Below, one piece after another: positions 1 through 64,000 of a stretch of 64,000 nucleotides of DNA. The stretch is from Thiomicrospira sp. WB1 (GTDB taxonomy: Bacteria > Pseudomonadota > Gammaproteobacteria > Thiomicrospirales > Thiomicrospiraceae), in assembly GCF_001507535.1 (NCBI RefSeq), contig NZ_LQBN01000001.1:558001-622000 (forward strand), in the 5' to 3' direction. A model generated the notes under the pieces. That model did not search any database. It saw only the letters and a program-made list of their open reading frames with translations, and was not told where the DNA came from. Numbering within the stretch: the first letter of the stretch is position 1; each line of letters starts with the position of its first letter. The position numbers and the translations under genes were made by a program.

Positions 1-2
1 TT

Positions 3-740
3 GAATTGGTGGAACAGCGCGCCCAGACCGTTCGGGCCAACCTGCACAATGCACGTCTAGTTCAGGCGTTGGACCAGAAGAATGATCGTGCGGACTCGCA
101 GGCCGAAAAAATCGACTGGGACGCTGAGCTACGCCGGCTGGATGAAGGGATGGCGCTGGTTCGAAAAAGTAACGAAGGGGGGGAGTTTTTGCCGGATGAG
201 CAGTCACGCGCCATTCAGGCACTGGCCGAGACGCCCTTTCCCGTCCAGACGGGACCGAAAACGCTTTTAACCCAGGAAGAAGCCGATTATCTGAAAGTTC
301 AAAAAGGCACTTTGACTGAGGCCGAGCGTCAAATCATTATGGAGCATGCGCAGATTGGTTTGGACGTGCTTGAGCAATTGCCGTTCCCTGAAAAATACAA
401 AAACATCCCGCATGTGGCGGGGGCACACCATGAAAAACTCAATGGCAAGGGTTATCCATTGGGATTGAAGGCGGAAGAGATTTCATTTGATGCACGCATT
501 CTGGCGATTGCGGACATTTTTGAAGCCCTGACCGCCTTTGACCGTCCTTACAAAAAAGCCAATCCGTTATCGGTGGCGATGAAGATCATGGGCTTTATGG
601 TCAAAGATGGGGAGCTGGATCCGAAGTTGGTTCGTTTTTTCATTGAGTCCGGCTTGTATCAACAATACGCCGAGCGTTACCTGCCTGAATCGTCCAGAGA
701 TGACATCGATGTGGATTTCAGTGAGTGGCCGGAGGGGTAA
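3..740 (+). CDS. HD-GYP domain protein, C-terminal part (cut by left edge)
   Basis: The reading frame is open to the left edge with no stop, so this is the C-terminal ~245 residues of a longer protein. The clear signature is HHEKLNGKGYP (about residues 141-151), followed by DIFEALTAFDRPYKK, as in HD-GYP phosphohydrolases that hydrolyse cyclic di-GMP. The usual HDIGK doublet expected before the LTEAERQIIMEH segment is not visible. This matches a divergent HD-GYP branch usually fused to N-terminal sensor or GAF modules, so catalysis is not assured. A polar ~45-residue segment precedes the domain and could be a linker or coiled coil. The stop is 4 bp before an ACCAGGCCTGGT palindrome. The gene is convergent with the next one. 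Confidence 0.8.
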   Translation, partial: ELVEQRAQTVRANLHNARLVQALDQKNDRADSQAEKIDWDAELRRLDEGMALVRKSNEGGEFLPDEQSRAIQALAETPFPVQTGPKTLLTQEEADYLKVQKGTLTEAERQIIMEHAQIGLDVLEQLPFPEKYKNIPHVAGAHHEKLNGKGYPLGLKAEEISFDARILAIADIFEALTAFDRPYKKANPLSVAMKIMGFMVKDGELDPKLVRFFIESGLYQQYAERYLPESSRDDIDVDFSEWPEG

Positions 741-744
741 ATCA

Positions 745-756
745 ACCAGGCCTGGT
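745..756. repeat. Dispersed palindrome ACCAGGCCTGGT, copy 1
   Basis: Perfect 12-bp palindrome, extending to 14 bp (AACCAGGCCTGGTT). It sits in the 15-bp gap between two convergent genes and touches the stop codon of the minus-strand gene. Confidence 0.95.
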
Positions 757-1561
757 TATTTTTGACGTTTTTCTGGCGCAGGGAACCAGCTGGCAGATCG
801 ATCGGTCAGATAATAGGCCGTGAGTCCGAGCCATTCACGCCAGGCGGTTTCTAACATGTCCAAGTGGCCGCTGAATTTAAAATTGGCTTGCCGGTAAGGG
901 CCTTGCGCGCTTTTGTAATCGGTGGGCCAGGGGATCACATTCACGCCGGTCTGACGGGCAATGCCGACGGCGCGGGGCATGTGAAACGCTGAGGTGACAA
1001 GGAGGTAGCGACCGTTTGGGTTCGGCAATAAGGGTCGAATGGCAATAAAGTTTTCGTAGGTGTTGCGCGAATCCGATTCGATGATCAGCCGGGAAGGCGC
1101 AATACCGATCCTGGTCAGCAGCGTGCGTGCAAAATGCCCTTCGCCTTGCGTGTCCTGCAGTTGCAGGGAGCCGTAAAGAGCACAGGTGTGTCGGGGTAAT
1201 GCCCGGCCAGATAGCGCGCATCGGTATAACGGTCGCCGCCGCTGCCCAATTGAGGCAGTTGCCAGCTCAGGCTGGCGCGTAAATCTTCCCCTCCCCCCAG
1301 CATTAAAATCCCGTCAATGTTTTTGGGCAGTGTGACCGGTCGTTCAAAGCGTTTTTCCAGTGGGGTGATTAGCCAATCGCCCACCGGATAAATTAACAGG
1401 GTCAGACCGGCCGCGCTCAGAAGCGTCATCAGCCCTCCGGCCAGGCGACGGCGCCCGAACCAGAGTAACAAGGTGGCGATCACCAGAAGAACGATCATCA
1501 GATTGCCCGGTGTCAAAAACAACCAGGCCACTTTGGAGAGGGTAAAAAAGTTGGTGTCCAT
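756..1561 (-). pseudogene. DUF218 (YdcF/SanA/ElyC-like) membrane protein, frameshifted
   Basis: The N-terminal half (1561 down to ~1171) has two hydrophobic segments (FLTPGNLMIVLLVIATLLLWF and a second near residues 40-65). It then has the DUF218 start ILMLGGGEDLRA and ends its frame in VLFTAPCN before a stop at 1115. The C-terminal half (LLVTSAFHMPRA, IPWPTDY) is in another frame. Shifting by one base near 1170-1173 joins them as VLFT-(G)-SLQLQDTQGEGHFARTLL and restores family features such as ESDSRNTYENF. The simplest reading is a one-base loss, giving an intact gene of ~268 codons if repaired. Family members act in envelope or cell-wall maintenance, but the exact reaction is not settled. 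Its start lies 10 bp after the stop of the upstream diguanylate cyclase, so the two are probably cotranscribed. A sequencing error cannot be excluded. Confidence 0.75.
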
Positions 1562-1571
1562 AGCGATCTGT

Positions 1572-2864
1572 TCAGTCAGTCTGAGAAGCGTTGCTGGAAA
1601 CCGGGGCTATGACCGTTTGGTTGCGCCCACGTTCTTTGGCCATGTAAGCTGCAGCGTCGGCGTGTTTGAGCAAGGCGTCGAGTTGGTAGCCATGCGGGCC
1701 AAGGCAGCTGACACCAATGCTCAATGTCAGGGGGTCAATGCCGTAGTCGGCCTGCCAGTCGATTTGCGCAAAACGCTCATGCAAATATTGCGCTTTTTTC
1801 AGAGCCGCCGCCTCTGAAAGACCATAAAGCAGGATGACAAACTCTTCACCGCCCCAACGGTAAATCCGGTCGTTTTTAGTCAGTGACGCTGATAGCAGTT
1901 CGGCGCCGTGCTTGAGTACCTTATCGCCGGTCTGATGACCAAACAGATCATTAATGCGTTTGAAGTCATCAAAATCAATGACCAGCAGGCAGGCCCCTTC
2001 CTGTTTGAACTTGGCCGACTGTAACTGTGCCTGAATTTGCTTGGCCCCTTCGCGTCGATTGGCAACGCCGGTAAGAATGTCATAATGCGCCAGTTGTTCC
2101 AGCTGGGTTTGCATGGTTTTATGATCGGTGATGTCTTGTACCATGCCCACCACCCGAGTCGGCCGACCTTCTTTGTCACGTTGGCAGACCTTGCCACGGT
2201 CATGGACCCAAAGGTAGTGTCCATTGCGGTTGCGCAACCGGTATTGCGCCTCGTAACGACCGCGAACCCCTTTCAAATGGCTGTCCAGAACGCCCCAGAC
2301 GTAATCAATGTCTTCGGGGTGGACATTTTTGACCCAGGTCTCGACATGCGGGGCCATTTCATCCGGTCCGTAACCGAGCATTTTTTTCAGTTGCGGACTA
2401 AAGAAAACGTAATCCGTTGTCAGCTCCCATTCCCATAACCCATCTGAGGCTTCGTTCAGAGCAAACCAGACACTGTCTTCCCGGGTTTGCAGGGATTGTT
2501 CGTAGGCCAGACGTTTGTTGATGTTTCGCGCGACGGAGACAAAATAAGTCTGATCGTTTTCAGTGAGCACGGTGGTGACCACTTCGACCGCCATCTCATC
2601 CCCGTTTTTGTGCTGGTGGCGTCCGACAAAGGTGTAACCATCCGGGTTTTGGCGGATGACGTCGGCGATTTCTGCCCATTGGGGCAGGCCGGTCACGTCT
2701 TTTTGTAAGCTGAGGACAGATTGGTTGATGATCTCATCGGGTTGATAGCCCAGGGCTTCATACCCCGCCCGGTTGCACCAGAGGATACGGGAAGACTCCG
2801 GGTCAATCACATAGACACTGTCCTGAAGGTTTTCAAAGACTTGGTTGACAGATGGCAGGGGCAT
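1572..2864 (-). CDS. PAS-PAS-GGDEF diguanylate cyclase
   Basis: A 430-residue soluble protein. Residues ~5-120 form a PAS domain (ENLQDSVYVIDPESSRILWCNRAG). A second PAS/PAC domain spans ~130-250 (WELTTDYVFFSPQLKKMLGY). A GGDEF domain spans ~255-420 (YDILTGVANRR, intact GGEEF at about 338-342). It should make cyclic di-GMP from two GTP in response to a ligand or redox cue sensed by PAS. No membrane segment is present. The allosteric I-site position upstream of GGEEF reads TKND instead of RxxD, so product inhibition through the canonical site is probably lost. The frameshifted DUF218 gene follows 10 bp downstream. It is divergent from clpB across a 236-bp gap. Confidence 0.9.
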   Translation of the reverse strand: MPLPSVNQVFENLQDSVYVIDPESSRILWCNRAGYEALGYQPDEIINQSVLSLQKDVTGLPQWAEIADVIRQNPDGYTFVGRHQHKNGDEMAVEVVTTVLTENDQTYFVSVARNINKRLAYEQSLQTREDSVWFALNEASDGLWEWELTTDYVFFSPQLKKMLGYGPDEMAPHVETWVKNVHPEDIDYVWGVLDSHLKGVRGRYEAQYRLRNRNGHYLWVHDRGKVCQRDKEGRPTRVVGMVQDITDHKTMQTQLEQLAHYDILTGVANRREGAKQIQAQLQSAKFKQEGACLLVIDFDDFKRINDLFGHQTGDKVLKHGAELLSASLTKNDRIYRWGGEEFVILLYGLSEAAALKKAQYLHERFAQIDWQADYGIDPLTLSIGVSCLGPHGYQLDALLKHADAAAYMAKERGRNQTVIAPVSSNASQTD

Positions 2865-3005
2865 AAATTCCGCGTAGGTCGAGAATAATTGATTGATATT
2901 AACGAATCTGTAGACTGGATTCTAGTGTTTTTTTCGTAAAAAGTGAGCATTCGTTGATCTGCTTGTCGACCGAAGTGGCGCGGTTTGCTTTTCAGTAAGT
3001 TTTGA

Positions 3006-3032
3006 CTTGAAAAAATTCGCTTACCCCTTATA
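3006..3032 (+). promoter_or_regulatory. Sigma32-like heat-shock promoter of clpB
   Basis: CTTGAAA at 3006-3012 and CCCCTTAT at 3024-3031 are separated by 11 bp. They resemble the sigma32 consensus (CTTGAAA, then CCCCATnT). The placement ~70 bp before the clpB start fits. Confidence 0.65.
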
Positions 3033-3100
3033 AAGGAAGTAACAGAAAATTTCTGTCCTGTCAGCATCTGAACGGGCAGAGTTAAGGGAGATTGTTAAGT

Positions 3101-5665
3101 ATGATGGATAAATTTACCACTCAGTTTCAAACCGCCTTGTCCGAAGCCCAATCGATTGCGCTGGGTCAGGATAATCAGTTTATCGAACCGCTGCACATTC
3201 TGGCGGCATTGTTGGCCGATCAGAGCTCGTTGTTGCAACTGGCCGGTGTGCAAGTGCCGCAATTGAAAACCGCTGTGAATGAAAAGCTCGAGACGCTGCC
3301 CAAAGTTTCGGGCACTGGAGGCGATGTGCAGTTGTCCCAGAACGCCGGACGGTTGTTGAACGTGATGAACCAGTTGGCACAAAAACGCGGCGATGCCTAC
3401 ATTGCCAGTGAACTGTTTTATTTGGCGGCATTGCAGTCCAGCGACCCGGTGAAAGACCTGCTTAAGTCAGCGGGGGCCACAGAAAAAGCGATTGAAGCCG
3501 CGATTGAACAGGTGCGAGGAGGCGAAACCGTGCAGGATCAAAATGCCGAAGAAAATCGAGAGGCGCTGGATAAATACACCCTGGATCTGACCGAGCGAGC
3601 TCGCAGTGGCAAGCTGGACCCGGTGATCGGGCGGGATGACGAAATTCGTCGTGCGGTGCAGGTGCTGCAACGACGCACCAAAAACAACCCGGTGCTGATC
3701 GGTGAGCCGGGTGTGGGGAAAACCGCCATCGTAGAAGGACTGGCCCAGCGTATTGTCAACGGCGAAGTACCCGAAGGGCTGAAAAACAAGCGTCTGCTCT
3801 CACTGGATTTGGCCGGACTGCTGGCCGGGGCCAAATATCGCGGGGAGTTCGAAGAACGCCTGAAAGCCCTGTTGAAAGACCTGGAAAAGCAGGAAGGTCA
3901 GGTCATTCTGTTTATTGATGAAATTCACACCATGGTCGGTGCGGGCAAAACCGAAGGTTCAATGGATGCAGGCAATATGTTAAAACCGGCGCTGGCCCGC
4001 GGCGAATTGCACTGCATTGGCGCGACCACGCTCAACGAATACCGTGAGAACATCGAAAAGGATGCAGCGCTGGAGCGTCGTTTCCAAAAGGTGATCGTGG
4101 ACGAACCGTCCGAAGAAGACACCATTGCCATTTTACGTGGTCTCAAAGAGCGTTACGAAGTGCACCACGGGGTGGCGATTTCCGATCCGGCAATTATTGC
4201 GGCGGCGCATCTGTCGCAGCGCTACATCACCGATCGTCAGTTGCCGGACAAGGCAATTGACCTCGTGGATGAGGCGGCCTCGCGCATTCGTATGGAAATT
4301 GATTCCAAACCTGAAGAAATGGATAAGCTGGAGCGGCGTCTGATCCAGCTTAAGATTGAGCGCGAAGCGTTGAAAAAGGAAAAAGACGAGGCAACTAAGA
4401 AGCGTCTGGAAACGCTGGAAGCGTCCATCGATGAGATGGAAAAAGAGTACGCCGACCTGGAAGAAATCTGGAAAAAAGACAAGGCGGCACTCCAGGGAGC
4501 CAAGCAGTACAAAGAAGAGCTGGACAAGGCCCGTGTGGAAATGGACGCCGCCCACCGTGAAGGCAATCTGGGGCGCATGTCTGAGTTGCAATATGGGGTG
4601 ATCCCCGAACTGGAGCGTAAAATCGCCGAGGCCGAAGTGGCCGAAGGGGAAGACGACGGCACCATGCATCTGCTGCGCAACAAAGTCAGCGAAGAAGAAA
4701 TTGCGGAAGTGGTGGCGCGCTGGACCGGGATTCCGGTGGCAAAAATGCTCGAAGGCGAGCGAGACAAACTCCTGCGAATGGAAGAGGCGCTGGGCAAACA
4801 GGTGATCGGGCAGAAAGAGGCTGTGTCTGCTGTGTCGGATGCGATTCGCCGCTCGCGCGCGGGTCTGGCTGATCCCAATCGACCCAATGGCTCTTTCCTG
4901 TTTTTGGGGCCGACCGGGGTGGGCAAAACCGAGTTGACCAAGGCGCTGGCCGACTTCTTGTTTGACACCACCGATGCCATCGTGCGTCTGGATATGTCCG
5001 AGTTTATGGAAAAACATTCCGTGGCCCGTCTGATCGGGGCGCCTCCGGGCTATGTGGGCTATGAGCAGGGCGGTTATCTCACCGAGGCCGTGCGGCGCAA
5101 ACCTTATTCCGTGATTTTGCTGGATGAGGTGGAAAAGGCGCACCCGGAAGTGTTCAATATTCTGTTGCAAGTGCTGGACGATGGGCGTTTGACCGACGGT
5201 CAGGGGCGCACGGTGGACTTTAAAAACACCGTGATTGTGATGACCTCCAACCTCGGCTCGCAACTGATTCAGGAAAAAGCCGGGCAAGCCGATTACGCCG
5301 AGATGAAAAAAGACGTGATGGATGTGGTCGGAGGGCATTTCCGCCCCGAGTTCATCAACCGGATTGATGACATCGTGGTCTTCCATCCATTGGATCGGGA
5401 CCAGATTCGCGCGATTGCCGACATCCAGCTAAACCATCTGCGCAAGCGTCTGGCTGATAATGAGCTTTCGATGGACATCAGCGAGGCGGTGCTGGAGAAA
5501 ATTGGTGACGCCGGGTTTGATCCGGTCTATGGCGCCCGTCCTTTGAAACGCGCGGTGCAACAGCTGGTGGAGAATCCGCTGGCACAGAAACTGTTGCAGG
5601 GCGATTTCAAAGCCGGGGACACCATTCACGTCGGATTGACCGATGGCGAGATCGATTTTCATTGA
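3101..5665 (+). CDS. clpB: ATP-dependent chaperone ClpB
   Basis: A hexameric AAA+ disaggregase that works with DnaK to pull proteins out of aggregates in the cytoplasm. Visible parts are: a Clp N domain ([13 protein letters not shown]); a first AAA+ module with Walker A GEPGVGKT and Walker [12 protein letters not shown]; the long charged middle coiled coil (about residues 400-525) that distinguishes ClpB from ClpA; and a second AAA+ module with Walker A GPTGVGKT and pore segment [13 protein letters not shown]. About 854 residues is normal. ATG 3101 is chosen because AAGGGAG lies 10 bp upstream; the adjacent ATG at 3104 is possible. A sigma32-like promoter precedes it, and a palindrome copy and a terminator follow. 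Confidence 0.98.
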
Positions 5666-5687
5666 TCCAAACCGAATCAATGAATTG

Positions 5688-5699
5688 ACCAGGCCTGGT
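5688..5699. repeat. Dispersed palindrome ACCAGGCCTGGT, copy 2
   Basis: Perfect copy between the clpB stop and its terminator hairpin, with left flank ttg and right flank taaaa. Confidence 0.95.
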
Positions 5700-5715
5700 T
5701 AAAACGAGCCTTTTG

Positions 5716-5740
5716 ACACCCGCTTCGGCGGGTGTTTTTG
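5716..5740 (+). terminator. Rho-independent terminator of clpB
   Basis: Perfect 8-bp stem ACACCCGC / GCGGGTGT with a TTCG tetraloop, followed by a T-run. Confidence 0.93.
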
Positions 5741-5818
5741 TTTGTGTACTTGATGCGAGATGGCTGATAAAATAAGACGCATTATCATCTAAAATTTACG
5801 GAAAAGATCAGGGATTTT

Positions 5819-6109
5819 ATGGCGTCAACATTTGATTCGTTTCATTCATCTGCGGCAGCCAGTGATGCGTTGCCGATGGATGCGCCCGTGACGGTCACCT
5901 TGTCACTGGAAAAAATCGTGGCGCTGATGCGGGCCGGTTACTTGTGCGGGGCGGACCTTCATGCGTCAGACCCGCGCACGCGGGCGCTGGTCCATCAGGC
6001 GTGTTTGCAAAGTTGTCAGCAGAAGGTGTGTGACGAATGCGAGTACCGCGATCACTGTCCCAGTGCTTCTGTGGACTGGCCTTTGCCCGACAAAATGCCC
6101 ATTGCTTGA
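5819..6109 (+). CDS. Small Cys-containing protein of unknown function
   Basis: A 96-residue protein not assigned to a family. The first ~20 residues are Ser/Ala-rich. The middle (VTVTLSLEKIVALMRAGYLCGADLHA) looks helical. The C-terminal third holds a Cys cluster, CLQSCQQKVCDECEYRDHC, reminiscent of a metal- or Fe-S-binding knuckle. No signal peptide or membrane segment is clear. The start has a modest AGGGA ribosome site. Convergent with the YeeE-type permease; the two stops are 10 bp apart. A metal-binding role is only inferred from Cys spacing. Confidence 0.6.
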   Translation: MASTFDSFHSSAAASDALPMDAPVTVTLSLEKIVALMRAGYLCGADLHASDPRTRALVHQACLQSCQQKVCDECEYRDHCPSASVDWPLPDKMPIA

Positions 6110-6118
6110 ATCGCTTGG

Positions 6119-7279
6119 TTAATGCTGTCCGCTTAGGCGCAGTATACTCAGCCCAATGCGGCTGCCTGCCAACCCCGCCAATGCCCACAACCACCCATGC
6201 AGACTGCCCGAGGCGATGCCACTGAAAAACGCGCCAATGTTGCAGCCGTAGGCAATCAACGCGCCGTACCCCATTAACACACCGCCTACCAGTGCCAACC
6301 CATACGACAGGCGCCATTTGAACGGATGGTCCGACAGTGGCTTTTTGGGTGAATGGATAAAGGTCACCAGCATGGCCCCGGCAATCAGCCCCAGTGCCAC
6401 CAGACTGACGGTATCAGTGAGAATCGGTTGAGACAGGCGCTCACCATGGGCCATCGCATAGCTCCAGAAGGCCCAATCCATTTGCAGGGTCGCCGCCAGA
6501 CCGCTGGCTTCGGCCAGATTCAGTCCCCAGTAGGGGAACACATTGGCCAGCGTCCAGGGGCGCCCGGTCGTGTAAAGCACCCAGGCGTTCAGCAGGGCCA
6601 GGCTGATGGCGGCCAGCAACCAGGGGTGCCATCGGTTAAGCTGCCAAACGCGTCCCCGAATCAAGGGTTGGACCTGGCCGGTGCGACGACGTTCCAGTCG
6701 TCGGACCCACAGGTAGAGGGCGGCCAGCAGGGCAAACTGCGCGCCAAAGCTGACCACCAGCTGATCCGGCTGAAACACGGAAATCGGTGCCAATGCCGGT
6801 AAACTACGCCAGAAATCCATCTGCCAGGCGGCGAGTGTCCCGCCGAGCAGCAACCCAAGAAAACTCCAGATCGACAAAGGCTGAAACTGGCCCAGTTTAT
6901 TCAGTGTGCCGGAGGTGCAACCGTGTCCCAGTTGCATGCCGATCCCGAACAGAAAGGCCCCTGCGACCACCGCGAGGCCCAGGGGCTGAATCATACCCTG
7001 CATGGGCTGAGGCCCCGGTTGCCAGGCGAGCAGCACAAAAAACAACAGACTGGCCAGGGCGAGCATCCAGATCAGCGTGCGCAGCCCCAACGTCTGCCCG
7101 CCTTGAAGCAGCGCATGGGAGCAGCTACGAAAACCGAAATGCAGGGCGTGCAGGGTGATGCCCAGCAATAGCCCTGTGATGAAATTGACCAGGCCTGGTA
7201 AAACGTTTGATTGATACAGCATCAGGTTTAACGCAACCAGCCCCAAAAACAGTCCAAGGGTAAAACGTGTTCGGTTCAT
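6119..7279 (-). CDS. YeeE/YedE (TsuA-like) sulfur-compound permease
   Basis: A 386-residue, very hydrophobic inner-membrane protein with about nine to ten membrane segments. It carries the paired signatures of the family: GMQLGHGCTSG (Cys ~121) in the first half and ALIAYGCNIGAFFSGI in the second. In characterised YeeE/TsuA proteins such conserved cysteines line the thiosulfate path. Thiosulfate import, or movement of a related sulfur compound, is therefore likely but the substrate is inferred. The location next to the RuBisCO operon fits a sulfur-oxidising autotroph. An ACCAGGCCTGGT copy lies inside the gene and encodes PGLV in the first membrane segment. The 166-bp gap downstream of cbbR holds no recognisable feature. 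Confidence 0.88.
   Translation of the reverse strand: MNRTRFTLGLFLGLVALNLMLYQSNVLPGLVNFITGLLLGITLHALHFGFRSCSHALLQGGQTLGLRTLIWMLALASLLFFVLLAWQPGPQPMQGMIQPLGLAVVAGAFLFGIGMQLGHGCTSGTLNKLGQFQPLSIWSFLGLLLGGTLAAWQMDFWRSLPALAPISVFQPDQLVVSFGAQFALLAALYLWVRRLERRRTGQVQPLIRGRVWQLNRWHPWLLAAISLALLNAWVLYTTGRPWTLANVFPYWGLNLAEASGLAATLQMDWAFWSYAMAHGERLSQPILTDTVSLVALGLIAGAMLVTFIHSPKKPLSDHPFKWRLSYGLALVGGVLMGYGALIAYGCNIGAFFSGIASGSLHGWLWALAGLAGSRIGLSILRLSGQH
7188..7199. repeat. Dispersed palindrome ACCAGGCCTGGT, copy 3 (intragenic)
   Basis: Perfect copy inside the YeeE-like gene, encoding PGLV at residues 28-31. Confidence 0.95.
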
Positions 7280-7445
7280 AGAAAGGGTTTATGGTTCTTG
7301 ATTAATTTTATGAGAGGGTAGTTTAAGGGATTGATGCACGGGTGTGAAATGAAAGCCGTGAATCCGGGCATATGAAAAACTGAACGCCGGTTGGAATGCG
7401 ATGCGGACACCGCGAGATGCGCGATTTTTTGAATGGAAGCGCTCT

Positions 7446-8369
7446 TTAGCGGGTGTCGGACATGGCCAGCAAGCGGTTGATGTCCACGCTTTTGAGAAAG
7501 TCCATAAAGGCTTGCGCGGGCGGTAGCATGACTTTGTCTTTGGGGGTGGCCACGTACCAGTCCCGGTTGAGCGGGAAACCTTCCACATCCAGAATCTGCA
7601 GGTGGTGATACTTGGCCTCAATGCGCACCGCCTGGCGTGGCACCACCGCCAGGCCCAACCCGGCCATGACGGCCTGTTTGGTGGCTTCAGTGCTGCCCAG
7701 CTCCATGTAAGGCTGGAGACGGATGCCTTTTTGGGAAAACACTTCTTCCGCGGCAATGCGAATCCCGGAACCGGCTTCCCGTGTGAGGAATTTTTCACCC
7801 GCCAGTTCGGTAATCGGAATTTTGCCTTTGCAGGGAGGCTTGTAGGTCAGCGGCGCGACCACCACCAGCTCATGCTTAAAGAAAGGGTAGGCGTTCATTT
7901 GCAGTTCCTGCGGTACCCGTCCCATGATCGACAGGTGATACTGGTTATTTTTGAGCTCGCCCAGTATGCGTCGTCGGTTGACCACAGTGATGTTGGGGTG
8001 GACTTCCGGGTATTGGTTCAAAAACGCCTTGAGCACATGGGGAATGAAGTATTTGGCGGGGGTGACCATGGCGATTTTCAGCTCGCCTTTGACCACTTCC
8101 TGTTCCGATTTGATGTTCTCGTTGAGGTCTTTAAGTTGTTGCAGCAGGTTGTCGCAGGCCTGGCACATTTTCTCCCCAGCCGGCGTCAGATAGAGTTTTT
8201 TGCCAATGAATTCAACCAGTTTAACGTCGTTGTTTTCTTCCAGGCGTTTGACCTGAGACGACACCGCGGGTTGGGACAAATCCAGTTCGTCCGCGGCATT
8301 GGTATAACTTTTGAGACGGCAGACCGCGTTAAAGATGCGAATCTGCTGGGCCGTGATCTGAAAAGGCAA
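7446..8369 (-). CDS. cbbR: LysR-type regulator CbbR
   Basis: A 307-residue LysR-family regulator. It has an N-terminal winged helix-turn-helix (residues ~6-65, RIFNAVCRLKSYTNAADELDLSQPAVSSQVKRLEE) and a C-terminal effector-binding domain. It is divergent from cbbL, the standard place of CbbR, which activates Calvin-cycle genes in response to metabolites such as NADPH or RuBP. The start is TTG at 8369, supported by GGGAG 8 bp upstream and by immediate alignment of the DNA-binding domain. A candidate LysR operator lies in the shared 242-bp intergenic region. The identity rests on family plus position. Confidence 0.92.
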   Translation of the reverse strand: MPFQITAQQIRIFNAVCRLKSYTNAADELDLSQPAVSSQVKRLEENNDVKLVEFIGKKLYLTPAGEKMCQACDNLLQQLKDLNENIKSEQEVVKGELKIAMVTPAKYFIPHVLKAFLNQYPEVHPNITVVNRRRILGELKNNQYHLSIMGRVPQELQMNAYPFFKHELVVVAPLTYKPPCKGKIPITELAGEKFLTREAGSGIRIAAEEVFSQKGIRLQPYMELGSTEATKQAVMAGLGLAVVPRQAVRIEAKYHHLQILDVEGFPLNRDWYVATPKDKVMLPPAQAFMDFLKSVDINRLLAMSDTR

Positions 8370-8429
8370 ACCGATTTCTCCCGGTCAGAAAATCCAACCT
8401 ATTGATAATTATCTATTTATCTAATCAGT

Positions 8430-8444
8430 ATAACAGAATGTTAT
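8430..8444. promoter_or_regulatory. Candidate CbbR operator (T-N11-A inverted repeat)
   Basis: Perfect inverted repeat ATAACA-GAA-TGTTAT. It contains the LysR signature T-N11-A (T8431, A8443) in the cbbR-cbbL divergent region, ~60 bp from the cbbR start. A second small palindrome, GATAATTATC, lies at 8404-8413. Binding by CbbR is inferred. Confidence 0.6.
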
Positions 8445-8611
8445 GCAGATGATAACAGGGACCCCATTTTCAAACGTTTCATTTTCAATAAGATAGCCGT
8501 CACTGCAAACGAGCGCTGCGGTCAGGAATCGCTTTCATAGATAGATGAAAGGCCATGCATTCACTCGTTTCAGACTCATTTTTACTATCCAACCACAAGA
8601 AGAGGTAAAAG

Positions 8612-10030
8612 ATGGCTAAGACTTATAGCGCGGGCGTAAAAGATTACCGCGAAACGTATTGGATGCCAGAATATCAGCCGAAAGAATCGGACTTTTTGGC
8701 GTGTTTTAAAGTGGTTCCTCAGCCGGGCGTGCCACGTGAAGAGATTGCGGCCGCGGTGGCAGCCGAATCTTCCACTGGGACCTGGACGACCGTTTGGACC
8801 GACCTGCTGACCGATCTGGATTACTATAAAGGCCGTGCTTACAAAATCGAAGACGTGCCGGGTGATGACGAAGCTTTCTATGCATTCATCGCGTATCCAA
8901 TCGACCTCTTTGAAGAAGGGTCTGTGGTCAACGTCTTTACCTCTCTGGTTGGTAACGTGTTCGGCTTTAAAGCCTTGCGTTCCCTGCGTCTGGAAGACGT
9001 ACGCGTCCCGCTGGCGTATGTCATGACCTGTGGTGGGCCACCACACGGGATCCAGGTTGAGCGCGACAAGATGGATAAGTATGGTCGCCCAATGCTGGGT
9101 TGTACCATCAAGCCTAAGCTGGGTCTGTCTGCGAAGAACTATGGCCGTGCTGTCTATGAGTGTCTGCGTGGCGGTCTGGACTTCACCAAAGATGATGAAA
9201 ACATCAACTCTCAGCCATTTATGCGCTGGCGTGACCGTTTCCTGTTCTGTCAGGAAGCGATTGAAAAAGGCGAAGCGGAAACCGGTGAGCGCAAAGGTCA
9301 CTATCTGAACGTGACGGCTCCAACGCCTGAAGAAATGTATAAGCGTGCGGAATTCGCCAAAGAGCTGGGTTCACCGATCATCATGCACGATTACCTGACC
9401 GGTGGTTTTACCGCCAACACAGGTCTGGCGAACTGGTGTCGTGAAAACGGCGTTCTGCTGCACATTCACCGCGCGATGCACGGTGTGATTGACCGTAACC
9501 CTCACCACGGGATTCACTTCCGTGTGCTGGCCAAAGCGCTGCGTTTGTCAGGGGGGGATCACCTGCACTCCGGTACCGTTGTTGGTAAGTTGGAAGGTGA
9601 CCGCGCTGCGACACTGGGTTGGATCGATCTGATGCGTGACAGCTTCATTGAAGAAGATCGTTCACGCGGCATCATGTTTGATCAGGACTTCGGTGCAATG
9701 CCTGGTGTCTTGCCAGTGGCTTCCGGTGGTATCCACGTCTGGCACATGCCGGCACTGGTCGCCATCTTCGGTGATGATTCCGTTCTGCAGTTCGGTGGCG
9801 GTACCCTGGGCCACCCATGGGGCAACGCAGCCGGTGCGGCCGCGAACCGTGTGGCTTTGGAAGCGTGTGTTCAAGCGCGTAACGAAGGCAAAGAAGTCGA
9901 AAAAGTTGGTAAGGAAGTACTGACCGAAGCGGCGAAGCACAGCCCAGAGCTGAAAGTGGCAATGGAAACTTGGAAAGAAATCAAGTTTGAATTCGACACC
10001 GTTGACAAGCTTGACGTCAGCCACAAGTAA
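8612..10030 (+). CDS. cbbL: RuBisCO large subunit, form IA
   Basis: The catalytic subunit of ribulose-1,5-bisphosphate carboxylase/oxygenase, 472 residues as expected for form I. Active-site segments are intact: [18 protein letters not shown] (carbamylated Lys ~193), the [11 protein letters not shown] strand, and loop 6 [10 protein letters not shown]. The gene follows AGAGG at good spacing and lies in the order cbbL-cbbS-cbbQ-cbbO behind a divergent cbbR. That is the non-carboxysomal form IAq arrangement; no carboxysome shell genes are present here. Codon choice looks more biased than in neighbours, as expected for a very highly expressed gene. It fixes CO2 in the cytoplasm as an L8S8 enzyme with CbbS. 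Confidence 0.99.
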
Positions 10031-10057
10031 TCGAAACCAGTTTTAGGAGTTTAAATC

Positions 10058-10411
10058 ATGAGTGAAGTACAAGATTACCCTTCGCGTCTGTCGGATCCGA
10101 AGTCACGTAAGGCAGAAACGTTTTCTTACCTGCCAAAAATGAGCGACGAGCAGGTTCGTCAGCAGGTTCAGTACATCATCGACCAGGGTTGGAACCCGGC
10201 GATTGAGCACACCGAACCTGAGCACGCTTTCGACTACTACTGGTACATGTGGAAGCTGCCAATGTTTGGCGAAACGTCCGTTGACCGTGTGATGGAAGAA
10301 GTGGACGCTTGCATCAAGGCCAACCCGAACAACCACGTTCGTTTGATTGGCTATGACAACTATTCGCAGTCTCAGGGCGCGAACATGTTGCTTAAGCGTG
10401 GTGACATCTAA
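10058..10411 (+). CDS. cbbS: RuBisCO small subunit
   Basis: 117 residues, the usual size of a form I small subunit, with the hallmark segments [11 protein letters not shown] and [12 protein letters not shown]. It caps the large-subunit octamer. It starts 27 bp after cbbL behind a strong TTAGGAG site, so the two are cotranslated from one transcript. Two hairpins follow before cbbQ; they may keep cbbLS mRNA more abundant than cbbQO mRNA. Confidence 0.98.
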
Positions 10412-10433
10412 GCGATTGCGTTGGATGAAACCG

Positions 10434-10452
10434 CCCGTCATTTCGTGACGGG
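10434..10452 (+). other. Stem-loop after cbbS
   Basis: Perfect 7-bp stem CCCGTCA / TGACGGG with loop TTTCG, 22 bp after the cbbS stop. No T-run follows, so it is more likely a mRNA-stabilising or partial-termination hairpin than a full terminator. Confidence 0.65.
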
Positions 10453-10480
10453 TTCGGCTGGCGTTTCGGCGTCGGCCATC

Positions 10481-10535
10481 CATTTTTGATTGATAAGCAA
10501 GGGCGAATGGCACGCTTGTTTATCAATCAAAAATG
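10481..10535 (+). other. Long near-perfect inverted repeat between cbbS and cbbQ
   Basis: Arms 10481-10501 and 10515-10535 match at 20 of 21 positions (the mismatch can pair as G-U) around a 13-nt loop. The arms are A/T-rich (gattgataa). It ends 45 bp before cbbQ. No T-run follows on the plus strand. A role in segmental mRNA decay or processing of the cbb transcript is inferred. Confidence 0.75.
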
Positions 10536-10579
10536 CGAATCTCACGGCTCATGCAGCCATTAACCAGGGAGTGTCGATT

Positions 10580-11398
10580 ATGTCTGAAGTCAATGCGTTG
10601 GACCCATCTCAGTATTTGATTAAGGAAGCCCCTTTTTACCAGCCGGTGGCCGACGAAGTGGGCGTATTTGAATCCGCTTACGATTCACGCATGCCGATCA
10701 TGCTGAAAGGGCCAACGGGCTGTGGTAAGTCCCGTTTTGTTGAATACATGGCGCACAAGCTGAACAAGCCTCTGATTACCGTGGCCTGTAACGAAGACAT
10801 GACCGCCTCGGATCTGGTCGGGCGCTATCTGATCGATATCAACGGCACGCGCTGGCAGGACGGCCCTTTGACCGTTGCCGCTCGCATTGGTGCCATCTGT
10901 TACCTGGATGAGGTGGTGGAAGCCCGCCAGGACACCACGGTAGTGATTCACCCGCTAACCGACCACCGTCGTGTTCTGCCACTGGACAAAAAAGGTGAAT
11001 TGGTGGAGGCACACCCGGATTTTCAGCTGGTGATCTCCTACAACCCTGGCTATCAGTCGATGATGAAGGATCTCAAGCAATCCACCAAGCAGCGTTTCGG
11101 CGGGTTTAAGTTTGACTACCCGGAAGAGGGCATCGAAGCGGACATCGTGGCCAAGGAAGCGGGCATTGATCGCGCCACGTCGGAAAAGCTGGTTCAGGTT
11201 GCACAGCGTTCGCGTAATCTGAAAGGCCACGGCCTGGACGAAGGGATTTCCACTCGTCTGCTGGTGTATGCGGCGCAGCTGATTAATAAAGGCGTGCCGG
11301 CCAAGCAAGCCTGTACCGTGGCTCTGATCACGCCGTTGACGGACGACGACGACATTCTCGATACCTTGTTGACCACGGTCGACACCTTTTTCGAATAA
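10580..11398 (+). CDS. cbbQ: RuBisCO activase AAA+ subunit CbbQ
   Basis: A 272-residue MoxR-type AAA+ ATPase. Walker A GPTGCGKS is at residues 44-51 and Walker B ICYLDEVVEA at about 111-120. With CbbO it forms the CbbQO motor that removes inhibitory sugar phosphates from RuBisCO. The start is ATG 10580 with AGGGAG upstream; the in-frame codons further 5' run through the long hairpin and are not used. A weak hairpin and a palindrome copy separate it from cbbO. The assignment is firm from sequence and operon order. Confidence 0.96.
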   Translation: MSEVNALDPSQYLIKEAPFYQPVADEVGVFESAYDSRMPIMLKGPTGCGKSRFVEYMAHKLNKPLITVACNEDMTASDLVGRYLIDINGTRWQDGPLTVAARIGAICYLDEVVEARQDTTVVIHPLTDHRRVLPLDKKGELVEAHPDFQLVISYNPGYQSMMKDLKQSTKQRFGGFKFDYPEEGIEADIVAKEAGIDRATSEKLVQVAQRSRNLKGHGLDEGISTRLLVYAAQLINKGVPAKQACTVALITPLTDDDDILDTLLTTVDTFFE

Positions 11399-11408
11399 GT
11401 TGGTCGCA

Positions 11409-11435
11409 GACGCCATCCCGCGATGGGGTGTTTTT
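11409..11435 (+). terminator. Weak terminator-like hairpin after cbbQ
   Basis: Imperfect stem around GCCATC / GATGGGG followed by GTTTTT, immediately before a palindrome copy. It may act as a partial terminator inside the operon. Confidence 0.4.
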
Positions 11436-11436
11436 G

Positions 11437-11448
11437 ACCAGGCCTGGT
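11437..11448. repeat. Dispersed palindrome ACCAGGCCTGGT, copy 4
   Basis: Perfect copy in the cbbQ-cbbO gap, flanked by tttttg on the left and aaaaaa on the right. Confidence 0.95.
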
Positions 11449-11498
11449 AAAAAACAGGCCCGATCGTCTCTGTGTCTTCGCAAGCAAGGTAAGTCGCT

Positions 11499-13841
11499 AT
11501 GAGTTCGGAAATCGAAGAAATCAAAGCCTCGTTGATTGAATCCGTGCCCCAGCTGGATGATATGCTGGATGCATTGATTCACGAGGCCGCTCATTCCATG
11601 AATGAGGCCACACGCAAAACCTGGCTTCAGAATGCCCAGGGCATTGCCTATTTGGGCAAAGGCCCGTCGGTGGTGGTCAGTTTTCTGGAATCGGTGCCAC
11701 AGGTGGTGGCACGGGTCGAAGATGAGATCCTGACCGACATTGTGGAAACCACCATGAAACTGTCCTCGGTCACCTCCGGCGAGGTGGTGGGGTTGATGCT
11801 GGATTCACTGCCTCTGGCGGCGGAGCGCACGGGCGACATTGATCTGTTGCGAACCTACTTGTCCCTGATCTATCAGATCGGCTCCAAATCACCTCGCGGC
11901 CTGCGTCCGATGCTGCAAAACATCGACGAACTGCTTTCCAAGCTCACCGTGTCCGGGTTGCGTCGTTGGGCCCAATGGGGCGCTCAGGCACACGCTCGTG
12001 ATTTCAAGGCCCAAATCGCGTATTTTTCGCTGGAAGCGGCCGATTCCAAAGCGGTGTTCCAGCAGCAACGCAAAGGCACGCTGTTCATTGATCACCATCG
12101 CTCGCTGAATTTCTTTCTGCGAGCTTTCTGGGGGCGGGATTTCTTTATCCGCCCGGCTGCGGCGGATTTTGAAGATTTTAAGCCGTATTTCGAAAACATG
12201 GCGATGCACCTGCCCGATGCACTCAATGATCTGGGCGAGGTCAAGGGGCTGGAAATCTACCGAGCCATGGCGGCCCACCAGGCCGCGCATCTGATGTACA
12301 CCCGTCAGGCCATTTCGATGGAGCAGTTGAACCCACAGCAGATGTTTTTCATTGAGCTGATCGAAGACGCACGGGTGGAGTACAACGCAATCAAAAAATT
12401 CCCCGGGCTCAAAACGCTGTGGTTGAAGGTGTTTGACGCCAATCGCGAAGCGGTTGAGCTGCCCCAGGGCAGCACGGCCTGGCGCCTGGAACAGTTGGCC
12501 CTGTCTTTGATGGATCCGGAATATGATCTGTCCGCTTTGGGCGATGATGCCTTGAATCTGGTGCACGAGCGTTTTTACGATGAGATCAATGAGCACCTGG
12601 AAGACGAGAAATGGTCCTGGGATTTGGGGTTGACGCTCTATAATGCCTTGAACCAGGCCGTCAGCAAATGGGAATCGCTCACCGACATCAGTCAGACGCG
12701 TTTTGGCTACCGTGACGACAATCGCCTGGTCTGGGCCAGTGAAGAGTGGGGCGAGATGGCCGGGCTGGGCGCGGCGCCTCAGGAAACGGTGCGCAAGCAT
12801 GTGTCGCTGATGGAATTGGTCAATGAGCTGGATTCCGAGTTGGAAAGCGATGACCATCAGGAAGTCTGGGTCTACGGGGAAGAGCTCTACCCGTATGAAG
12901 ACGAAGGCGTGACCTACAACGAAATGGAGGGGGTGGAGCCGGTTTCCGATCCCTTCCATTATTATGAGTGGGATTATCGGGTGCAGCTGGCACGTCCTAA
13001 CTGGGTAACGCTGTATGAGCACCGTGCCAAAAAAGGGGATCCCAACCTCTATGATGAAATTCTGGATCGCAACAAAGGCATTGCTCACCGCATCAGACAG
13101 ATTGTGGACAAACTTCAGGCCGTCGGTCTGCAGCGTATCCGTCGGATTGAGGACGGGGATGAGCTTGACCTGAATGCCTGCGTGGAAGCCATTACCGCCT
13201 TGCGTATGGGACAGGAGCCGGACCCACGCATCACCATGAAAAACGTGATCCGCTCGCGTGAAGTGTCGGTGGTGATCCTGCTGGATCTGTCCGAATCCAC
13301 CAATGAGTATGTGCCGGGGGAAGACAAAACCGTGCTTGACGTCACCCGAGAGGCGGCGATTCTGGTCTCACATGCGATCAATGGCATTGGGGATCAGTTT
13401 GCGGTACATGGCTTTGCCTCCGATGGGCGTCATGATGTGCAATACACCCGTTTTAAACAATTCGACGAGCCCTTTGACTCGGATGTGCATGCCCGTCTGG
13501 CGGGCATGCAGGGCGGTCTGTCGACCCGGATGGGCGCGGCCATGCGCCACGCCGGTCATTACCTGGACCAACAGCCGAGTAAGCAGAAGTTGCTGTTGAC
13601 CATCACCGACGGCGAGCCGTCGGACATTGATGAGCAGGACACGCAATACTTGAAGCAGGACGCCAAAAAGGCGGTGGAAGAACTTGGGTCGCGGGGCATT
13701 TATTCCTACTGTCTGACCATTGATCAGTTCGCTGACAAGTATGTGCAACAGATATTCGGGCACAATCGCTATGCGATTGTGGACGATGTGATGCGTCTGC
13801 CGGAAAAACTGCCCGCGCTGTTTGCCAATCTGACCAGTTAA
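11499..13841 (+). CDS. cbbO: RuBisCO activase adaptor CbbO (VWA domain)
   Basis: A 780-residue protein whose C-terminal ~190 residues form a von Willebrand A domain. The MIDAS motif DLSES (VVILLDLSESTNEY) is at about residue 595, with the further metal-site segment TDGEPSD. CbbO binds RuBisCO through this domain and couples it to the CbbQ hexamer. The long N-terminal region is helical and acidic, without known catalytic motifs. Size and the position directly after cbbQ are typical of cbbLSQO operons. The start follows AAGGTAAG. No terminator was found in the 114 bp before the next gene, so some readthrough into the cation transporter is possible. Confidence 0.96.
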   Translation: MSSEIEEIKASLIESVPQLDDMLDALIHEAAHSMNEATRKTWLQNAQGIAYLGKGPSVVVSFLESVPQVVARVEDEILTDIVETTMKLSSVTSGEVVGLMLDSLPLAAERTGDIDLLRTYLSLIYQIGSKSPRGLRPMLQNIDELLSKLTVSGLRRWAQWGAQAHARDFKAQIAYFSLEAADSKAVFQQQRKGTLFIDHHRSLNFFLRAFWGRDFFIRPAAADFEDFKPYFENMAMHLPDALNDLGEVKGLEIYRAMAAHQAAHLMYTRQAISMEQLNPQQMFFIELIEDARVEYNAIKKFPGLKTLWLKVFDANREAVELPQGSTAWRLEQLALSLMDPEYDLSALGDDALNLVHERFYDEINEHLEDEKWSWDLGLTLYNALNQAVSKWESLTDISQTRFGYRDDNRLVWASEEWGEMAGLGAAPQETVRKHVSLMELVNELDSELESDDHQEVWVYGEELYPYEDEGVTYNEMEGVEPVSDPFHYYEWDYRVQLARPNWVTLYEHRAKKGDPNLYDEILDRNKGIAHRIRQIVDKLQAVGLQRIRRIEDGDELDLNACVEAITALRMGQEPDPRITMKNVIRSREVSVVILLDLSESTNEYVPGEDKTVLDVTREAAILVSHAINGIGDQFAVHGFASDGRHDVQYTRFKQFDEPFDSDVHARLAGMQGGLSTRMGAAMRHAGHYLDQQPSKQKLLLTITDGEPSDIDEQDTQYLKQDAKKAVEELGSRGIYSYCLTIDQFADKYVQQIFGHNRYAIVDDVMRLPEKLPALFANLTS

Positions 13842-13955
13842 GTCTTTCCCGGAGGTGTTGGCCGGATGAGACTGCGAAACCGACTTGGGTGTGCTATGCT
13901 CAAGATCGGTTTTTTGTCACAGGCGGGCGTCAGTGCCCGTCGCAGGGAGCTCGAT

Positions 13956-14858
13956 ATGTCACATTCTCACCACCATTATCATGGCGACCCGTCCAAGCTG
14001 GGCGAGGTCAGGCTGATCTGGGCGGTGGCGGCCAATATGTTGCTGACCTTGGCGCAGGTCATTGGTGGATTGATCTCAGGCAGCCTGTCCCTGATGGCGG
14101 ACGCACTGCATAACTTCAGTGATGCGGCTTCCCTCTTGATCGCTCTGGTGGCGATTCGAGTGGGGCGGCGACCGGCCGATGCGCAGAAAACATTCGGTTA
14201 CCGGCGTACGGAGACGCTGGCGGCGTTTGTCAATCTGCTCTTGTTGCTGATGATCGGTTTCTACCTGATGGTGGAAGCGTTTAAGCGGTTTTATGCCCCC
14301 GAGCCGATTACCGGCTGGATCGTGGTGGGCGTGGCTGGCATAGCGCTGGCCGTGGATTTGTTTACGGTCTTTTTGACTTACAAGCCTGCCAAAGACAGCT
14401 TGAACATGAAGGCCGCCTTTTTGCATAATCTTGGCGATTCGTTGGCTTCGGTCGGAGTCATGGTGTCAGGGACCTTGATTTTGCTTTATGACTGGGTCTG
14501 GGTGGATGCCTTAATCACGCTGGCCATTGCCGGTTACATCCTGTGGCAGGCGGTGGTGCAGCTGCCCAAAGCCGCGCATTTATTGATGGACGGCGCTCCA
14601 GTGAATTTAAGTCTCTCCCAGGTGCGAGCACTGCTGACCGATTGCCCGGAAGTGGTCAGTGTTCATCATCTGCACCTTTGGCAGATCGATGAACACAAAA
14701 TCGGTCTGGAAGCGCATTTGGTCCTCGAAGACCTGAGCCGTATGGAAGCGGTCAAGCAACCGCTGAAAGAGGCGCTTTCGCAAAAGCTGGGCATTGAGCA
14801 TGCCACGCTGGAGTTTGAAAGTCCTGGCTATGATTGCCCGGATCGTGATGAGCCATGA
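13956..14858 (+). CDS. Cation diffusion facilitator (zinc/cadmium efflux)
   Basis: An ~300-residue CDF transporter of the inner membrane. It has an N-terminal His-rich stretch (SHSHHHYHG) and six membrane segments. The metal-site motifs HNFSD (segment 2) and HNLGD (segment 5) are both present, as in CzcD/ZitB-type proteins that export Zn2+ in exchange for protons. A C-terminal cytoplasmic domain follows (VVSVHHLHLWQID). ATG 13956 is chosen for its AGGGAG site and because the His-rich start is typical; an upstream in-frame ATG at 13866 would add 30 atypical residues. It lies on the same strand as cbbO but has no obvious functional link to it. Confidence 0.92.
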   Translation: MSHSHHHYHGDPSKLGEVRLIWAVAANMLLTLAQVIGGLISGSLSLMADALHNFSDAASLLIALVAIRVGRRPADAQKTFGYRRTETLAAFVNLLLLLMIGFYLMVEAFKRFYAPEPITGWIVVGVAGIALAVDLFTVFLTYKPAKDSLNMKAAFLHNLGDSLASVGVMVSGTLILLYDWVWVDALITLAIAGYILWQAVVQLPKAAHLLMDGAPVNLSLSQVRALLTDCPEVVSVHHLHLWQIDEHKIGLEAHLVLEDLSRMEAVKQPLKEALSQKLGIEHATLEFESPGYDCPDRDEP

Positions 14859-14895
14859 GCTCGCCTGCTGCAATGACTCTGAATAAGGACAACCC

Positions 14896-15429
14896 ATGAA
14901 TGCAACTGAATTGAAAGACGCGCTCAACGCGCTCGATGATGACGCCTATCAGGCGCTTATGGAAGGCGCTGGTCTCGTGGTGGAGCAGGATGAAGGCCTG
15001 AGCATCGGCCGGCCGGATCAGGCGTTTGTGATGTTTGAGCTGGGGGATGAGACGTTTGAGAATGCGCAGGCGCTTAAAGCTTCGCTATTGTCCCGCGCTG
15101 AAGGGCTGATTGACGAGTACTATCAATTCAACCCACTGAGCAAACCGTTCTTTAACCGCCAACTGATGGCGTATGTGCAGACCTATGGCCCGGAGGCGTT
15201 TGTGTCGATGCCGGGTCAATCCGCTCAGTGGGTGGTGTTTGCCGATGGTGGTGAGCTGGTGTGCGAAGACGCAAGCAGCCCCCGTTTTGATTATGGCTTG
15301 CACTTGCGGCTGGATGAAAAAATGCCCGCACTGGCGATCAAGAACAAAGTCAAAAACTGGGTGCAATCAGGCTCAGCCTACGAAGACTATATCAGCGTGA
15401 ACGTCTGTCGTTTCAGCTGTATGGAATGA
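14896..15429 (+). CDS. Conserved-looking protein of unknown function
   Basis: A 177-residue, acidic, soluble protein. Not recognised. The first half is helical (ELKDALNALDDDAYQALMEGAGLVVEQDEGL). The second half looks like alternating strands (SAQWVVFADGGELVCEDA, FDYGLHLRLDEKMPALAIKNKVKNWV). It ends in CRFSCME. No membrane segment or signal peptide. The AAGGA ribosome site is good, and the start lies 37 bp after the cation transporter, so the two may share a transcript. Convergent with the ComFB-like gene. Confidence 0.7.
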   Translation: MNATELKDALNALDDDAYQALMEGAGLVVEQDEGLSIGRPDQAFVMFELGDETFENAQALKASLLSRAEGLIDEYYQFNPLSKPFFNRQLMAYVQTYGPEAFVSMPGQSAQWVVFADGGELVCEDASSPRFDYGLHLRLDEKMPALAIKNKVKNWVQSGSAYEDYISVNVCRFSCME

Positions 15430-15442
15430 GGATGAGGCGGCG

Positions 15443-15709
15443 TTAGACGTCGTCCAGTTTCCGAATTTTCTTGAAGGCTTTTTTGACTGCCTTGGCGACC
15501 GTATCATCCACCTCGAGATGTTCCTGGCCGGACATGTAAAACGACATGTCGATGTCGTAACGGATGTAACGGGGTGGAATGCGGTTAAGGGCCATGCAGG
15601 CCAGATCGGCCAATTGTTCTTCGTCCAGACCGCTTTTCAGGTAGTTTTCATTGATGTGGTCAAACACCTTGCGTTCATAAAAGTTATGAACCGACTCGAG
15701 CGTGGACAT
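15443..15709 (-). CDS. ComFB-like protein (late competence / cyclic-dinucleotide family)
   Basis: An 88-residue soluble protein matching the ComFB pattern: an N-terminal helix (LESVHNFYERKVFDHINENYL), the conserved core CMALNRIPPRYIRYDID, and a C-terminal helix. ComFB was named from a Bacillus competence operon; some family members elsewhere have been reported to bind cyclic dinucleotides. The Cys-rich insertion of some ComFB proteins is reduced to a single Cys here. Ribosome site AAGGAG is strong. With two cyclic-di-GMP enzymes nearby, a second-messenger role is plausible but inferred. No other competence gene is adjacent. Confidence 0.72.
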   Translation of the reverse strand: MSTLESVHNFYERKVFDHINENYLKSGLDEEQLADLACMALNRIPPRYIRYDIDMSFYMSGQEHLEVDDTVAKAVKKAFKKIRKLDDV

Positions 15710-15779
15710 AACGGCTCCTTACCTGTGTGATCATTCTGACAATATAGCCGATTCGCACACAGAAAAAAACCGCTTTTTC

Positions 15780-15791
15780 ACCAGGGCTGGT
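15780..15791. repeat. Degenerate palindrome ACCAGGGCTGGT
   Basis: One mismatch to ACCAGGCCTGGT, 5 bp after the purD stop. The minus-strand reading is followed by a T-run across 15764-15770, so it may double as a weak purD terminator. Confidence 0.6.
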
Positions 15792-15796
15792 CGTTT

Positions 15797-17095
15797 TTAT
15801 GCTGGTTTGTTACTTTCCCGGGCGATCGCACGATGACCGATGTCGGTGCGATAGTACGCCTGATCCCACTGAATCTGCTTGACCGCCGCGTAGGCACGTG
15901 CCTGGGCATCGGTGACGTTTTCACCCAGTGCAGTGACGCAGAGCACGCGTCCGCCGGCTGTGACCAGTTCTCCCGCGTCATTGGTGCCTGTCCCGGCATG
16001 AAATACCTTGGTGGTGGCGGAATTGGCCTGTTCGATGCCGTGAATCACATCGCCTTTTGGATAGCTGCCGGGATAGCCGCCCGCGGCCATCACCACGCCC
16101 AGTGCCGCCCGGTCGTCCCATTCGGCGTCAATCTCGTCCAGGCGTTTGTCCACGGCTGCCAAGCAGAGCTTGGGCAGGCTGGATTTCAGGCGCATCATAA
16201 TCGGTTGGGTTTCCGGGTCGCCAAAGCGACAATTGTATTCCAATACTTTCGGTGTTCCGTCTGGGGTGATCATGATGCCCGCATACAGAAAACCAGTGTA
16301 TGGGTGGCCGTCTGCAGCCATGCCTTCAACGGTGGGGCGAATGACCTCCTCCATGATACGCGCATAAATCTCACGTGTGACCACGGGGGCGGGGGTGTAG
16401 GCCCCCATACCACCGGTATTGGGACCGGTGTCACCATTGTCGCGGGCCTTGTGGTCCTGGGACGTCGCCATGGACAGGATGTGCTCGCCATCGGCCATCA
16501 CGATGAAACTGGCTTCTTCGCCCTGGAGAAATTCTTCAATCACGACCCGTGCACCGGCCTGGCCAAACTTGTTGCCTGAAAGCATGTCGGTGACAGCGTT
16601 TTTGGCCTCAGACACGGTTTGCGCCAGGATCACGCCTTTGCCAGCCGCCAGACCGTCGGCTTTGACCACGATGGGGGCGCCGACCTCTTCCAGATAAGCA
16701 TGAGCGGGTTCGACCTCGGTAAACACCTGATAGGCCGCGGTGGGAATGTGATGTTTGGCCAGAAAGTCTTTGGAAAACGCTTTGGAACCTTCCAGTTGTG
16801 CCGCAGCCTGGGTCGGGCCGAAACACTTGAGTCCAGCCTCGATAAAGGCATCCACGACCCCGGCCACCAGCGGCGCTTCAGGCCCGACGATGGTGATGTC
16901 AATTCGTTCGTTGCGAGCAAATTCCACCAGGCCTGGCAAATTGTCCACCGCGATGTCGACATTGGTCAGCCCCGGTTCCAGCGCGGTCCCGGCATTGCCC
17001 GGTGCCACAAATACCTGTTGCACGTCCGGGTCCTGCGCCGACTGCCAGGCCAGTGCGTGTTCACGTCCGCCGCTTCCAATCACTAATACGTTCAT
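15797..17095 (-). CDS. purD: Phosphoribosylamine-glycine ligase
   Basis: An ATP-grasp enzyme of de novo purine synthesis that joins glycine to phosphoribosylamine to give GAR. 432 residues from MNVLVIGSGGREHALAW, the universal family start. Other matches are GPEAPLVAGVVDAF, VVKADGLAAGKGVILA, GDTGPNTGGMGAYTPAP and EYNCRFGDPETQ. An in-frame TTG 33 bp further upstream is possible but would add residues not seen in the family. It is the last gene of the cluster, separated from purH by ~150 bp containing a strong inverted repeat. A near-match palindrome (16926-16937) lies inside the gene and encodes PGLV. Confidence 0.97.
   Translation of the reverse strand: MNVLVIGSGGREHALAWQSAQDPDVQQVFVAPGNAGTALEPGLTNVDIAVDNLPGLVEFARNERIDITIVGPEAPLVAGVVDAFIEAGLKCFGPTQAAAQLEGSKAFSKDFLAKHHIPTAAYQVFTEVEPAHAYLEEVGAPIVVKADGLAAGKGVILAQTVSEAKNAVTDMLSGNKFGQAGARVVIEEFLQGEEASFIVMADGEHILSMATSQDHKARDNGDTGPNTGGMGAYTPAPVVTREIYARIMEEVIRPTVEGMAADGHPYTGFLYAGIMITPDGTPKVLEYNCRFGDPETQPIMMRLKSSLPKLCLAAVDKRLDEIDAEWDDRAALGVVMAAGGYPGSYPKGDVIHGIEQANSATTKVFHAGTGTNDAGELVTAGGRVLCVTALGENVTDAQARAYAAVKQIQWDQAYYRTDIGHRAIARESNKPA
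16926..16937. repeat. Near-match palindrome ACCAGGCCTGGC (intragenic, purD)
   Basis: One mismatch to the dispersed palindrome, encoding part of LPGLVEF. Confidence 0.6.
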
Positions 17096-17161
17096 ATCGA
17101 ATCCATTCAATCTCGTTTCGTTAGTCAATCACTTCTGTTAAGCCGGATAAAAAATAGGCGT

Positions 17162-17237
17162 TTTGCTCAAGGTCAAGGGGGGAATGCAGGCCATAGCAAC
17201 GCTATGGCCAAATTTCCCAACGCAGAGAGTGAGCAAA
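17162..17237. other. Nested inverted repeat between purH and purD
   Basis: Three nested pairings fall in 76 bp: outer TTTGCTCA (17162-17169) with TGAGCAAA (17230-17237); middle GGGAA (17180-17184) with TTCCC (17214-17218); and inner perfect 9-bp GGCCATAGC (17189-17197) with GCTATGGCC (17201-17209) around AAC. No T-run follows on the minus strand. It could be a structured intercistronic RNA element or an operator; function unknown. Confidence 0.65.
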
Positions 17238-17248
17238 CAAGCTATTTT

Positions 17249-18811
17249 TTAATGGCGGAAATGGCGCATGCCGGTGAACACCATCGCAATCCCATGTTCA
17301 TTGGCCGCGTCAATCACTTCCTGATCGCGCATGGAACCACCGGGATGGATCACCGCGGTGATGCCCGCTTCGGCTGCGGCATCAATGCCATCGCGGAAGG
17401 GGAAAAAGGCATCGGAGGCCATGACCGAGCCGGGCACTTCCAATCCTTCGTCGGCGGCTTTGATGCCGGCAATTTTGGCGGAATAGACCCGGCTCATCTG
17501 CCCGGCACCCACGCCGATGGTCTGGCCGTCTTTGACATAGACAATGGCGTTGGATTTAACGAATTTACCTACTTTCCAGGCAAACAACAGATCGGCCATT
17601 TCTTTGTCGGTGGGCGCGCGTTCGGTGACCACGCTCAGGTCGGCGGCACTGACAGTGCCCAGATCGCGGTCCTGGACCAACAGGCCACCTGTGACGCGTT
17701 TGTAGTCGAACGCTGCTTGCGGCTCTCCCAGTTCGCCGCAGGCCAACAGGCGCACGTTTTTCTTTGCGGCCACGGCCTGTTCGGCTTCCATCGTGATGGT
17801 GGGGGCGATGATCACTTCGACAAACTGCTGGTCGACAATGGCCTGGGCGGTGTCGCCGTCCAGCGCTCGGTTAAACGCAATGATGCCGCCGAAGGCCGAG
17901 GTCGGATCGGTGGCGAACGCACGTTGGTAAGCGTCTTTGAGGTCGGTGCCCATGGCCACGCCGCAGGGGTTGGCATGTTTGACGATGACGCAGGCGGTTT
18001 CATTGAAGGTTTTCACCAGCTCCAAGGCGGCATCGGTGTCGGCGATGTTGTTGAACGACAGGGCCTTGCCTTGAATCTGCTTGGCCGTGGCGACGCTGGC
18101 CTCAGTGGCATTGCGCTCGGTGTAAAAGGCCGCTTTCTGGTGCGGGTTTTCGCCATAGCGCATGCTTTGTTTTTTGATGAATTGGGTGTTGTAGGTACGT
18201 GGGAAGGTGTCCTCGGCGTCCTCGCTGAAACGCTGGCCGAAATAGTTGGCAATGGCGCCATCGTAACGCGCGGTCTGTTCAAAGGTTTTGATCGACAGAT
18301 CAAAGCGGGTGGCGTCAGACAAAGCGCCCTGATTGTCACGCATTTCAGACAGGACGCGCGCATAGTCTTCGGGGTCGGTGACCACGGCCACATCGGCGTG
18401 GTTCTTAGCCGCCGAACGCAGCATGGTGGGCCCGCCGATGTCAATGTTTTCAATGGCGTCTTCTAAGGTGCAGTCAGGCTTGGCGACGGTGGCTTCAAAC
18501 GGATAAAGATTGACCACGACCATGTCAATGGGGTCGATGCCATGTTCGGCCATGACATCGTCGTCCGTGCCGCGTCGGCCCAGCAGCCCACCGTGAATTT
18601 TGGGGTGCAGCGTTTTGACGCGCCCGGCCATCATTTCCGGAAAGCCTGTGTGTTCAGACACTTCGGTTACGGGCAAACCGGCTTGTGTCAGTGCTTTGTA
18701 GGTGCCGCCCGTGGACAGCAGCGCGACGTTCATGTCGTTCAGAGAACGGGCAAAATCGACGATGCCGGATTTATCGGAAACACTGATCAGTGCGCGACGA
18801 ACGGGTTTCAT
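17249..18811 (-). CDS. purH: Bifunctional AICAR transformylase / IMP cyclohydrolase
   Basis: Carries out the last two steps to IMP. The N-terminal ~200 residues are the IMP cyclohydrolase (MGS-like) domain: [37 protein letters not shown] and [17 protein letters not shown]. The rest is the AICAR transformylase domain: [37 protein letters not shown] and the C-terminal [18 protein letters not shown]. 520 residues, normal length. GGAGAAA precedes the start. It lies 16 bp after fis, an order (fis-purH-purD) also known from pseudomonads, so it is probably read from the acc-prmA-dusB-fis transcript as well as any promoter of its own. Confidence 0.98.
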
Positions 18812-18827
18812 AGTTTTTCTCCAGAAA

Positions 18828-19124
18828 TCAGGGTTGGGTAATTTGGTAGTGTTGCATCTTTTTGCGCAAGGTGTTGCGATTGATGCCTAAAATCGCGGCG
18901 GCCCGGCTTTGGTTGAATTCGGTGCGGGCCAGAACATACTCAAACAGGGGTTTTTCCACCTGACTGATCACCATCTGGTAAACGTCAGTGGGGGTTTCCT
19001 GTTCAAGGGTCTGAAAGTAGTGCGCAAGCGTCTGGGTGACATGTTCATTCAACGGCGCTGGTGCCTCGGTGGGGGCATCGGCCAGAATGGGGTCAGAGGT
19101 GTGTGGGAATTGAGTCTTATTCAT
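18828..19124 (-). CDS. fis: Nucleoid-associated regulator Fis
   Basis: 98 residues, the usual Fis length. The C-terminal helix-turn-helix [20 protein letters not shown] is nearly canonical, and the preceding dimerisation helices ([13 protein letters not shown]) are present. The first ~25 residues are a variable Pro/Ala-rich tail. The start overlaps the dusB stop by 4 bp (ATGA), the classical dusB-fis arrangement. Fis bends DNA and activates rRNA and growth-phase genes. It is a protein whose partner sites could be asked about for the dispersed palindrome, but the known Fis motif is degenerate and unlike ACCAGGCCTGGT. Confidence 0.97.
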
Positions 19125-20077
19125 GTCAAAAAACGGTCAATCAGTTCCAGTTGCTGGTCCGTTTGGTCCAGGCGGTTTGCGGCTTGCCTCAGTTGGGCGC
19201 CATTGGGTATATGTCGGCTGTACCAGCCGATGTGTTTGCGTGCGATCCGGGCGGCCTGAAGATCACCATAGAGGGATGCCAGTCCCTGAATATGACGACG
19301 CATTACATGGCGAAAGGTGTCTCCATCGGGGGGAGGGAGCGTGTCGCCGGTTTCCAGATAGTGGTGAATCTCCTGAAAAATCCAGGGATAACCTTGCGCC
19401 GCACGACCGATCAGCAAACCGTCGGCACCCGTATATTTTAATACATCTTGGGCCGTTTTTGGGGTGCAAATGTCTCCGTTGGCGATCACCGGGATGCCCA
19501 CGGATTGTTTGACCCGCCGAATGGTCTCGTATTCGGCTTGTCCCTGAAATTTATCGGCCCTGGTTCGACCATGAATGGCCACGCCCTGCAAACCACAGGC
19601 TTCGGCCAATTGCGCAATGGATTCCGCATTGCGCTGCTCGCTGTCCAGCCCGGTTCGAAGTTTGACCGTCACCGGGAGGCTGACCGCCTCAACCAGTGCC
19701 TGAAAAATCTCAGTAACACGCCCGGTGTCTGCCATCAGGGCAGAGCCGGCGGCCACGGCACAGACTTTTTTGGCAGGACAGCCCATGTTCAGGTCAATGA
19801 TTTGGGCGCCGCGTGCCATCTGAAAGCGGGCGGCGGCGGCCAGTTCCTCCGGTTCCGTGCCCAGCAGCTGAACGATCCGAGGTTCGGCTTCGTCTGCCTG
19901 CGCATGGCGTGTTTGCGATTTTCTGGAGGCGTTCAGCTCAGGTTTGGAGGCGACCATTTCCGAAACGGTGAAGTCGGCTCCGAAGGCCCGGCAAAGATCT
20001 CGCATGGCCCGGTCTGTGATGCCCGCCATGGGCGCCAGTCCCAAAACCGGGGTGTCAGGGAGCAGTGGCCAACTCAT
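19121..20077 (-). CDS. dusB: tRNA-dihydrouridine synthase B
   Basis: An FMN-dependent TIM-barrel enzyme that reduces uridines in the tRNA D-loop. It is 318 residues long and shows APMAGITDRAMRDLCR, IIDLNMGCPAKKVC with the catalytic Cys, VTVKLRTG, VAIHGRTRADKFQG and GLLIGRAAQGYPW. It overlaps prmA and fis by 4 bp each, so all three are translationally coupled. The DUF3426 gene that sits between prmA and dusB in pseudomonads is absent. Confidence 0.97.
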   Translation of the reverse strand: MSWPLLPDTPVLGLAPMAGITDRAMRDLCRAFGADFTVSEMVASKPELNASRKSQTRHAQADEAEPRIVQLLGTEPEELAAAARFQMARGAQIIDLNMGCPAKKVCAVAAGSALMADTGRVTEIFQALVEAVSLPVTVKLRTGLDSEQRNAESIAQLAEACGLQGVAIHGRTRADKFQGQAEYETIRRVKQSVGIPVIANGDICTPKTAQDVLKYTGADGLLIGRAAQGYPWIFQEIHHYLETGDTLPPPDGDTFRHVMRRHIQGLASLYGDLQAARIARKHIGWYSRHIPNGAQLRQAANRLDQTDQQLELIDRFLT

Positions 20078-20976
20078 GACGGGGCTTGCAGTGTCAGCTG
20101 GGACCAGTCCTCAAGGGTGTTGTGGGCGAGGCACTGAAAGCCGTGCCGGGTGTAGTCGTCCAGCAGGTCATCGACTTGTGTGGTCAGCAAACCTGACAGC
20201 ACCAATGTGGCCTCCGGTTTCAGTAAAGACTGGAAATTGGGTCGCAGGCTTTTAAGTGGCCCGGCGAGGATGTTGGCGATCACCAGATCCGCTGGCTGAG
20301 GGGAAGTGGCTTCGAAGTCTTCCACCAGCTCAAAGGTGATGTCAGCTTGATTGCGTTCGGCGTTGTCCCGGCTCGCTCGGATGGCCTGAGGGTCAATGTC
20401 GGTGCCCGACACGGAACGCGCGCCCAGTTTTGTGGCAGCCAGGGCCAGTACGCCCGAGCCGCAGCCATAGTCCACAACGCTTTGATCAACGGGGGAGTGG
20501 GCGTCGAGCCATTGCAGGCACAGGGCAGTAGTCGGGTGAGTGCCGGTGCCGAACGCCATGCCCGGATCGAGCATTAGATTGACAGCCTGCGGATCGGGCG
20601 GCTGATGCCAGCTGGGTACGATCCACAAGCGCTGACCAAACTGCATGGGTTCAAAGGCATCCATCCAGGCCCGCACCCAATCTTTGTCTTCCAGCGGCTC
20701 AATGGTAAAGTCGCTTTTGACCAGGCCTGGTGAATCGGGCAGAGTGGGGGCCGCCAGCACTTGAGTAAGCAGGGCATCCACATCCGTGGCCGCGTCAAAC
20801 AGTGCGATGACCTGTGTGCGCTGCCAGATCGGTGTGGTCCCCAGTTCCGGTTCGAAAATGGGTTGGTCAGCGGCATCCGCAAAGGTGACCGAGGCTGCCC
20901 CCTGCTCGCTGAAAGCATCCGAGAGTGGGTCGGCCAGTGTTTCATTGACCGTGGCTTTGATCTGAATCCAGGCCAT
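20074..20976 (-). CDS. prmA: Ribosomal protein L11 methyltransferase
   Basis: An S-adenosylmethionine-dependent enzyme trimethylating L11 Lys/alpha-amino groups. Start ATG 20976 gives MAWIQIKATV, matching the family start, and lies directly after the accC stop (tgacATG). The N-terminal substrate domain is followed by the Rossmann domain with MAFGTGTHPTT, VVDYGCGSGVLALAATKLG and VIANILAGPL. Length ~300 is normal. A perfect copy of the dispersed palindrome lies inside the gene at 20720 and encodes PGLV. Confidence 0.96.
   Translation of the reverse strand: MAWIQIKATVNETLADPLSDAFSEQGAASVTFADAADQPIFEPELGTTPIWQRTQVIALFDAATDVDALLTQVLAAPTLPDSPGLVKSDFTIEPLEDKDWVRAWMDAFEPMQFGQRLWIVPSWHQPPDPQAVNLMLDPGMAFGTGTHPTTALCLQWLDAHSPVDQSVVDYGCGSGVLALAATKLGARSVSGTDIDPQAIRASRDNAERNQADITFELVEDFEATSPQPADLVIANILAGPLKSLRPNFQSLLKPEATLVLSGLLTTQVDDLLDDYTRHGFQCLAHNTLEDWSQLTLQAPS
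20720..20731. repeat. Dispersed palindrome ACCAGGCCTGGT, copy 5 (intragenic)
   Basis: Perfect copy in prmA, encoding PGLV within SPGLVKSDF; left flank ttttg. Confidence 0.95.
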
Positions 20977-20977
20977 G

Positions 20978-22327
20978 TCAGACCAGATGTTCCAGTCGGT
21001 GCTCCAGATAGTGAATGTTGGGCCCGCCTTCACGGAAGCCCAGGTCACTCATGATTTCTTCCTGCATGCCGATGTTGGTGTCAATGCCCTGAATGATCAG
21101 CTCGTGCAGGGCGGTTTCCATGCGAGCGATGGCCGATTCACGGGTGTTGCCGGTGCAAATCAGTTTGCCGATCATCGAATCGTAATAAGGAGGAACCGTG
21201 TAGCCGGTGTAGATGTGAGAATCCCAACGGACACCGGGCCCGCCCGGTAAGTGCAGTCGATCAATTTGCCCCGGGGACGGCACAAAGTTTTTGGACGGGT
21301 TCTCCGCATTGATGCGGCATTCAATGGCATGGCCGCGAACCTCGATCTCTTCCTGTTTCAGGGCCAAAGGCTGGCCGGTGGCAATGTCGATCTGTGCGGC
21401 GACCAGATCAATCCCGGTGACCTGCTCGGTAACCGGGTGTTCGACCTGCAGTCGGGTGTTCATCTCGATGAAGTAGAACTCACCCTTCTCATAAAGAAAT
21501 TCGAAGGTGCCAGCCCCGCGGTAATTGATTTCCTTACAGGCATTGACGCAGGCCTGGCCGATCCGGTCGCGTTCTTCTTGTGTGATCCCCGGCGCCGGCG
21601 CTTCTTCGATGACTTTTTGGTGGCGTCGTTGCATGGAACAGTCGCGCTCGCCTAAATGTACCGCATTGCCCTGTCCATCGGACAAAACCTGGACTTCAAT
21701 GTGACGCGGGGTTTCGAGGAATTTTTCCATGTAGACTTCGGAATTGCCAAAAAAGTTCCCGGCTTCGTATTGGGTTAACTGAATGGACTTGATCAGATTG
21801 GATTCGGTATGCACAACGCGCATGCCGCGTCCGCCGCCGCCGCCGGAGGCTTTAATGATAATCGGATAGCCGATCTCCCGCGCAAGGCGCTTGTTTTCGT
21901 CTTCGTTGTCGCCCAGCGGGCCACCTGAGCCGGGGACCGTCGGCACCCCTGCGGCCTTCATGGCACGGATGGCCGAAACTTTATCCCCCATCAGGCGAAT
22001 GGTTTCCGCCTTGGGGCCCATAAAGATGAACCCGCTTTCTTCCACTCGTTCGGCAAAATCGGCGTTCTCCGATAAAAAGCCGTAGCCTGGATGGATGGCT
22101 TCCGCGTCCGTGATTTCGGCGGCGGCGATAATGCTGGGAATGTGCAGATAACTGTCACCGGAAGAGGCCGGGCCAATACAGACGGATTCATCCGCGAGTA
22201 GGACGTGCTTGAGGTTGGCGTCGGCCTGAGAGTGTACGGCGACGGTTTTGATGCCTTTTTCACGGCAGGCGCGCAAAATGCGTAGCGCAATTTCGCCACG
22301 GTTGGCAATCAGAATTTTTTCAATCAT
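20978..22327 (-). CDS. accC: Biotin carboxylase subunit of acetyl-CoA carboxylase
   Basis: An ATP-grasp enzyme that carboxylates the biotin of AccB, the first step of fatty-acid synthesis. 449 residues. Motifs: [45 protein letters not shown] (glycine-rich loop), [19 protein letters not shown] and [16 protein letters not shown]. It is 65 bp downstream of accB in the conserved accBC pair. Confidence 0.98.
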
Positions 22328-22392
22328 GGGCTGTCTCGTGTTGGGTCACAAAGCAAAAAGTTAGGGGAGCCAAATGTCGGTCGACTTGCGGT

Positions 22393-22863
22393 TTATTCGA
22401 TGATAAACAGGGTTTGACCAAACTCGACCGGCTCAGCATTCTTCGCCATCACTTTCTTGACGGTACCGGAGACTTCCGCTTCGATCGGGTTCATGATTTT
22501 CATGGCTTCAATGATGCACAGTGTGTCGCCCACATTGACCTTGTCGCCGACTTGAACATAGGGCGCTGCATCGGGCGAAGAGGCTTCGTAGAATGTCCCG
22601 ACCATTGGTGAGGTCACTTTGTTGCCGCTGGGTTCCGCATCGGCTTGAGGAGCGCTTTGCTCTGGTGTGGCTTGCGCCGGGGCTTCCGAGGTCTGAGCAG
22701 GCATGGTGTTGACGGGCGCGGCCATTTGCTGAGGTGCCTGCATCATGACCGGTTCTTTGGAGCGGGTGATGCGAATGTTGTGTTCGCCTTCTTTGATTTC
22801 AATTTCGGCAATGTCGGAGTGTTCAACAATTTCGATCAGTTTGCGAATCGAGCGAATGTCCAT
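22393..22863 (-). CDS. accB: Biotin carboxyl carrier protein
   Basis: 156 residues. The N-terminal ~45 residues start [24 protein letters not shown] flexible Ala/Pro/Gln-rich linker (~50-90) follows. The C-terminal biotinyl domain has the EAMKIMN motif, whose Lys is biotinylated, and a thumb segment ([12 protein letters not shown]). It carries CO2 between AccC and the AccAD transferase. AAAGGA site upstream. It starts 21 bp after aroQ. Confidence 0.98.
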
Positions 22864-22884
22864 AGTTGTATCCTTTGAATAAAG

Positions 22885-23319
22885 TTATTTGATTTTTTCA
22901 ACCGCAGCGGTGAGGGCAAGCTGGTAGCCCATGGTTCCCAGACCGGCAATCACGCCCTCGGCGAGATCGGAAAAATAGGAGTGAGCTCGGAATGGTTCTC
23001 GGCGGTGAATGTTGGATAAATGCACTTCGATGAATGGAATTTTGACGGTGGCCAGTGCATCGCGAATGGCCACACTGGTGTGGGTAAAGGCCGCCGGATT
23101 AATAATGATGAAGGCGACATCGTCCATGGCCTGATGGATGCGCTCAATGATCGCGCTCTCGCTGTTGCTCTGGTAGTGCAGCAGGCGGACTTCGTAGTCA
23201 TCGGCCAGCGCTTCCAGGTCTTCAATCACATTCGCCAGGGTTTGGCGTCCGTATATCTCCGGCTCGCGTTTGCCCAACATATTGAGGTTGGGGCCGTTGA
23301 TGACCAGGATGTTTGCCAT
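22885..23319 (-). CDS. aroQ: Type II 3-dehydroquinate dehydratase
   Basis: 144-residue dodecameric enzyme of the shikimate pathway. Conserved segments [16 protein letters not shown] (with the catalytic Tyr), [31 protein letters not shown] and [20 protein letters not shown] are complete. It heads the aroQ-accB-accC cluster, an order common in gammaproteobacteria. The gap upstream (to 23454) should hold the cluster promoter, but no convincing boxes were identified. Confidence 0.97.
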
Positions 23320-23454
23320 AGAGTACAGCCTTCGTTTGTGCGGTATACGATTGCGTCAAAATAATAATGAATTATACCTGAATTGGTCAGGCTTTAATAT
23401 GTGTGAATGCAAAAACATGCACGAATTGTTCTGATCTGTTTTGAAAAGTCGGTT

Positions 23455-26193
23455 TCAGTCAGTTGAGCTGGGTGGACAGGCTTTTTTCAGGTAGTCGTTG
23501 AATTCTGCACGTGGCAGGGGGCGGGAAAAATAATAACCCTGATAGTGGAAACACCCCATGTTCGCCAGTTTTTGTTGCTGGTTTTGGGTCTCGACCCCTT
23601 CGGCCAGTACCTCCAGTCGCAGGGCCTGGCCCATGGCAATAATGGTCTGGGTGAGGATCACATCACTTTGATCGTTTTCCAGGTCGGTGATGAAGCTTTT
23701 GTCGATTTTAACCTGACTGAAGGGCAATTGTTTGATACTGGACAGCGAGGAAAAGCCAGTCCCGAAGTCATCCATGGAAAAGATAACGCCGATCTCGCGC
23801 AGTGCCTGCATTTTTTCCAGGGTGTCGTGCATGTTGTCCAGTGCAATGGATTCGGTGATTTCCAGTTTGAGTCGCTCAGGCGGGAAGGCGTAATGTTCCA
23901 ATAGTTGAGTGACTTCTTTGACAAAGTTCTGCTGGCGAATTTGACGACCACTGACATTGACCGACAGAGTCAGATGACTGAGTGCAGGGGTGCTTTGCCA
24001 ATGACAAAGGGTTTCACAGGCCTGTTGCAAGACCCAGTGACCGATTTGGATGATCAGGTGACTTTCTTCTGCCAGAGGGATGAATTCATCCGGTGGCACC
24101 ATGCCTCGCTCGGGGTGCTGCCAGCGTAGCAGCGCTTCAGCCCCATTGAGCTGGCCACCGCGTCCGACCTGAGGCTGAAAGTAGAGTTGCAGTTGTTGCT
24201 TTTCCATGGCGCCGCGCAGATCCTTTTCCAGGAGTAAGCGGTTCTCGAGTTCCCTTTGCATCGCGGGGTTAAACAGGCGAATGGTGTTGCGCCCGGCATT
24301 TTTGGCCTGATACATGGCGTTGTCGGCTTGTTTGAGCAGGTCATCCAGGTCGTTCAGGCCGTCGCGGAAAAGCGCAATGCCGATGCTGGGGCTGTTGTAG
24401 TGTTCGATGGTGTTGAGGTGATAGGGTTTTGTGAGACTGGAACGGATTTTTTCCGCAATTTTTTCTGCATCTCTGGCGGCAAGCCGCTCATCATTGCTCA
24501 AGGCTTCACAGACCAATACAAATTCGTCGCCGCCCAAGCGCACAATGGTGTCGGTATCACGGGAAACGGTTTTAAGGCGCTCAGCCACTTCGACCAAGAG
24601 CTGATCCCCCACATCATGACCTCGGGTGTCGTTGAGGTGCTTGAAGTTATCCAAGTCAATGAACAGGACAGCGCCGTATGTATGGTGGCGTTGACTCATG
24701 GCAATGGCATGTTCCAGACGTTCAATCAACAGACGGCGGTTTGGCAGTCCTGTCAAAGGGTCGTAAAAGGCCAGTTTTCGAATCTGCTCTTCGTCTTCTT
24801 TGCGTTGCGTGATGTCGATGAAGGCCCCAATGTAATTGGTGACACGCCCTCGATCGTTGTAGACCGCGGTAATGGTTAAATATTCGGCATACGTCTCACC
24901 GTTTTTACGTCGGTTCCAGATTTCACCCTGCCAGCGACCGTGTTTTTTTAGTTGGTGCCACATGGTTTCGTAAAATTTGGCATTTTGAAGCCCTGAGCTT
25001 AAAACGGCTGGGGTTTTGCCAATCACCTCATGGGGGGCGTAGCCGGTTAATCGGGTAAAAGAATGATTCACCTTGAGGATATGGCCGTCCGGATCGGTGA
25101 TAACAATGCCTTCTTGAACATTGAACGCCGTGGCCGCGATTTTGAGCTCTTTGCGATTATGGTTAATGAGATGGATGGCCCCACCGAGTAAAACAACTAG
25201 GAGGGTGATGAAAATCAGGCTGGTCGTATGGCGCTGATCGAGTTGTCCCAGAAATGGTGCTTCTGCCAAGGCGATAATGTAAGCGGCAGGCTTGTTTTCC
25301 AGGTCCCGAATGCTCAAAAAACTGGCCAGGTATTGGTGACCCTGTATTGAATAATTTAATGCAAAATCATTTCCTTGCCGCATTTTTTCTGCAACTTCCG
25401 GCATGTCACTCAACACGTTTCCGCTTCGTTTGGAAAAAATAGAGGGCTTAGGCGGTGAATTGGGTAAGTTTTTGCGGGTATCGGTTTCAATCCAGTCCGA
25501 GTTGAAACGGCTTTGGATGTAGTAATTCTTAAAGCGTTGGAACAAAGCGTGTTTGACGCGCGGATGCAAAATCAGGCTGTATTCACGATTCGGGTCGAGA
25601 AAGGCCATGTCCTGGCGCAGTGCTTCAAAGGCATGACTGAATTCGACCGCCCCGAGGTGTTGCTCTTCATCAATGATTGGAAAAACATTTCGAAAGCCTG
25701 GCAAAACCCGCCCGAGACCAAAACCGGAGACCGGCTTGAGGGTCTCGTTGGCAATACGGAAGGAGTCGCGCAAGCCGGATAAGTCATCGCCGTAAAAATC
25801 GGGCCGGTGCATGCGCAACAGGCTGGTATTGTCGGGCAGGGTGAACTGGAATTGATAAATGTCAGAGGCCTTAAGCTGTTCATAAACCGGGGTCATCTTT
25901 TGCTGAAGGGCCTGACGGGCTTGATCTCGCTTGTCGGGGTCCTGGGCGTCGTGCAGCAGTGAAAGCACATCCGGTTGCATGATATAGGTGTTTAAAAAAG
26001 CGCGTTTGCTCTTTTTCTGCAGGTGCTGAACAGAACGCCAGGCCAAGGTGAGATCAGACAGTTTTTTGTCGATATAGGCCTGTTTTTGTTGCTCGCTCTG
26101 GTGGTTGAGAAACGCCATACCGCCCAGCCACACGGAGACCAGCAGCAGAAAAAGCCAGAGGAAGTTGAATTGAGCTGTGGTAAGCCACCGCAT
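23455..26193 (-). CDS. Membrane sensor with PAS-GGDEF-EAL (cyclic-di-GMP turnover)
   Basis: A 912-residue inner-membrane protein. A first membrane segment (~8-30) and a second (~332-350, TSLIFITLLVVLLGGAIHLI) bracket a ~300-residue periplasmic sensor domain. Then come a PAS domain (~355-475, VITDPDGHILKVNHSFTRLTGY), a GGDEF domain with intact RLGGDEF and an intact I-site (RDTD five residues before), and an EAL domain. The EAL domain has GAEALLRWQHPERG, EITES, DDFGTGFSSLSSI and KIDKSFI, all apparently active. It could make or break cyclic di-GMP; many such hybrids act mainly as phosphodiesterases whose GGDEF binds GTP. It stands alone on the minus strand, 87 bp below dsbD. Confidence 0.92.
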   Translation of the reverse strand: MRWLTTAQFNFLWLFLLLVSVWLGGMAFLNHQSEQQKQAYIDKKLSDLTLAWRSVQHLQKKSKRAFLNTYIMQPDVLSLLHDAQDPDKRDQARQALQQKMTPVYEQLKASDIYQFQFTLPDNTSLLRMHRPDFYGDDLSGLRDSFRIANETLKPVSGFGLGRVLPGFRNVFPIIDEEQHLGAVEFSHAFEALRQDMAFLDPNREYSLILHPRVKHALFQRFKNYYIQSRFNSDWIETDTRKNLPNSPPKPSIFSKRSGNVLSDMPEVAEKMRQGNDFALNYSIQGHQYLASFLSIRDLENKPAAYIIALAEAPFLGQLDQRHTTSLIFITLLVVLLGGAIHLINHNRKELKIAATAFNVQEGIVITDPDGHILKVNHSFTRLTGYAPHEVIGKTPAVLSSGLQNAKFYETMWHQLKKHGRWQGEIWNRRKNGETYAEYLTITAVYNDRGRVTNYIGAFIDITQRKEDEEQIRKLAFYDPLTGLPNRRLLIERLEHAIAMSQRHHTYGAVLFIDLDNFKHLNDTRGHDVGDQLLVEVAERLKTVSRDTDTIVRLGGDEFVLVCEALSNDERLAARDAEKIAEKIRSSLTKPYHLNTIEHYNSPSIGIALFRDGLNDLDDLLKQADNAMYQAKNAGRNTIRLFNPAMQRELENRLLLEKDLRGAMEKQQLQLYFQPQVGRGGQLNGAEALLRWQHPERGMVPPDEFIPLAEESHLIIQIGHWVLQQACETLCHWQSTPALSHLTLSVNVSGRQIRQQNFVKEVTQLLEHYAFPPERLKLEITESIALDNMHDTLEKMQALREIGVIFSMDDFGTGFSSLSSIKQLPFSQVKIDKSFITDLENDQSDVILTQTIIAMGQALRLEVLAEGVETQNQQQKLANMGCFHYQGYYFSRPLPRAEFNDYLKKACPPSSTD

Positions 26194-26280
26194 TACGCAC
26201 CGCCCTTTGAATACCGGATGAACATTAAGTCATTATAGCGCAAAGCGAAATGGCTAAGACAGTGAGTAAGCGCTGTGGCA

Positions 26281-28536
26281 CTATTTGAGTGCCTGCTGAA
26301 TGTTGTCGGTAAACGTTTGTGCGTTCTGAAAACCGACGACACGCTGGGCTTTTTGTTCCTGTCCGTTTTTAAAGAACAGAATGGCTGGCGGTCCCACAAT
26401 GTTGAAATGTTTCATGAGAGCCTTGTGTACCTCCGTGTTGTCGGTCACGTCCGCTTTGAGCAGGGTGACGCCTTCCAGCGCCTGATGAACGCCCGGGTCG
26501 GTAAAGGTGAGCGCTTCCATTTCCTTGCAGCTCACGCACCAGTCAGCATAAAAGTCCAGCATAATGGGCTCGCCTTTGGCCAGCTCGGCTTCCAGTTCCT
26601 GAAGGGAATCGATTTTTTTAAAATCAAGTGCTTGCGTTTGAACGCTTCCGCTTGATGTGCCAGTCAGCCCCTTGAGCGGTTGCAGCAACTGGTTGGAACC
26701 GCTTGCCAGTCCGACCAACATGATCACCCCGTAAATCAGTGAAATCACGCCCAGGGATTTAAACAGCTTGTGCCAGCCGGATTTTTCGCCAATTGGCTCC
26801 AGTGCGCCCAGATAGACACCCACGCCAATCAATAGCAGGCCGGAAAGCATCAAGGTTGCCCAGCCTGGAATGATACGATCCGCCATCCAGATGGCCAGCG
26901 CCAGCATGAGCACCCCAAAGACGGCTTTGACGTTATCCATCCAGGCGCCTGCCCGGGGTAAAAGCTTACCGGCAGAGGTACCCAGCAACAATAATGGTAC
27001 GCCCATGCCCAGACTCATGGCAAACAAGGCGGTGCCACCGAGCAACGCATCCCCGGTCTGGCCGATGTAGATCAGTGCGCCAGCCAGCGGAGGGGCCACA
27101 CAGGGACCGACGATCAAGGCCGACAAAAAGCCCATGATCGCTACACCGGTCAAGGTCCCGCTTTTTTGCTGGTTGGAGACTTGCGTGATTTTGTTCTGTA
27201 ATGACGCGGGCAGTTGCAGTTCATAAAAGCCGAACATGGAAAAGGCCAGTGCCACGAAAACCAGTGCAAACGTGCCGATGATCCAAGGGTTTTGGAACAT
27301 GACCTGAAGGTTTTCGCCAAACACACCGGCGAGCACCCCGGCCACGGTGTAGGTCACCGACATCGCCAGCACATACACGAGCGACATGGTGAAGGCGCGT
27401 CGGGTGGTGATTTGGTCCCCTTGACCGACGATGATGCTGGACAGAATCGGGATCATTGGGAAGACGCAAGGGGTCAATGACAGCAGCAGCCCAAAGAGGA
27501 AGAAGGTCCCAATAATCAGCCAGAGAGAGCTGTCTTGCAAGGTTTGGGTAATGCGATCAGACTCAGACAGGTCGTTGCTGGTCTGAGGCGCGGACGGCAT
27601 CGCGGGTTCACTCAGCGGTTGAGCAAAGTTTTGTTCAGAGACCGTCAGTGTTTTTGTCGTGGGCGGATAGCAGACACCTGCGTCCACTGAGCAGCCTTGA
27701 TACGTCAGTTCGATTTCGGCTGTGTCCAGCACGTTGCCAATCGGCAAACGGGCGGTGAAGTCATCATGAAACACAGCGACCTTGCCGAACACCGGGTCAT
27801 CGGTCAGGGTAGATTCCGGCAATTGCAGCGTGCCAAGGGATGCTTGCCCGGATTTGACCGTGGCTTTGAATTTGTCTTCATACAGGTGGTAGCCATCGGC
27901 GACCGCAAAGGTCAGAACCAGCATGCCCCGGTTTTGGCCGGTGCCGGGCTGGTAGTCAAACTGAAAGGCTTCCTCTTCTGGCAAGAGGTTGGTGCCGCTG
28001 TCTGCCACGATCGAATCGTTGAGTGCCTGCAAGCTGTCCAAGCTGGCAATGGCACCCGGCGAGGCTTGAGCGCTTGCTTCAGGCAGCGCCACCATGGTTT
28101 TGCGCGTTTGCGGTGGGTAGCAGACGCCTTGTTCTTCGGCACAGCCCTGATAGCTGATTTCAAGTTTCAACCGCTTTGCGTCCACCTCGGGAATGGAGAC
28201 GGTGACGGTGAGGTCATTTTCATAAACCTTGGATTCACCAAAGGCAGGGTCTTGTTTAATGATGGCTTTGGGGAACTTGACCGGACCGAGTGTTGTCTCG
28301 GGCGAGGTGACTTTGATGCGTTTTTGATAGAGGTAATAGCCGTCTGCAATGTCCCAGGTGATGTGGATCTGGCCGTTTTTTGCGGTGACCGGTTGCAGTG
28401 CAAAGGCATCATCCACACTCAATAAATCATTGGCGTGCGCCTGCCAGGGGGCAAGTGAAAAGGCGCTGACAGTCAGGATGCCAAGTAAAACGTGTTGGAA
28501 GCGTCGAGCGGTCAAAGTTATAAAACGGCGAAACAT
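26281..28536 (-). CDS. dsbD: Thiol:disulfide interchange protein DsbD with two N-terminal domains
   Basis: Passes electrons from cytoplasmic thioredoxin across the inner membrane to periplasmic thiol proteins, including cytochrome c maturation. The start ATG 28536 gives a clear signal peptide ending QAHA and has AAGGA upstream. Unusually, two tandem DsbD-alpha domains are present: YQGCAEEQGVCYPP (Cys ~132 and 139) and YQGCSVDAGVCYPP (Cys ~282 and 289). Each pair is C-x6-C. Then come the eight-segment membrane domain with SLTPCVFP and IVGPCVAPP, and a C-terminal thioredoxin domain with YADWCVSCKEME. At ~751 residues it is much longer than E. coli DsbD, and the extra alpha domain accounts for this. 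Divergent from fxsA. Confidence 0.93.
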   Translation of the reverse strand: MFRRFITLTARRFQHVLLGILTVSAFSLAPWQAHANDLLSVDDAFALQPVTAKNGQIHITWDIADGYYLYQKRIKVTSPETTLGPVKFPKAIIKQDPAFGESKVYENDLTVTVSIPEVDAKRLKLEISYQGCAEEQGVCYPPQTRKTMVALPEASAQASPGAIASLDSLQALNDSIVADSGTNLLPEEEAFQFDYQPGTGQNRGMLVLTFAVADGYHLYEDKFKATVKSGQASLGTLQLPESTLTDDPVFGKVAVFHDDFTARLPIGNVLDTAEIELTYQGCSVDAGVCYPPTTKTLTVSEQNFAQPLSEPAMPSAPQTSNDLSESDRITQTLQDSSLWLIIGTFFLFGLLLSLTPCVFPMIPILSSIIVGQGDQITTRRAFTMSLVYVLAMSVTYTVAGVLAGVFGENLQVMFQNPWIIGTFALVFVALAFSMFGFYELQLPASLQNKITQVSNQQKSGTLTGVAIMGFLSALIVGPCVAPPLAGALIYIGQTGDALLGGTALFAMSLGMGVPLLLLGTSAGKLLPRAGAWMDNVKAVFGVLMLALAIWMADRIIPGWATLMLSGLLLIGVGVYLGALEPIGEKSGWHKLFKSLGVISLIYGVIMLVGLASGSNQLLQPLKGLTGTSSGSVQTQALDFKKIDSLQELEAELAKGEPIMLDFYADWCVSCKEMEALTFTDPGVHQALEGVTLLKADVTDNTEVHKALMKHFNIVGPPAILFFKNGQEQKAQRVVGFQNAQTFTDNIQQALK

Positions 28537-28731
28537 AAAGGTCGTCCTTACCCGTTGAATTCTGTTGTAACGCAACCATCATTGATATGATGGCGCTCAA
28601 ATTAGTTGAATTGATCTAATGATTCTAACGTAAAAGCCCCACGATAGGGTGTGCAAAGTTTGTGTAAGGCTGACGTCTGTATTGAGGTATGAAGCCACGG
28701 TAGATTTGGGTATAAGGGTGAATGAGGCTGT

Positions 28732-29289
28732 ATGTTTAATCTGACTGTTTTATTGTTTATTTTGGTGCCGCTGGCGGAGCTTTATGTGTTGATTGAGGTC
28801 GGCGGTGTGATTGGAGCGCTGCCGACGATCCTGTTGACCGTTTTTACCGCTGTGGTGGGGGTGGCACTGATGCGTCAGCAAGGCGTGAGCACCATGCAGC
28901 GGGCACAGGCCAGTATGGCTCAAGGCCAGCCACCCGCACAGGAAATGATGGAAGGCGTTTTGCTGTTTTTGGGCGGACTCTTTTTACTGATTCCAGGTCT
29001 GATGACGGACTTCCTGGGCTTTTTGCTGCTGATTCCGCCCTTGCGGGCGGTGATGGCGCGTAAGGTGATTGAACAGCGCCGAACTCAATATGCGCAGCAA
29101 AGAGACGGGGTGTTTGAAACCGAGTGGACCCAGAAATCGGAGGACGGGGATCAGATTCTCCATGTCCGAACGCTGGGACGAAGCGAGGGGCGTTCCGGTC
29201 ATGATGAGCGTGTGATTGATGGTGAGGTCACACACGAGTCGTCGGATCAGTCGGACGCCTCGAAAGATGACCGTGGCCGAAACCGATAA
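28732..29289 (+). CDS. fxsA: FxsA family membrane protein
   Basis: 185 residues. The first ~110 form the FxsA domain, with membrane segments LTVLLFILVPLAELYVLI, PTILLTVFTAVVGVALM and GVLLFLGGLFLLIPGLMTDFLGFLLLIPP. The conserved LLIPGLMTDFLG signature is present. The C-terminal ~75 residues are polar and charged. E. coli FxsA, when overproduced, relieves F-plasmid exclusion of phage T7; its native role is unknown. It is divergent from dsbD and convergent with the next gene, 5 bp apart. Confidence 0.9.
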   Translation: MFNLTVLLFILVPLAELYVLIEVGGVIGALPTILLTVFTAVVGVALMRQQGVSTMQRAQASMAQGQPPAQEMMEGVLLFLGGLFLLIPGLMTDFLGFLLLIPPLRAVMARKVIEQRRTQYAQQRDGVFETEWTQKSEDGDQILHVRTLGRSEGRSGHDERVIDGEVTHESSDQSDASKDDRGRNR

Positions 29290-29294
29290 TCGGC

Positions 29295-30164
29295 TTAGAC
29301 GCTCTCGGCTTCGGTGTCTTCGTTGATTTCTTCCAGTAACGCCGTGTAGCCTTCTTTAAAACTGGGGTATTTAAACGTGTAGCCAGTGGCGCGGATTTTG
29401 GCGTTGGAGAGGCGTTTGTTGCCACGTTGAGCCCGGCTGTTTTCGGTGGGCTCATTGTGCTCCACGACCGAGGCAGACAGCTGTTCGGCCAGCCATTCAT
29501 ACACATCACAAATCAATGTGGGCTCATTGTCGACGCCAATGTAAACCGGCTCGAGCGGGTCGACGGTGAGCAGGTGCGCCAAAACTCCCACGGCGTCTTC
29601 AGTATGAATGCGGTTGCTGTAGACGTCTTCCATGCAGTGTGCATGCCCTTTCAAAACCATGTCGATCAGATAGGTGCGTCCAGGGCCATAGATGCCGCCA
29701 AAGCGCACCACTGTTCCCGGGAAAGGGGCGTTTAAAGCCAGTTCTTCCGCTTCCAATAAACGGCGACTGGCAAAGTTTTTGCCTTCGGTCGGGCTGTCTT
29801 CGGTGACGGTTTCGCCATTGTTTTGGGTGAACACGGAGGAGCTGGAAATGAAAAACAGGCGTTTGATTTGGTCGGAGAAGCCTTGTGTTTCCAGTGCTTT
29901 GATCACATTGCGAAGGCCGAGGACGTAAGCGCGATAATAGCCGATGTCATTGAAAGCCCCGGCGGACACAATGTAATACACATAATCAAAGGGACCCGGC
30001 AAGTCAGGCAACGGCGCGAACAGATCGGCTTCAATGGGCTGGATGTCCGATGGCACTTTGCCGGCAGAGCGTCGAATGCCAAATACGTCATGTCCTTGCT
30101 TGGAAAGTTGCTTGCCCAAGCGGCAACCAATGTCGCCACAACCTGCGATCAGAATGCGTGCCAT
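29295..30164 (-). CDS. NAD(P)-binding SDR protein (YeeZ-like)
   Basis: 289 residues from MARILIAGCGDIGCRLG. An N-terminal dinucleotide-binding Gly motif (GCGDIGCRLGKQL) identifies an extended-SDR fold, as in the YeeZ-type epimerase/dehydratase-like proteins. Later segments SSSSVFTQNNGE, VVRFGGIYGPGR and NRIHTEDAVGVLAHLL fit. The catalytic YxxxK of true epimerases is not obvious, so the substrate and even the reaction are unknown. The start is supported by AGGAG at ~10 bp; further upstream in-frame codons lie in AT-rich non-coding DNA. Cytoplasmic. Confidence 0.82.
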   Translation of the reverse strand: MARILIAGCGDIGCRLGKQLSKQGHDVFGIRRSAGKVPSDIQPIEADLFAPLPDLPGPFDYVYYIVSAGAFNDIGYYRAYVLGLRNVIKALETQGFSDQIKRLFFISSSSVFTQNNGETVTEDSPTEGKNFASRRLLEAEELALNAPFPGTVVRFGGIYGPGRTYLIDMVLKGHAHCMEDVYSNRIHTEDAVGVLAHLLTVDPLEPVYIGVDNEPTLICDVYEWLAEQLSASVVEHNEPTENSRAQRGNKRLSNAKIRATGYTFKYPSFKEGYTALLEEINEDTEAESV

Positions 30165-30296
30165 AGACCTGTGTGCTCCTCTTAATCGGTCATTTGTCTG
30201 GCATCCTATCACAAACAAATTGCACAGAATAAGAAAAGTTTGAAAAATACATGTATTGCTTCTGTATATGTATTGGTTAAGGAGGGCAGAGATGTG

Positions 30297-30320
30297 TTTT
30301 TGACCAGGCCTGGTCAAAAA
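30297..30320. repeat. Dispersed palindrome, copy 6, extended to 24 bp
   Basis: The core 30303-30314 is the perfect ACCAGGCCTGGT. Here the symmetry continues to T5-GACCAGGCCTGGTC-A5, a perfect 24-bp palindrome and the best copy in the window. It lies just beyond the FadL-gene terminator. Confidence 0.96.
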
Positions 30321-30325
30321 GGCAT

Positions 30326-30360
30326 AAAAAAACCGCCAGCCGCAAACGCGGGTGACGGTT
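30326..30360 (-). terminator. Rho-independent terminator of the FadL-like gene
   Basis: A 13-bp stem with two mismatches (arms 30331-30343 and 30348-30360, loop AAAC), followed on the minus strand by a T-run. Confidence 0.88.
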
Positions 30361-30386
30361 TGGTTAGGATGTTCTAAGCGTACAAC

Positions 30387-31724
30387 TTAAAAGTTCATGC
30401 GCAGAGACAACGTGTACCCAATTTGAGAGTGGGTTACTTCGTGTTCGGTGCTGTCTACTGGATTTCCATCATAACTTCCGTCTGACATCATGTCAGAAAT
30501 GGTACCGGTGTTAACCTTTTTGTTAACCTCGGCGGCATAAACAATGGCAGCGTCAAGCGCTAGGTTTTTGGTAATGTTATAACCGCCACCAAAGGTAAAG
30601 TGTTGTTCAACCACAGCTGGGAAAAAGTGATTGTTGAAAAGGTTGACTGCTTGGTTTTGATAGGCGGTCATCGGGTTGTTGTCACTCATGACATCAATAG
30701 GGTCTTCGGCATAGTTGTAACCAACACCGAGCCAGTAGTTGTTTGCTGTGTATTTGAAACCAGCTCCGAATACATTTTGGTCATCCCAATTAAAATCCTT
30801 GTATCCGTTGGCGTCACTCCATTTAATCTGTTTTGCGTCAGCCGTGAACATCATGTTGCCCATTGTGTAAGCGGCACCGATTTTAATTTCCGCGGGTTGC
30901 TCAAGATTGTCCGAGGTGATTGTATTCGTTTGTGGGCGCGCGTTGCATCCAGTTGGACCAACGCCAAAACCACACGCCGCACCGGTGATTTGATCGTCAT
31001 ATTCCATATCAATAGCAGATTGGTAAGCCAAAGCAACGGTAAATTCAGGTGTAATGTCAAAATGACCACCGATGTTAAACCCATATCCCAGGTCAGAAGA
31101 CATGCCGTTACCAAAATTAGAAACTTGGTCATCTGTTGGGTCCATAGGTGTGCCGTTGTTGTTACGGGAATGATAGTTAATGTCTAATGCGCCGTATTGG
31201 ATCACAGGAGCAAAACCAATCCCCCAGTTCTCGTTGTTGTAGGCGAGAGAAGGCGCGAATTTCATTAACTGAAGATTGCTATACCCGTTGAACAACCCGG
31301 TACCGTCCATTTCTCCGCCATTATCTCGGTAGTCTGTCCCCATCCCTGCGGAGCCGAAGATGCCGAGGCCAAATGTCCAGTTGTCATTAAGGCGTGTTGA
31401 GAGAGAGACCTCAGGAATGATGTTTGTATCAGCCTCACTGGTTTGTGATGCTGTTTGACCCGGCATTGAAGCGACATTGGTTTCGGCTTTCACATCCGGT
31501 TTAAACAAAGTCCCGCCAATGGCAAACTCGGTGCCTTGGCCTTTGCCGAGCAGAGAAGGGTTGGTCAGGGCGTTTTCGGAGCCGAAGAAAGCGGCGGTGC
31601 CAGTGCCGCCCAGTGCGCGTGACTGTGCGCCCAGACCGATCAGGTTGTCACCGTTGGTTGCCAGAACAGGGGTTGAAACCATGGCTGTGGTGGCCACAGC
31701 GAGTGCGATTCTTGTTAACTTCAT
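30387..31724 (-). CDS. FadL/TodX-family outer-membrane porin (OMPP1)
   Basis: 445 residues with a signal peptide (MKLTRIALAVATTAMVSTPVLA), then the FadL hatch region TNGDNLIGLGAQSRALGGTGTAAFFGSENALTNP. A long beta-barrel with alternating strands ends in the outer-membrane signature SLRMNF with terminal Phe. FadL relatives carry long-chain fatty acids or other hydrophobic compounds across the outer membrane; the substrate here is unknown. The ~620-bp region upstream holds an FNR-like box and two copies of a 16-bp element also found before the RND efflux operon, hinting at shared control. A solid terminator follows. Confidence 0.9.
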   Translation of the reverse strand: MKLTRIALAVATTAMVSTPVLATNGDNLIGLGAQSRALGGTGTAAFFGSENALTNPSLLGKGQGTEFAIGGTLFKPDVKAETNVASMPGQTASQTSEADTNIIPEVSLSTRLNDNWTFGLGIFGSAGMGTDYRDNGGEMDGTGLFNGYSNLQLMKFAPSLAYNNENWGIGFAPVIQYGALDINYHSRNNNGTPMDPTDDQVSNFGNGMSSDLGYGFNIGGHFDITPEFTVALAYQSAIDMEYDDQITGAACGFGVGPTGCNARPQTNTITSDNLEQPAEIKIGAAYTMGNMMFTADAKQIKWSDANGYKDFNWDDQNVFGAGFKYTANNYWLGVGYNYAEDPIDVMSDNNPMTAYQNQAVNLFNNHFFPAVVEQHFTFGGGYNITKNLALDAAIVYAAEVNKKVNTGTISDMMSDGSYDGNPVDSTEHEVTHSQIGYTLSLRMNF

Positions 31725-31812
31725 GCGTTCATTCTCTCTTGTTGTTGTGATCAGGTTGGTTTTCCTGGGTTGTGTGCAGCATGCGCCACAACCTTTTCAG
31801 AAAACACTATGC

Positions 31813-31828
31813 ATAAGCGTTTTCTGAT
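31813..31828 (-). promoter_or_regulatory. 16-bp element, copy 1 (fadL side)
   Basis: The minus strand reads ATCAGAAAACGCTTAT. An oppositely oriented half, TCAGAAAACACTAT (31797-31810), adjoins it, making a rough inverted repeat about a TATGCATA centre. ~90 bp upstream of the FadL start. Confidence 0.55.
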
Positions 31829-31899
31829 TTAATAATCAAAAAAATTTTATGATTGATTAGTGGGATTAATTCGTACGGGACTGGGGATGTGTTCGAAAT

Positions 31900-31913
31900 T
31901 TGATCCAAGTCAA
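31900..31913. promoter_or_regulatory. FNR/Anr-type box, TTGATCCAAGTCAA
   Basis: One mismatch to TTGAT-N4-ATCAA, 182 bp upstream of the FadL-like gene. The same TTGAT-N4-GTCAA form recurs before the DUF302 gene. Confidence 0.5.
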
Positions 31914-31944
31914 AAAATAACTTAAGTTCTTGATATTAAATATA

Positions 31945-31960
31945 ATAAGCGTTTTCTAAT
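31945..31960 (-). promoter_or_regulatory. 16-bp element, copy 2 (fadL side)
   Basis: The minus strand reads ATTAGAAAACGCTTAT. A shorter similar stretch, ATAGAACACTTAT, directly adjoins it at 31961-31973. Confidence 0.55.
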
Positions 31961-32068
31961 ATAAGTGTTCTATGAAATAAGGAATTGTCTTTATTGAAGT
32001 CAAAACTTTTTTATAACTAAGCAGAGTTTTTTTATTAAGAGTTTCTAATATTATTAAATACTGTACTT

Positions 32069-32096
32069 GGTGAGCGGTGAGCGGTGAGCGGTGAGC
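32069..32096. repeat. Heptamer tandem repeat (GGTGAGC)4
   Basis: Four exact tandem copies of GGTGAGC in non-coding DNA, 17 bp before a palindrome copy. Confidence 0.9.
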
Positions 32097-32112
32097 AATG
32101 AATGCAAACATT

Positions 32113-32124
32113 ACCAGGCCTGGT
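32113..32124. repeat. Dispersed palindrome ACCAGGCCTGGT, copy 7
   Basis: Perfect copy in the non-coding region downstream of the DUF302 gene; right flank gaaaag. Confidence 0.95.
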
Positions 32125-32347
32125 GAAAAGGCAAGCAGATTGGCGTTTGAGTGTCGTCCTGGTTCAAAGTGTCTCCGGTAGGCCTTATGCCAAGGCTTTT
32201 GTCATTCTTAGGCTTTTTCTTCGCCCGTGAAAGGTCTGAAAGATCATTATTTTCGCAGGAATGCTGGTGAGGGCAGTGGGGGAAGCGGGGCGTTTGAAGG
32301 CGATGCTCTAGATCAGAGGGGCGAGGTTTAGACATTCATTCGTGCAC

Positions 32348-32372
32348 AAAAAAACCCGCGCAAGGCGGGTTT
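32348..32372 (-). terminator. Rho-independent terminator of the DUF302 gene
   Basis: Stem AAACCCGC / GCGGGTTT with a 5-nt loop, and a T-run on the minus strand. Confidence 0.92.
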
Positions 32373-32396
32373 CTAATCAGAGGATCGGGAGGGAGC

Positions 32397-32966
32397 TTAC
32401 CAAGCGCCGGAAGCACCTTTTTCCATCATTTTCCAAACCGTGTTACGCACATGCATGGTTTCTTCTTTCAGTTCTGGTGGCAGTTTTTTGCCCATTTTGA
32501 CCATCATGTCCATGTTCATGCTGTAGAGATGCAGACCATCTTCTTCTTCAACGATGGTGATACGACAAGGCAGGAAACCACCCATCGCCGGTGAAAAGTC
32601 GATCATTTTACGAGCGGTTTCAGGGTTACAGAAAGACATAACGTGAATGCGCTTGGATTCGATGCCGCGGGCTTTCAGTTCTTCGGACAGGGGCAGTACG
32701 CCGACGTTCATCAGACCGGTGCCCATGGCTGCATTATTGATGGCGTCAACCACGTCAACGAATTCAACGCCTTCTTCTACTTTCATTTCCCACATGGTGG
32801 CGTCGGCGATATCGCCTTCGGCTTCAACCCATTTGTCCCAGACTTCGAAAAAAGTATCGCTCGCGCCGTCATTCAGGTTGCCCATGGCGTTGATGGTGCC
32901 ACACCCGGAAAGCAGGGCGATGCTGCCGGCCACAAAAGCGGTTTTGAACAGTGTCATCAGTTTCAT
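32397..32966 (-). CDS. DUF302 lipoprotein
   Basis: 189 residues from MKLMTLFKTAF, with a lipoprotein signal ending LLSGC (lipidated Cys ~20). A DUF302 domain occupies most of the mature protein (RIHVMSFCNPETARKMIDFSPAMGGFLPCRITIVEEEDGLHLYSMN). DUF302 proteins are small periplasmic or soluble proteins, common in sulfur oxidisers, with no settled biochemical role. Start ATG 32966 is chosen because GGAGAA lies 9 bp upstream; the ATG at 32981 overlaps that site. Upstream are an FNR-like box and a strong hairpin, so oxygen- or redox-linked control is plausible. Confidence 0.85.
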   Translation of the reverse strand: MKLMTLFKTAFVAGSIALLSGCGTINAMGNLNDGASDTFFEVWDKWVEAEGDIADATMWEMKVEEGVEFVDVVDAINNAAMGTGLMNVGVLPLSEELKARGIESKRIHVMSFCNPETARKMIDFSPAMGGFLPCRITIVEEEDGLHLYSMNMDMMVKMGKKLPPELKEETMHVRNTVWKMMEKGASGAW

Positions 32967-32998
32967 TGAGTCGTTCTCCATTGGTTTGCGTTCGTTCT

Positions 32999-33031
32999 CA
33001 CTTGCCCACAACCGGATGGCTGTGGCAAGTG
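32999..33031 (-). promoter_or_regulatory. Inverted repeat in the DUF302 gene leader
   Basis: Perfect 8-bp arms CACTTGCC / GGCAAGTG (32999-33006, 33024-33031), extended by ACA/TGT after a one-base bulge. It lies between the FNR-like box and the ribosome site. Operator or 5' UTR hairpin. Confidence 0.55.
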
Positions 33032-33035
33032 TTTT

Positions 33036-33049
33036 TTGATGTAAGTCAA
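33036..33049. promoter_or_regulatory. FNR/Anr-type box, TTGATGTAAGTCAA
   Basis: One mismatch to TTGAT-N4-ATCAA, centred ~77 bp upstream of the DUF302 start. Confidence 0.55.
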
Positions 33050-33181
33050 TTTTCAGAACCAAGATTACTCGGGTGCCGAATGGGGCGAAAATCAAATTTT
33101 TTGTCGGCAAAATAACTTTCTTTTATGGACATAACGACTTGCTAATATTAAGAGATAACGAAACCCTGAAATAAGTGTCTG

Positions 33182-34318
33182 CTAAATTAGTTGAAAGCCT
33201 AGTTCTATCAATAGCTTATTTAAATTTTTATCGGGTGTTTTTGCCACTCGGTGTTGTGACCACTCTCGCCGCACCGGGTAGTGTCGACGGTAATATTCAT
33301 ATTTTTTATGCGTGCCCTGAATCTCTTTGGCCCGTATGGCCTGATCGTCGTCCAAAGGGTTGTAACATTGCTTCAAAAGCTGCCATAGCGTCTTCGCTAA
33401 TTGAGGAGCGGGTTCAATTTGAAGCGGTGCGGGAGGGAGGGGTAATTCTGCCTGCCAATGTTGCTGCGGGGGGATTTGCCAGTGCTGGCAAAGCTGTTCG
33501 TATACCATCTCACTGCCCTTAATTTTAGCGTCCAGGGCATGACCCGCGATGTGAGGGGTGGCAAGGGTGGCTTTCTGATAGAGGTCAGCCCGGATTTCCG
33601 GTTCATTTTCCCAGCAATCAATGAGATTTTCGTTCATGGGCGCCGTCACCCAGGCCGCTTCATCCACAATGCCACCGCGTGCGGCATTGATGAGCACCTG
33701 GTTCGGACTGAGCCTTGCCAGATGCGAATGCGCCAGCAGATGATACGTTGGCCATTTTCCTTCATGGGATAAGGGTGTGTGCAGCGAGATAATGTCCGCT
33801 TTCAGTGCTTCGTCCAGTTCACAGAAGCCGTCTGAGCCTTCGCGCGCGGCACGAGGCGGGTCATTTAAAAGGCAGGTCAGACCGACGGCTTCGGCCAGTG
33901 TCTGCAGGCGTTTGCCGACGTGCCCGACGCCAATGATGCCGAGTGTTAGCCTGGTCAGGTTCCACTCATTTTGTGCCGCGAGGCGAATAATGTTGGTTAA
34001 AACGTATTCGGCGACGGAGTTGGCGTTGCAGCCCTGTGAAGAATAGAAGGGAATGTTCTGTTGTTTTAACCAGGCCTGGTCAATGTGGTCCAGGCCGACC
34101 ACGGTGGAGCCGACAAAGCTAACGCCGCTGTCTTGTAGCAGGTCAGCATTGACCTGCGTTCGGGAGCGCACAATTAATGCGTCGGCGTTTGCAACGTCGG
34201 ACGGGCGGATGGCTTTGCCGGGTCGTAATTTGACCTGGCCGAGGTGAGAGAACATTGCTTCGCCGAAGGGAATGGCGTCATCAATGATCAGTGTTCGTTC
34301 TTGCATTGTCTGCTCCAT
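33182..34318 (-). CDS. pdxB: Erythronate-4-phosphate dehydrogenase
   Basis: An NAD-dependent D-2-hydroxyacid dehydrogenase of the DXP-dependent pyridoxal-phosphate pathway, oxidising 4-phosphoerythronate. 378 residues. It has the catalytic-domain SRTQV segment, the family hallmark GCNANSVAEYV, a Rossmann motif GIIGVGHVGKRL, INAARGGIVDE, and the catalytic His in TPHIAGHALDAK. The C-terminal ~90-residue PdxB dimerisation extension is present, which separates it from SerA. A palindrome copy at 34069 encodes DQAW. Stop at 33182; its promoter is in the 91 bp before the divergent hydrolase. Confidence 0.95.
   Translation of the reverse strand: MEQTMQERTLIIDDAIPFGEAMFSHLGQVKLRPGKAIRPSDVANADALIVRSRTQVNADLLQDSGVSFVGSTVVGLDHIDQAWLKQQNIPFYSSQGCNANSVAEYVLTNIIRLAAQNEWNLTRLTLGIIGVGHVGKRLQTLAEAVGLTCLLNDPPRAAREGSDGFCELDEALKADIISLHTPLSHEGKWPTYHLLAHSHLARLSPNQVLINAARGGIVDEAAWVTAPMNENLIDCWENEPEIRADLYQKATLATPHIAGHALDAKIKGSEMVYEQLCQHWQIPPQQHWQAELPLPPAPLQIEPAPQLAKTLWQLLKQCYNPLDDDQAIRAKEIQGTHKKYEYYRRHYPVRREWSQHRVAKTPDKNLNKLLIELGFQLI
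34069..34080. repeat. Dispersed palindrome ACCAGGCCTGGT, copy 8 (intragenic)
   Basis: Perfect copy inside pdxB, encoding DQAW; flanks tttta and caatg. Confidence 0.95.
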
Positions 34319-34442
34319 GGCTCTTTCAATGAGACCATTGTAGCGGTCGAGCGGGTTTCAGGCGACTGTTTGGCAGAGTCTTTCGAATCGAGGCGGGGAC
34401 TCGGGTAAAATGGCCGGCATTACCTCATTGACCATGGAAATT

Positions 34443-35096
34443 ATGCCTGCATCATCCACTAGTCTTGTCATTCCGGGGGAAGTTGGCCCCTTGCAAGCCC
34501 GTCTCACCCGGCCCGGTGCCTCTCGGCTGGCAGAGTCGAGTCCCTCCGTTCATGACACAGCCTGGGTGGTGTTGAGTCATCCGCATCCTCAGTACGGGGG
34601 CACCATGGATAATAAAGTCGTGACCACGCTGGAACGAACGTTCCAGCAGTTGGGTTGGGGAACACTGGCCTACAATTTCCGTGGGGTGCAGGAATCTGCC
34701 GGCGATTATGATGAAGGGCTGGGTGAACAATACGATCTGGCTGCCGTGGTCGAGTGGTTGCGGGCCACCGAATCCGTGTCGCACTTGACCCTGGCCGGGT
34801 TTTCATTTGGCAGTTACATCAGCGTGGCACAGGCCGATGCCTTGAACGCGGATCAATTGTGTACGGTGGCACCACCGGTAAGCCTGTATGATTTGAGTGG
34901 GTTTCATCCCAAGGCGGAGTGGTTGTTGATTCAGGGCGGGCAGGATGAAGTGGTCGACCCCAAGGAAGTGCTGGACTGGGCCCTGGCTCGGGAGCAGGTG
35001 CCGGATCTGGTCTGGCGGGCGCAGGCCAGTCATTTTTTTCATCGCCAGTTGGTCTGGATGAAACAGTTGCTGTTGGGGCATTATGGTTCGCCTTGA
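34443..35096 (+). CDS. Alpha/beta hydrolase (COG2945-type)
   Basis: ~217 residues from MPASSTSLVIPGEVGPLQ. Signature VVLSHPHPQYGGTMDNKVVTTL followed by AYNFRGVQESAGDYDEGLGE is typical of this hydrolase group. A plausible triad is Ser in GFSFGSY, Asp in QGGQDEVVD and His in ASHFFHRQL. No signal peptide; cytoplasmic. The natural substrate is unknown; relatives are listed as esterase- or dipeptidyl-peptidase-like. The start is uncertain: in-frame ATGs at 34410, 34434 and 34443 all lack a strong ribosome site, and the last best fits family length. Confidence 0.8.
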   Translation: MPASSTSLVIPGEVGPLQARLTRPGASRLAESSPSVHDTAWVVLSHPHPQYGGTMDNKVVTTLERTFQQLGWGTLAYNFRGVQESAGDYDEGLGEQYDLAAVVEWLRATESVSHLTLAGFSFGSYISVAQADALNADQLCTVAPPVSLYDLSGFHPKAEWLLIQGGQDEVVDPKEVLDWALAREQVPDLVWRAQASHFFHRQLVWMKQLLLGHYGSP

Positions 35097-35129
35097 TGTC
35101 ACAATGACTAAGCCGGACAGCACTGGCAT

Positions 35130-35145
35130 ATTAGAGAAAACTTAT
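35130..35145 (+). promoter_or_regulatory. 16-bp element, copy 3 (efflux operon)
   Basis: ATTAGAGAAAACTTAT, similar to the elements before the FadL-like gene, 136 bp upstream of the TolC-like start. Confidence 0.45.
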
Positions 35146-35160
35146 TTATAATCCTCGCTT

Positions 35161-35176
35161 ATTAGAAAATGCTTAT
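35161..35176 (+). promoter_or_regulatory. 16-bp element, copy 4 (efflux operon)
   Basis: ATTAGAAAATGCTTAT, one base different from the 31945 copy. It starts exactly 31 bp after copy 3, about three helical turns, so both face the same side of the helix. Confidence 0.55.
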
Positions 35177-35265
35177 ATGCTAATGTGTTTGTCATTTCAG
35201 GGCCTTATCACTAATGTTTGGTGAATAAGGCCCGGGCAGGCCATCCAGGCAAAAAGGATGAAAGT

Positions 35266-36681
35266 ATGAAATCAGTAAACGGCTTACATCGATTTATGCG
35301 CCGACTGTCGCCTGTGGCGATGGCCGTGGGGTTAATCAGTGCTCAGGGCATGGCCAGCGCCAATCCGGTCACGTTGGATTTTGAAGCCTGCGTGGAGACC
35401 GCACTGGGCAAAAACCCGGAGATGACGGTCAGTCAACAACGGATTGTTCAGGCCGAGTCCGCTCTGGCTGAGGCCGAAGCCAGCCGCATGCCTCAGATTA
35501 CTGCTTCCCTGACCGGGACCCGTTCCAATGATGCGATGAATGTGTTTGGCATGAAACTGGGTCAGCGGCAGGCGACATTTGCAGATTTTGGCTTTGCGGA
35601 TTTTGATTCGACTAACCCTAATCTCCTAAGTGTTGAGCCTGACGATTTAAACCATCCTGGTGCGCATAATAATTTCAATAGCCGTTTGGAAGTGAAGCTG
35701 CCGGTTTGGAATGGCGGAAAAATCGGCAGTTATGAAGATCAGGCCCAAGCCATGATCGCCGCAGCGCGCCAGGGTGATGAGGCCACGCAACAGTACCTCA
35801 CCTTTAATGTCTACAAAGCCTATGAAGGCGTGCACACGGCGCGGGCCTTTATTGATGTCGCCAAGCAAGCGATGGAAGCGGCGCAGGCGTATGTGAACAC
35901 CACTGAAAACTTGGTCGAGCAGGGCATTGTGGTGCGCTCCGAGCTGTTGAGTGCCAACGTGCATTTATCAGAGGCGCAAACGCATTATGAGCAGGCGTTG
36001 ATGGAAGAGCAGATTGCGCTGGACAATCTGAAAATGCTGATGGCCATGGATGAAAACGCGCAGATTGAGATTGGGGCGCGTCAGGATATTACATTGCCGG
36101 AGCACACACCGGATTCATTGAGCCAGCAGGCCATGACCGCCAATCCGCAACTGGAAGCGTTGCGCGCGCAGACCGAAGCCAAACGAGCGGCCATTGCCGC
36201 CAGTGAAGCCGACAAATACCCAAGCTTTAATCTGATGGCGCGCGGGGATGCCAATGATGAAAACCTTGGTTTTGACAGCACCTCCTACACCGTGGCCGGG
36301 GTGGTTTCTTGGAAGCTGACCGATTTTGGCGTGACCAGCAATCGGGTCAGCCGCGCGCGCGCGGAAGCCGAAGAGGCCAAGGCGGCACTGCAATCCAAAA
36401 CCAATCAAACCCGTTTGGCCGTGCGCAAAGCCTGGCGCATGCTCAAAGTGGCTGAAAAACGCGTGGTATCCAATGAGTTGGCCGTGGCCCAGGCCGAAGA
36501 GGCCCAACGTTTGATTATGAAACGCTACAAGGGCGGCATTGCCACCATGACCGAAGTGCTGGCCAATCAGGCGCAGCTGGATAAGGCGCGTGCCGATCTG
36601 GTCAAATCTCAATACGAAAAGAACATTCAAAAAGCCAAGCTGCGTTTGGAAACCGGCGCAATGAGCTTGGCTCAGCTTTAA
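35266..36681 (+). CDS. TolC-family outer-membrane efflux protein
   Basis: ~471 residues from MKSVNGLHRF (AAAAGGATG upstream). Signal peptide ends near GMASA. Two repeated long-helix regions of the OEP family follow (LDFEACVETALGKNPEMTVSQQRI and, in the second half, RAEAEEAKAALQSKTNQTRLAVRKAW), with coiled-coil heptads and the YKGGIATMTEVLANQAQLDKARADLVKSQ end. It would form the trimeric channel through the outer membrane. First gene of the efflux operon; the membrane-fusion lipoprotein starts 31 bp later. Preceded by two 16-bp elements. Confidence 0.93.
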   Translation: MKSVNGLHRFMRRLSPVAMAVGLISAQGMASANPVTLDFEACVETALGKNPEMTVSQQRIVQAESALAEAEASRMPQITASLTGTRSNDAMNVFGMKLGQRQATFADFGFADFDSTNPNLLSVEPDDLNHPGAHNNFNSRLEVKLPVWNGGKIGSYEDQAQAMIAAARQGDEATQQYLTFNVYKAYEGVHTARAFIDVAKQAMEAAQAYVNTTENLVEQGIVVRSELLSANVHLSEAQTHYEQALMEEQIALDNLKMLMAMDENAQIEIGARQDITLPEHTPDSLSQQAMTANPQLEALRAQTEAKRAAIAASEADKYPSFNLMARGDANDENLGFDSTSYTVAGVVSWKLTDFGVTSNRVSRARAEAEEAKAALQSKTNQTRLAVRKAWRMLKVAEKRVVSNELAVAQAEEAQRLIMKRYKGGIATMTEVLANQAQLDKARADLVKSQYEKNIQKAKLRLETGAMSLAQL

Positions 36682-36712
36682 TCAATTCAACCAATCAAAT
36701 CAGGTGAGTCGG

Positions 36713-37816
36713 ATGAAAATCAACGCGTATTCTATGAAAACCCCATTGCTTGTTGCCTTATTGACGCTGGGGCTGACGGGGTGTGGTGAGTCAACCAATC
36801 CGGAAACCGATCCGGTCAATGTGCAAACCATTGATGCGCCTGTGGCATCGGTTGAATTGGGATCCATTCCCTTGCAGTCGGTGGTGCCCGGTTCCGTGGT
36901 CCCGGACCAGAAAGCGCGCATTGCGTCGCGTTTGATGGGCTACATTAAAGACCTGGACGTGAAAGTCGGTGATCGCGTGGACGCGGGGGATCTGCTGTTT
37001 TCGATTGATTCCAATGATGTGAGTGCGCAGATTACCCAGGCCAAGTCGGGCTACCAGCAGGCCAAAGCCGCACTGGAAGATGCCAAACTGGATTATGACC
37101 GGTTTAAAAAGCTCTATGCAGAAGACTCGGTGTCCAAGCAGCAGTTTGACAAAATCAGTCTGCAGTACCGCGTCGCGCAGGAAAATCTGGCCGCGGCTCG
37201 TTCTGCCTACAATCAGGCGCAATCCCAGCTGAACTATGTCAACGTCAAGGCGCCGTTTGATGGCGTGGTGGTTGAGAAAATGGCCGTTGCCGGTGACCTG
37301 GCTGCGCCGGGTAATCCGATTCTGGTGCTGGAAAATCTGCAATCGTTGAGTGTTCAGACGCAGGTGTCGGAAGACTTGTTTGCGGTGTTGCGCCTGGGTG
37401 ACAAGGCCGAAATCAAACTGGATGGCAAGCTTGCGCCCATTGAGGGGGAAGTTTATACATTGGTGAGTGCGGCTGATCCCAAGTCGCGCACCCACACAGT
37501 CAAACTCAGCCTGCCTAAAGGCATTGGTAATGTGAACAGCGGGACTTTTGCGCGCGTTGGGTTTACCCATGGGGAACGTCAGGCCATGATGGTGCCACGC
37601 ACCGCCGTGGTGAACCGTTCGGGCATTGAAGGCGTGTTTGTGGTCTCCGACGGCAAGGCCCGTTTCCATATGGTACGTCTGGGCGAAGTCATTGGTGATC
37701 AGGTCGAGGTCAAATCCGGTCTTCAGCTGGGGGACACCATTGTCGTGGACAATAATATGAGCATCCTCAATGGGGACCGCATCGCAACCGACGACGCACA
37801 AGGCAAGGGGGCGTAA
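36713..37816 (+). CDS. RND periplasmic adaptor (membrane-fusion lipoprotein)
   Basis: ~367 residues. Lipoprotein signal MKTPLLVALLTLGLTGC (lipobox LTGC). A biotinyl-lipoyl-like segment (VGDRVDAGDLLFSID) and an alpha-helical hairpin (~residues 100-165) follow. The matching half-lipoyl NYVNVKAPFDGVVVEK, a beta-barrel and the C-terminal membrane-proximal domain (MMVPRTAVVNRSGIEGVFVV) complete the MFP fold. It bridges the RND pump and the TolC-like channel. ATG 36713 is preferred, with CAGGTGAG upstream. Its stop is immediately followed by the pump start. Confidence 0.94.
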   Translation: MKINAYSMKTPLLVALLTLGLTGCGESTNPETDPVNVQTIDAPVASVELGSIPLQSVVPGSVVPDQKARIASRLMGYIKDLDVKVGDRVDAGDLLFSIDSNDVSAQITQAKSGYQQAKAALEDAKLDYDRFKKLYAEDSVSKQQFDKISLQYRVAQENLAAARSAYNQAQSQLNYVNVKAPFDGVVVEKMAVAGDLAAPGNPILVLENLQSLSVQTQVSEDLFAVLRLGDKAEIKLDGKLAPIEGEVYTLVSAADPKSRTHTVKLSLPKGIGNVNSGTFARVGFTHGERQAMMVPRTAVVNRSGIEGVFVVSDGKARFHMVRLGEVIGDQVEVKSGLQLGDTIVVDNNMSILNGDRIATDDAQGKGA

Positions 37817-40800
37817 ATGAGCGCGGACAAGCTTAATTCAGCCGGGAAACTGGCCAAGGCGTTTATTCACTCGAAGATCACCATGATGATCATGGTGGCG
37901 GTGACGCTGGCTGGGGTGCTGGCATTGATGGTCACGCCACGTGAATACAATCCGCAAATTGTGGTCCCTGCGGCCAACATCATGGTGCCGAAAGCCGGGG
38001 CGACCCCGGAAGAAGTTCAGAACATGGTGGTCAAACCCCTTGAGAGCATTATGAACTCGGTCTCGGGCGTCAAACACACCTTTGGGTATGCCAGCAACGA
38101 TTTCGGGGTGGTAACGGTTCAGTTTGATGTGGGCGAAAACCAGGAAGACAGTCTGGTCAAGCTCTATAACCAGCTGATGCAGAACATGGACCGCATGCCA
38201 CCGGATACTCAGGAACCGATCGTCAAACCCATCAATGTGGACGATGTGCCGATTATGACACTGGCGCTCACCTCCACGGAGCTGTCCGGCTTTGACCTGC
38301 GTGACGTTTCTCTCAAGGTGGTGGAAGAAATCCGCAAAGTGCCCGGCGTCAGCTTTACCGATGTGGTCGGTGGCAAAAAACGGGCGGTCAATGTGTGGCT
38401 GGATGCCCGCAAAATTGCCTCAGTGGGCATGTCACTGCAAACCATCAGCGACATGCTAAAGGGCAATAATGTGTCCCTGCCAGCGGGCAGTCTGGTGGAG
38501 CAGAATCAGCACTACCCGGTGCGTCTGAACGGGTATCTGGGCAATGCCGAAGAAGTGGGTGAGATCATTATCGGCACTCACCAGGGTCGCCCGATTTACC
38601 TGAAAGACATTGCCCGCATTGAAGACGGCCCGATGGAAGAAGACGTCAGCACCCGAATCGGTTTCGGTTCGGCGGCCGGGCAAAACATTCGCGGCGAACA
38701 GCCTGCGGTGACCATTTCGCTGGCCAAAAAACCCGGCACCAATGCGGTGACCGTGGCCAATGCCGTACTGGATAAGGTTGATCTGCTGAAAAAGAGCGTG
38801 ATTCCTGCCAACGTCGACGTGGTGGTGACACGCGACGATGGCAAAAAAGCCAATGCGGCCGTCAACATTTTGATGGAACACTTAGGCATTGCTGTGGGCT
38901 CGGTGATCGTGATTCTGGTCCTGTTCCTGGGCTGGCGTGAAGCGGGCATTGTGACATTGACCGTGCCATTGATTCTGTTTGTGGTGCTGTTTGTGGGCTA
39001 TGTGTCCGGCCAGAGCATCAACCGGATCACCCTGTTTGCATTGATTCTGTCGCTGGGGTTATTGGTGGATGCCGCGATTGTGGTGATCGAAAACATACAC
39101 CGACACATACACGAAGGGTTTGATCCCAAGAATTTTGATGAATTATTGATTAAAGCCACCAATGAAATCGGGAACCCTACTAATGTCGCGACGTTTGCGG
39201 TCATACTGGCCTTTATCCCGATGATTTTTGTGACTGGGATGATGGGGCCGTTTATGGCACCGATCCCGTTTAACGTGCCGGTGGCCATGATTGCGTCCCT
39301 GGTGATCGCTTATATGCTGGTGCCTTACCTCTCGTACCGTTTGTTGGGGAATAAGGCCATCAAGGAGATGCAGTCCCGAGAAAGCACGGAGACGCATCAT
39401 GTCACCGAACCGGATTGGATGCAGAAACTGTATGAAAAATCCATTGTGCCCATGCTGGAAAGTCGCACCAAGCGCAATGTGTTTTTGTTTGTGGTGTTGA
39501 TGGCACTGTTTGCGGCCATGATTCAGCCTGCGCTGCAGTTTATGCGGGATGATGGCATGAACAATCCCCTGCACCCGGCTGGCGTGGAAGTGAAGATGCT
39601 GCCGTATGACAACACCAGCACCTTCCTGGTTCAGGTGGACATGCCGGAAGGCACGGCGCTCGAGAGCACCGATATTGTGGTCCGTCGTGTCAATGAGGTG
39701 ATTGCCGATTTGCCGCATGTGACCGATTACAGTGTTTTTCTGGGCAAACCGGCACCGATTGACTTTGCCGCACTGGTGCGCGGTGACTTGATCAAACAGG
39801 GCGTGAACTTTGCCCAAATTCGGGTGAACCTGACCGATAAAACCCAACGGGATTTATCGTCGCACGAACTGGTACAAATGCTCGACGAGCGATTGAGCTC
39901 GGTCAAAAAGGTTTTCCCTGGGGCCAACATCAAGCTGTATGAAACCCCGCCAGGGCCGCCGGTGACCACGCAGATTCTGGCCGAACTCTACGGGCCGGAT
40001 TACGACAAGCTCCGTCAGGCGGCGCTGGAAATCACGGATAAGATGCATGATGTCTATGGTCTGACGAATATTGATAACAGTGTCACCGCTAACAGCGTCA
40101 GCTATCAGATCAATATCGACCGCACTCAGGCTAATCTGTTGGGTGTGGTGCCGGCTCAGGTTGCCAAGATGTTGCGCGATTACATTAATGGCTATGAGCT
40201 GGGCTACATGCACCTTGATAACGTTCGAGAGCCGGTCAATATTGTGGTGCGTTTACCGCGCTCTGAACGGACCGTGCCGGAACAGTTGATGTCACTGAAT
40301 GTGCAATCGCGTTCCGGTGCGTCCGTGCCGGTCGCCTCCTTTGCCGACATCAAGGAAGTCACCAAGGCCAAGCCGATCATCGGACGTGACCAGCATCAGA
40401 TGGTGATGGTCGGGGGTGAGCTGCTGCGCTCCAGCCCGGTTTATGCCGTTCTGACCCTGGATGGCATGCTGGACGGCGTCAAACTGCCGGAATCCGACGT
40501 CACCTTCCATACCGCCAATCTGGGCTTTGTGGAAGCCGAGCCGAAAGACGTGATGGAGTATTCCCTGCTCTGGGGCGGTGAAATGCGCCTGACACTCGAT
40601 GTGTTCCGCGATATGGGCAGCGCCTTCATTGTGGCGATTATCTTCATTTATCTGGTGCTGGTGGGTTACTACCGCTCGTTTATGATGCCGTTGATTGTGA
40701 TGGGGGCGATCCCGTTGACCATGATTGGGGTGTTTCCGGGCCACTGGATCATGGGACAGGCCTTTACCGCCACGTCCATGATCGGGGTGATTGCACTGGC

Positions 40801-41122
40801 CGGGATCGTGGTGCGTAACTCTTTGCTGTTGATCGACTTCATCCTTGAGTATCGGGCCGAAGGCAAGACACTGAAAGAAGCGGTGATTGAAGCTGGTAAG
40901 GTTCGATTCCGGCCGATTTTGCTGACGGCGTTGGCGATCATGTTCGGGTCCATGATCATGATCACCGATCCGGTCTTTGGAGGTCTGGCGATCTCTCTGA
41001 TCTTTGGTACCTTCTCCGCCACGGTGTTGACACTGCTGGTGATTCCATTGCTGTACTTTATCTGGCAATGGCACGGTGGCGTCAAATACACCGAAGGTGG
41101 CATGAGCAAGCCAGGCAGCTGA
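37817..41122 (+). CDS. RND family efflux permease
   Basis: 1101 residues, twelve membrane segments and two large periplasmic loops, as in AcrB/MexB-type pumps but slightly longer. The start codon directly follows the adaptor stop. Segment 4 reads GLLVDAAIVVIENI where AcrB has the proton-relay pair Asp407-Asp408; only the first Asp is kept. Segment 10 reads GIVVRNSLLLIDF, with Arg at the position of AcrB Lys940. It may therefore use an altered proton relay or belong to a distinct RND subfamily. The substrate cannot be read from sequence; the CusA-type metal-relay pattern is not evident. A strong terminator follows. Confidence 0.92.
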   Translation: MSADKLNSAGKLAKAFIHSKITMMIMVAVTLAGVLALMVTPREYNPQIVVPAANIMVPKAGATPEEVQNMVVKPLESIMNSVSGVKHTFGYASNDFGVVTVQFDVGENQEDSLVKLYNQLMQNMDRMPPDTQEPIVKPINVDDVPIMTLALTSTELSGFDLRDVSLKVVEEIRKVPGVSFTDVVGGKKRAVNVWLDARKIASVGMSLQTISDMLKGNNVSLPAGSLVEQNQHYPVRLNGYLGNAEEVGEIIIGTHQGRPIYLKDIARIEDGPMEEDVSTRIGFGSAAGQNIRGEQPAVTISLAKKPGTNAVTVANAVLDKVDLLKKSVIPANVDVVVTRDDGKKANAAVNILMEHLGIAVGSVIVILVLFLGWREAGIVTLTVPLILFVVLFVGYVSGQSINRITLFALILSLGLLVDAAIVVIENIHRHIHEGFDPKNFDELLIKATNEIGNPTNVATFAVILAFIPMIFVTGMMGPFMAPIPFNVPVAMIASLVIAYMLVPYLSYRLLGNKAIKEMQSRESTETHHVTEPDWMQKLYEKSIVPMLESRTKRNVFLFVVLMALFAAMIQPALQFMRDDGMNNPLHPAGVEVKMLPYDNTSTFLVQVDMPEGTALESTDIVVRRVNEVIADLPHVTDYSVFLGKPAPIDFAALVRGDLIKQGVNFAQIRVNLTDKTQRDLSSHELVQMLDERLSSVKKVFPGANIKLYETPPGPPVTTQILAELYGPDYDKLRQAALEITDKMHDVYGLTNIDNSVTANSVSYQINIDRTQANLLGVVPAQVAKMLRDYINGYELGYMHLDNVREPVNIVVRLPRSERTVPEQLMSLNVQSRSGASVPVASFADIKEVTKAKPIIGRDQHQMVMVGGELLRSSPVYAVLTLDGMLDGVKLPESDVTFHTANLGFVEAEPKDVMEYSLLWGGEMRLTLDVFRDMGSAFIVAIIFIYLVLVGYYRSFMMPLIVMGAIPLTMIGVFPGHWIMGQAFTATSMIGVIALAGIVVRNSLLLIDFILEYRAEGKTLKEAVIEAGKVRFRPILLTALAIMFGSMIMITDPVFGGLAISLIFGTFSATVLTLLVIPLLYFIWQWHGGVKYTEGGMSKPGS

Positions 41123-41149
41123 TCCTTATAACCGGATCGGTGAACGCCT

Positions 41150-41185
41150 AAGCCATGGCCCTTTTGGGGGTCATGGCTTTTTTAT
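41150..41185 (+). terminator. Terminator of the efflux operon
   Basis: Arms AAGCCATG and CATGGCTT, extended inside by CCC/GGG pairing, followed by a T-run. Confidence 0.9.
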
Positions 41186-41216
41186 TGCCTGACGCATTTG
41201 TATCGGGTGTTTTTCT

Positions 41217-41228
41217 ACCAGGCCTGGT
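41217..41228. repeat. Dispersed palindrome ACCAGGCCTGGT, copy 9
   Basis: Perfect copy in the gap downstream of the efflux operon terminator; left flank ttttct. The rest of the gap (41230-41437) shows no feature I can name. Confidence 0.95.
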
Positions 41229-41437
41229 TAGCCCGAATATTTCACAAATTTGCACCGACCTTGCTTGCCCCTTGATTCCACAAGCAATATTTCCTCAGAC
41301 GGTCGTAATCATGGATACGACGCTTCTTCGGAAATTTCCTTGTGAAAACAAGTTCCTGCGCAATCTCAGCACAAATTCATGAAACATTCGGGTTAGAAAA
41401 ACCTGGTTGAGGGCGTGTATATGACAGTTGTGTTACA

Positions 41438-41458
41438 CTTTGCGCAAAACGCGCAAAG
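41438..41458 (+). promoter_or_regulatory. Hairpin overlapping the ribosome site of the next gene
   Basis: Perfect 8-bp stem CTTTGCGC / GCGCAAAG around AAAAC. Its 3' arm runs into the AAGAAGGA ribosome site of the gene at 41470. It could be an operator or limit translation. Confidence 0.5.
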
Positions 41459-41469
41459 AAGGACCTTGC

Positions 41470-41949
41470 ATGACTCGTCAATGTCAACCTTGTACCGCCT
41501 GCTGCGATGGCTGGGTACAGATCACCGTCAAAGGCTGTGAAGCCTATCCGGGGCATCCTTGTCCCCACAGTACCGGCCAGGGCTGTGACGATTATGAAAA
41601 TCGGCCGGTCAACCCCTGTCGAAATTTCGAGTGCGCCTGGATCAAACAGGGCAGTCGTTTGCCGGACGATTTTCGTCCAGATGAATGCGGGGCACTGGTC
41701 ATTGACCATGTGCTGACGTGGGAAGGCCTAGTGGTCGATCTGGCGGTGCCGGTCGGGCGTGAAATCCCTGAAAAAACATTAAATTGGTTGATGCAGGAGG
41801 CCGAAAAGAAGATGCGTCCTCTGATTTATCAGATGCAGGACCCGGAAGTGGATGAGCTGGAAAAGAACCCTTTGACCCTGGCGTATGGTCCGCCGGCGTT
41901 TCAACAATGGGTGATGCAGCAACAGGCCGAAGGGCGCAAACTCTGGTAA
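41470..41949 (+). CDS. YkgJ-like Cys-cluster protein
   Basis: 159 residues starting MTRQCQPCTACCDGW behind AAGGA. The spacing CxxCxxCC at the start, then CEAYPGHPCPH, GCDDYENRPVNPCRNFECAW, resembles YkgJ-type proteins annotated as putative zinc- or iron-chelating or Fe-S proteins. The C-terminal half is helical and lacks cysteines. Function unproven; metal binding is inferred from cysteine spacing. It is followed by a bidirectional terminator shared with the convergent chemoreceptor. Confidence 0.8.
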   Translation: MTRQCQPCTACCDGWVQITVKGCEAYPGHPCPHSTGQGCDDYENRPVNPCRNFECAWIKQGSRLPDDFRPDECGALVIDHVLTWEGLVVDLAVPVGREIPEKTLNWLMQEAEKKMRPLIYQMQDPEVDELEKNPLTLAYGPPAFQQWVMQQQAEGRKLW

Positions 41950-41974
41950 AGTTCCGGCCTTATCTGTGGCACAT

Positions 41975-42012
41975 AAAAAAGCCCGCTGGTCTTGCGACCG
42001 CGGGCTTTTTTG
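41975..42012. terminator. Bidirectional terminator
   Basis: AAAAAAGCCCGC and GCGGGCTTTTTT form a 12-bp stem (loop ~13 nt) with A/T tracts on both sides. It serves the convergent genes on either flank. Confidence 0.92.
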
Positions 42013-42033
42013 TTGGACGGAATCGGAACGGTG

Positions 42034-45000
42034 TTAAAACTCGCTCCACTCATCTTCCTCTTTGCTGTGCGCCGGTTGTGGCGGCGGTGGGGTTTGTGTG
42101 GCGCTATTGCGCCCCTCGCTGCGCTGAGGGGACGGTTTGGGCGCCGAGCTGGCCTGAGGTTTGGATGACGTCCGGTTGTGCTGAGATGCCTTGGCGTCGC
42201 TTTGGTGGCCCGACTGAGCAGAAGACGGCTTCTTCGCGATCGTTTTGGGCGTTTCCTCAGACGCTTTGGGTTTGTGACGCGCTTCGTCCTTTTGTTTGCG
42301 CGCAATTGCCGCCTCGGCGCGCGTCAAACCGTCAATGACTTTTTCACTGGCCGTATCCAGCTTGTCAAATTCGGTTTTCACCGTTTCGAAGTCGTCATTC
42401 TGATGCGCGTCCAGAATCCGTTTGATGGTAGCGTGAAGCTCCTTGTGCCACTTCTCGACTTCCTGCATTTCAGGCATGCTCAAGAAAGCCTGGCCTTCTT
42501 CTCCATACATCCACTGCCCCAGAGCACACTTGGTGTGATCGGTGGCCGTTTCTTTGTTGAACTCGGCATCGATCCCTTCCACATAGGCCAGCACCAAGCC
42601 TTTCCACTGGCGGTGGGCACGGCGAGCATGGGCAAAAGTAAAGTCGCCGGTTTCCATGGCCGTTTCAAAACCGATCTGCTTCAGATCAAATTTGAAGGTG
42701 CCGATCACGTTTTGCACCTCTTCGGCCAGACGACTCATGTCGGCGGTGCGATCGGCGGTTTTTTCCACCAGGGCCGAGTTCTGCTGGGTCACCTGGTCGA
42801 TGCTGCTGATCGCGGTATTGACCTGTTCCACCCCTTTGGCCTGTTCGGCGGTGGTGTCGGAGATTTCCTTGACGTAGTTCCCGATTTTTTCAATCGAGCC
42901 ATTGATCAGCTCCAGTGCCTTGCCGGATTCATCCGCGAGTTTGGCACCTTCCTGCACTTTCTCAACCGTGCTGTCGATCAGGTCGCGAATGTCTTTGGCC
43001 GCTTCGCTGGATTTGCCGGCGAGCGAGCGTACTTCGCCTGCCACCACGGCAAAGCCACGACCGTGCTCACCGGCGCGCGCGGCTTCCACCGCCGCGTTCA
43101 GCGCGAGCAGGTTGGTCTGGAAGGCAATACTGTCGATCAGTGAGGTGATCTCGGAAATTTTGGTGCTGGCTTCGTTGATTTCATTGATCGATTCAATGGT
43201 TCGGTGCACCACCTGGTTGGCATCCTGCGCTTCCTTCAGTGACAGCGTGGCCGCCTCATTGGCATCGCTGGCATTGTTGGCCGTCTGCTGGATGGTCGAG
43301 GTGATCTGTTCCATGCTCGCCGCCGTTTCTTGGAGGGAAGCGGCCTGCTGCTGGGTACGCGAAGACAGATCAATCACATCGTTGGAGATGTCCATGGTGC
43401 CTGTGGCCAGATTGTTTACGGAGTAAGTGGTCTGGGCCATCAGGCTGCTGACATTGGTGACCGAGTTGTTGATGCCTTCACGCAACACCGCCAAGGTGCC
43501 GTCGGTTTCCATGTGGATGCGCTGTTTCAGGTCCCCGGTGCCTTGAGCAACCATGACCTGGGTGGCGTTTTCGATGATTTTTTCCAAAGCGTCCAAGGTT
43601 GCGTTGATGTTGTCTTTGAGCACCTGCATTTCACCACTGGCTTTGGCGGTGATGCGTTTGCCAAAGAAGCCTTGAGAGACTTCGCTCATCAGTTCGTTGA
43701 CTTCGTAGAAAACCCCTTTCAACAATGACATGGCAGCCTGAGCATCATGCAGCGCACGTTTGAATTCACCCATGGCTTTGTCCGAAGTTTCATAGCTGAA
43801 GTTACCAGCATGAATTTCCTGCAGTACGTGGCGCACTTCGGAGAAGGTGTCTTCCAACTGTTGGGATGCCGCATTGAGGTTGCGTTTTAATACGTCAAAG
43901 TCACCGGTCATTGGAATGACCGTGGAGGTTTTCAGGCGACCTTCGGCAATGTCTTTCATCATGCGACCGGCCTCACCCATGGCGACCTGGGTCATTTGCA
44001 TCTGCCCGTTATAAGCTTCGGCCAGCAATCCCATTTCATTGGGGATGCGGGCATCGGCGCGGGCGCTCAAGTTGCCGGTGTCACGCGCATGGTCCATGAC
44101 TTTGGCAATGCGCTTGATGGGCAGGACCATATTGCTGCGGATGATCAGCAGGAACACCAGAATCAATAGAATCATGGAGAGCGCGACCTTCACAACGGTG
44201 TCGACGGCCGCATCAAAGCTGACGGCGTTAAGCGCATTCAGTTTACTCAGGCTCTCATCCAAAATGTGGTAACCGATCAAATCGCCATTGGTGTCAGTGA
44301 TCGGCAGAGCCACCATAAACCGATCGTTCAGTAGCAAGTGCTCTTGTTTGATCAGTTGAGTGATGTCAATGGATTGCAGGCGTTCAACCGTGTCCGGATT
44401 GAAAAGATCGGTACTGGATAGGGTATAAGAGCCAATTTTGGGGTTATCTTGTGCTTTTTGTGCAATCTCGAGCGCTTCGTCAACTAAAACGGACGCATAG
44501 CTGATGTCACGCTTGGCCATTTGATTTTTTAGGTTATCAATGCCAGTCACGACTTCGACCGATCCAATGACTTGATTACCGTTGTCCTTAAAAACCGGCG
44601 CAACGCTTCGAATGGCAATGCCACGACGACCCAGTTCGATCCCACCGACGGTTTTTTTCTGTTCGCGCACCTGATTGACGGTGTAACGGAACCCTGAAAT
44701 GTCATCGCCGCGTTTGTCGGTCCAGGATCGGTAGAAAGAATGCCCATTGGCGTCATGCACGTGCACTTTGGGCGTGATGCCATGCGCCTGTTTCATGGAC
44801 TGAATCTTGGCGTCTACGGTTTGCTTGGCCAGCAAGGGGTAGTCGCTTTCCAAAGCTGCCCTGACATCTGGATGAGTGGCAAAACCAAGTGCCTGCCCAA
44901 TATCACCGGCGCGAGCTTTGTCGATAATGCTATCCAGACGCTCCGCTATTTGGTCGTGGCGTTCGACCGCATTGAGTGCTTCGACTTTCTGGTAGGTGAT

Positions 45001-45567
45001 TTGAGACAGCAAAGCTGTGATGGCAATCCCGGCGACAACCAAAGTTGTCCCGATCGCAGCCAGCTTGGGCATGATTTTGAGTTTGTAAAAAGGGTTAAAC
45101 TTATGGAGCGTGGCCTGTTTGGGTGACTCAATGTGGCCTTGGTTGATCACTTTTTTGCCCGCGCTGATGTCTTTGTAGGCTTGCGCGGCGGCCACTTTGT
45201 CCGCTTCCGGCGGCGGGGTGCGCACGGAAATGTACCCGGTGGTCTGGCCGTTTTCCACCACAGGCGCGGCGTTGGCGATGACCCAGTAATAGCGTCCGTC
45301 CTTGGCGCGGTTTTTGACCAGCTGAGTCCAGCCTTCGCCCGCGTGCAAGGTGTCCCAGAAATCTTTGAACACCGCTTTGGGAACATCCGGGTGGCGTAGA
45401 ATGTTGTGCGGCTGGCCGATGATTTCATCGTGCTCGTAACCACTGATTTCAATGAATTCGGAATTGGCTTCGAGTATGGTTCCCTTCAGATCCGTCCGGG
45501 AGATCAAACGATAATGCTCGGGAACATGGATTTCTTCATTGATGATCGGGCGGTCGCTTGGATTCAT
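42034..45567 (-). CDS. Large methyl-accepting chemotaxis protein (PAS, Cache, HAMP, MA, CZB)
   Basis: ~1177 residues. The start ATG 45567 has GAAGG upstream. Order: an Aer-like PAS domain (~15-120, [23 protein letters not shown]); membrane segment ~165-188; a periplasmic Cache-type sensor; membrane segment ~465-485; HAMP plus a long HAMP-like/helical spacer; and the MA signalling domain with the conserved tip ([29 protein letters not shown]). Next is a CZB zinc-binding domain ([29 protein letters not shown]). A ~70-residue Lys/Ser/Pro-rich linker ends in EDEWSEF. The C-terminal WSEF pattern matches the W-x-x-F CheR-tether pentapeptide (NWETF in E. coli). No che genes are nearby. Confidence 0.93.
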
Positions 45568-45686
45568 AATCGTTGCCTTCTGATGTTGTTCGTTCGGTGC
45601 AATGGCCACATCTTTTTAACTGAAATGTAACCGCGCGGCTGTTTTTTTTCAACAAAACTTTCGTGACAAAGGGCCAGTAGCCTCTT

Positions 45687-45706
45687 TTGTGACCCGGTTG
45701 TCACAA
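45687..45706. promoter_or_regulatory. Inverted repeat upstream of the chemoreceptor gene
   Basis: Perfect TTGTGAC-N6-GTCACAA, 120 bp before the chemoreceptor start. The half-sites resemble CRP, but the TGTGA-TCACA spacing is 8 rather than 6, so a CRP site is unlikely. The rest of the 45610-45772 gap shows nothing else. Confidence 0.4.
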
Positions 45707-45772
45707 CAAAACGTTCGTTTTTGCCGCTTTTTGCAAGTTGAGGGCTGTTAAGCAGAAAGCGTGCCGAAACGA

Positions 45773-46306
45773 CTAGGAGCGCGTTGTCTCCGAGCCTGCT
45801 TTTTTCAGGTCCTTTGGGCGAACATAGTGGAGCAAACGGCCCCGACCTTCATTGCTTGGTTGGTCTGATAGCAGTAGATGCGCGAGCGTGGCCGTGGGAA
45901 AAGGTTTGTTGTGGGGTTGGGCTTGCACAGCAGGGCCCAGCAAACGAGCCAGAAATTGCTCAAACCCCGGATTGTGTCCGATCCAAAGCAGGCGGTGCAT
46001 GCTTTCGGGAAAGCGGGTGAGCAGTTGTTCCAGTTGGTCAAGATTGGCCAGATACAAGTGATCCACTGTTGTGACCGGAATCTCTTTGGGAAGTTGCAGT
46101 CGTTTGAGGGTTTGTTGAGCGCGTTTGGCCGGAGAGACCCAGACGGCATCCGGCATCAGTTGCTGTTGTTTGAGCCATTGGGCCATTTTGCACGCCGATT
46201 TTTTGCCTTTGTCGGAGATGGGGCGGTCAATATCGGGTTGATCCGGGTTCTTCCAATCCGATTTGGCGTGGCGCAACAGCATTAACTCTTTAAACGGATC
46301 CGACAT
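45773..46306 (-). CDS. sixA: SixA-type histidine phosphatase
   Basis: 177 residues of the histidine-phosphatase superfamily. The phosphoaccepting LMLLRHAKSDW is at the N terminus, WVSPAKRAQQTL follows, and the second catalytic His is in WIGHNPGFE. SixA proteins dephosphorylate phosphohistidine carriers; the target here is unknown. It begins 18 bp after the pyrE stop, so it is probably cotranscribed with pyrE. Confidence 0.88.
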   Translation of the reverse strand: MSDPFKELMLLRHAKSDWKNPDQPDIDRPISDKGKKSACKMAQWLKQQQLMPDAVWVSPAKRAQQTLKRLQLPKEIPVTTVDHLYLANLDQLEQLLTRFPESMHRLLWIGHNPGFEQFLARLLGPAVQAQPHNKPFPTATLAHLLLSDQPSNEGRGRLLHYVRPKDLKKAGSETTRS

Positions 46307-46324
46307 GACGCACTCCTTTGCGTT

Positions 46325-47050
<726 letters not shown>

Positions 47051-47186
47051 TTATTTTACCATTTTCGTTTTTTTTATGGGCCAGAGACCCATACAGGGTG
47101 ATTTGGCATGCTTCTCGCGTTAAGCAGGGCAACACGACTTATCTATGACAGAAAATTGACAGTTTAAACGTTGCGAGGCACCGATT

Positions 47187-47684
47187 ATGTCCATTGATTT
47201 ACGCCAGGTTGAACCGTTGGGCTCCAAAAGCTTGCTGCTGGAACAGGCGCTGCGCCGCCAGCGTGGCCGTCAGGAGATTGACTATGACGATTATGATATG
47301 TCCGATATGGTTGCGCCGGATTACGAATGGCTGAAAGAAGATAAATCAGCGATTCAGGGACTGGTCAAGCAAATGGATGCGTCCATCGGTCAGCTGTCGA
47401 AACAGATGCACGAATTGGAAAACCGTACTGAACGCAGCCGGGCCAAACTGGAAAAAGAACAACAGTTGTTATACAAGCAAATCCGGACCCTGAATGGTTT
47501 GATGAAACGTCAGGTGGACATTTTCAGCTCCGTGGAGCGCCAGGCCGAAGAGATTGAAATCAAAAACAACAACCTGATTCCCCAGGTCGGCATCGGGTTG
47601 ATTGCCGGGCTGATGTCGGCGGTCACCATCCTGGTGACGGCGCCCTGGATGACCGTGTTGATTGACATGGTGCGTGCGGGCTAG
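47187..47684 (+). CDS. Coiled-coil membrane-anchored protein of unknown function
   Basis: 165 residues, not recognised. An N-terminal segment rich in Tyr and Asp (EIDYDDYDMSDMVAPDYEW) is followed by a ~75-residue coiled coil (QLSKQMHELENRTERSRAKLEKEQQLLYKQIRTL). One or two C-terminal hydrophobic segments (VGIGLIAGLMSAVTILVTAPWMTVLIDMV) suggest a tail anchor in the inner membrane. GCGAGGC precedes the start. Alone on its strand between divergent pyrE and the reductase gene 70 bp downstream. Confidence 0.72.
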   Translation: MSIDLRQVEPLGSKSLLLEQALRRQRGRQEIDYDDYDMSDMVAPDYEWLKEDKSAIQGLVKQMDASIGQLSKQMHELENRTERSRAKLEKEQQLLYKQIRTLNGLMKRQVDIFSSVERQAEEIEIKNNNLIPQVGIGLIAGLMSAVTILVTAPWMTVLIDMVRAG

Positions 47685-47754
47685 CCAAGAAGCGTTTGGT
47701 GGGCAGTGAGTCCGGGCTTATAATCGAGTGTCAAACGATGAACAGGAGCCCGTG

Positions 47755-48891
47755 ATGCACGCCGAGGTGGTGTTTAACCGATTCGTAACCCCCCAGGCCG
47801 ATAAGGCCATTTTTCATATCCGTTTAAACCTGTCCCAGGCGTTGGCTTATCAGCCGGGCGACTGGCTGATGGTGACGCCCCATAATCCTTCCGGGCTGGT
47901 GACGGCCTGTTTGCAGGCATTGAACCTGTCTGACACCACCTCTGTGACACTGCCTCGGCATGAGCCCATGCCTTTAGGTGAAGCCTTGCATGCGCACCTA
48001 GAGTTGACGCAATTGCAACCGGCCGTGCTTAATAAGCTGCAACGCCATTTTGGCTGGTCTTTATGGCCCGATCGACAGGCCATGATGGCCTATGCCCAGG
48101 GGCGCGATGTCCTGGACTTGATTGACGATTTATTGGCACAACAGCCTGAGTTGGCCGAGCCGGATCAGGCCCGTGACTTTGTTACTTTGCTGGCGCCTTT
48201 GGCCCCGCGGTTTTATTCCATTGCGTCGGCCCCTGAAGCGGTCGGGGAGACAGAGGTGGATCTGCTTTACCGACAGGTGGTGTATGAGCGTGCGCGCCGT
48301 CAACGCTATGGCGCGGCGAGTAACGTGCTCAGTGGCAGTGAGCCGGGTGATCGGTTGGAGGTGGAATGGAATCTCAACCCGCATTTCAAGTTGCCGGAAG
48401 ACCAGCCGGATTCGGAAGCGGATGCAAGCACGCCGATTGTGATGATTGGCGCTGGCACTGGGCTGGCGCCTTATCTTGGCTTTTTGCAACGTCGTTTTGG
48501 GGCGCATGCGACCTCAACAGCCCAACAGGCCTGGTTGTTTTTTGGTGAGACGCATGCCGATCAGACTGATCTGTTGGCGGCTACGCTGCCGCAAAGCATG
48601 CTGGCAAGCTGGCAGCAACTGGGGTTAAAGGTGAGCAAAGCCTTTTCCCGCGACCAGGCTCATAAGGTTTACGTTCAGGATCGTATTTGGGAAGCGCGTG
48701 ACACCTTGATGCAATGGTTGGATCAAGGTGCTTACGTGTACCTGTGCGGTGATCAGTCGAAGATGGCGCCTGAGGTGACGCAGTGTTTCACCAGTGTGTT
48801 GGAGCAGGTCGGTGGGCAAACGCCGGATCAGGCCGCCGCAACCTGGAAACACTGGCGCCAGATCAAACGCGTGCAATACGATGTGTATTGA
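47755..48891 (+). CDS. CysJ-like FAD/NADP oxidoreductase lacking the flavodoxin domain
   Basis: 378 residues. The start ATG 47755 has CAGGAG 7 bp upstream. It matches the reductase half of sulfite reductase flavoprotein: FAD motif RFYSIASAP, the YGAASNVLSG helix, NADP motif IGAGTGLAPYLGFLQRR, FFGETHADQTDLL, YLCGDQSKMAPEV and the C-terminal VQYDVY typical of CysJ. The N-terminal FMN flavodoxin domain is absent, so electrons must pass to a separate partner. Candidates are a free flavodoxin, ferredoxin or sulfite reductase subunit encoded elsewhere. A near-match palindrome (48534-48545) encodes QQAW. Confidence 0.82.
   Translation: MHAEVVFNRFVTPQADKAIFHIRLNLSQALAYQPGDWLMVTPHNPSGLVTACLQALNLSDTTSVTLPRHEPMPLGEALHAHLELTQLQPAVLNKLQRHFGWSLWPDRQAMMAYAQGRDVLDLIDDLLAQQPELAEPDQARDFVTLLAPLAPRFYSIASAPEAVGETEVDLLYRQVVYERARRQRYGAASNVLSGSEPGDRLEVEWNLNPHFKLPEDQPDSEADASTPIVMIGAGTGLAPYLGFLQRRFGAHATSTAQQAWLFFGETHADQTDLLAATLPQSMLASWQQLGLKVSKAFSRDQAHKVYVQDRIWEARDTLMQWLDQGAYVYLCGDQSKMAPEVTQCFTSVLEQVGGQTPDQAAATWKHWRQIKRVQYDVY
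48534..48545. repeat. Near-match palindrome AACAGGCCTGGT (intragenic)
   Basis: One mismatch to the dispersed palindrome, inside the CysJ-like gene. Confidence 0.6.
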
Positions 48892-48924
48892 AGCGGTGAG
48901 TTGAGGCGGTATTTGAACCAGGCC

Positions 48925-49091
48925 TAGGAGTCTGTCGGGTTTGAGCGATCGTAGCGAGCCGAGAGGGAAAGCGAGTACAGTTTTTCGATCGTTTGATGAG
49001 AATAGCAGTCGCTATTTGACGAAAAGGATCGGAAAAATGGGCCGTTTTCCATCCGGCGCAGTCGATCTGTCTTAAATCCGACAGGCTCCTA
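48925..49091. mobile_element. MITE-like element inserted in a palindrome copy
   Basis: Terminal inverted repeats match at 19 of 22 positions (left end CTAGGAGTCTGTCGGGTTTG from 48924; right end complementary, ending at 49092). The element has no coding sequence and is bounded by TA on both sides (48925-48926 and 49090-49091), consistent with a TA target duplication. Removing it with one TA rejoins ACCAGGCC-TA-GT, one mismatch from the dispersed palindrome. The parent transposon is not in the window. TA duplication suggests a Tc1/IS630-type mover, but the CTAG ends leave other families possible. Confidence 0.75.
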
Positions 49092-49122
49092 GTATCAGCC
49101 GGGAGCGGGTCCGGCCGGTCGA

Positions 49123-51930
49123 TCAGGCTGGGTCAGCCAGCGCGCGCAGAAACACCTGCGCCGGATGCAGAGCGTGACGCTGAGCAAAGTCGGCCACCTG
49201 GTGGCGACAGCTGGTACCGGTGGCGATCACCCAGTCATCGCCGTCGGCGTTATTCAGCGTTGGTAAGATGGCCTGCTGAGCGATTTTGTAGGACACATCA
49301 TAATGCTTGTAGCCGAACTCACCGGACATGCCACAGCAGCCGGAGGCAATGACTTGCAGGTCCAGACCGGGAATCAAGGCAAGCGCCTTGCTGGCATCGC
49401 CGGCATCACTGATGGATTTCTGATGACAATGCACATGCAGCCAGGCTTTTTGTGGCACGGTCTGAAAGTCAAACGGCCACTGCTGGTGCAAATCCAGCAC
49501 CAGCTCCTCAAAGAGTTTGACCTGTGAAAATGACCAGGCCTGGTGACTGGCCGGTGTGATCAGATCCTTCGCTTCATCTCGCCAGACCAGGGTGTCAGAC
49601 GGTTCCAGTCCCACAATACGATCCTTGTCACGGACGTGAGACAGGGCGTCCCGGGTGTCGGCCAGGGCCTTTTTGGCTTCTGAAATCAGTCCCTGGCTTA
49701 ACAGCGCCCGGGGAGAGTGCTTCAGAAAGATCGGCTTGACCGCATAGCCGGCTTGTTTCAAGAACGTGAGGGCGGCCTGGCCAATTGCGGGTTCCTGGTA
49801 ATGACTGTATAGATCGACCAGCACCCAGATGGTGGGGCGCTCGGTCGGCGTTGCCGCCGAATCAAATGATTCGCGTGCCTGGCGCCACCAGCGAGACAGC
49901 GGTTGGGATTGCATCTGCGGCAGGGTGCGACGTGTGTCAACGCCCATCAGCTTTTTCACTGGCGAGAGCCCTTGCACCCAGTTGTAGAGTCCGGGTAACC
50001 AGGCACCGGCTTGCATCAGTAAGCCGTAATAGCGGATGGACAGACGGCTGAAGCTGAAAGGGCGTGTCTGGTAAAGCATTTCGGATTTGAGGCGGGCCAT
50101 GTCGACGCTGGCTGGGCATTCCGATTGACAGGCCTTACATCCAAGACACAGCTCCAGCGCATCGCGCAGTTCCGGAGCCTTTAATGCCTGAATTGGGTTT
50201 GGCTCGGTCAGCGCGCGGCGTAATAAATTGGCGCGCCCGCGGGTGGAATAATTTTCTTCCCGGGTGGCCTGATAAGACGGACACATGGTGCCTCGACCGG
50301 CTGATTTTCGGCAGGCACCCGCGCCATTGCATTTTTCCACCGCATCCATCAAGCTTAAATCCGCCTGCCAGTCGTAACCGGGGGTCAGATTAACGATCGG
50401 TTGGCGGTCTGAACGCAGATTTTGCGTGATCGGTGCTTCGCCGATGATCACGCCCGGGTTAAACAGATAATTGGGGTCAAAAATAGCTTTGAAGTCGACC
50501 AGGTGCTGATAGACGTCGTCGCCTAACTGTTCGCGAATAAAAGGCGCTCGGATTCGCCCATCGCCGTGTTCGCCCGAGATGGCGCCACGGTATTTTTTCA
50601 CCAGTTGGCTACTGCGTTCGGCCACAGTCTGGAATTGCTTGCGGCCTTCGTCGGTCGCCAGGTCAATTTCCGGGCGCACGTGAATCAAGCCCACCGAGGC
50701 ATGCCCATAATAGACGCAACCGATGCCCAGATCCGACATGATGGCCTGCGTTTCGCGGTAAAAATCCGGCAGGGACGCCACCGGGACAGCGGCGTCTTCG
50801 ATCACAGCCACGGCTTTTTTACGGGTCGGTTTGCCCATGAGCAGGCCCAGGCCGGCTTTGCGCAGATTCCAAACTTTGCCAGTGTCAGCCGGGTCAATGA
50901 TGGGGCAGGCGTAGGCGCCCTGGTTCTGCATCCATTGCGCGCCCTCGGTTAAGCGTTGTTGCAGCCGTTCGGCGTCGTCATCAAACAACTCCACGACCAG
51001 AACGGCTTCGGGGTCGCCCTCGACCCAGAAACGGTTGCGTGTCTGGTCGCGGTTGTTGCGGGTGCCATCCAGTGTTGGTTTGTCGATCAGTTCGATGGCA
51101 GCCGGATTGCGCGGCAAAAAGTCGGGCACGGAGCGCATGGCGGTATCCATGCAATCGAAATGGGCGCAGAAAACCTGATTGTGTTTGGGCAGGTCAACCA
51201 GGCGCAACGTTGCCTGAGTGATGAAGCCCAGCGTGCCTTCGCTGCCACAAATCAGCGGCGTGAGGTTGAACGGCTTGCCTTCAGGGTTGAACGGGCGATG
51301 CTCGCGATAGAGCACATCCAAGGCATAACCGGTGGTGCGCCGGATGATGGAGACGTCTGGGTAAGCATCCAGGATGGCTGGGCCGTGTTCGTGAAGCAAT
51401 GCGACCACATCACGGTAAATTTGTCCTTCCAGTGTGTCCAGAGACTGCTTGTGTTGAAGTTGTTCATCACTCAGGTCGTCAAACGTGACCTCATTGCCGT
51501 CGGCCAGAATCAGGTTGACGCTTTTGACATGGTCGCGTGTGGTGCCGTAATAAACCGAATAGGCGCCGCAGGAGTTGTTGCCGATCATGCCGCCGATCAT
51601 GGCGCGGTTGGAAGTGGACGTGTCCGGGGCAAAGCGCAGACCGGCTGATTTGACGTAATCGTTCAGATCATCCTGAATCACACCGGGCTCAACCACCACT
51701 TCCTTGGCTTCGGGACGAAAATCCAGGATGCGCGTCAGGTGTTTGGACACGTCCAGCAGCAGTCCGGGGCCGATGGCCTGACCACCCAGTGAGGTCCCCC
51801 CAGCGCGAGGAGTAATGGGCTGCTTTTCACCCAGTGCCTGACGAACCCGACTGAGCAGATCAGCCTGGTTTTTGGGATAGGTGAATGCGGCGGGCTGGAT
51901 TTCAAAAACGGACGCATCGGTGGTTATCAT
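49123..51930 (-). CDS. FAD/Fe-S 2-hydroxyacid dehydrogenase (D-2-hydroxyglutarate dehydrogenase-like, YdiJ type)
   Basis: 935 residues fusing a GlcD-type FAD domain to a Fe-S/CCG half. The FAD domain has RAGGTSLGGQAIG, SNRAMIGGMIGNNSCGAYSVYYG, CGSEGTLGFITQATL and SGEHGDGRIRAPF. The second half has the ferredoxin-type segment LELCLGCKACQSECPASVDM, a CNGAGACRK segment near residue 540, and cysteine-rich ends (HVHCHQKS, ASGCCGMSGEFGYKHYDVS). Such proteins oxidise D-2-hydroxyacids and pass electrons to the quinone pool. It lies 35 bp after serA. SerA can reduce 2-oxoglutarate to D-2-hydroxyglutarate, and this type of enzyme re-oxidises it, so D-2-hydroxyglutarate is the best substrate guess; D-lactate is the alternative. 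Confidence 0.88.
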   Translation of the reverse strand: MITTDASVFEIQPAAFTYPKNQADLLSRVRQALGEKQPITPRAGGTSLGGQAIGPGLLLDVSKHLTRILDFRPEAKEVVVEPGVIQDDLNDYVKSAGLRFAPDTSTSNRAMIGGMIGNNSCGAYSVYYGTTRDHVKSVNLILADGNEVTFDDLSDEQLQHKQSLDTLEGQIYRDVVALLHEHGPAILDAYPDVSIIRRTTGYALDVLYREHRPFNPEGKPFNLTPLICGSEGTLGFITQATLRLVDLPKHNQVFCAHFDCMDTAMRSVPDFLPRNPAAIELIDKPTLDGTRNNRDQTRNRFWVEGDPEAVLVVELFDDDAERLQQRLTEGAQWMQNQGAYACPIIDPADTGKVWNLRKAGLGLLMGKPTRKKAVAVIEDAAVPVASLPDFYRETQAIMSDLGIGCVYYGHASVGLIHVRPEIDLATDEGRKQFQTVAERSSQLVKKYRGAISGEHGDGRIRAPFIREQLGDDVYQHLVDFKAIFDPNYLFNPGVIIGEAPITQNLRSDRQPIVNLTPGYDWQADLSLMDAVEKCNGAGACRKSAGRGTMCPSYQATREENYSTRGRANLLRRALTEPNPIQALKAPELRDALELCLGCKACQSECPASVDMARLKSEMLYQTRPFSFSRLSIRYYGLLMQAGAWLPGLYNWVQGLSPVKKLMGVDTRRTLPQMQSQPLSRWWRQARESFDSAATPTERPTIWVLVDLYSHYQEPAIGQAALTFLKQAGYAVKPIFLKHSPRALLSQGLISEAKKALADTRDALSHVRDKDRIVGLEPSDTLVWRDEAKDLITPASHQAWSFSQVKLFEELVLDLHQQWPFDFQTVPQKAWLHVHCHQKSISDAGDASKALALIPGLDLQVIASGCCGMSGEFGYKHYDVSYKIAQQAILPTLNNADGDDWVIATGTSCRHQVADFAQRHALHPAQVFLRALADPA
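49533..49544. repeat. Dispersed palindrome ACCAGGCCTGGT, copy 10 (intragenic)
   Basis: Perfect copy in the dehydrogenase gene, encoding QAW within HQAWSF; left flank aaaatg. Confidence 0.95.
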
Positions 51931-51965
51931 GCCAGGGTCTCTCAGTGTTGGCCTACGTCAGAGGG

Positions 51966-53192
51966 TCAGTGCAAAACGCGTACGCGTACGGTTTCTTTAA
52001 TGGCTTTGAGTTCTTTCAAAGCGGTATCACGGTCCTTGGCATCGATGTCGATGACCACATAACCAATGTCATCCATGGTCTGCAGGTATTGCGCCAGAAT
52101 GTTGACGCCCTGATGCGCAAACGCATTGTTGATCTGGGTCATCACGCCGGGAATGTTCTGGTGAATGTGCAGCAGGCGACTGCGCCCAACCTGTTCAGGC
52201 AACGACACTTCCGGGAAGTTTTTGGCCATCACGGTGGTGCCGGTGTCGGAGTATTTGACCAGTTTGCTGGCTACTTCCTCACCGATGTTTTTCTGTGCTT
52301 CCAGTGTGCTGCCGCCGATGTGAGGGGTCAGAATGACATTGTCCAGGCCGCGCAGTGGGGAATGGAAGGTTTCGTCATTGGTCTTGGGTTCGACCGGGAA
52401 GACGTCAATGGCTGCCCCGGACAAATGACCGGATTCGATGGCAGCGGCCAATGCCTCAATGTCGACCACGGTGCCGCGTGCCGCATTGATGAAGATGGCG
52501 CCGGGGCGCATCAGCTCAAACTGCTCGGCGCCCATCATGTTGCGCGTGCTTTCGGTTTCGGGGACATGCAGGGAAACCACATCGGAGGTTTGCAGCAGTT
52601 CTTCGAGCGTGGCCACCTGTTCGGCGTTGCTCAGTGACAGTTTGGTTTCGATGTCGTAGTATTTGACGGTCATGCCGATGTTTTCGGCCATGATGCCCAG
52701 CTGGATGCCGATGTGGCCATAGCCGACGATGCCGAGTGTTTTGCCGCGTGCTTCCACGGCACCGGTCGCAGACTTGTCCCAAATGCCTTGGTGTGCCTTG
52801 GCGTTTTTGGCCGGGATGTCGCGCAACAGCAAGAGGATTTCTCCCAATACCAGTTCGGCCACCGAGCGGGTGTTGGAGAAGGGCGCATTGAAAACGGGAA
52901 TCCCCCGGCGTCGGGCGGCATCCAGATCAACCTGGTTGGTGCCGATGCAAAAGCAGCCCACGCCCACCAGTTTCTTGGCGGCGGCGAAAACCTCTTCGGT
53001 CAGTTGCGTGCGCGAACGAATGCCCACGAAATGCGCGTCCTGAATTTTATCCAGCAGGTCGGCTTCACTCAAAGAGCCTTTGTGGTACTCAATGTTGTGA
53101 TAACCATTGGCGTTCAATACATCGACCGCACGCTGGTGAGGGCCTTCCAGAAGAAGGATTTTAATTTTGTCTTTTGCCAGGGAATTGTTCAT
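51966..53192 (-). CDS. serA: D-3-phosphoglycerate dehydrogenase
   Basis: First enzyme of serine synthesis, oxidising 3-phosphoglycerate with NAD+. 408 residues. Family segments: KILLLEGPHQRAVDVL, GCFCIGTNQVDLDAA, Rossmann motif GIVGYGHIGIQLG, INAARGTVVD, LTPHIGGSTLEAQ with the catalytic His, and a C-terminal ACT domain (VMTQINNAFAHQGVNI) for serine feedback, as in E. coli. Start at ATG 53192 or the in-frame GTG at 53201; neither has a strong ribosome site. It is upstream of, and probably cotranscribed with, the D-2-hydroxyglutarate dehydrogenase-like gene. Confidence 0.96.
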   Translation of the reverse strand: MNNSLAKDKIKILLLEGPHQRAVDVLNANGYHNIEYHKGSLSEADLLDKIQDAHFVGIRSRTQLTEEVFAAAKKLVGVGCFCIGTNQVDLDAARRRGIPVFNAPFSNTRSVAELVLGEILLLLRDIPAKNAKAHQGIWDKSATGAVEARGKTLGIVGYGHIGIQLGIMAENIGMTVKYYDIETKLSLSNAEQVATLEELLQTSDVVSLHVPETESTRNMMGAEQFELMRPGAIFINAARGTVVDIEALAAAIESGHLSGAAIDVFPVEPKTNDETFHSPLRGLDNVILTPHIGGSTLEAQKNIGEEVASKLVKYSDTGTTVMAKNFPEVSLPEQVGRSRLLHIHQNIPGVMTQINNAFAHQGVNILAQYLQTMDDIGYVVIDIDAKDRDTALKELKAIKETVRVRVLH

Positions 53193-53259
53193 CGGTGTCA
53201 CTCGGGAACTATGTAATGATTACTTGGTCCAGGGTTGTAAACCTGCCGCCATTGTCAGA

Positions 53260-53303
53260 AAGAAAACGGCCGGGCAATCGGGTGTCCCGATGCGCACCGG
53301 CCG
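53260..53303 (-). terminator. Terminator after the 102-residue cytochrome c gene
   Basis: A compound hairpin: outer CGGCCGG / CCGGCCG (53267-53273, 53297-53303) and inner ATCGGG / CCCGAT around TGT, with a T-rich run on the minus strand. Confidence 0.85.
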
Positions 53304-53330
53304 AACAAAAGGTTTGAAGCGCTTTGCCAA

Positions 53331-53639
53331 TCAGGATTGGGTCTGGGCTGCGTAATAGTCAGCCAGCGCTTTGATTTCCTCATCGGTCAGACCTTTTGCA
53401 AACGGTTCCATGGTGGCGTTCTTGCGATGGCCGTCGCGGAAGTCTTTGAGTGATTTTTCCAAATAAGCGGCATGCTGACCGGCCAACTTGGGATAAGTCG
53501 GAACCAGACTGTTGCCATTCGGGCCGTGACAGCCGACACACGTTTGGGCTTTGGCTGGCTTGTCAGCCGCCGTGGCCATAGGTGAAAAACTGAATAGGGT
53601 CATCAGGCCGGCCAGGGCCGAGGCAATTCGAACGTTCAT
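53331..53639 (-). CDS. Periplasmic monoheme cytochrome c (c4/c5-like class I)
   Basis: 102 residues with a signal peptide ending ATAA, a single heme site CVGCH (within QTCVGCHGPNGNS) and a likely distal Met in NATMEPFAKGL. The helix LTDEEIKALADYYAAQ closes the fold. A small class I cytochrome resembling one half of cytochrome c4, a soluble electron carrier to a terminal oxidase. GAGGGA upstream. Its partner in this organism is unknown, but such carriers are common in sulfur-oxidation chains. Confidence 0.93.
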   Translation of the reverse strand: MNVRIASALAGLMTLFSFSPMATAADKPAKAQTCVGCHGPNGNSLVPTYPKLAGQHAAYLEKSLKDFRDGHRKNATMEPFAKGLTDEEIKALADYYAAQTQS

Positions 53640-53727
53640 AAGCTTAGATCCCTCAGGGTGGTTACAGGCTTTGGATAAGCATAATATTTAAGCTGATTCA
53701 GGCGCCCGGGTCAAGTTTAAGCTGAGA

Positions 53728-53757
53728 TAAAAAAAGCCGCACGGAGGCGGCTTTTCT
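53728..53757 (-). terminator. Terminator of the second cytochrome c gene
   Basis: Stem AAAAGCCGC / GCGGCTTTT with a 6-nt loop, and a T-run on the minus strand. Confidence 0.92.
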
Positions 53758-53796
53758 GGTTTTCAGACAGGCTTGAAACCTGTTTGAAACAGTAGC

Positions 53797-54099
53797 TTAC
53801 AGAGTGTTGACGTAAGCAGCAATGTTTTCGATGTCGGCGTCAGACAGGTTCGCTGCCATCGGTGCCATCATGGAAGTCATTGGACCGACTTGTTCACCGG
53901 CACGGTATTTTTTCAGCAGGTCAGCGATTTCCGCTGTGTCACGACCCGCCAGAGCCGGACCAACACCGCCTTCACCTGCTGCACCGTGACAGCCAACACA
54001 GGTTGAATAAGCAGACTTGCCAGCTTCTGCGCTTGCCGCCTGAGCGGAACCCAGAGTCATCAAAGAAGTTGCTGTGATAGCCAATAGTAGTTTTTTCAT
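53797..54099 (-). CDS. Periplasmic monoheme cytochrome c
   Basis: 100 residues from MKKLLLAITATSLMTLGSAQA, a clear signal peptide, with GGAGAG upstream. One heme motif CVGCH (STCVGCHGAAGEGGVGPAL) and Met candidates in GPMTSMMAPMAANLSDADI, close to cytochrome c5/c553 types. Separated from the other cytochrome by a strong terminator, so the two are regulated apart. Divergent from the small membrane protein. Confidence 0.93.
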   Translation of the reverse strand: MKKLLLAITATSLMTLGSAQAASAEAGKSAYSTCVGCHGAAGEGGVGPALAGRDTAEIADLLKKYRAGEQVGPMTSMMAPMAANLSDADIENIAAYVNTL

Positions 54100-54279
54100 T
54101 TTGTACTCTCCTAAGCACCTTGTCACAATTTAGGTTTAAACCTGTGCATATTACAATGCAAAGCGGCAACTTAGTCAAGCTGGAAGTTTGAAGGGAGATT
54201 GACCAAAGTATGACTCGTATCGAATCACTGAAACCAGGTCGAACTGCGATAGAATAGGGTCAAACGGAGGAGCGAAGTC

Positions 54280-54456
54280 ATGCTGACGATTATCAAGTTT
54301 TGGGCGCTGGTGATGCTGTTAACGTTGGGCAGCTGGTATCTGCTGAAACTGGCGGGTCGCCCGATGAACATCGGCTGGGTATTTTTGTTTTGGGTGGGCA
54401 CGTTGCTGGCCGCCGCCGGGCTCCTGTATGGGCTCTCTCTGATTGTGACCGCCTGA
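54280..54456 (+). CDS. Small two-helix membrane protein, 58 residues
   Basis: A short reading frame starting MLTIIKFWALVMLLTLGSWYL, with an unusually strong GGAGGAG site 7 bp upstream and a stop at 54456. Two hydrophobic segments (residues ~3-24 and ~32-55) are joined by KLAGRPMNI, suggesting an inner-membrane hairpin. It ends 6 bp before the convergent rsgA stop. Not recognised as a named family. The ribosome site, hydrophobic pattern and close packing make it likely real. Confidence 0.7.
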   Translation: MLTIIKFWALVMLLTLGSWYLLKLAGRPMNIGWVFLFWVGTLLAAAGLLYGLSLIVTA

Positions 54457-54462
54457 GCCCCT

Positions 54463-55473
54463 TTAGCCGTTGAGTAATCGCTGAAAGCTTTGGTAACGGC
54501 TGTAGGCAATGGCGTCCTCTTCCACCGCCCGGCGAATGGCGCAATGGGGTTCGTGCTGGTGCGTGCAGTCATCAAATCGACACTGTCCCAGAAACGGATA
54601 AAAATCCGGGTAGGCTTGTTCGAGCTCATGCAGCGGCATGGGGTCCGGGTCAAACTGACGCACGCCCGGGGAGTCAATCAGCTGGCCGTCTTGTTGCGGC
54701 AGGTGATAAAGCACACTGTTGCTGGTGGTGTGTTTGCCCAGGCCCGTGGCGTCGGACAGGCTCTGAATCCGAATGGGCAAATCCGGAATCAACGCTTTGA
54801 TTAGAGACGACTTGCCTGCGCCCGAGGGGCCGACGATGACGCTGGTGTGGTTGTTCAGGTCCGCCTGCAGTTCTTCCAGTCCCGTGCCCTGTTGCGTGGA
54901 GATAAAATGAATGCCTTGCAGGGCGCGTGGGTTGCCCGGGTTGACCAAGTCTGGATAGGGCGCCAGTTGGGACAGAATCAGTGACTGGTGTTCCGGGGTG
55001 TCGGCCAGATCCATTTTATTGATCACAAGCAGAGAGGGCAGTTTCTGTTGCCAGGCCGCCACCAGATAGCGGTCAATCGCGTCCGGGTGGATGCCGGGTT
55101 CCACTCCCAGTGTGATCACCAGTCGGTCGATGTTGGCGGCAATCATGCGGGTCTGGCCCCGAAATCCGGGTCGGGTCATCAGGCTTTCTCGAGGCTGGAG
55201 TGCGGTGACGACTCCTGTGCCGGACTCGGTGCTGGGTTGCCAGAAAACGCGATCCCCCGCGACCAGTTTCCCCAGGTTTTGGCGAATCGCGCACTGGATC
55301 AGATCGCCCTGTGGGTTTTCGATCAGGACACTACGTCCGTGGTGGGTGATCACCTGCCCAGCTTGCTCGGGACCATCGACCGATTCACCCTGGGCTGCGT
55401 TGTTTGTGGCAGGTTTCAGGCGCCGTTTCTGCAAACGGCGCTTTTGTTGTTTGCTGAGTTTGCGTTGCGCCAT
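54463..55473 (-). CDS. rsgA: Ribosome small-subunit-dependent GTPase A
   Basis: 336 residues. A basic N terminus (KLSKQQKRRLQKRRLKP) leads to an OB-fold, then a circularly permuted GTPase with NKMDLAD, VGPSGAGKSSLI and DSPGVRQF. The C-terminal zinc motif is C-x4-C-x-H-x5-C (CRFDDCTHQHEPHC). It checks late 30S subunit assembly. The nearby divergent orn is a typical gammaproteobacterial neighbour. Its start is 3 bp after the phhB stop. Confidence 0.97.
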   Translation of the reverse strand: MAQRKLSKQQKRRLQKRRLKPATNNAAQGESVDGPEQAGQVITHHGRSVLIENPQGDLIQCAIRQNLGKLVAGDRVFWQPSTESGTGVVTALQPRESLMTRPGFRGQTRMIAANIDRLVITLGVEPGIHPDAIDRYLVAAWQQKLPSLLVINKMDLADTPEHQSLILSQLAPYPDLVNPGNPRALQGIHFISTQQGTGLEELQADLNNHTSVIVGPSGAGKSSLIKALIPDLPIRIQSLSDATGLGKHTTSNSVLYHLPQQDGQLIDSPGVRQFDPDPMPLHELEQAYPDFYPFLGQCRFDDCTHQHEPHCAIRRAVEEDAIAYSRYQSFQRLLNG

Positions 55474-55476
55474 GTG

Positions 55477-55818
55477 TCAGTCAAACAGCGCGTCGATTTT
55501 GGCCGCGAGGATGAAGTCGTTCTGGCTCAGGCCTTTGATGACGTGGGTGCTCAGCTCCACCTTGCAGGTGTTGTAGTCAAAGCACAAACGTGGGTGGTGG
55601 TCTTCCTGTTGTGCGATCCAGGTGACCGCATTGACGAAATGCACCGTCTGCAGGTAGTTTTTGAAGCGAAACGTTTTGTAGAGGCTTTTATAATTCAATG
55701 GCGCTTCCCAGCCGTCCATTTGTGAGAGATAGCTTTCGACGGTCGGGATGATCAGGCCTTTGGCATCCGGTTGAATGGGTTCGCAGTGGCTTTCTGCCAG
55801 ATTTTTGATAGTGGTCAT
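55477..55818 (-). CDS. phhB: Pterin-4-alpha-carbinolamine dehydratase
   Basis: 113 residues matching PCD/DCoH: GWEAPLNYKSLYKTFRFKNYLQTVHFVNAVTWIAQQEDHHPRL, with the active-site EDHHP. It dehydrates 4a-hydroxytetrahydrobiopterin after aromatic hydroxylation. No phenylalanine hydroxylase is adjacent, so in this setting it may serve folate/molybdopterin side reactions or assembly roles. It lies 3 bp before rsgA and 12 bp after the M48 protease, forming a tight operon. Confidence 0.93.
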   Translation of the reverse strand: MTTIKNLAESHCEPIQPDAKGLIIPTVESYLSQMDGWEAPLNYKSLYKTFRFKNYLQTVHFVNAVTWIAQQEDHHPRLCFDYNTCKVELSTHVIKGLSQNDFILAAKIDALFD

Positions 55819-55830
55819 GTCTGAGTCTCC

Positions 55831-57114
55831 TTATGACGGCGTGGCATCAGACGCTTGAAAGCGTTTGAGGTGATCGATGCGAAGCTTGGCCGGTGGGTGA
55901 CTGTCGTGCCAGGCCGAGTAGGCCGGTGCGGGAGTCAGGCTGCTGGCGTTGTCGCGATAGAGTTTGACCAGCGCCTGAATCAGAGCGTTGGGCCCGACCT
56001 GTCTGGCGGCAAATGCATCGGCTTCGTATTCGTGCTGGCGACTTTTGAGGGCGCTGAGCGGGCCCAGGAAAAAGAACAGCACCGGAATGGCTGTGGCAAA
56101 CAGAAGCAGGGCGGTGGCCGGTGTCTGGGTGGTCATGCCCAGTCCATGGTAGAAGTCCGACGTTTGCGCCAGCCAGCCAAGCAGGGCCAGGCCAGCGAGG
56201 CTCAGTCCGAAAGACCAGACGAGGCGTTTTTTGATGTGCCCTTCTTTGTAATGCCCCAGTTCATGGGCCAGAACCGCTTCGACTTCTTCGGGGGTGAGTT
56301 TGTCCAGCAACGTGTCGAAAAACACAATGCGTTTGTTTTTGCCAAAGCCGGTGAAATAGGCATTGCCGTGGCCGCTGCGCGAAGAGCCGTCCATGACATA
56401 AATGCCATTGGATTCAAAACCGGTGCGAGCCAGTAATGCCTCGATCCGTTGTTTCATTTCCCCGTCTTCCAGGGGGGTGAAGCGGTTGAAAAGCGGGGCG
56501 ATCCATTTGGGGTAGGCCCAGAGTAAAAACAGATTGAAAGCAATCCAGATCAGCCAGGTGTAAAACCACCAGGCCTGGTCAAAATAGGTGTGCATGACGC
56601 TCAAAATGGCCCACAGAACCGGTAGGCCCAGTGCCAGTCCAAGGGCCCATTGTTTGAGCAGGTCGGAGAGAAATTGGCCCATTGTCATGCGGTTAAAGCC
56701 AAAGGCTTCTTCGATTTTGAAGGTACGCAGATAGCTGAACGGCAGGTTGAGAACGGACAGCAACCAGAAGGTAGACAGCAGAAAGCCGATTTCTCGCCAG
56801 ATCTCGGTCAGGTCGGTGGTCAGCCAGGCGTCATACAGTTGTTGGAAACCGCCGCCCAGGGTCATCAGGACCAGAATGGCGGCGTCATAGAAAAGAACAT
56901 AGCGGTTGAGCTGAAGTTTGGCTCGCGTGTAATCGGCCGCTTTCTGGTGGTCACTCAGGGAAATGGTTTGAGCAAATTCACTGGGCACCGCTTCTCGATG
57001 CCGACCGATATGAAACTGGTTTTTGATGTTGAGCCAGACTTCGATCATCAGGTGGGCGGCCAATGCCAGCAGAAACAGGGTTGTCAGCCAGTTGTGGAGT
57101 TCCGGTTGTGCCAT
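55831..57114 (-). CDS. M48 family (Ste24-like) membrane metallopeptidase
   Basis: 427 residues from MAQPELHNWLTTLF. Several membrane segments and the zinc motif HELGHYKEGH (third ligand Glu in EYEADAFAA) identify an M48 protease like eukaryotic Ste24, larger than bacterial HtpX. The segment NAYFTGFGKNKRIVFFDTLL is typical. Probable role: quality control of membrane proteins; substrates unknown. An in-frame start 69 codons upstream would overlap the orn start and is not favoured. A palindrome copy at 56568 encodes DQAW. Confidence 0.9.
   Translation of the reverse strand: MAQPELHNWLTTLFLLALAAHLMIEVWLNIKNQFHIGRHREAVPSEFAQTISLSDHQKAADYTRAKLQLNRYVLFYDAAILVLMTLGGGFQQLYDAWLTTDLTEIWREIGFLLSTFWLLSVLNLPFSYLRTFKIEEAFGFNRMTMGQFLSDLLKQWALGLALGLPVLWAILSVMHTYFDQAWWFYTWLIWIAFNLFLLWAYPKWIAPLFNRFTPLEDGEMKQRIEALLARTGFESNGIYVMDGSSRSGHGNAYFTGFGKNKRIVFFDTLLDKLTPEEVEAVLAHELGHYKEGHIKKRLVWSFGLSLAGLALLGWLAQTSDFYHGLGMTTQTPATALLLFATAIPVLFFFLGPLSALKSRQHEYEADAFAARQVGPNALIQALVKLYRDNASSLTPAPAYSAWHDSHPPAKLRIDHLKRFQASDATPS
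56568..56579. repeat. Dispersed palindrome ACCAGGCCTGGT, copy 11 (intragenic)
   Basis: Perfect copy inside the M48 protease gene, encoding DQAW; right flank caaaat. Confidence 0.95.
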
Positions 57115-57284
57115 GAAAAAGGTGTCCGTGTTGATAAGGTCAGTGAGGCTGAATTTTACGTGTGCCTTGACTGAAACGCAATTGAACCCGTCACGGCGCG
57201 AGGGAATCGGTTTGAGCAGGCGTTCGGATAGGGGTAAGATAGCGCCATAAACGTTATCGGGTAAAATTTTAAGAAAGGGATGGC

Positions 57285-57866
57285 ATGGCGCAATCAATGA
57301 CGGGGCGAACGCTGGTTTCACAAGGCAAGTCCGACAATCATCTGATTTGGTTGGATCTGGAAATGACGGGGTTGGATCATCGTTGCGATCGGATCATTGA
57401 AATCGCTTGCGTGGTCACGGATGCCGATTTGACCGTGCTGGCCGAGGGGCCGGTTCTGGCGATCCAGACACCGAAGTCCGCGTTGGATGCCATGGACGAT
57501 TGGTGTACGCGTCATCACGGCGCTTCGGGATTAACCCAGCGGGTGCTTGAAAGCGAGGTGACCATGGCGGAGGCGGAGCAGGCAACGCTGGCGTTTTTGC
57601 GCGAATGGGTGCCCAAAGGCAAGTCGCCCATGTGTGGGAACAGCATCTGTCAGGACCGTCGCTTTCTGATTGAGCAAATGCCGGAACTGGAAGCGTTTTT
57701 CCATTATCGAAATCTGGATGTGTCCTCACTCAAGGAGCTTGCTAAGCGCTGGGTGCCGCCGGTTTACCAGTCGTTTGAAAAAAAAGCGGCGCACTTGGCG
57801 CTGGAGGATATTTATGAATCCATCGCCGAGCTGAAGCATTATCGGGCCCATCTGTTCAAGCTTTGA
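57285..57866 (+). CDS. orn: Oligoribonuclease
   Basis: A 3'-5' exonuclease degrading 2- to 5-mer RNAs, including the pGpG produced by cyclic-di-GMP breakdown. 193 residues. DEDD catalytic residues are visible: [17 protein letters not shown] and the closing H/D in AAHLALEDI. The first ~18 residues are a variable tail; a start at the Met five codons in is also possible. Divergent from the M48 gene across 170 bp. In this organism it links to the several cyclic-di-GMP enzymes in the window. Confidence 0.96.
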
Positions 57867-57937
57867 TGGCTTGAGCGCTTGCGTTTTCTGTCTGAATTTC
57901 CTACCATTTGACTCAGGTATTATGATCGCGCCGCGGC

Positions 57938-57966
57938 TTCCCAGTGCGGCGTAATTTGGTTATAAT
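57938..57966 (+). promoter_or_regulatory. Sigma70-like promoter of the ilv operon
   Basis: A perfect TATAAT at 57961-57966 with TTCCCA at 57938-57943 (four of six to TTGACA) and a 17-bp spacer. The implied transcript starts near 57973. Confidence 0.6.
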
Positions 57967-57992
57967 TTCGCTTTTTACTCAGAATTTTTTGA

Positions 57993-58020
57993 GGGTGTCG
58001 GTTAGGCACCCTTGTTTTTT
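57993..58020 (+). terminator. Terminator-like hairpin in the ilvB leader (candidate attenuator)
   Basis: Stem GGGTG / CACCC (57993-57997, 58007-58011) with a 9-nt loop, followed by TTGTTTTTT. It lies after the promoter and before ilvB. An alternative upstream pairing CTCA / TGAG overlaps its first base. No Ile/Val/Leu-rich leader peptide was found. Confidence 0.5.
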
Positions 58021-58068
58021 CGGCGCAAATCAAGGATTTGGTCGTACACGATGACGGAGGACGTTGGT

Positions 58069-59772
58069 GTGGAATTAACCGGTGCCCAGATTCTGGTCCA
58101 CTTTCTGGAAGACGAGGGCGTTGAGCTGGTCTGGGGGTATCCCGGCGGCGCGGCCCTGCCAATCTACGATGCCCTGGATACCGATGCCAAAAAGCTCAAG
58201 CATGTGCTGGTGCGTCATGAGCAGGCGGCGGTGCACGCGGCGGACGGCTTTGCGCGTTCGACCGGGTTGCCCGGTGTGTCGCTGGTGACCTCGGGGCCGG
58301 GTGCGACCAATACCGTGACAGGGATTGCGACCGCTTACATGGATTCGATTCCGATGGTGGTGATCACCGGCCAGGTTGCTTCGAACATGATCGGTCTGGA
58401 TGCGTTTCAGGAGATCGATACGGTCGGGATCACTCGCCCGATTGTGAAGCACAACTTCCTGGTTAAAGATGTGAATGATCTGGCAATGACGCTGAAAAAG
58501 GCCTTTTACATCGCGACCACCGGGCGACCGGGGCCGGTGGTGGTGGATATCCCCAAAGACATTCAAAACGCCAAAACCGATTATCAGTATCCAAAATCAG
58601 TCAGTCTGCGTTCCTACGAGCCCATCACCAAAGGGCACAGTGGTCAGATCAAAAAAGCCATTGACATGATGGTGTCCGCCAAGCGTCCCATTATTTACAC
58701 GGGCGGTGGCGTGGTATTGGGCGGTGCCTCAGAGGCGCTGACCGAACTGGCGCGTCATTTGGGCTACCCGGTGACCAATACCCTGATGGGGCTTGGCGGT
58801 TATCCGGCCGAAGACAAACAGTTTGTGGGCATGCTGGGGATGCATGGCACTTATGAAGCCAACTTGAGCATGCATAACTCTGACCTGATCATTGCGATTG
58901 GCGCACGATTCGATGACCGAGTGACGGGGAACCTGGAAAAATTCTGCCCCAATGCCAAAGTCGTGCATGTCGACATTGATCCAGCTTCCATTTCCAAAAA
59001 CGTGGTGGTGGATATCCCAATTGTCGGGCCGGTAAAGCAGGTGCTGGAAAAAATGGTGTCACTGCTTAAAAAGCACAAAATGACACCGGACCAGGATGCG
59101 TTGTCGGACTGGTGGAAGCAGATTGAAGCCTGGCGCTCAACCAACTGCCTGCGCTATGAGCAAATCGGGCATAAAATCAAGCCGCAGACAGCGATGGAAG
59201 CGGTCTGGCGCATCACCGAAGGCGAGGCTTACGTGACCTCGGATGTGGGGCAGCACCAGATGTTTGCGGCGCAGTATTACAAATTCAACAAGCCGCGTCG
59301 TTGGATTAACTCCGGTGGTCTGGGCACTATGGGCTTTGGCTTGCCTGCTGCCATGGGCGTTCAGGCCGCTTACCCCGATGCGACGGTGGTCTGTGTGACC
59401 GGCGAAGGGTCGATTCAGATGAATATTCAGGAATTATCGACCTGTCTGCAGTATGGCTTGCCAATCAAGGTCTTGTGTCTGAATAACGGTTTTCTGGGCA
59501 TGGTGCGTCAGTGGCAGGAGTTCTTTTACGATCGTCGCTATTCCATGTCCTACATGGATTCGCTGCCCGATTTTGTCAAGCTGGTCGAAGCCTATGGGCA
59601 TGTGGGGATTCGGATTGATGACCCTGAAACCATGCAGGCTCAACTGGAAGAAGCGTTTTCCGAGAAGTACAAAGACCGATTCGTGTTCATTGATGTGATC
59701 ACCGATCAGCAGGAAAACGTCTATCCGATGATTCCGGCCGGAGCCGGTCTCGACGAAATGATTTTGGTTTAA
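58069..59772 (+). CDS. ilvB: Acetolactate synthase large subunit
   Basis: A thiamine-diphosphate and FAD enzyme that makes acetolactate or acetohydroxybutyrate for Val/Leu/Ile. ~567 residues. Motifs: [47 protein letters not shown] and the ThDP-Mg motif [24 protein letters not shown] 58069 is chosen because GGAGG lies 8 bp upstream and the protein then begins (V)ELTGAQIL, typical of the family; ATG 58051 in the same frame is an alternative with a weak ribosome site. First gene of ilvB-ilvH-ilvC. Confidence 0.97.
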
Positions 59773-59816
59773 GCCCGCTGGGCTAACCGTGATCAACTGA
59801 ACAAAGCAGGTAACTC

Positions 59817-60308
59817 ATGCGACACATTATTTCCATGTTGATAGAAAACGAGTCCGGTGCGCTGTCCCGTGTGTCCGGTCTTTTTTCGGCCCGAGGGTAT
59901 AATATCCACGCCCTGACGGTAGCGCCCACGGATGAGGGGAGTATTTCCCGTCTGACGCTGGTAACCAGTGGAAACGACCAGCAGATCGAGCAGATCGTCA
60001 AGCATCTGAATCGCTTGATTGATGTGATTAAAGTGGTGGATATCACAGAAGGGGATCACATCGAGCGCGAGTTGATGATGGTGAAGTTGCGGGCGACCGG
60101 TGCCATGCGCGAAGAAATCAAACGTTTGAGCGATATTTTCCGTGGCACGATTGTGGATGTGACCCAGCAGGTCTACACCGTCCAGCTTGCCGGCGAAAGC
60201 CAGAAATTGGATGCCTTCATTGAAGCGCTGGACAAAGGATTGATTATCGAGATTGTACGCTCAGGGGCCGTTGGGCTGATGCGAGGAGAAAAATCTCTGC
60301 ACATCTGA
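59817..60308 (+). CDS. ilvH: Acetolactate synthase small subunit
   Basis: 163 residues. The N-terminal ACT domain (MRHIISMLIENESGALSRVSGLFSARGYNI) gives valine feedback inhibition of IlvB; the C-terminal domain activates the catalytic subunit. It starts 44 bp after ilvB with an AAAGCAGG-type site, in the standard ilvBHC order. Confidence 0.97.
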   Translation: MRHIISMLIENESGALSRVSGLFSARGYNIHALTVAPTDEGSISRLTLVTSGNDQQIEQIVKHLNRLIDVIKVVDITEGDHIERELMMVKLRATGAMREEIKRLSDIFRGTIVDVTQQVYTVQLAGESQKLDAFIEALDKGLIIEIVRSGAVGLMRGEKSLHI

Positions 60309-61400
<1,092 letters not shown>

Positions 61401-61422
61401 TTTCTTTCTGTTTGTTCGAAGC

Positions 61423-61451
61423 AAAAAAGCCTGCCTCGTGCAGGTTTTTTT
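61423..61451 (+). terminator. Terminator of ilvBHC
   Basis: AAAAAGCCTGC pairs with GCAGGTTTTTT around ctcgt (one mismatch), ending in a T-run. Confidence 0.9.
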
Positions 61452-61473
61452 GTGTCTGAAAAGTGTCTTTTTG

Positions 61474-61485
61474 ACCAGGCCTGGT
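61474..61485. repeat. Dispersed palindrome ACCAGGCCTGGT, copy 12
   Basis: Perfect copy 23 bp beyond the ilvC terminator; left flank ttttttg, right flank gattca. Confidence 0.95.
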
Positions 61486-61606
61486 GATTCAAGTCTGTTT
61501 TTCTCTTTCCTTGAGCATAGCTGTTTCAGATCAAGTTTTCAGGTGAGTTTGCGCCGCTTAGCAGTTAGAATGAAAAAATTGTCACAAAACTGAATTCTGG
61601 ATACAC

Positions 61607-63226
61607 ATGTATTTATCTTATTTCGGGCTGCATAAATGGCCTTTTAAGTTGACGCCGGACTTGGGGTTCTTTTTCCGTCAAGCCTCGCGCGAGGCCGTGG
61701 TGGAAGCACTCCAGTATGCGATTGCTCGGGGGGATGCGGTGGTGAAAGTCTCCGGTGCGGTCGGTGTGGGGAAAACCATGCTGTTGCGCCTGTTGACCCA
61801 GCGATTGTCTGGCGATTATCAGATTGTCTATTTGTCAGCGCCGAATTTAAGTCCAATGGATATTTTGCGCGTCATTTGTGCGGAACTTTCAATCACTCTG
61901 TCGGGGCAGGAAAACAAAGCGGACTTGCTCGGTCTGATCCAGAAGGCGCTGATTGAAAGATACCAGGCCGACCAGCGTGTGGTCATGCTGGTGGATGAAG
62001 CTCAGGCCTTAACCTTGGACGCGCTGGAGGAAATTCGGTTGCTGGGTAACCTGGAAACGGAATGGGATAAACTGTTGCAAGTGGTGCTTTTTGGACAGCC
62101 GGAACTGGACAAAACACTGGAAGCAGCATCAATGCGTCCTCTGAAAGATCGTATTGCCTGTAATGTGACGGTACAGCCCCTGAAACCCAAAGAAGTAAAA
62201 GAATATTTGAATTATCGAATGCGTATTGCAGGATACTTACATTCGGATTTTTTCAATGATCAAACGGCACGAAAAATTCAGAAGGCAACAGGGGGGCTGC
62301 CTCGATCAATTAACTTGATGGCTGACAAGCTGCTGATGGCGGTGTTTTCTACCGAAGACAAACGCTTGAAGCCCAAACATTTTCGTGAAGTGGGTCTTTC
62401 CAGCTTCTCTGGAGGGAAGGTCTTGGTCGTTAGCCTGTTGGCAGGCTTGGCTTTGATCGCTTCAGCGTATTTTGTGAACACGGACCCTGTTAGAGAGTGG
62501 TTGCATGGAGGGGAGGCATCACAGCCAATCGCGGATCAACAAGAAACAGTAATTAATCACTCAGACGATGAACCCGATCCTGTCCAAAACCAGACTAAAA
62601 CCGAGCAGACAAGTCTGAAAAAACCTGTCCCTGAAGAAGCGCCTTCTTCCCTCGAGGAGAGGGCTCAAAAAGGAGCGCCTTCAGGGGAGAAGGACGTCTT
62701 GAACGAGGGCGTTCCAAAGCCATCCGAAAAGAAGAAGCCAGTGCTAGAGCAAGCATCAGTGGAACCGGGCTCTGCAGGGGCTGAATCTGATAAAACCGAA
62801 GAAAACTTGCTGACGCCTCAGGAGCTGGGTGAGAACTATCCTGCTTGGGCCGAGCGGCTGGGGGTCCCTTCGGCGAAGTTGCTAACATTGCTTACGTTGC
62901 ATGAGCGTTTACGTGAATATTTGCTTGAGGCTTCGGATCAAACTCCGTTGATTGTCCTTGGCGTTGCTTCGGTTTCGAGTTTTCCAGACGTTTACGATCA
63001 TTTGATGCAACGGTTGAGTTGGGAGAACCGGGAGCATGTGTATGCTGTGATTAAGCCTTTGAATAAGAGCCACAAAAAAGCTCAATATCGACTGGTTTAC
63101 GACCCGAGAACTTCGAACCCTGCTTCGCTGAAGGCCAAAGCACGTCAACTGAAAATGCTGACCGATGCTTCCTTGGCGCAAACCCTTACTGTCAAGGAAG
63201 TGCGTGCTATAATCGCAAAAAACTAA
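61607..63226 (+). CDS. ExeA/MshM-like AAA ATPase of the pilus assembly cluster
   Basis: 539 residues. N terminus YFGLHKWPFKLTPDLGFFF is typical of ExeA/GspA/MshM ATPases. Walker A GAVGVGKTML (~47-56) and Walker B VVMLVDEAQAL (~125-135) follow. A single membrane segment (KVLVVSLLAGLALIASAYF, ~265-283) leads to a ~110-residue Pro/Glu/Lys-rich linker. A periplasmic C-terminal domain (~400-539, DQTPLIVLGVASVSSFPDVYDHLMQRL) resembles SPOR-like or peptidoglycan-associated folds. With the secretin gene downstream, it fits the MSHA-type pilus cluster, helping insert the secretin through the cell wall. Confidence 0.83.
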   Translation: MYLSYFGLHKWPFKLTPDLGFFFRQASREAVVEALQYAIARGDAVVKVSGAVGVGKTMLLRLLTQRLSGDYQIVYLSAPNLSPMDILRVICAELSITLSGQENKADLLGLIQKALIERYQADQRVVMLVDEAQALTLDALEEIRLLGNLETEWDKLLQVVLFGQPELDKTLEAASMRPLKDRIACNVTVQPLKPKEVKEYLNYRMRIAGYLHSDFFNDQTARKIQKATGGLPRSINLMADKLLMAVFSTEDKRLKPKHFREVGLSSFSGGKVLVVSLLAGLALIASAYFVNTDPVREWLHGGEASQPIADQQETVINHSDDEPDPVQNQTKTEQTSLKKPVPEEAPSSLEERAQKGAPSGEKDVLNEGVPKPSEKKKPVLEQASVEPGSAGAESDKTEENLLTPQELGENYPAWAERLGVPSAKLLTLLTLHERLREYLLEASDQTPLIVLGVASVSSFPDVYDHLMQRLSWENREHVYAVIKPLNKSHKKAQYRLVYDPRTSNPASLKAKARQLKMLTDASLAQTLTVKEVRAIIAKN

Positions 63227-63389
63227 ACGGTATGGAGAAGGCGCCTCAACCGAGCGTAAACTTTCATGAAAAAAGAGGTTTACAGTCGGTCTGGTTCTTG
63301 CTTGAAATGGCTTGCCCTGCGAGAAAATGGTGGTATTCCAAAATGCCGTAAGCACTCTGATTCAATACAATAAAAAGTCTTTTTAATTT

Positions 63390-64000
63390 ATGTTACAGCG
63401 CACGTTATTGCTTTTGGTTCTGTCGGGCCTGATTGGCCAGTCTGGTTGTCAAAGTGTCGACCAAAGACCCAGTGGCCCGGAAAAAGTAGAGCGTTTCACC
63501 CCCGTCGGGCATTTACAGCAGGATAAAACCGTACCGGAGACTGCTGAAACGCCTATTCCCGATCTTTCTGATTTTGATCCCATCCATCCGGGGTTGGATG
63601 AGGTTGATAGCAGCAAGCTTTATAGTGTGTCTGCTCTGAATGTTCCGGTTCAGGAGCTGATGCTGCAGTTAGCAGAGGATGCAGGCCAAGAGTTTGATAT
63701 TCATCAGTCGGTGAAAGGAGAGGTGACGCTGAATGCGATTGATCAGCCTCTCAACAATATTTTACAAAGAATTGTTTCCCAGGTAGATGCGGTCTATTCC
63801 CATAACAATAATGCCATCGTCATTCGCCCTGACAGTCCCTATTGGCATAGTTATGAAATCGATTATGTCAACATTGTCAAAAATATCCAAGATACGACTG
63901 TGATGAACATGTCTGTGGGGAATGTGGTCGATGAGACCGCTGGTCAGCAAAGCGGAAACAGCGAGTTTCGTTTGGAAACCGCTTCCGAACAAAGTTTTTG
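63390..64000 (+). CDS. MshL-like secretin, N-terminal part (cut by right edge)
   Basis: The frame is open from ATG 63390 to the window end (203 codons). It begins MLQRTLLLLVLSGLIGQSGC, a lipoprotein-like signal. It continues into a secretin N-domain (SALNVPVQELMLQLAEDAGQEFDIHQSVKGEVTLNAIDQPLNNILQRIV) and DYVNIVKNIQDTTVM, as in MshL/PilQ pilus secretins. These form the outer-membrane ring through which type IV pili exit. A lipobox with Gln at -3 is atypical. The 163-bp gap from the ATPase shows no recognisable gene; no strong ribosome site was found. Confidence 0.82.
   Translation, partial: MLQRTLLLLVLSGLIGQSGCQSVDQRPSGPEKVERFTPVGHLQQDKTVPETAETPIPDLSDFDPIHPGLDEVDSSKLYSVSALNVPVQELMLQLAEDAGQEFDIHQSVKGEVTLNAIDQPLNNILQRIVSQVDAVYSHNNNAIVIRPDSPYWHSYEIDYVNIVKNIQDTTVMNMSVGNVVDETAGQQSGNSEFRLETASEQSF

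Follow-up and report, generated by a model that had tools for sequence, protein, structure and literature searches.

Gene content and the shared element

The window analyzed here, a 64-kb stretch of the Thiomicrospira sp. WB1 genome, carries two envelope-transport systems with a gene for a DUF302 protein between them. On the minus strand lie an outer-membrane porin gene of the FadL/TodX family (30387..31724; Pfam Toluene_X, PF03349, 1e-31) and the DUF302 gene (32397..32966; Pfam DUF302, 3e-13), a third putative target in the neighborhood. On the plus strand, an operon encodes a TolC-like outer-membrane efflux protein (35266..36681; Pfam OEP, 3e-53), an HlyD/RND periplasmic adaptor (36713..37816; over the TIGR01730 RND_mfp cut-off) and an RND transporter (37817..41122; Pfam ACR_tran, 3e-161). 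The FadL-like, TolC-like and RND identities proposed in a sequence-only reading of this DNA are borne out by the Pfam matches. Against narrower models, the FadL protein scores 43 bits with the fatty-acid FadL equivalog NF007988 (cut-off 585), and the RND protein 476 and 373 bits with the multidrug RND permease models (NF033617/NF000282; cut-off 1250). The latter is therefore an ACR_tran member to which these scores assign no substrate.

The sequence-only reading had placed a 16-bp element at four sites, and a pattern search of the window with a shuffled control recovered all of them. With up to three mismatches allowed, ATTAGAAAACGCTTAT matches at 31945-31960 (minus strand, no mismatch), 31813-31828 (minus, one), 35161-35176 (plus, one) and 35130-35145 (plus, three), against a shuffled expectation of 0.23; four matches were reached in none of 100 shuffles. 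The 16-mer captures only part of the true unit, the inverted repeat TATWAG-N6-CTWATA, an 18-20 bp dyad that reaches one base further on each side. Only four dyad copies with at most one mismatch occur in the window (0.06 expected), two before the FadL gene and two before tolC-hlyD-RND. Genome scans for the dyad, all of them pattern searches, gave 73 loose copies (two mismatches) in the WB1 genome versus 141 for a reversed control; since loose copies are no commoner than the control in this genome, only near-exact ones are informative.

Before tolC, an exact dyad, TATTAGAAAATGCTTATA (predicted operator O2, 35160..35177, plus strand), covers the predicted transcription start. A copy with one mismatch, TATTAGAGAAAACTTATT (predicted operator O1, 35129..35146, plus strand), exactly fills the -35/-10 spacer of a sigma-70-like promoter, CTGGCA-N18-TATAAT (35123..35152, plus strand), whose consensus match of 10/12 is of a kind that shuffles yield in similar numbers. 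The 31-bp spacing noted earlier for this pair is exact and is part of a direct repeat (35123-35145 / 35154-35176). The second copy is kept in most relatives, and in one of them (G008) TTGACA-N16-TATAAT surrounds the dyad at the same place. With one copy in the predicted spacer and a second over the predicted start, the TolC promoter has what appears to be the layout of a repressor-controlled promoter.

Upstream of the FadL gene, the predicted operator TATTAGAAAACGCTTATT (31944..31961, minus strand, one mismatch) is accompanied by a weak tandem copy 16 bp off (31961-31980) and by a further dyad that had been overlooked, TATTAGAAACTCTTAATA (32033..32050, minus strand, one mismatch). The copy at 31813-31828 is the weakest as a dyad (three mismatches), yet it makes up an arm of an inverted repeat of 31 bp (31797-31827), TCAGAAAAC...GTTTTCTGA, within the element 31797..31828 (minus strand). 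The FadL dyads lie 90-330 bp from the start codon, and at one mismatch they are conserved in 10 of 25 genomes. A search of the FadL upstream region for a consensus promoter found none. The DUF302 gene is preceded by a weak dyad, likewise new (33130..33147, minus strand, two mismatches), and by a second weak copy (33171-33185, three mismatches to a 15-mer), relatives having stronger dyads at this promoter than the present genome.

Conservation and frequency of the dyad

The element is real, conserved and above chance; neither of the two outcomes that the sequence-only reading had named as refuting it, a frequency like that of random AT-rich intergenic DNA or sites that relatives do not share, was borne out. 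Across some 34 related genomes, dyads within one mismatch number 53 in TolC upstream regions (0.40 in shuffled sequence), 15 in FadL upstream regions (0.30) and 14 in DUF302 upstream regions (0.10), the last being present in 12 of 30 family genomes. The upstream regions of PdxB, ABH, HlyD, RND and NAD, taken as control positions in the family genomes, yielded none. Genome-wide, 35 family genomes hold 125 exact dyads, compared with 19 for the reversed pattern, and 24 of 73 distant HlyD promoters carry a dyad where the remaining sequence of those loci would predict about 0.3. One might suspect a chance similarity of AT-rich promoter sequence, or a shared -10/UP-element composition, as the AT-rich sites overlap promoter elements and a copy at the arsR promoter (below) coincides with a conserved -10. 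However, shuffles and genome counts alike put the motif far above its frequency in random AT-rich DNA, and the counts in the window, at the TolC promoters relative to the five control positions, and at the distant HlyD promoters rule this explanation out for practical purposes.

Genes preceded by the dyad

Elsewhere, exact dyads stand before soxB, soxY, SQR-like (sulfide-quinone-reductase-like), persulfide-dioxygenase and rhodanese genes. SoxB proteins encoded behind a dyad exceed the TIGR04486 cut-off at L165 and L171, while an incomplete fragment at L285 falls just below it; L296, L301, L303 and L318 are further loci of this kind. The SoxY behind a dyad at L305 is over the TIGR04488 cut-off. 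The dyad also precedes SQR-like genes (L289, L322), persulfide-dioxygenase-like genes (L155, L297), rhodanese genes (L288, L293, L298, L313) and, in G001, G011 and G022, genes for Blh-like dioxygenases. In the present genome it lies upstream of soxC, with one mismatch (L181; TIGR04555, 608 vs 420 bits), and of a gene for a periplasmic rhodanese (L158). No dyad lies within 300 bp of soxB in this genome, and the gene was rejected as a target; hence the regulon varies. Control of the sulfur genes by a dyad-binding regulator is predicted from these sites. As for DUF302 genes, they are contained in sox clusters (PMC5037610). Exact dyads also occur in odd places, among them before trigger factor and in the convergent cysS/slt gap; we treat these as background or unexplained.

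The sequence-only reading had seen in the paired elements one regulator coordinating the entry and export of hydrophobic compounds, such as fatty acids or solvents. A regulator common to the FadL and RND units is indeed supported by the paired elements, and none is adjacent, as had been stated: the adjacent ORF list holds no regulator-like ORF. The hydrophobic-compound logic, on the other hand, finds no support in the form proposed. Although a FadL/TodX-like gene and an RND pump are both classically tied to hydrophobic compounds, the dyad also stands before sox, SQR-like, persulfide-dioxygenase, rhodanese and DUF302 genes, the FadL protein lies far below the fatty-acid cut-off given above, and no fatty-acid gene is found among the dyad-bearing promoters examined. 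A fatty-acid or solvent regulator is accordingly a very improbable reading. Reduced sulfur is a more likely common cue, given the dyads before sulfur genes and a candidate regulator of the ArsR type that senses sulfane sulfur. The cargo of FadL could still be hydrophobic, namely elemental sulfur.

A candidate regulator of the ArsR family

The candidate regulator gene (G000:C2:1125-1433) lies on another contig, unlinked to the targets in the window. Its product belongs to the ArsR/SmtB family (NF033788 HTH_metalloreg, 79 bits; cut-off 55), and the Gallionella orthologue matches Pfam HTH_5. The best PDB relatives are HlyU, BigR, YgaV and NolR. Two cysteines, Cys34 and Cys100, are invariant in 10 aligned proteins and align with those of HlyU, BigR and YgaV. 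At 65 bits the candidate is under the cut-off of the BigR equivalog NF040642 (155) and is therefore not classed as BigR itself; the genome's remaining ArsR genes (C3:203906 and C1:12899) are 28-32% identical to it.

The regulator's own promoter, at one time the main link to the dyad, has only a poor copy here (C2:1498-1515, two mismatches), overlapping a conserved -10. That link is weakened because relatives conserve only the half TTAGAAT, which there forms the -10 of a promoter that is itself conserved; operon linkage and co-occurrence take its place. In Gallionella-like genomes, close orthologues of the candidate stand directly before HlyD-RND genes and the dyad lies in the intervening gap (L223, L226, L231, L236); L214 has the same order with a gap dyad of two mismatches. 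At L122, a dyad lies between divergent ArsR and HlyD-RND genes; at L146, tandem dyads separate a BigR-like/SQR operon from a divergent MMPL-type RND gene. A close orthologue is present in 22 of 24 dyad-bearing genomes and in 1 of 23 others (Fisher 4e-10), a contrast that shows phylogenetic clustering: four changes suffice to explain the presence of ArsR on a tree of the RND proteins, which leaves 2-4 independent contrasts. In nearly all of these the dyad changes in the same direction as ArsR, but at this number significance is unreachable. The exceptions are L217 and L218, with a dyad and no close orthologue, and L204, with an orthologue and no recognizable dyad.

The clustering of this co-occurrence and the two dyad-bearing genomes without a close orthologue would also suit a different regulator of the same geometry, be it of the CRP/FNR type with 5-6-5 half-sites or an efflux regulator of the TetR/MarR type, the ArsR association being indirect and both marking sulfur oxidizers. 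The half-site spacing in WTTAG-N6-CTAAW is typical of CRP-type sites. Yet an ArsR gene is in physical linkage with the dyad and HlyD-RND in several distinct lineages (the Gallionella-like operons, L214, the divergent pair at L122 and the BigR-like/SQR locus L146), and the 16-mer fits the consensus of NolR, a protein of the candidate's own family. A TetR-like gene was discarded as the regulator: a single RND operon (L117) carries one, and its promoter has no dyad. We regard another regulator as unlikely.

The published NolR consensus is (A/T)TTAG-N9-A(T/A) (PMC12445080, PMC8960804), and the 16-mer fits this rhizobial operator exactly, as ATTAG-AAAACGCTT-AT. By equal-length alignment (query 10-99, chain 12-101), the invariant Gln54 of the candidate corresponds to NolR Gln56, which reads A/T (PMC8960804). 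Unlike the candidate, NolR has no cysteines, targets nodulation genes and presumably answers to another signal.

Discussion

The element is most likely the binding site of a small repressor responsive to reactive sulfur. In these sulfur-oxidizing bacteria, the FadL porin and the efflux pump would therefore probably belong to a sulfur-oxidation program and not to a general response to fatty acids or solvents. We think there is a good case, if not a conclusive one, that the elements are operators of a sulfane-sulfur-responsive two-cysteine ArsR repressor of the BigR/SqrR/HlyU/YgaV type, encoded by the unlinked candidate gene. The case is read from sequence: a conserved dyad, the place it takes in the TolC promoter, the genes it precedes, the conserved cysteines of the regulator and the linkage of regulator and dyad in other genomes. 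From these we infer binding, repression, the chemical signal and any role of FadL and RND in the transport of sulfur compounds. The reduced repressor dimer would bind TATWAG-N6-CTWATA; at tolC-hlyD-RND, one dimer would occupy the -35/-10 spacer and another, displaced by three helical turns, the start point, blocking the polymerase. Similar predicted sites precede fadL and the DUF302 gene. Once sulfide, thiosulfate or elemental sulfur had raised cellular sulfane sulfur, a Cys34-Cys100 bridge would form and the repressor would leave. The porin, the DUF302 protein and the pump would then be made along with sulfur-oxidation genes, namely soxC and the periplasmic rhodanese gene here and, in relatives, also soxB, soxY, SQR-like and persulfide-dioxygenase genes.

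These properties invite comparison with the known sulfane-sulfur ArsR repressors (SqrR, SoxR/sHdrR of Hyphomicrobium, BigR, HlyU and YgaV), which share with the candidate the winged helix and a conserved cysteine pair placed in helix alpha-2 and the C-terminal helix. Genes for two-cysteine ArsR proteins adjoin sqr, sox, pdo, rhd and RND genes (PMC12423496), a gene set like the one that the dyad precedes here. SoxR gives two shifted bands at soxXA/soxYZB (PMC10451225), and such paired sites resemble the paired dyads. In contrast to these systems, the candidate regulator in the window's family is unlinked to its main predicted targets, the predicted operator reads TATWAG-N6-CTWATA, and the predicted targets extend to a FadL-type porin and a DUF302 gene; the HlyU site, described as TAATTCAGACTAAATTA (PMC4330345), differs from the dyad. 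In the BigR/Blh operons of Xylella, Agrobacterium and Acinetobacter, an ArsR repressor governs a persulfide dioxygenase, and the dyad likewise precedes Blh-like genes in relatives; however, the window has no bigR-blh operon, and the predicted regulon centers on sulfur oxidation and envelope transport.

It is tempting to speculate, quite tentatively, that FadL, DUF302 and TolC-HlyD-RND form a circuit in the envelope that handles zero-valent sulfur and is regulated by a single persulfide-sensing repressor, in which FadL would admit S0 or polysulfide and the RND pump would expel excess or toxic sulfane sulfur. The literature on FadL and elemental sulfur yielded nothing bearing on S0 uptake. Were such a circuit to exist, chemolithoautotrophs would have dedicated routes of S0 import and overflow.

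The experimental work that we found on this type of regulator in sulfur oxidizers is alphaproteobacterial. For gammaproteobacterial sulfur chemolithoautotrophs, the present analysis offers a predicted regulon of a sulfur-responsive repressor, together with a precise predicted operator. An annotation trap is corrected as well, fatty-acid uptake and multidrug efflux being what one would otherwise read into these genes. Placing a FadL-type porin, a DUF302 protein and an RND pump in a predicted sulfur regulon makes testable how poorly soluble sulfur may cross the outer membrane and how reactive sulfur may be exported.

A shared dyad before the porin and efflux genes

The sequence-only reading had proposed that a 16-mer is shared by the upstream regions of two transport units. 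Its four positions are correct (4 sites found, 0.23 expected): a FadL/TodX-family porin gene has two copies upstream on the minus strand, and a tolC-hlyD-RND operon has two upstream on the plus strand, gene identities with which Pfam agrees. When related promoters are compared side by side, the 16-mer proves to be part of an inverted repeat, TATWAG-N6-CTWATA, with A/T on the flanks. With at most one mismatch, this dyad occurs exactly four times in the 64-kb window (0.06 expected), at 31944-31961 and 32033-32050 on the FadL side and at 35129-35146 and 35160-35177 on the tolC side. The element had thus been recognized correctly, but one FadL copy had been overlooked and a weak one included, 31813-31828, which forms one half of an inverted repeat of 31 bp. 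That the shared element is real and functional-looking seems to us almost certain.

The tolC-side pair forms a 23-nt direct repeat with a spacing of 31 bp. The first dyad exactly occupies the spacer of the best match to a sigma-70 promoter in the vicinity of the RND operon, CTGGCA-N18-TATAAT (35123-35152), and the second starts 8 bases past the -10, covering the expected start point; the relative G008 has a counterpart, TTGACA-TATTAGCAAATGATTA-TATAAT. A consensus promoter match alone is weak evidence; the co-location of dyad and promoter is conserved. Judged from sequence, the layout is that of a putative repressor using a pair of operators separated by three helical turns. The FadL dyads are more distant from their gene (about 90-330 bp), and no promoter could be assigned to them.

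The order FadL-DUF302-PdxB-hydrolase-TolC-HlyD-RND is retained in most of the family, which comprises 34 genomes besides that of the window (2.28 Mb, 6 contigs). A dyad with at most one mismatch precedes TolC in 30 of 33 genomes (53 sites, against 0.40 in shuffles); family genomes carry 15 dyads upstream of FadL (0.30 expected), 14 upstream of DUF302 (0.10 expected) and none in the control regions upstream of PdxB, hydrolase, HlyD, RND and NAD-epimerase. Genome-wide, summed over 35 family genomes, the exact dyad is found 125 times and the reversed pattern 19 times. Because the two-mismatch form is not enriched in the window's genome (73, against 141 for the reversed pattern), we restricted the evidence to near-exact dyads.

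A candidate regulator

A fourth near-copy of the 16-mer precedes an ArsR-family gene, C2:1125-1433, on another contig. The protein is conserved family-wide (one doubtful case, G028, is an incomplete genome), and in an alignment of ten members neither of its two cysteines, 34 and 100, varies. Among proteins of solved structure it is closest to HlyU, BigR, YgaV and NolR; since its score falls under the BigR equivalog cut-off, we withhold that name. The site upstream of this gene is a poor one that shares bases with a conserved -10, and independent links between ArsR and the dyad were sought for this reason.

Such links come from other families, whose HlyD-RND operons (RND 37-45% identical to that of the window) contain the dyad 45-65 bp upstream of HlyD. 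Of 73 HlyD promoters taken from named genomes, 24 have it, against 0.3 expected from the remainder of the same loci. In loci from Gallionella-like genomes (L223, L226, L231, L236) the gene immediately upstream of HlyD-RND encodes an ArsR protein, and the dyad lies between the two; L214 has the same arrangement, with two mismatches in its dyad. These ArsR proteins are 50-58% identical to the candidate. One dyad is common to divergent ArsR and HlyD-RND in L122, and in L146 a BigR-like/SQR operon and a divergent MMPL-type RND gene have two tandem dyads between them. In 34 loci an ArsR-type gene is located upstream of HlyD, against 1 locus with such a gene downstream of RND. Of 24 genomes with the dyad, 22 have a close ArsR orthologue, against 1 of the 23 that lack it, a contrast that we regard as supporting, not decisive, since it reflects few independent changes when placed on a tree. 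We consider it probable that the dyad regulator is this ArsR-type sulfur sensor, and infer sulfane sulfur as its cue and repression as its mode.

Beyond the family (L123-L129), the ArsR orthologue stands beside a rhodanese gene and grxC/secB/gpsA genes, divergent from a gpmI-envC-ctpA group, in a conserved arrangement of its own.

Other genes preceded by the dyad

In the window's genome an exact dyad precedes a periplasmic rhodanese gene (C1:500693; Pfam Rhodanese, 2e-11), and one-mismatch dyads precede soxC sulfite dehydrogenase (C4:209174; TIGR04555, 608 against 420 bits) and a DUF4395 membrane protein gene (C1:72191). In relatives, exact dyads stand upstream of soxB (L165, L285, L296, L301, L303, L318, and L171 from another family), soxY (L305), persulfide-dioxygenase-like genes (L155, L156, L297), SQR-like genes (L289, L322), rhodaneses (L288, L293, L298, L313) and DUF4395-like genes (L286, L290), part of these assignments resting on sequence similarity with no curated cut-off. 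The set differs between genomes, and soxB in the window's genome is without a dyad. Exact dyads in single relatives before a ccoN-like cbb3 oxidase gene, ccoG, a RuBisCO large-subunit-like gene and a membrane protein gene (L153, L160, L310, L314) mark candidate targets.

Certain exact dyads stand at positions without obvious meaning. One, in a cysS/slt-like convergent gap where no promoter is expected, is conserved in four genomes (L150 2543, G009; L151 2503, G010; L152 2564, G002; L159 2527, G000, the window's own) and may belong to a terminator or have been kept by chance.

Other repeats

The perfect palindrome ACCAGGCCTGGT, similar to cyanobacterial HIP1, is highly iterated, with 12 copies in the window (0 expected), each of 12 bp, at 745, 5688, 7188, 11437, 20720, 30303, 32113, 34069, 41217, 49533, 56568 and 61474, and 400 in the 2.28-Mb genome (0 for the reversed control). 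Its distribution in the family is patchy: 660 copies in G020, 515 in G005, 289 in G014, 93-181 in G002, G003, G006, G009, G010 and G016, and none in G001, G004, G007, G011, G013 and other family genomes. A GGTGAGC short tandem repeat of about 4 units lies at 32069-32098, in the FadL/DUF302 intergenic region, and three copies of TATACGGTATAGCGTATA spaced 28 bp apart lie elsewhere in the window's genome (G000:C1:327593-327666).

Relation to known systems

SqrR, SoxR/sHdrR, BigR, HlyU and YgaV are established two-cysteine ArsR repressors, in which sulfane sulfur bridges the cysteines and DNA is released. A further link between the element and this family is that the 16-mer matches the published consensus of NolR, also an ArsR protein, (A/T)TTAG-N9-A(T/A) (PMC12445080, PMC8960804). 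The neighbours of two-cysteine ArsR genes in a 2025 survey include sqr, sox, pdo, rhodanese and RND genes (PMC12423496), and sox clusters of chemolithoautotrophs contain DUF302 genes (PMC5037610).

The window's porin scores far under the cut-off of the fatty-acid FadL model and its pump far under that of the multidrug RND model, so neither name should be assumed. It is tempting to speculate that both take part in the movement of sulfur compounds, a hypothesis that we hold only tentatively and think rather doubtful. Sulfane-sulfur-responsive ArsR repressors are already known; what is added here, compared with the known two-cysteine systems, is an unlinked candidate regulator, a defined two-operator dyad, and a predicted regulon that includes a FadL-type porin and a DUF302 gene.
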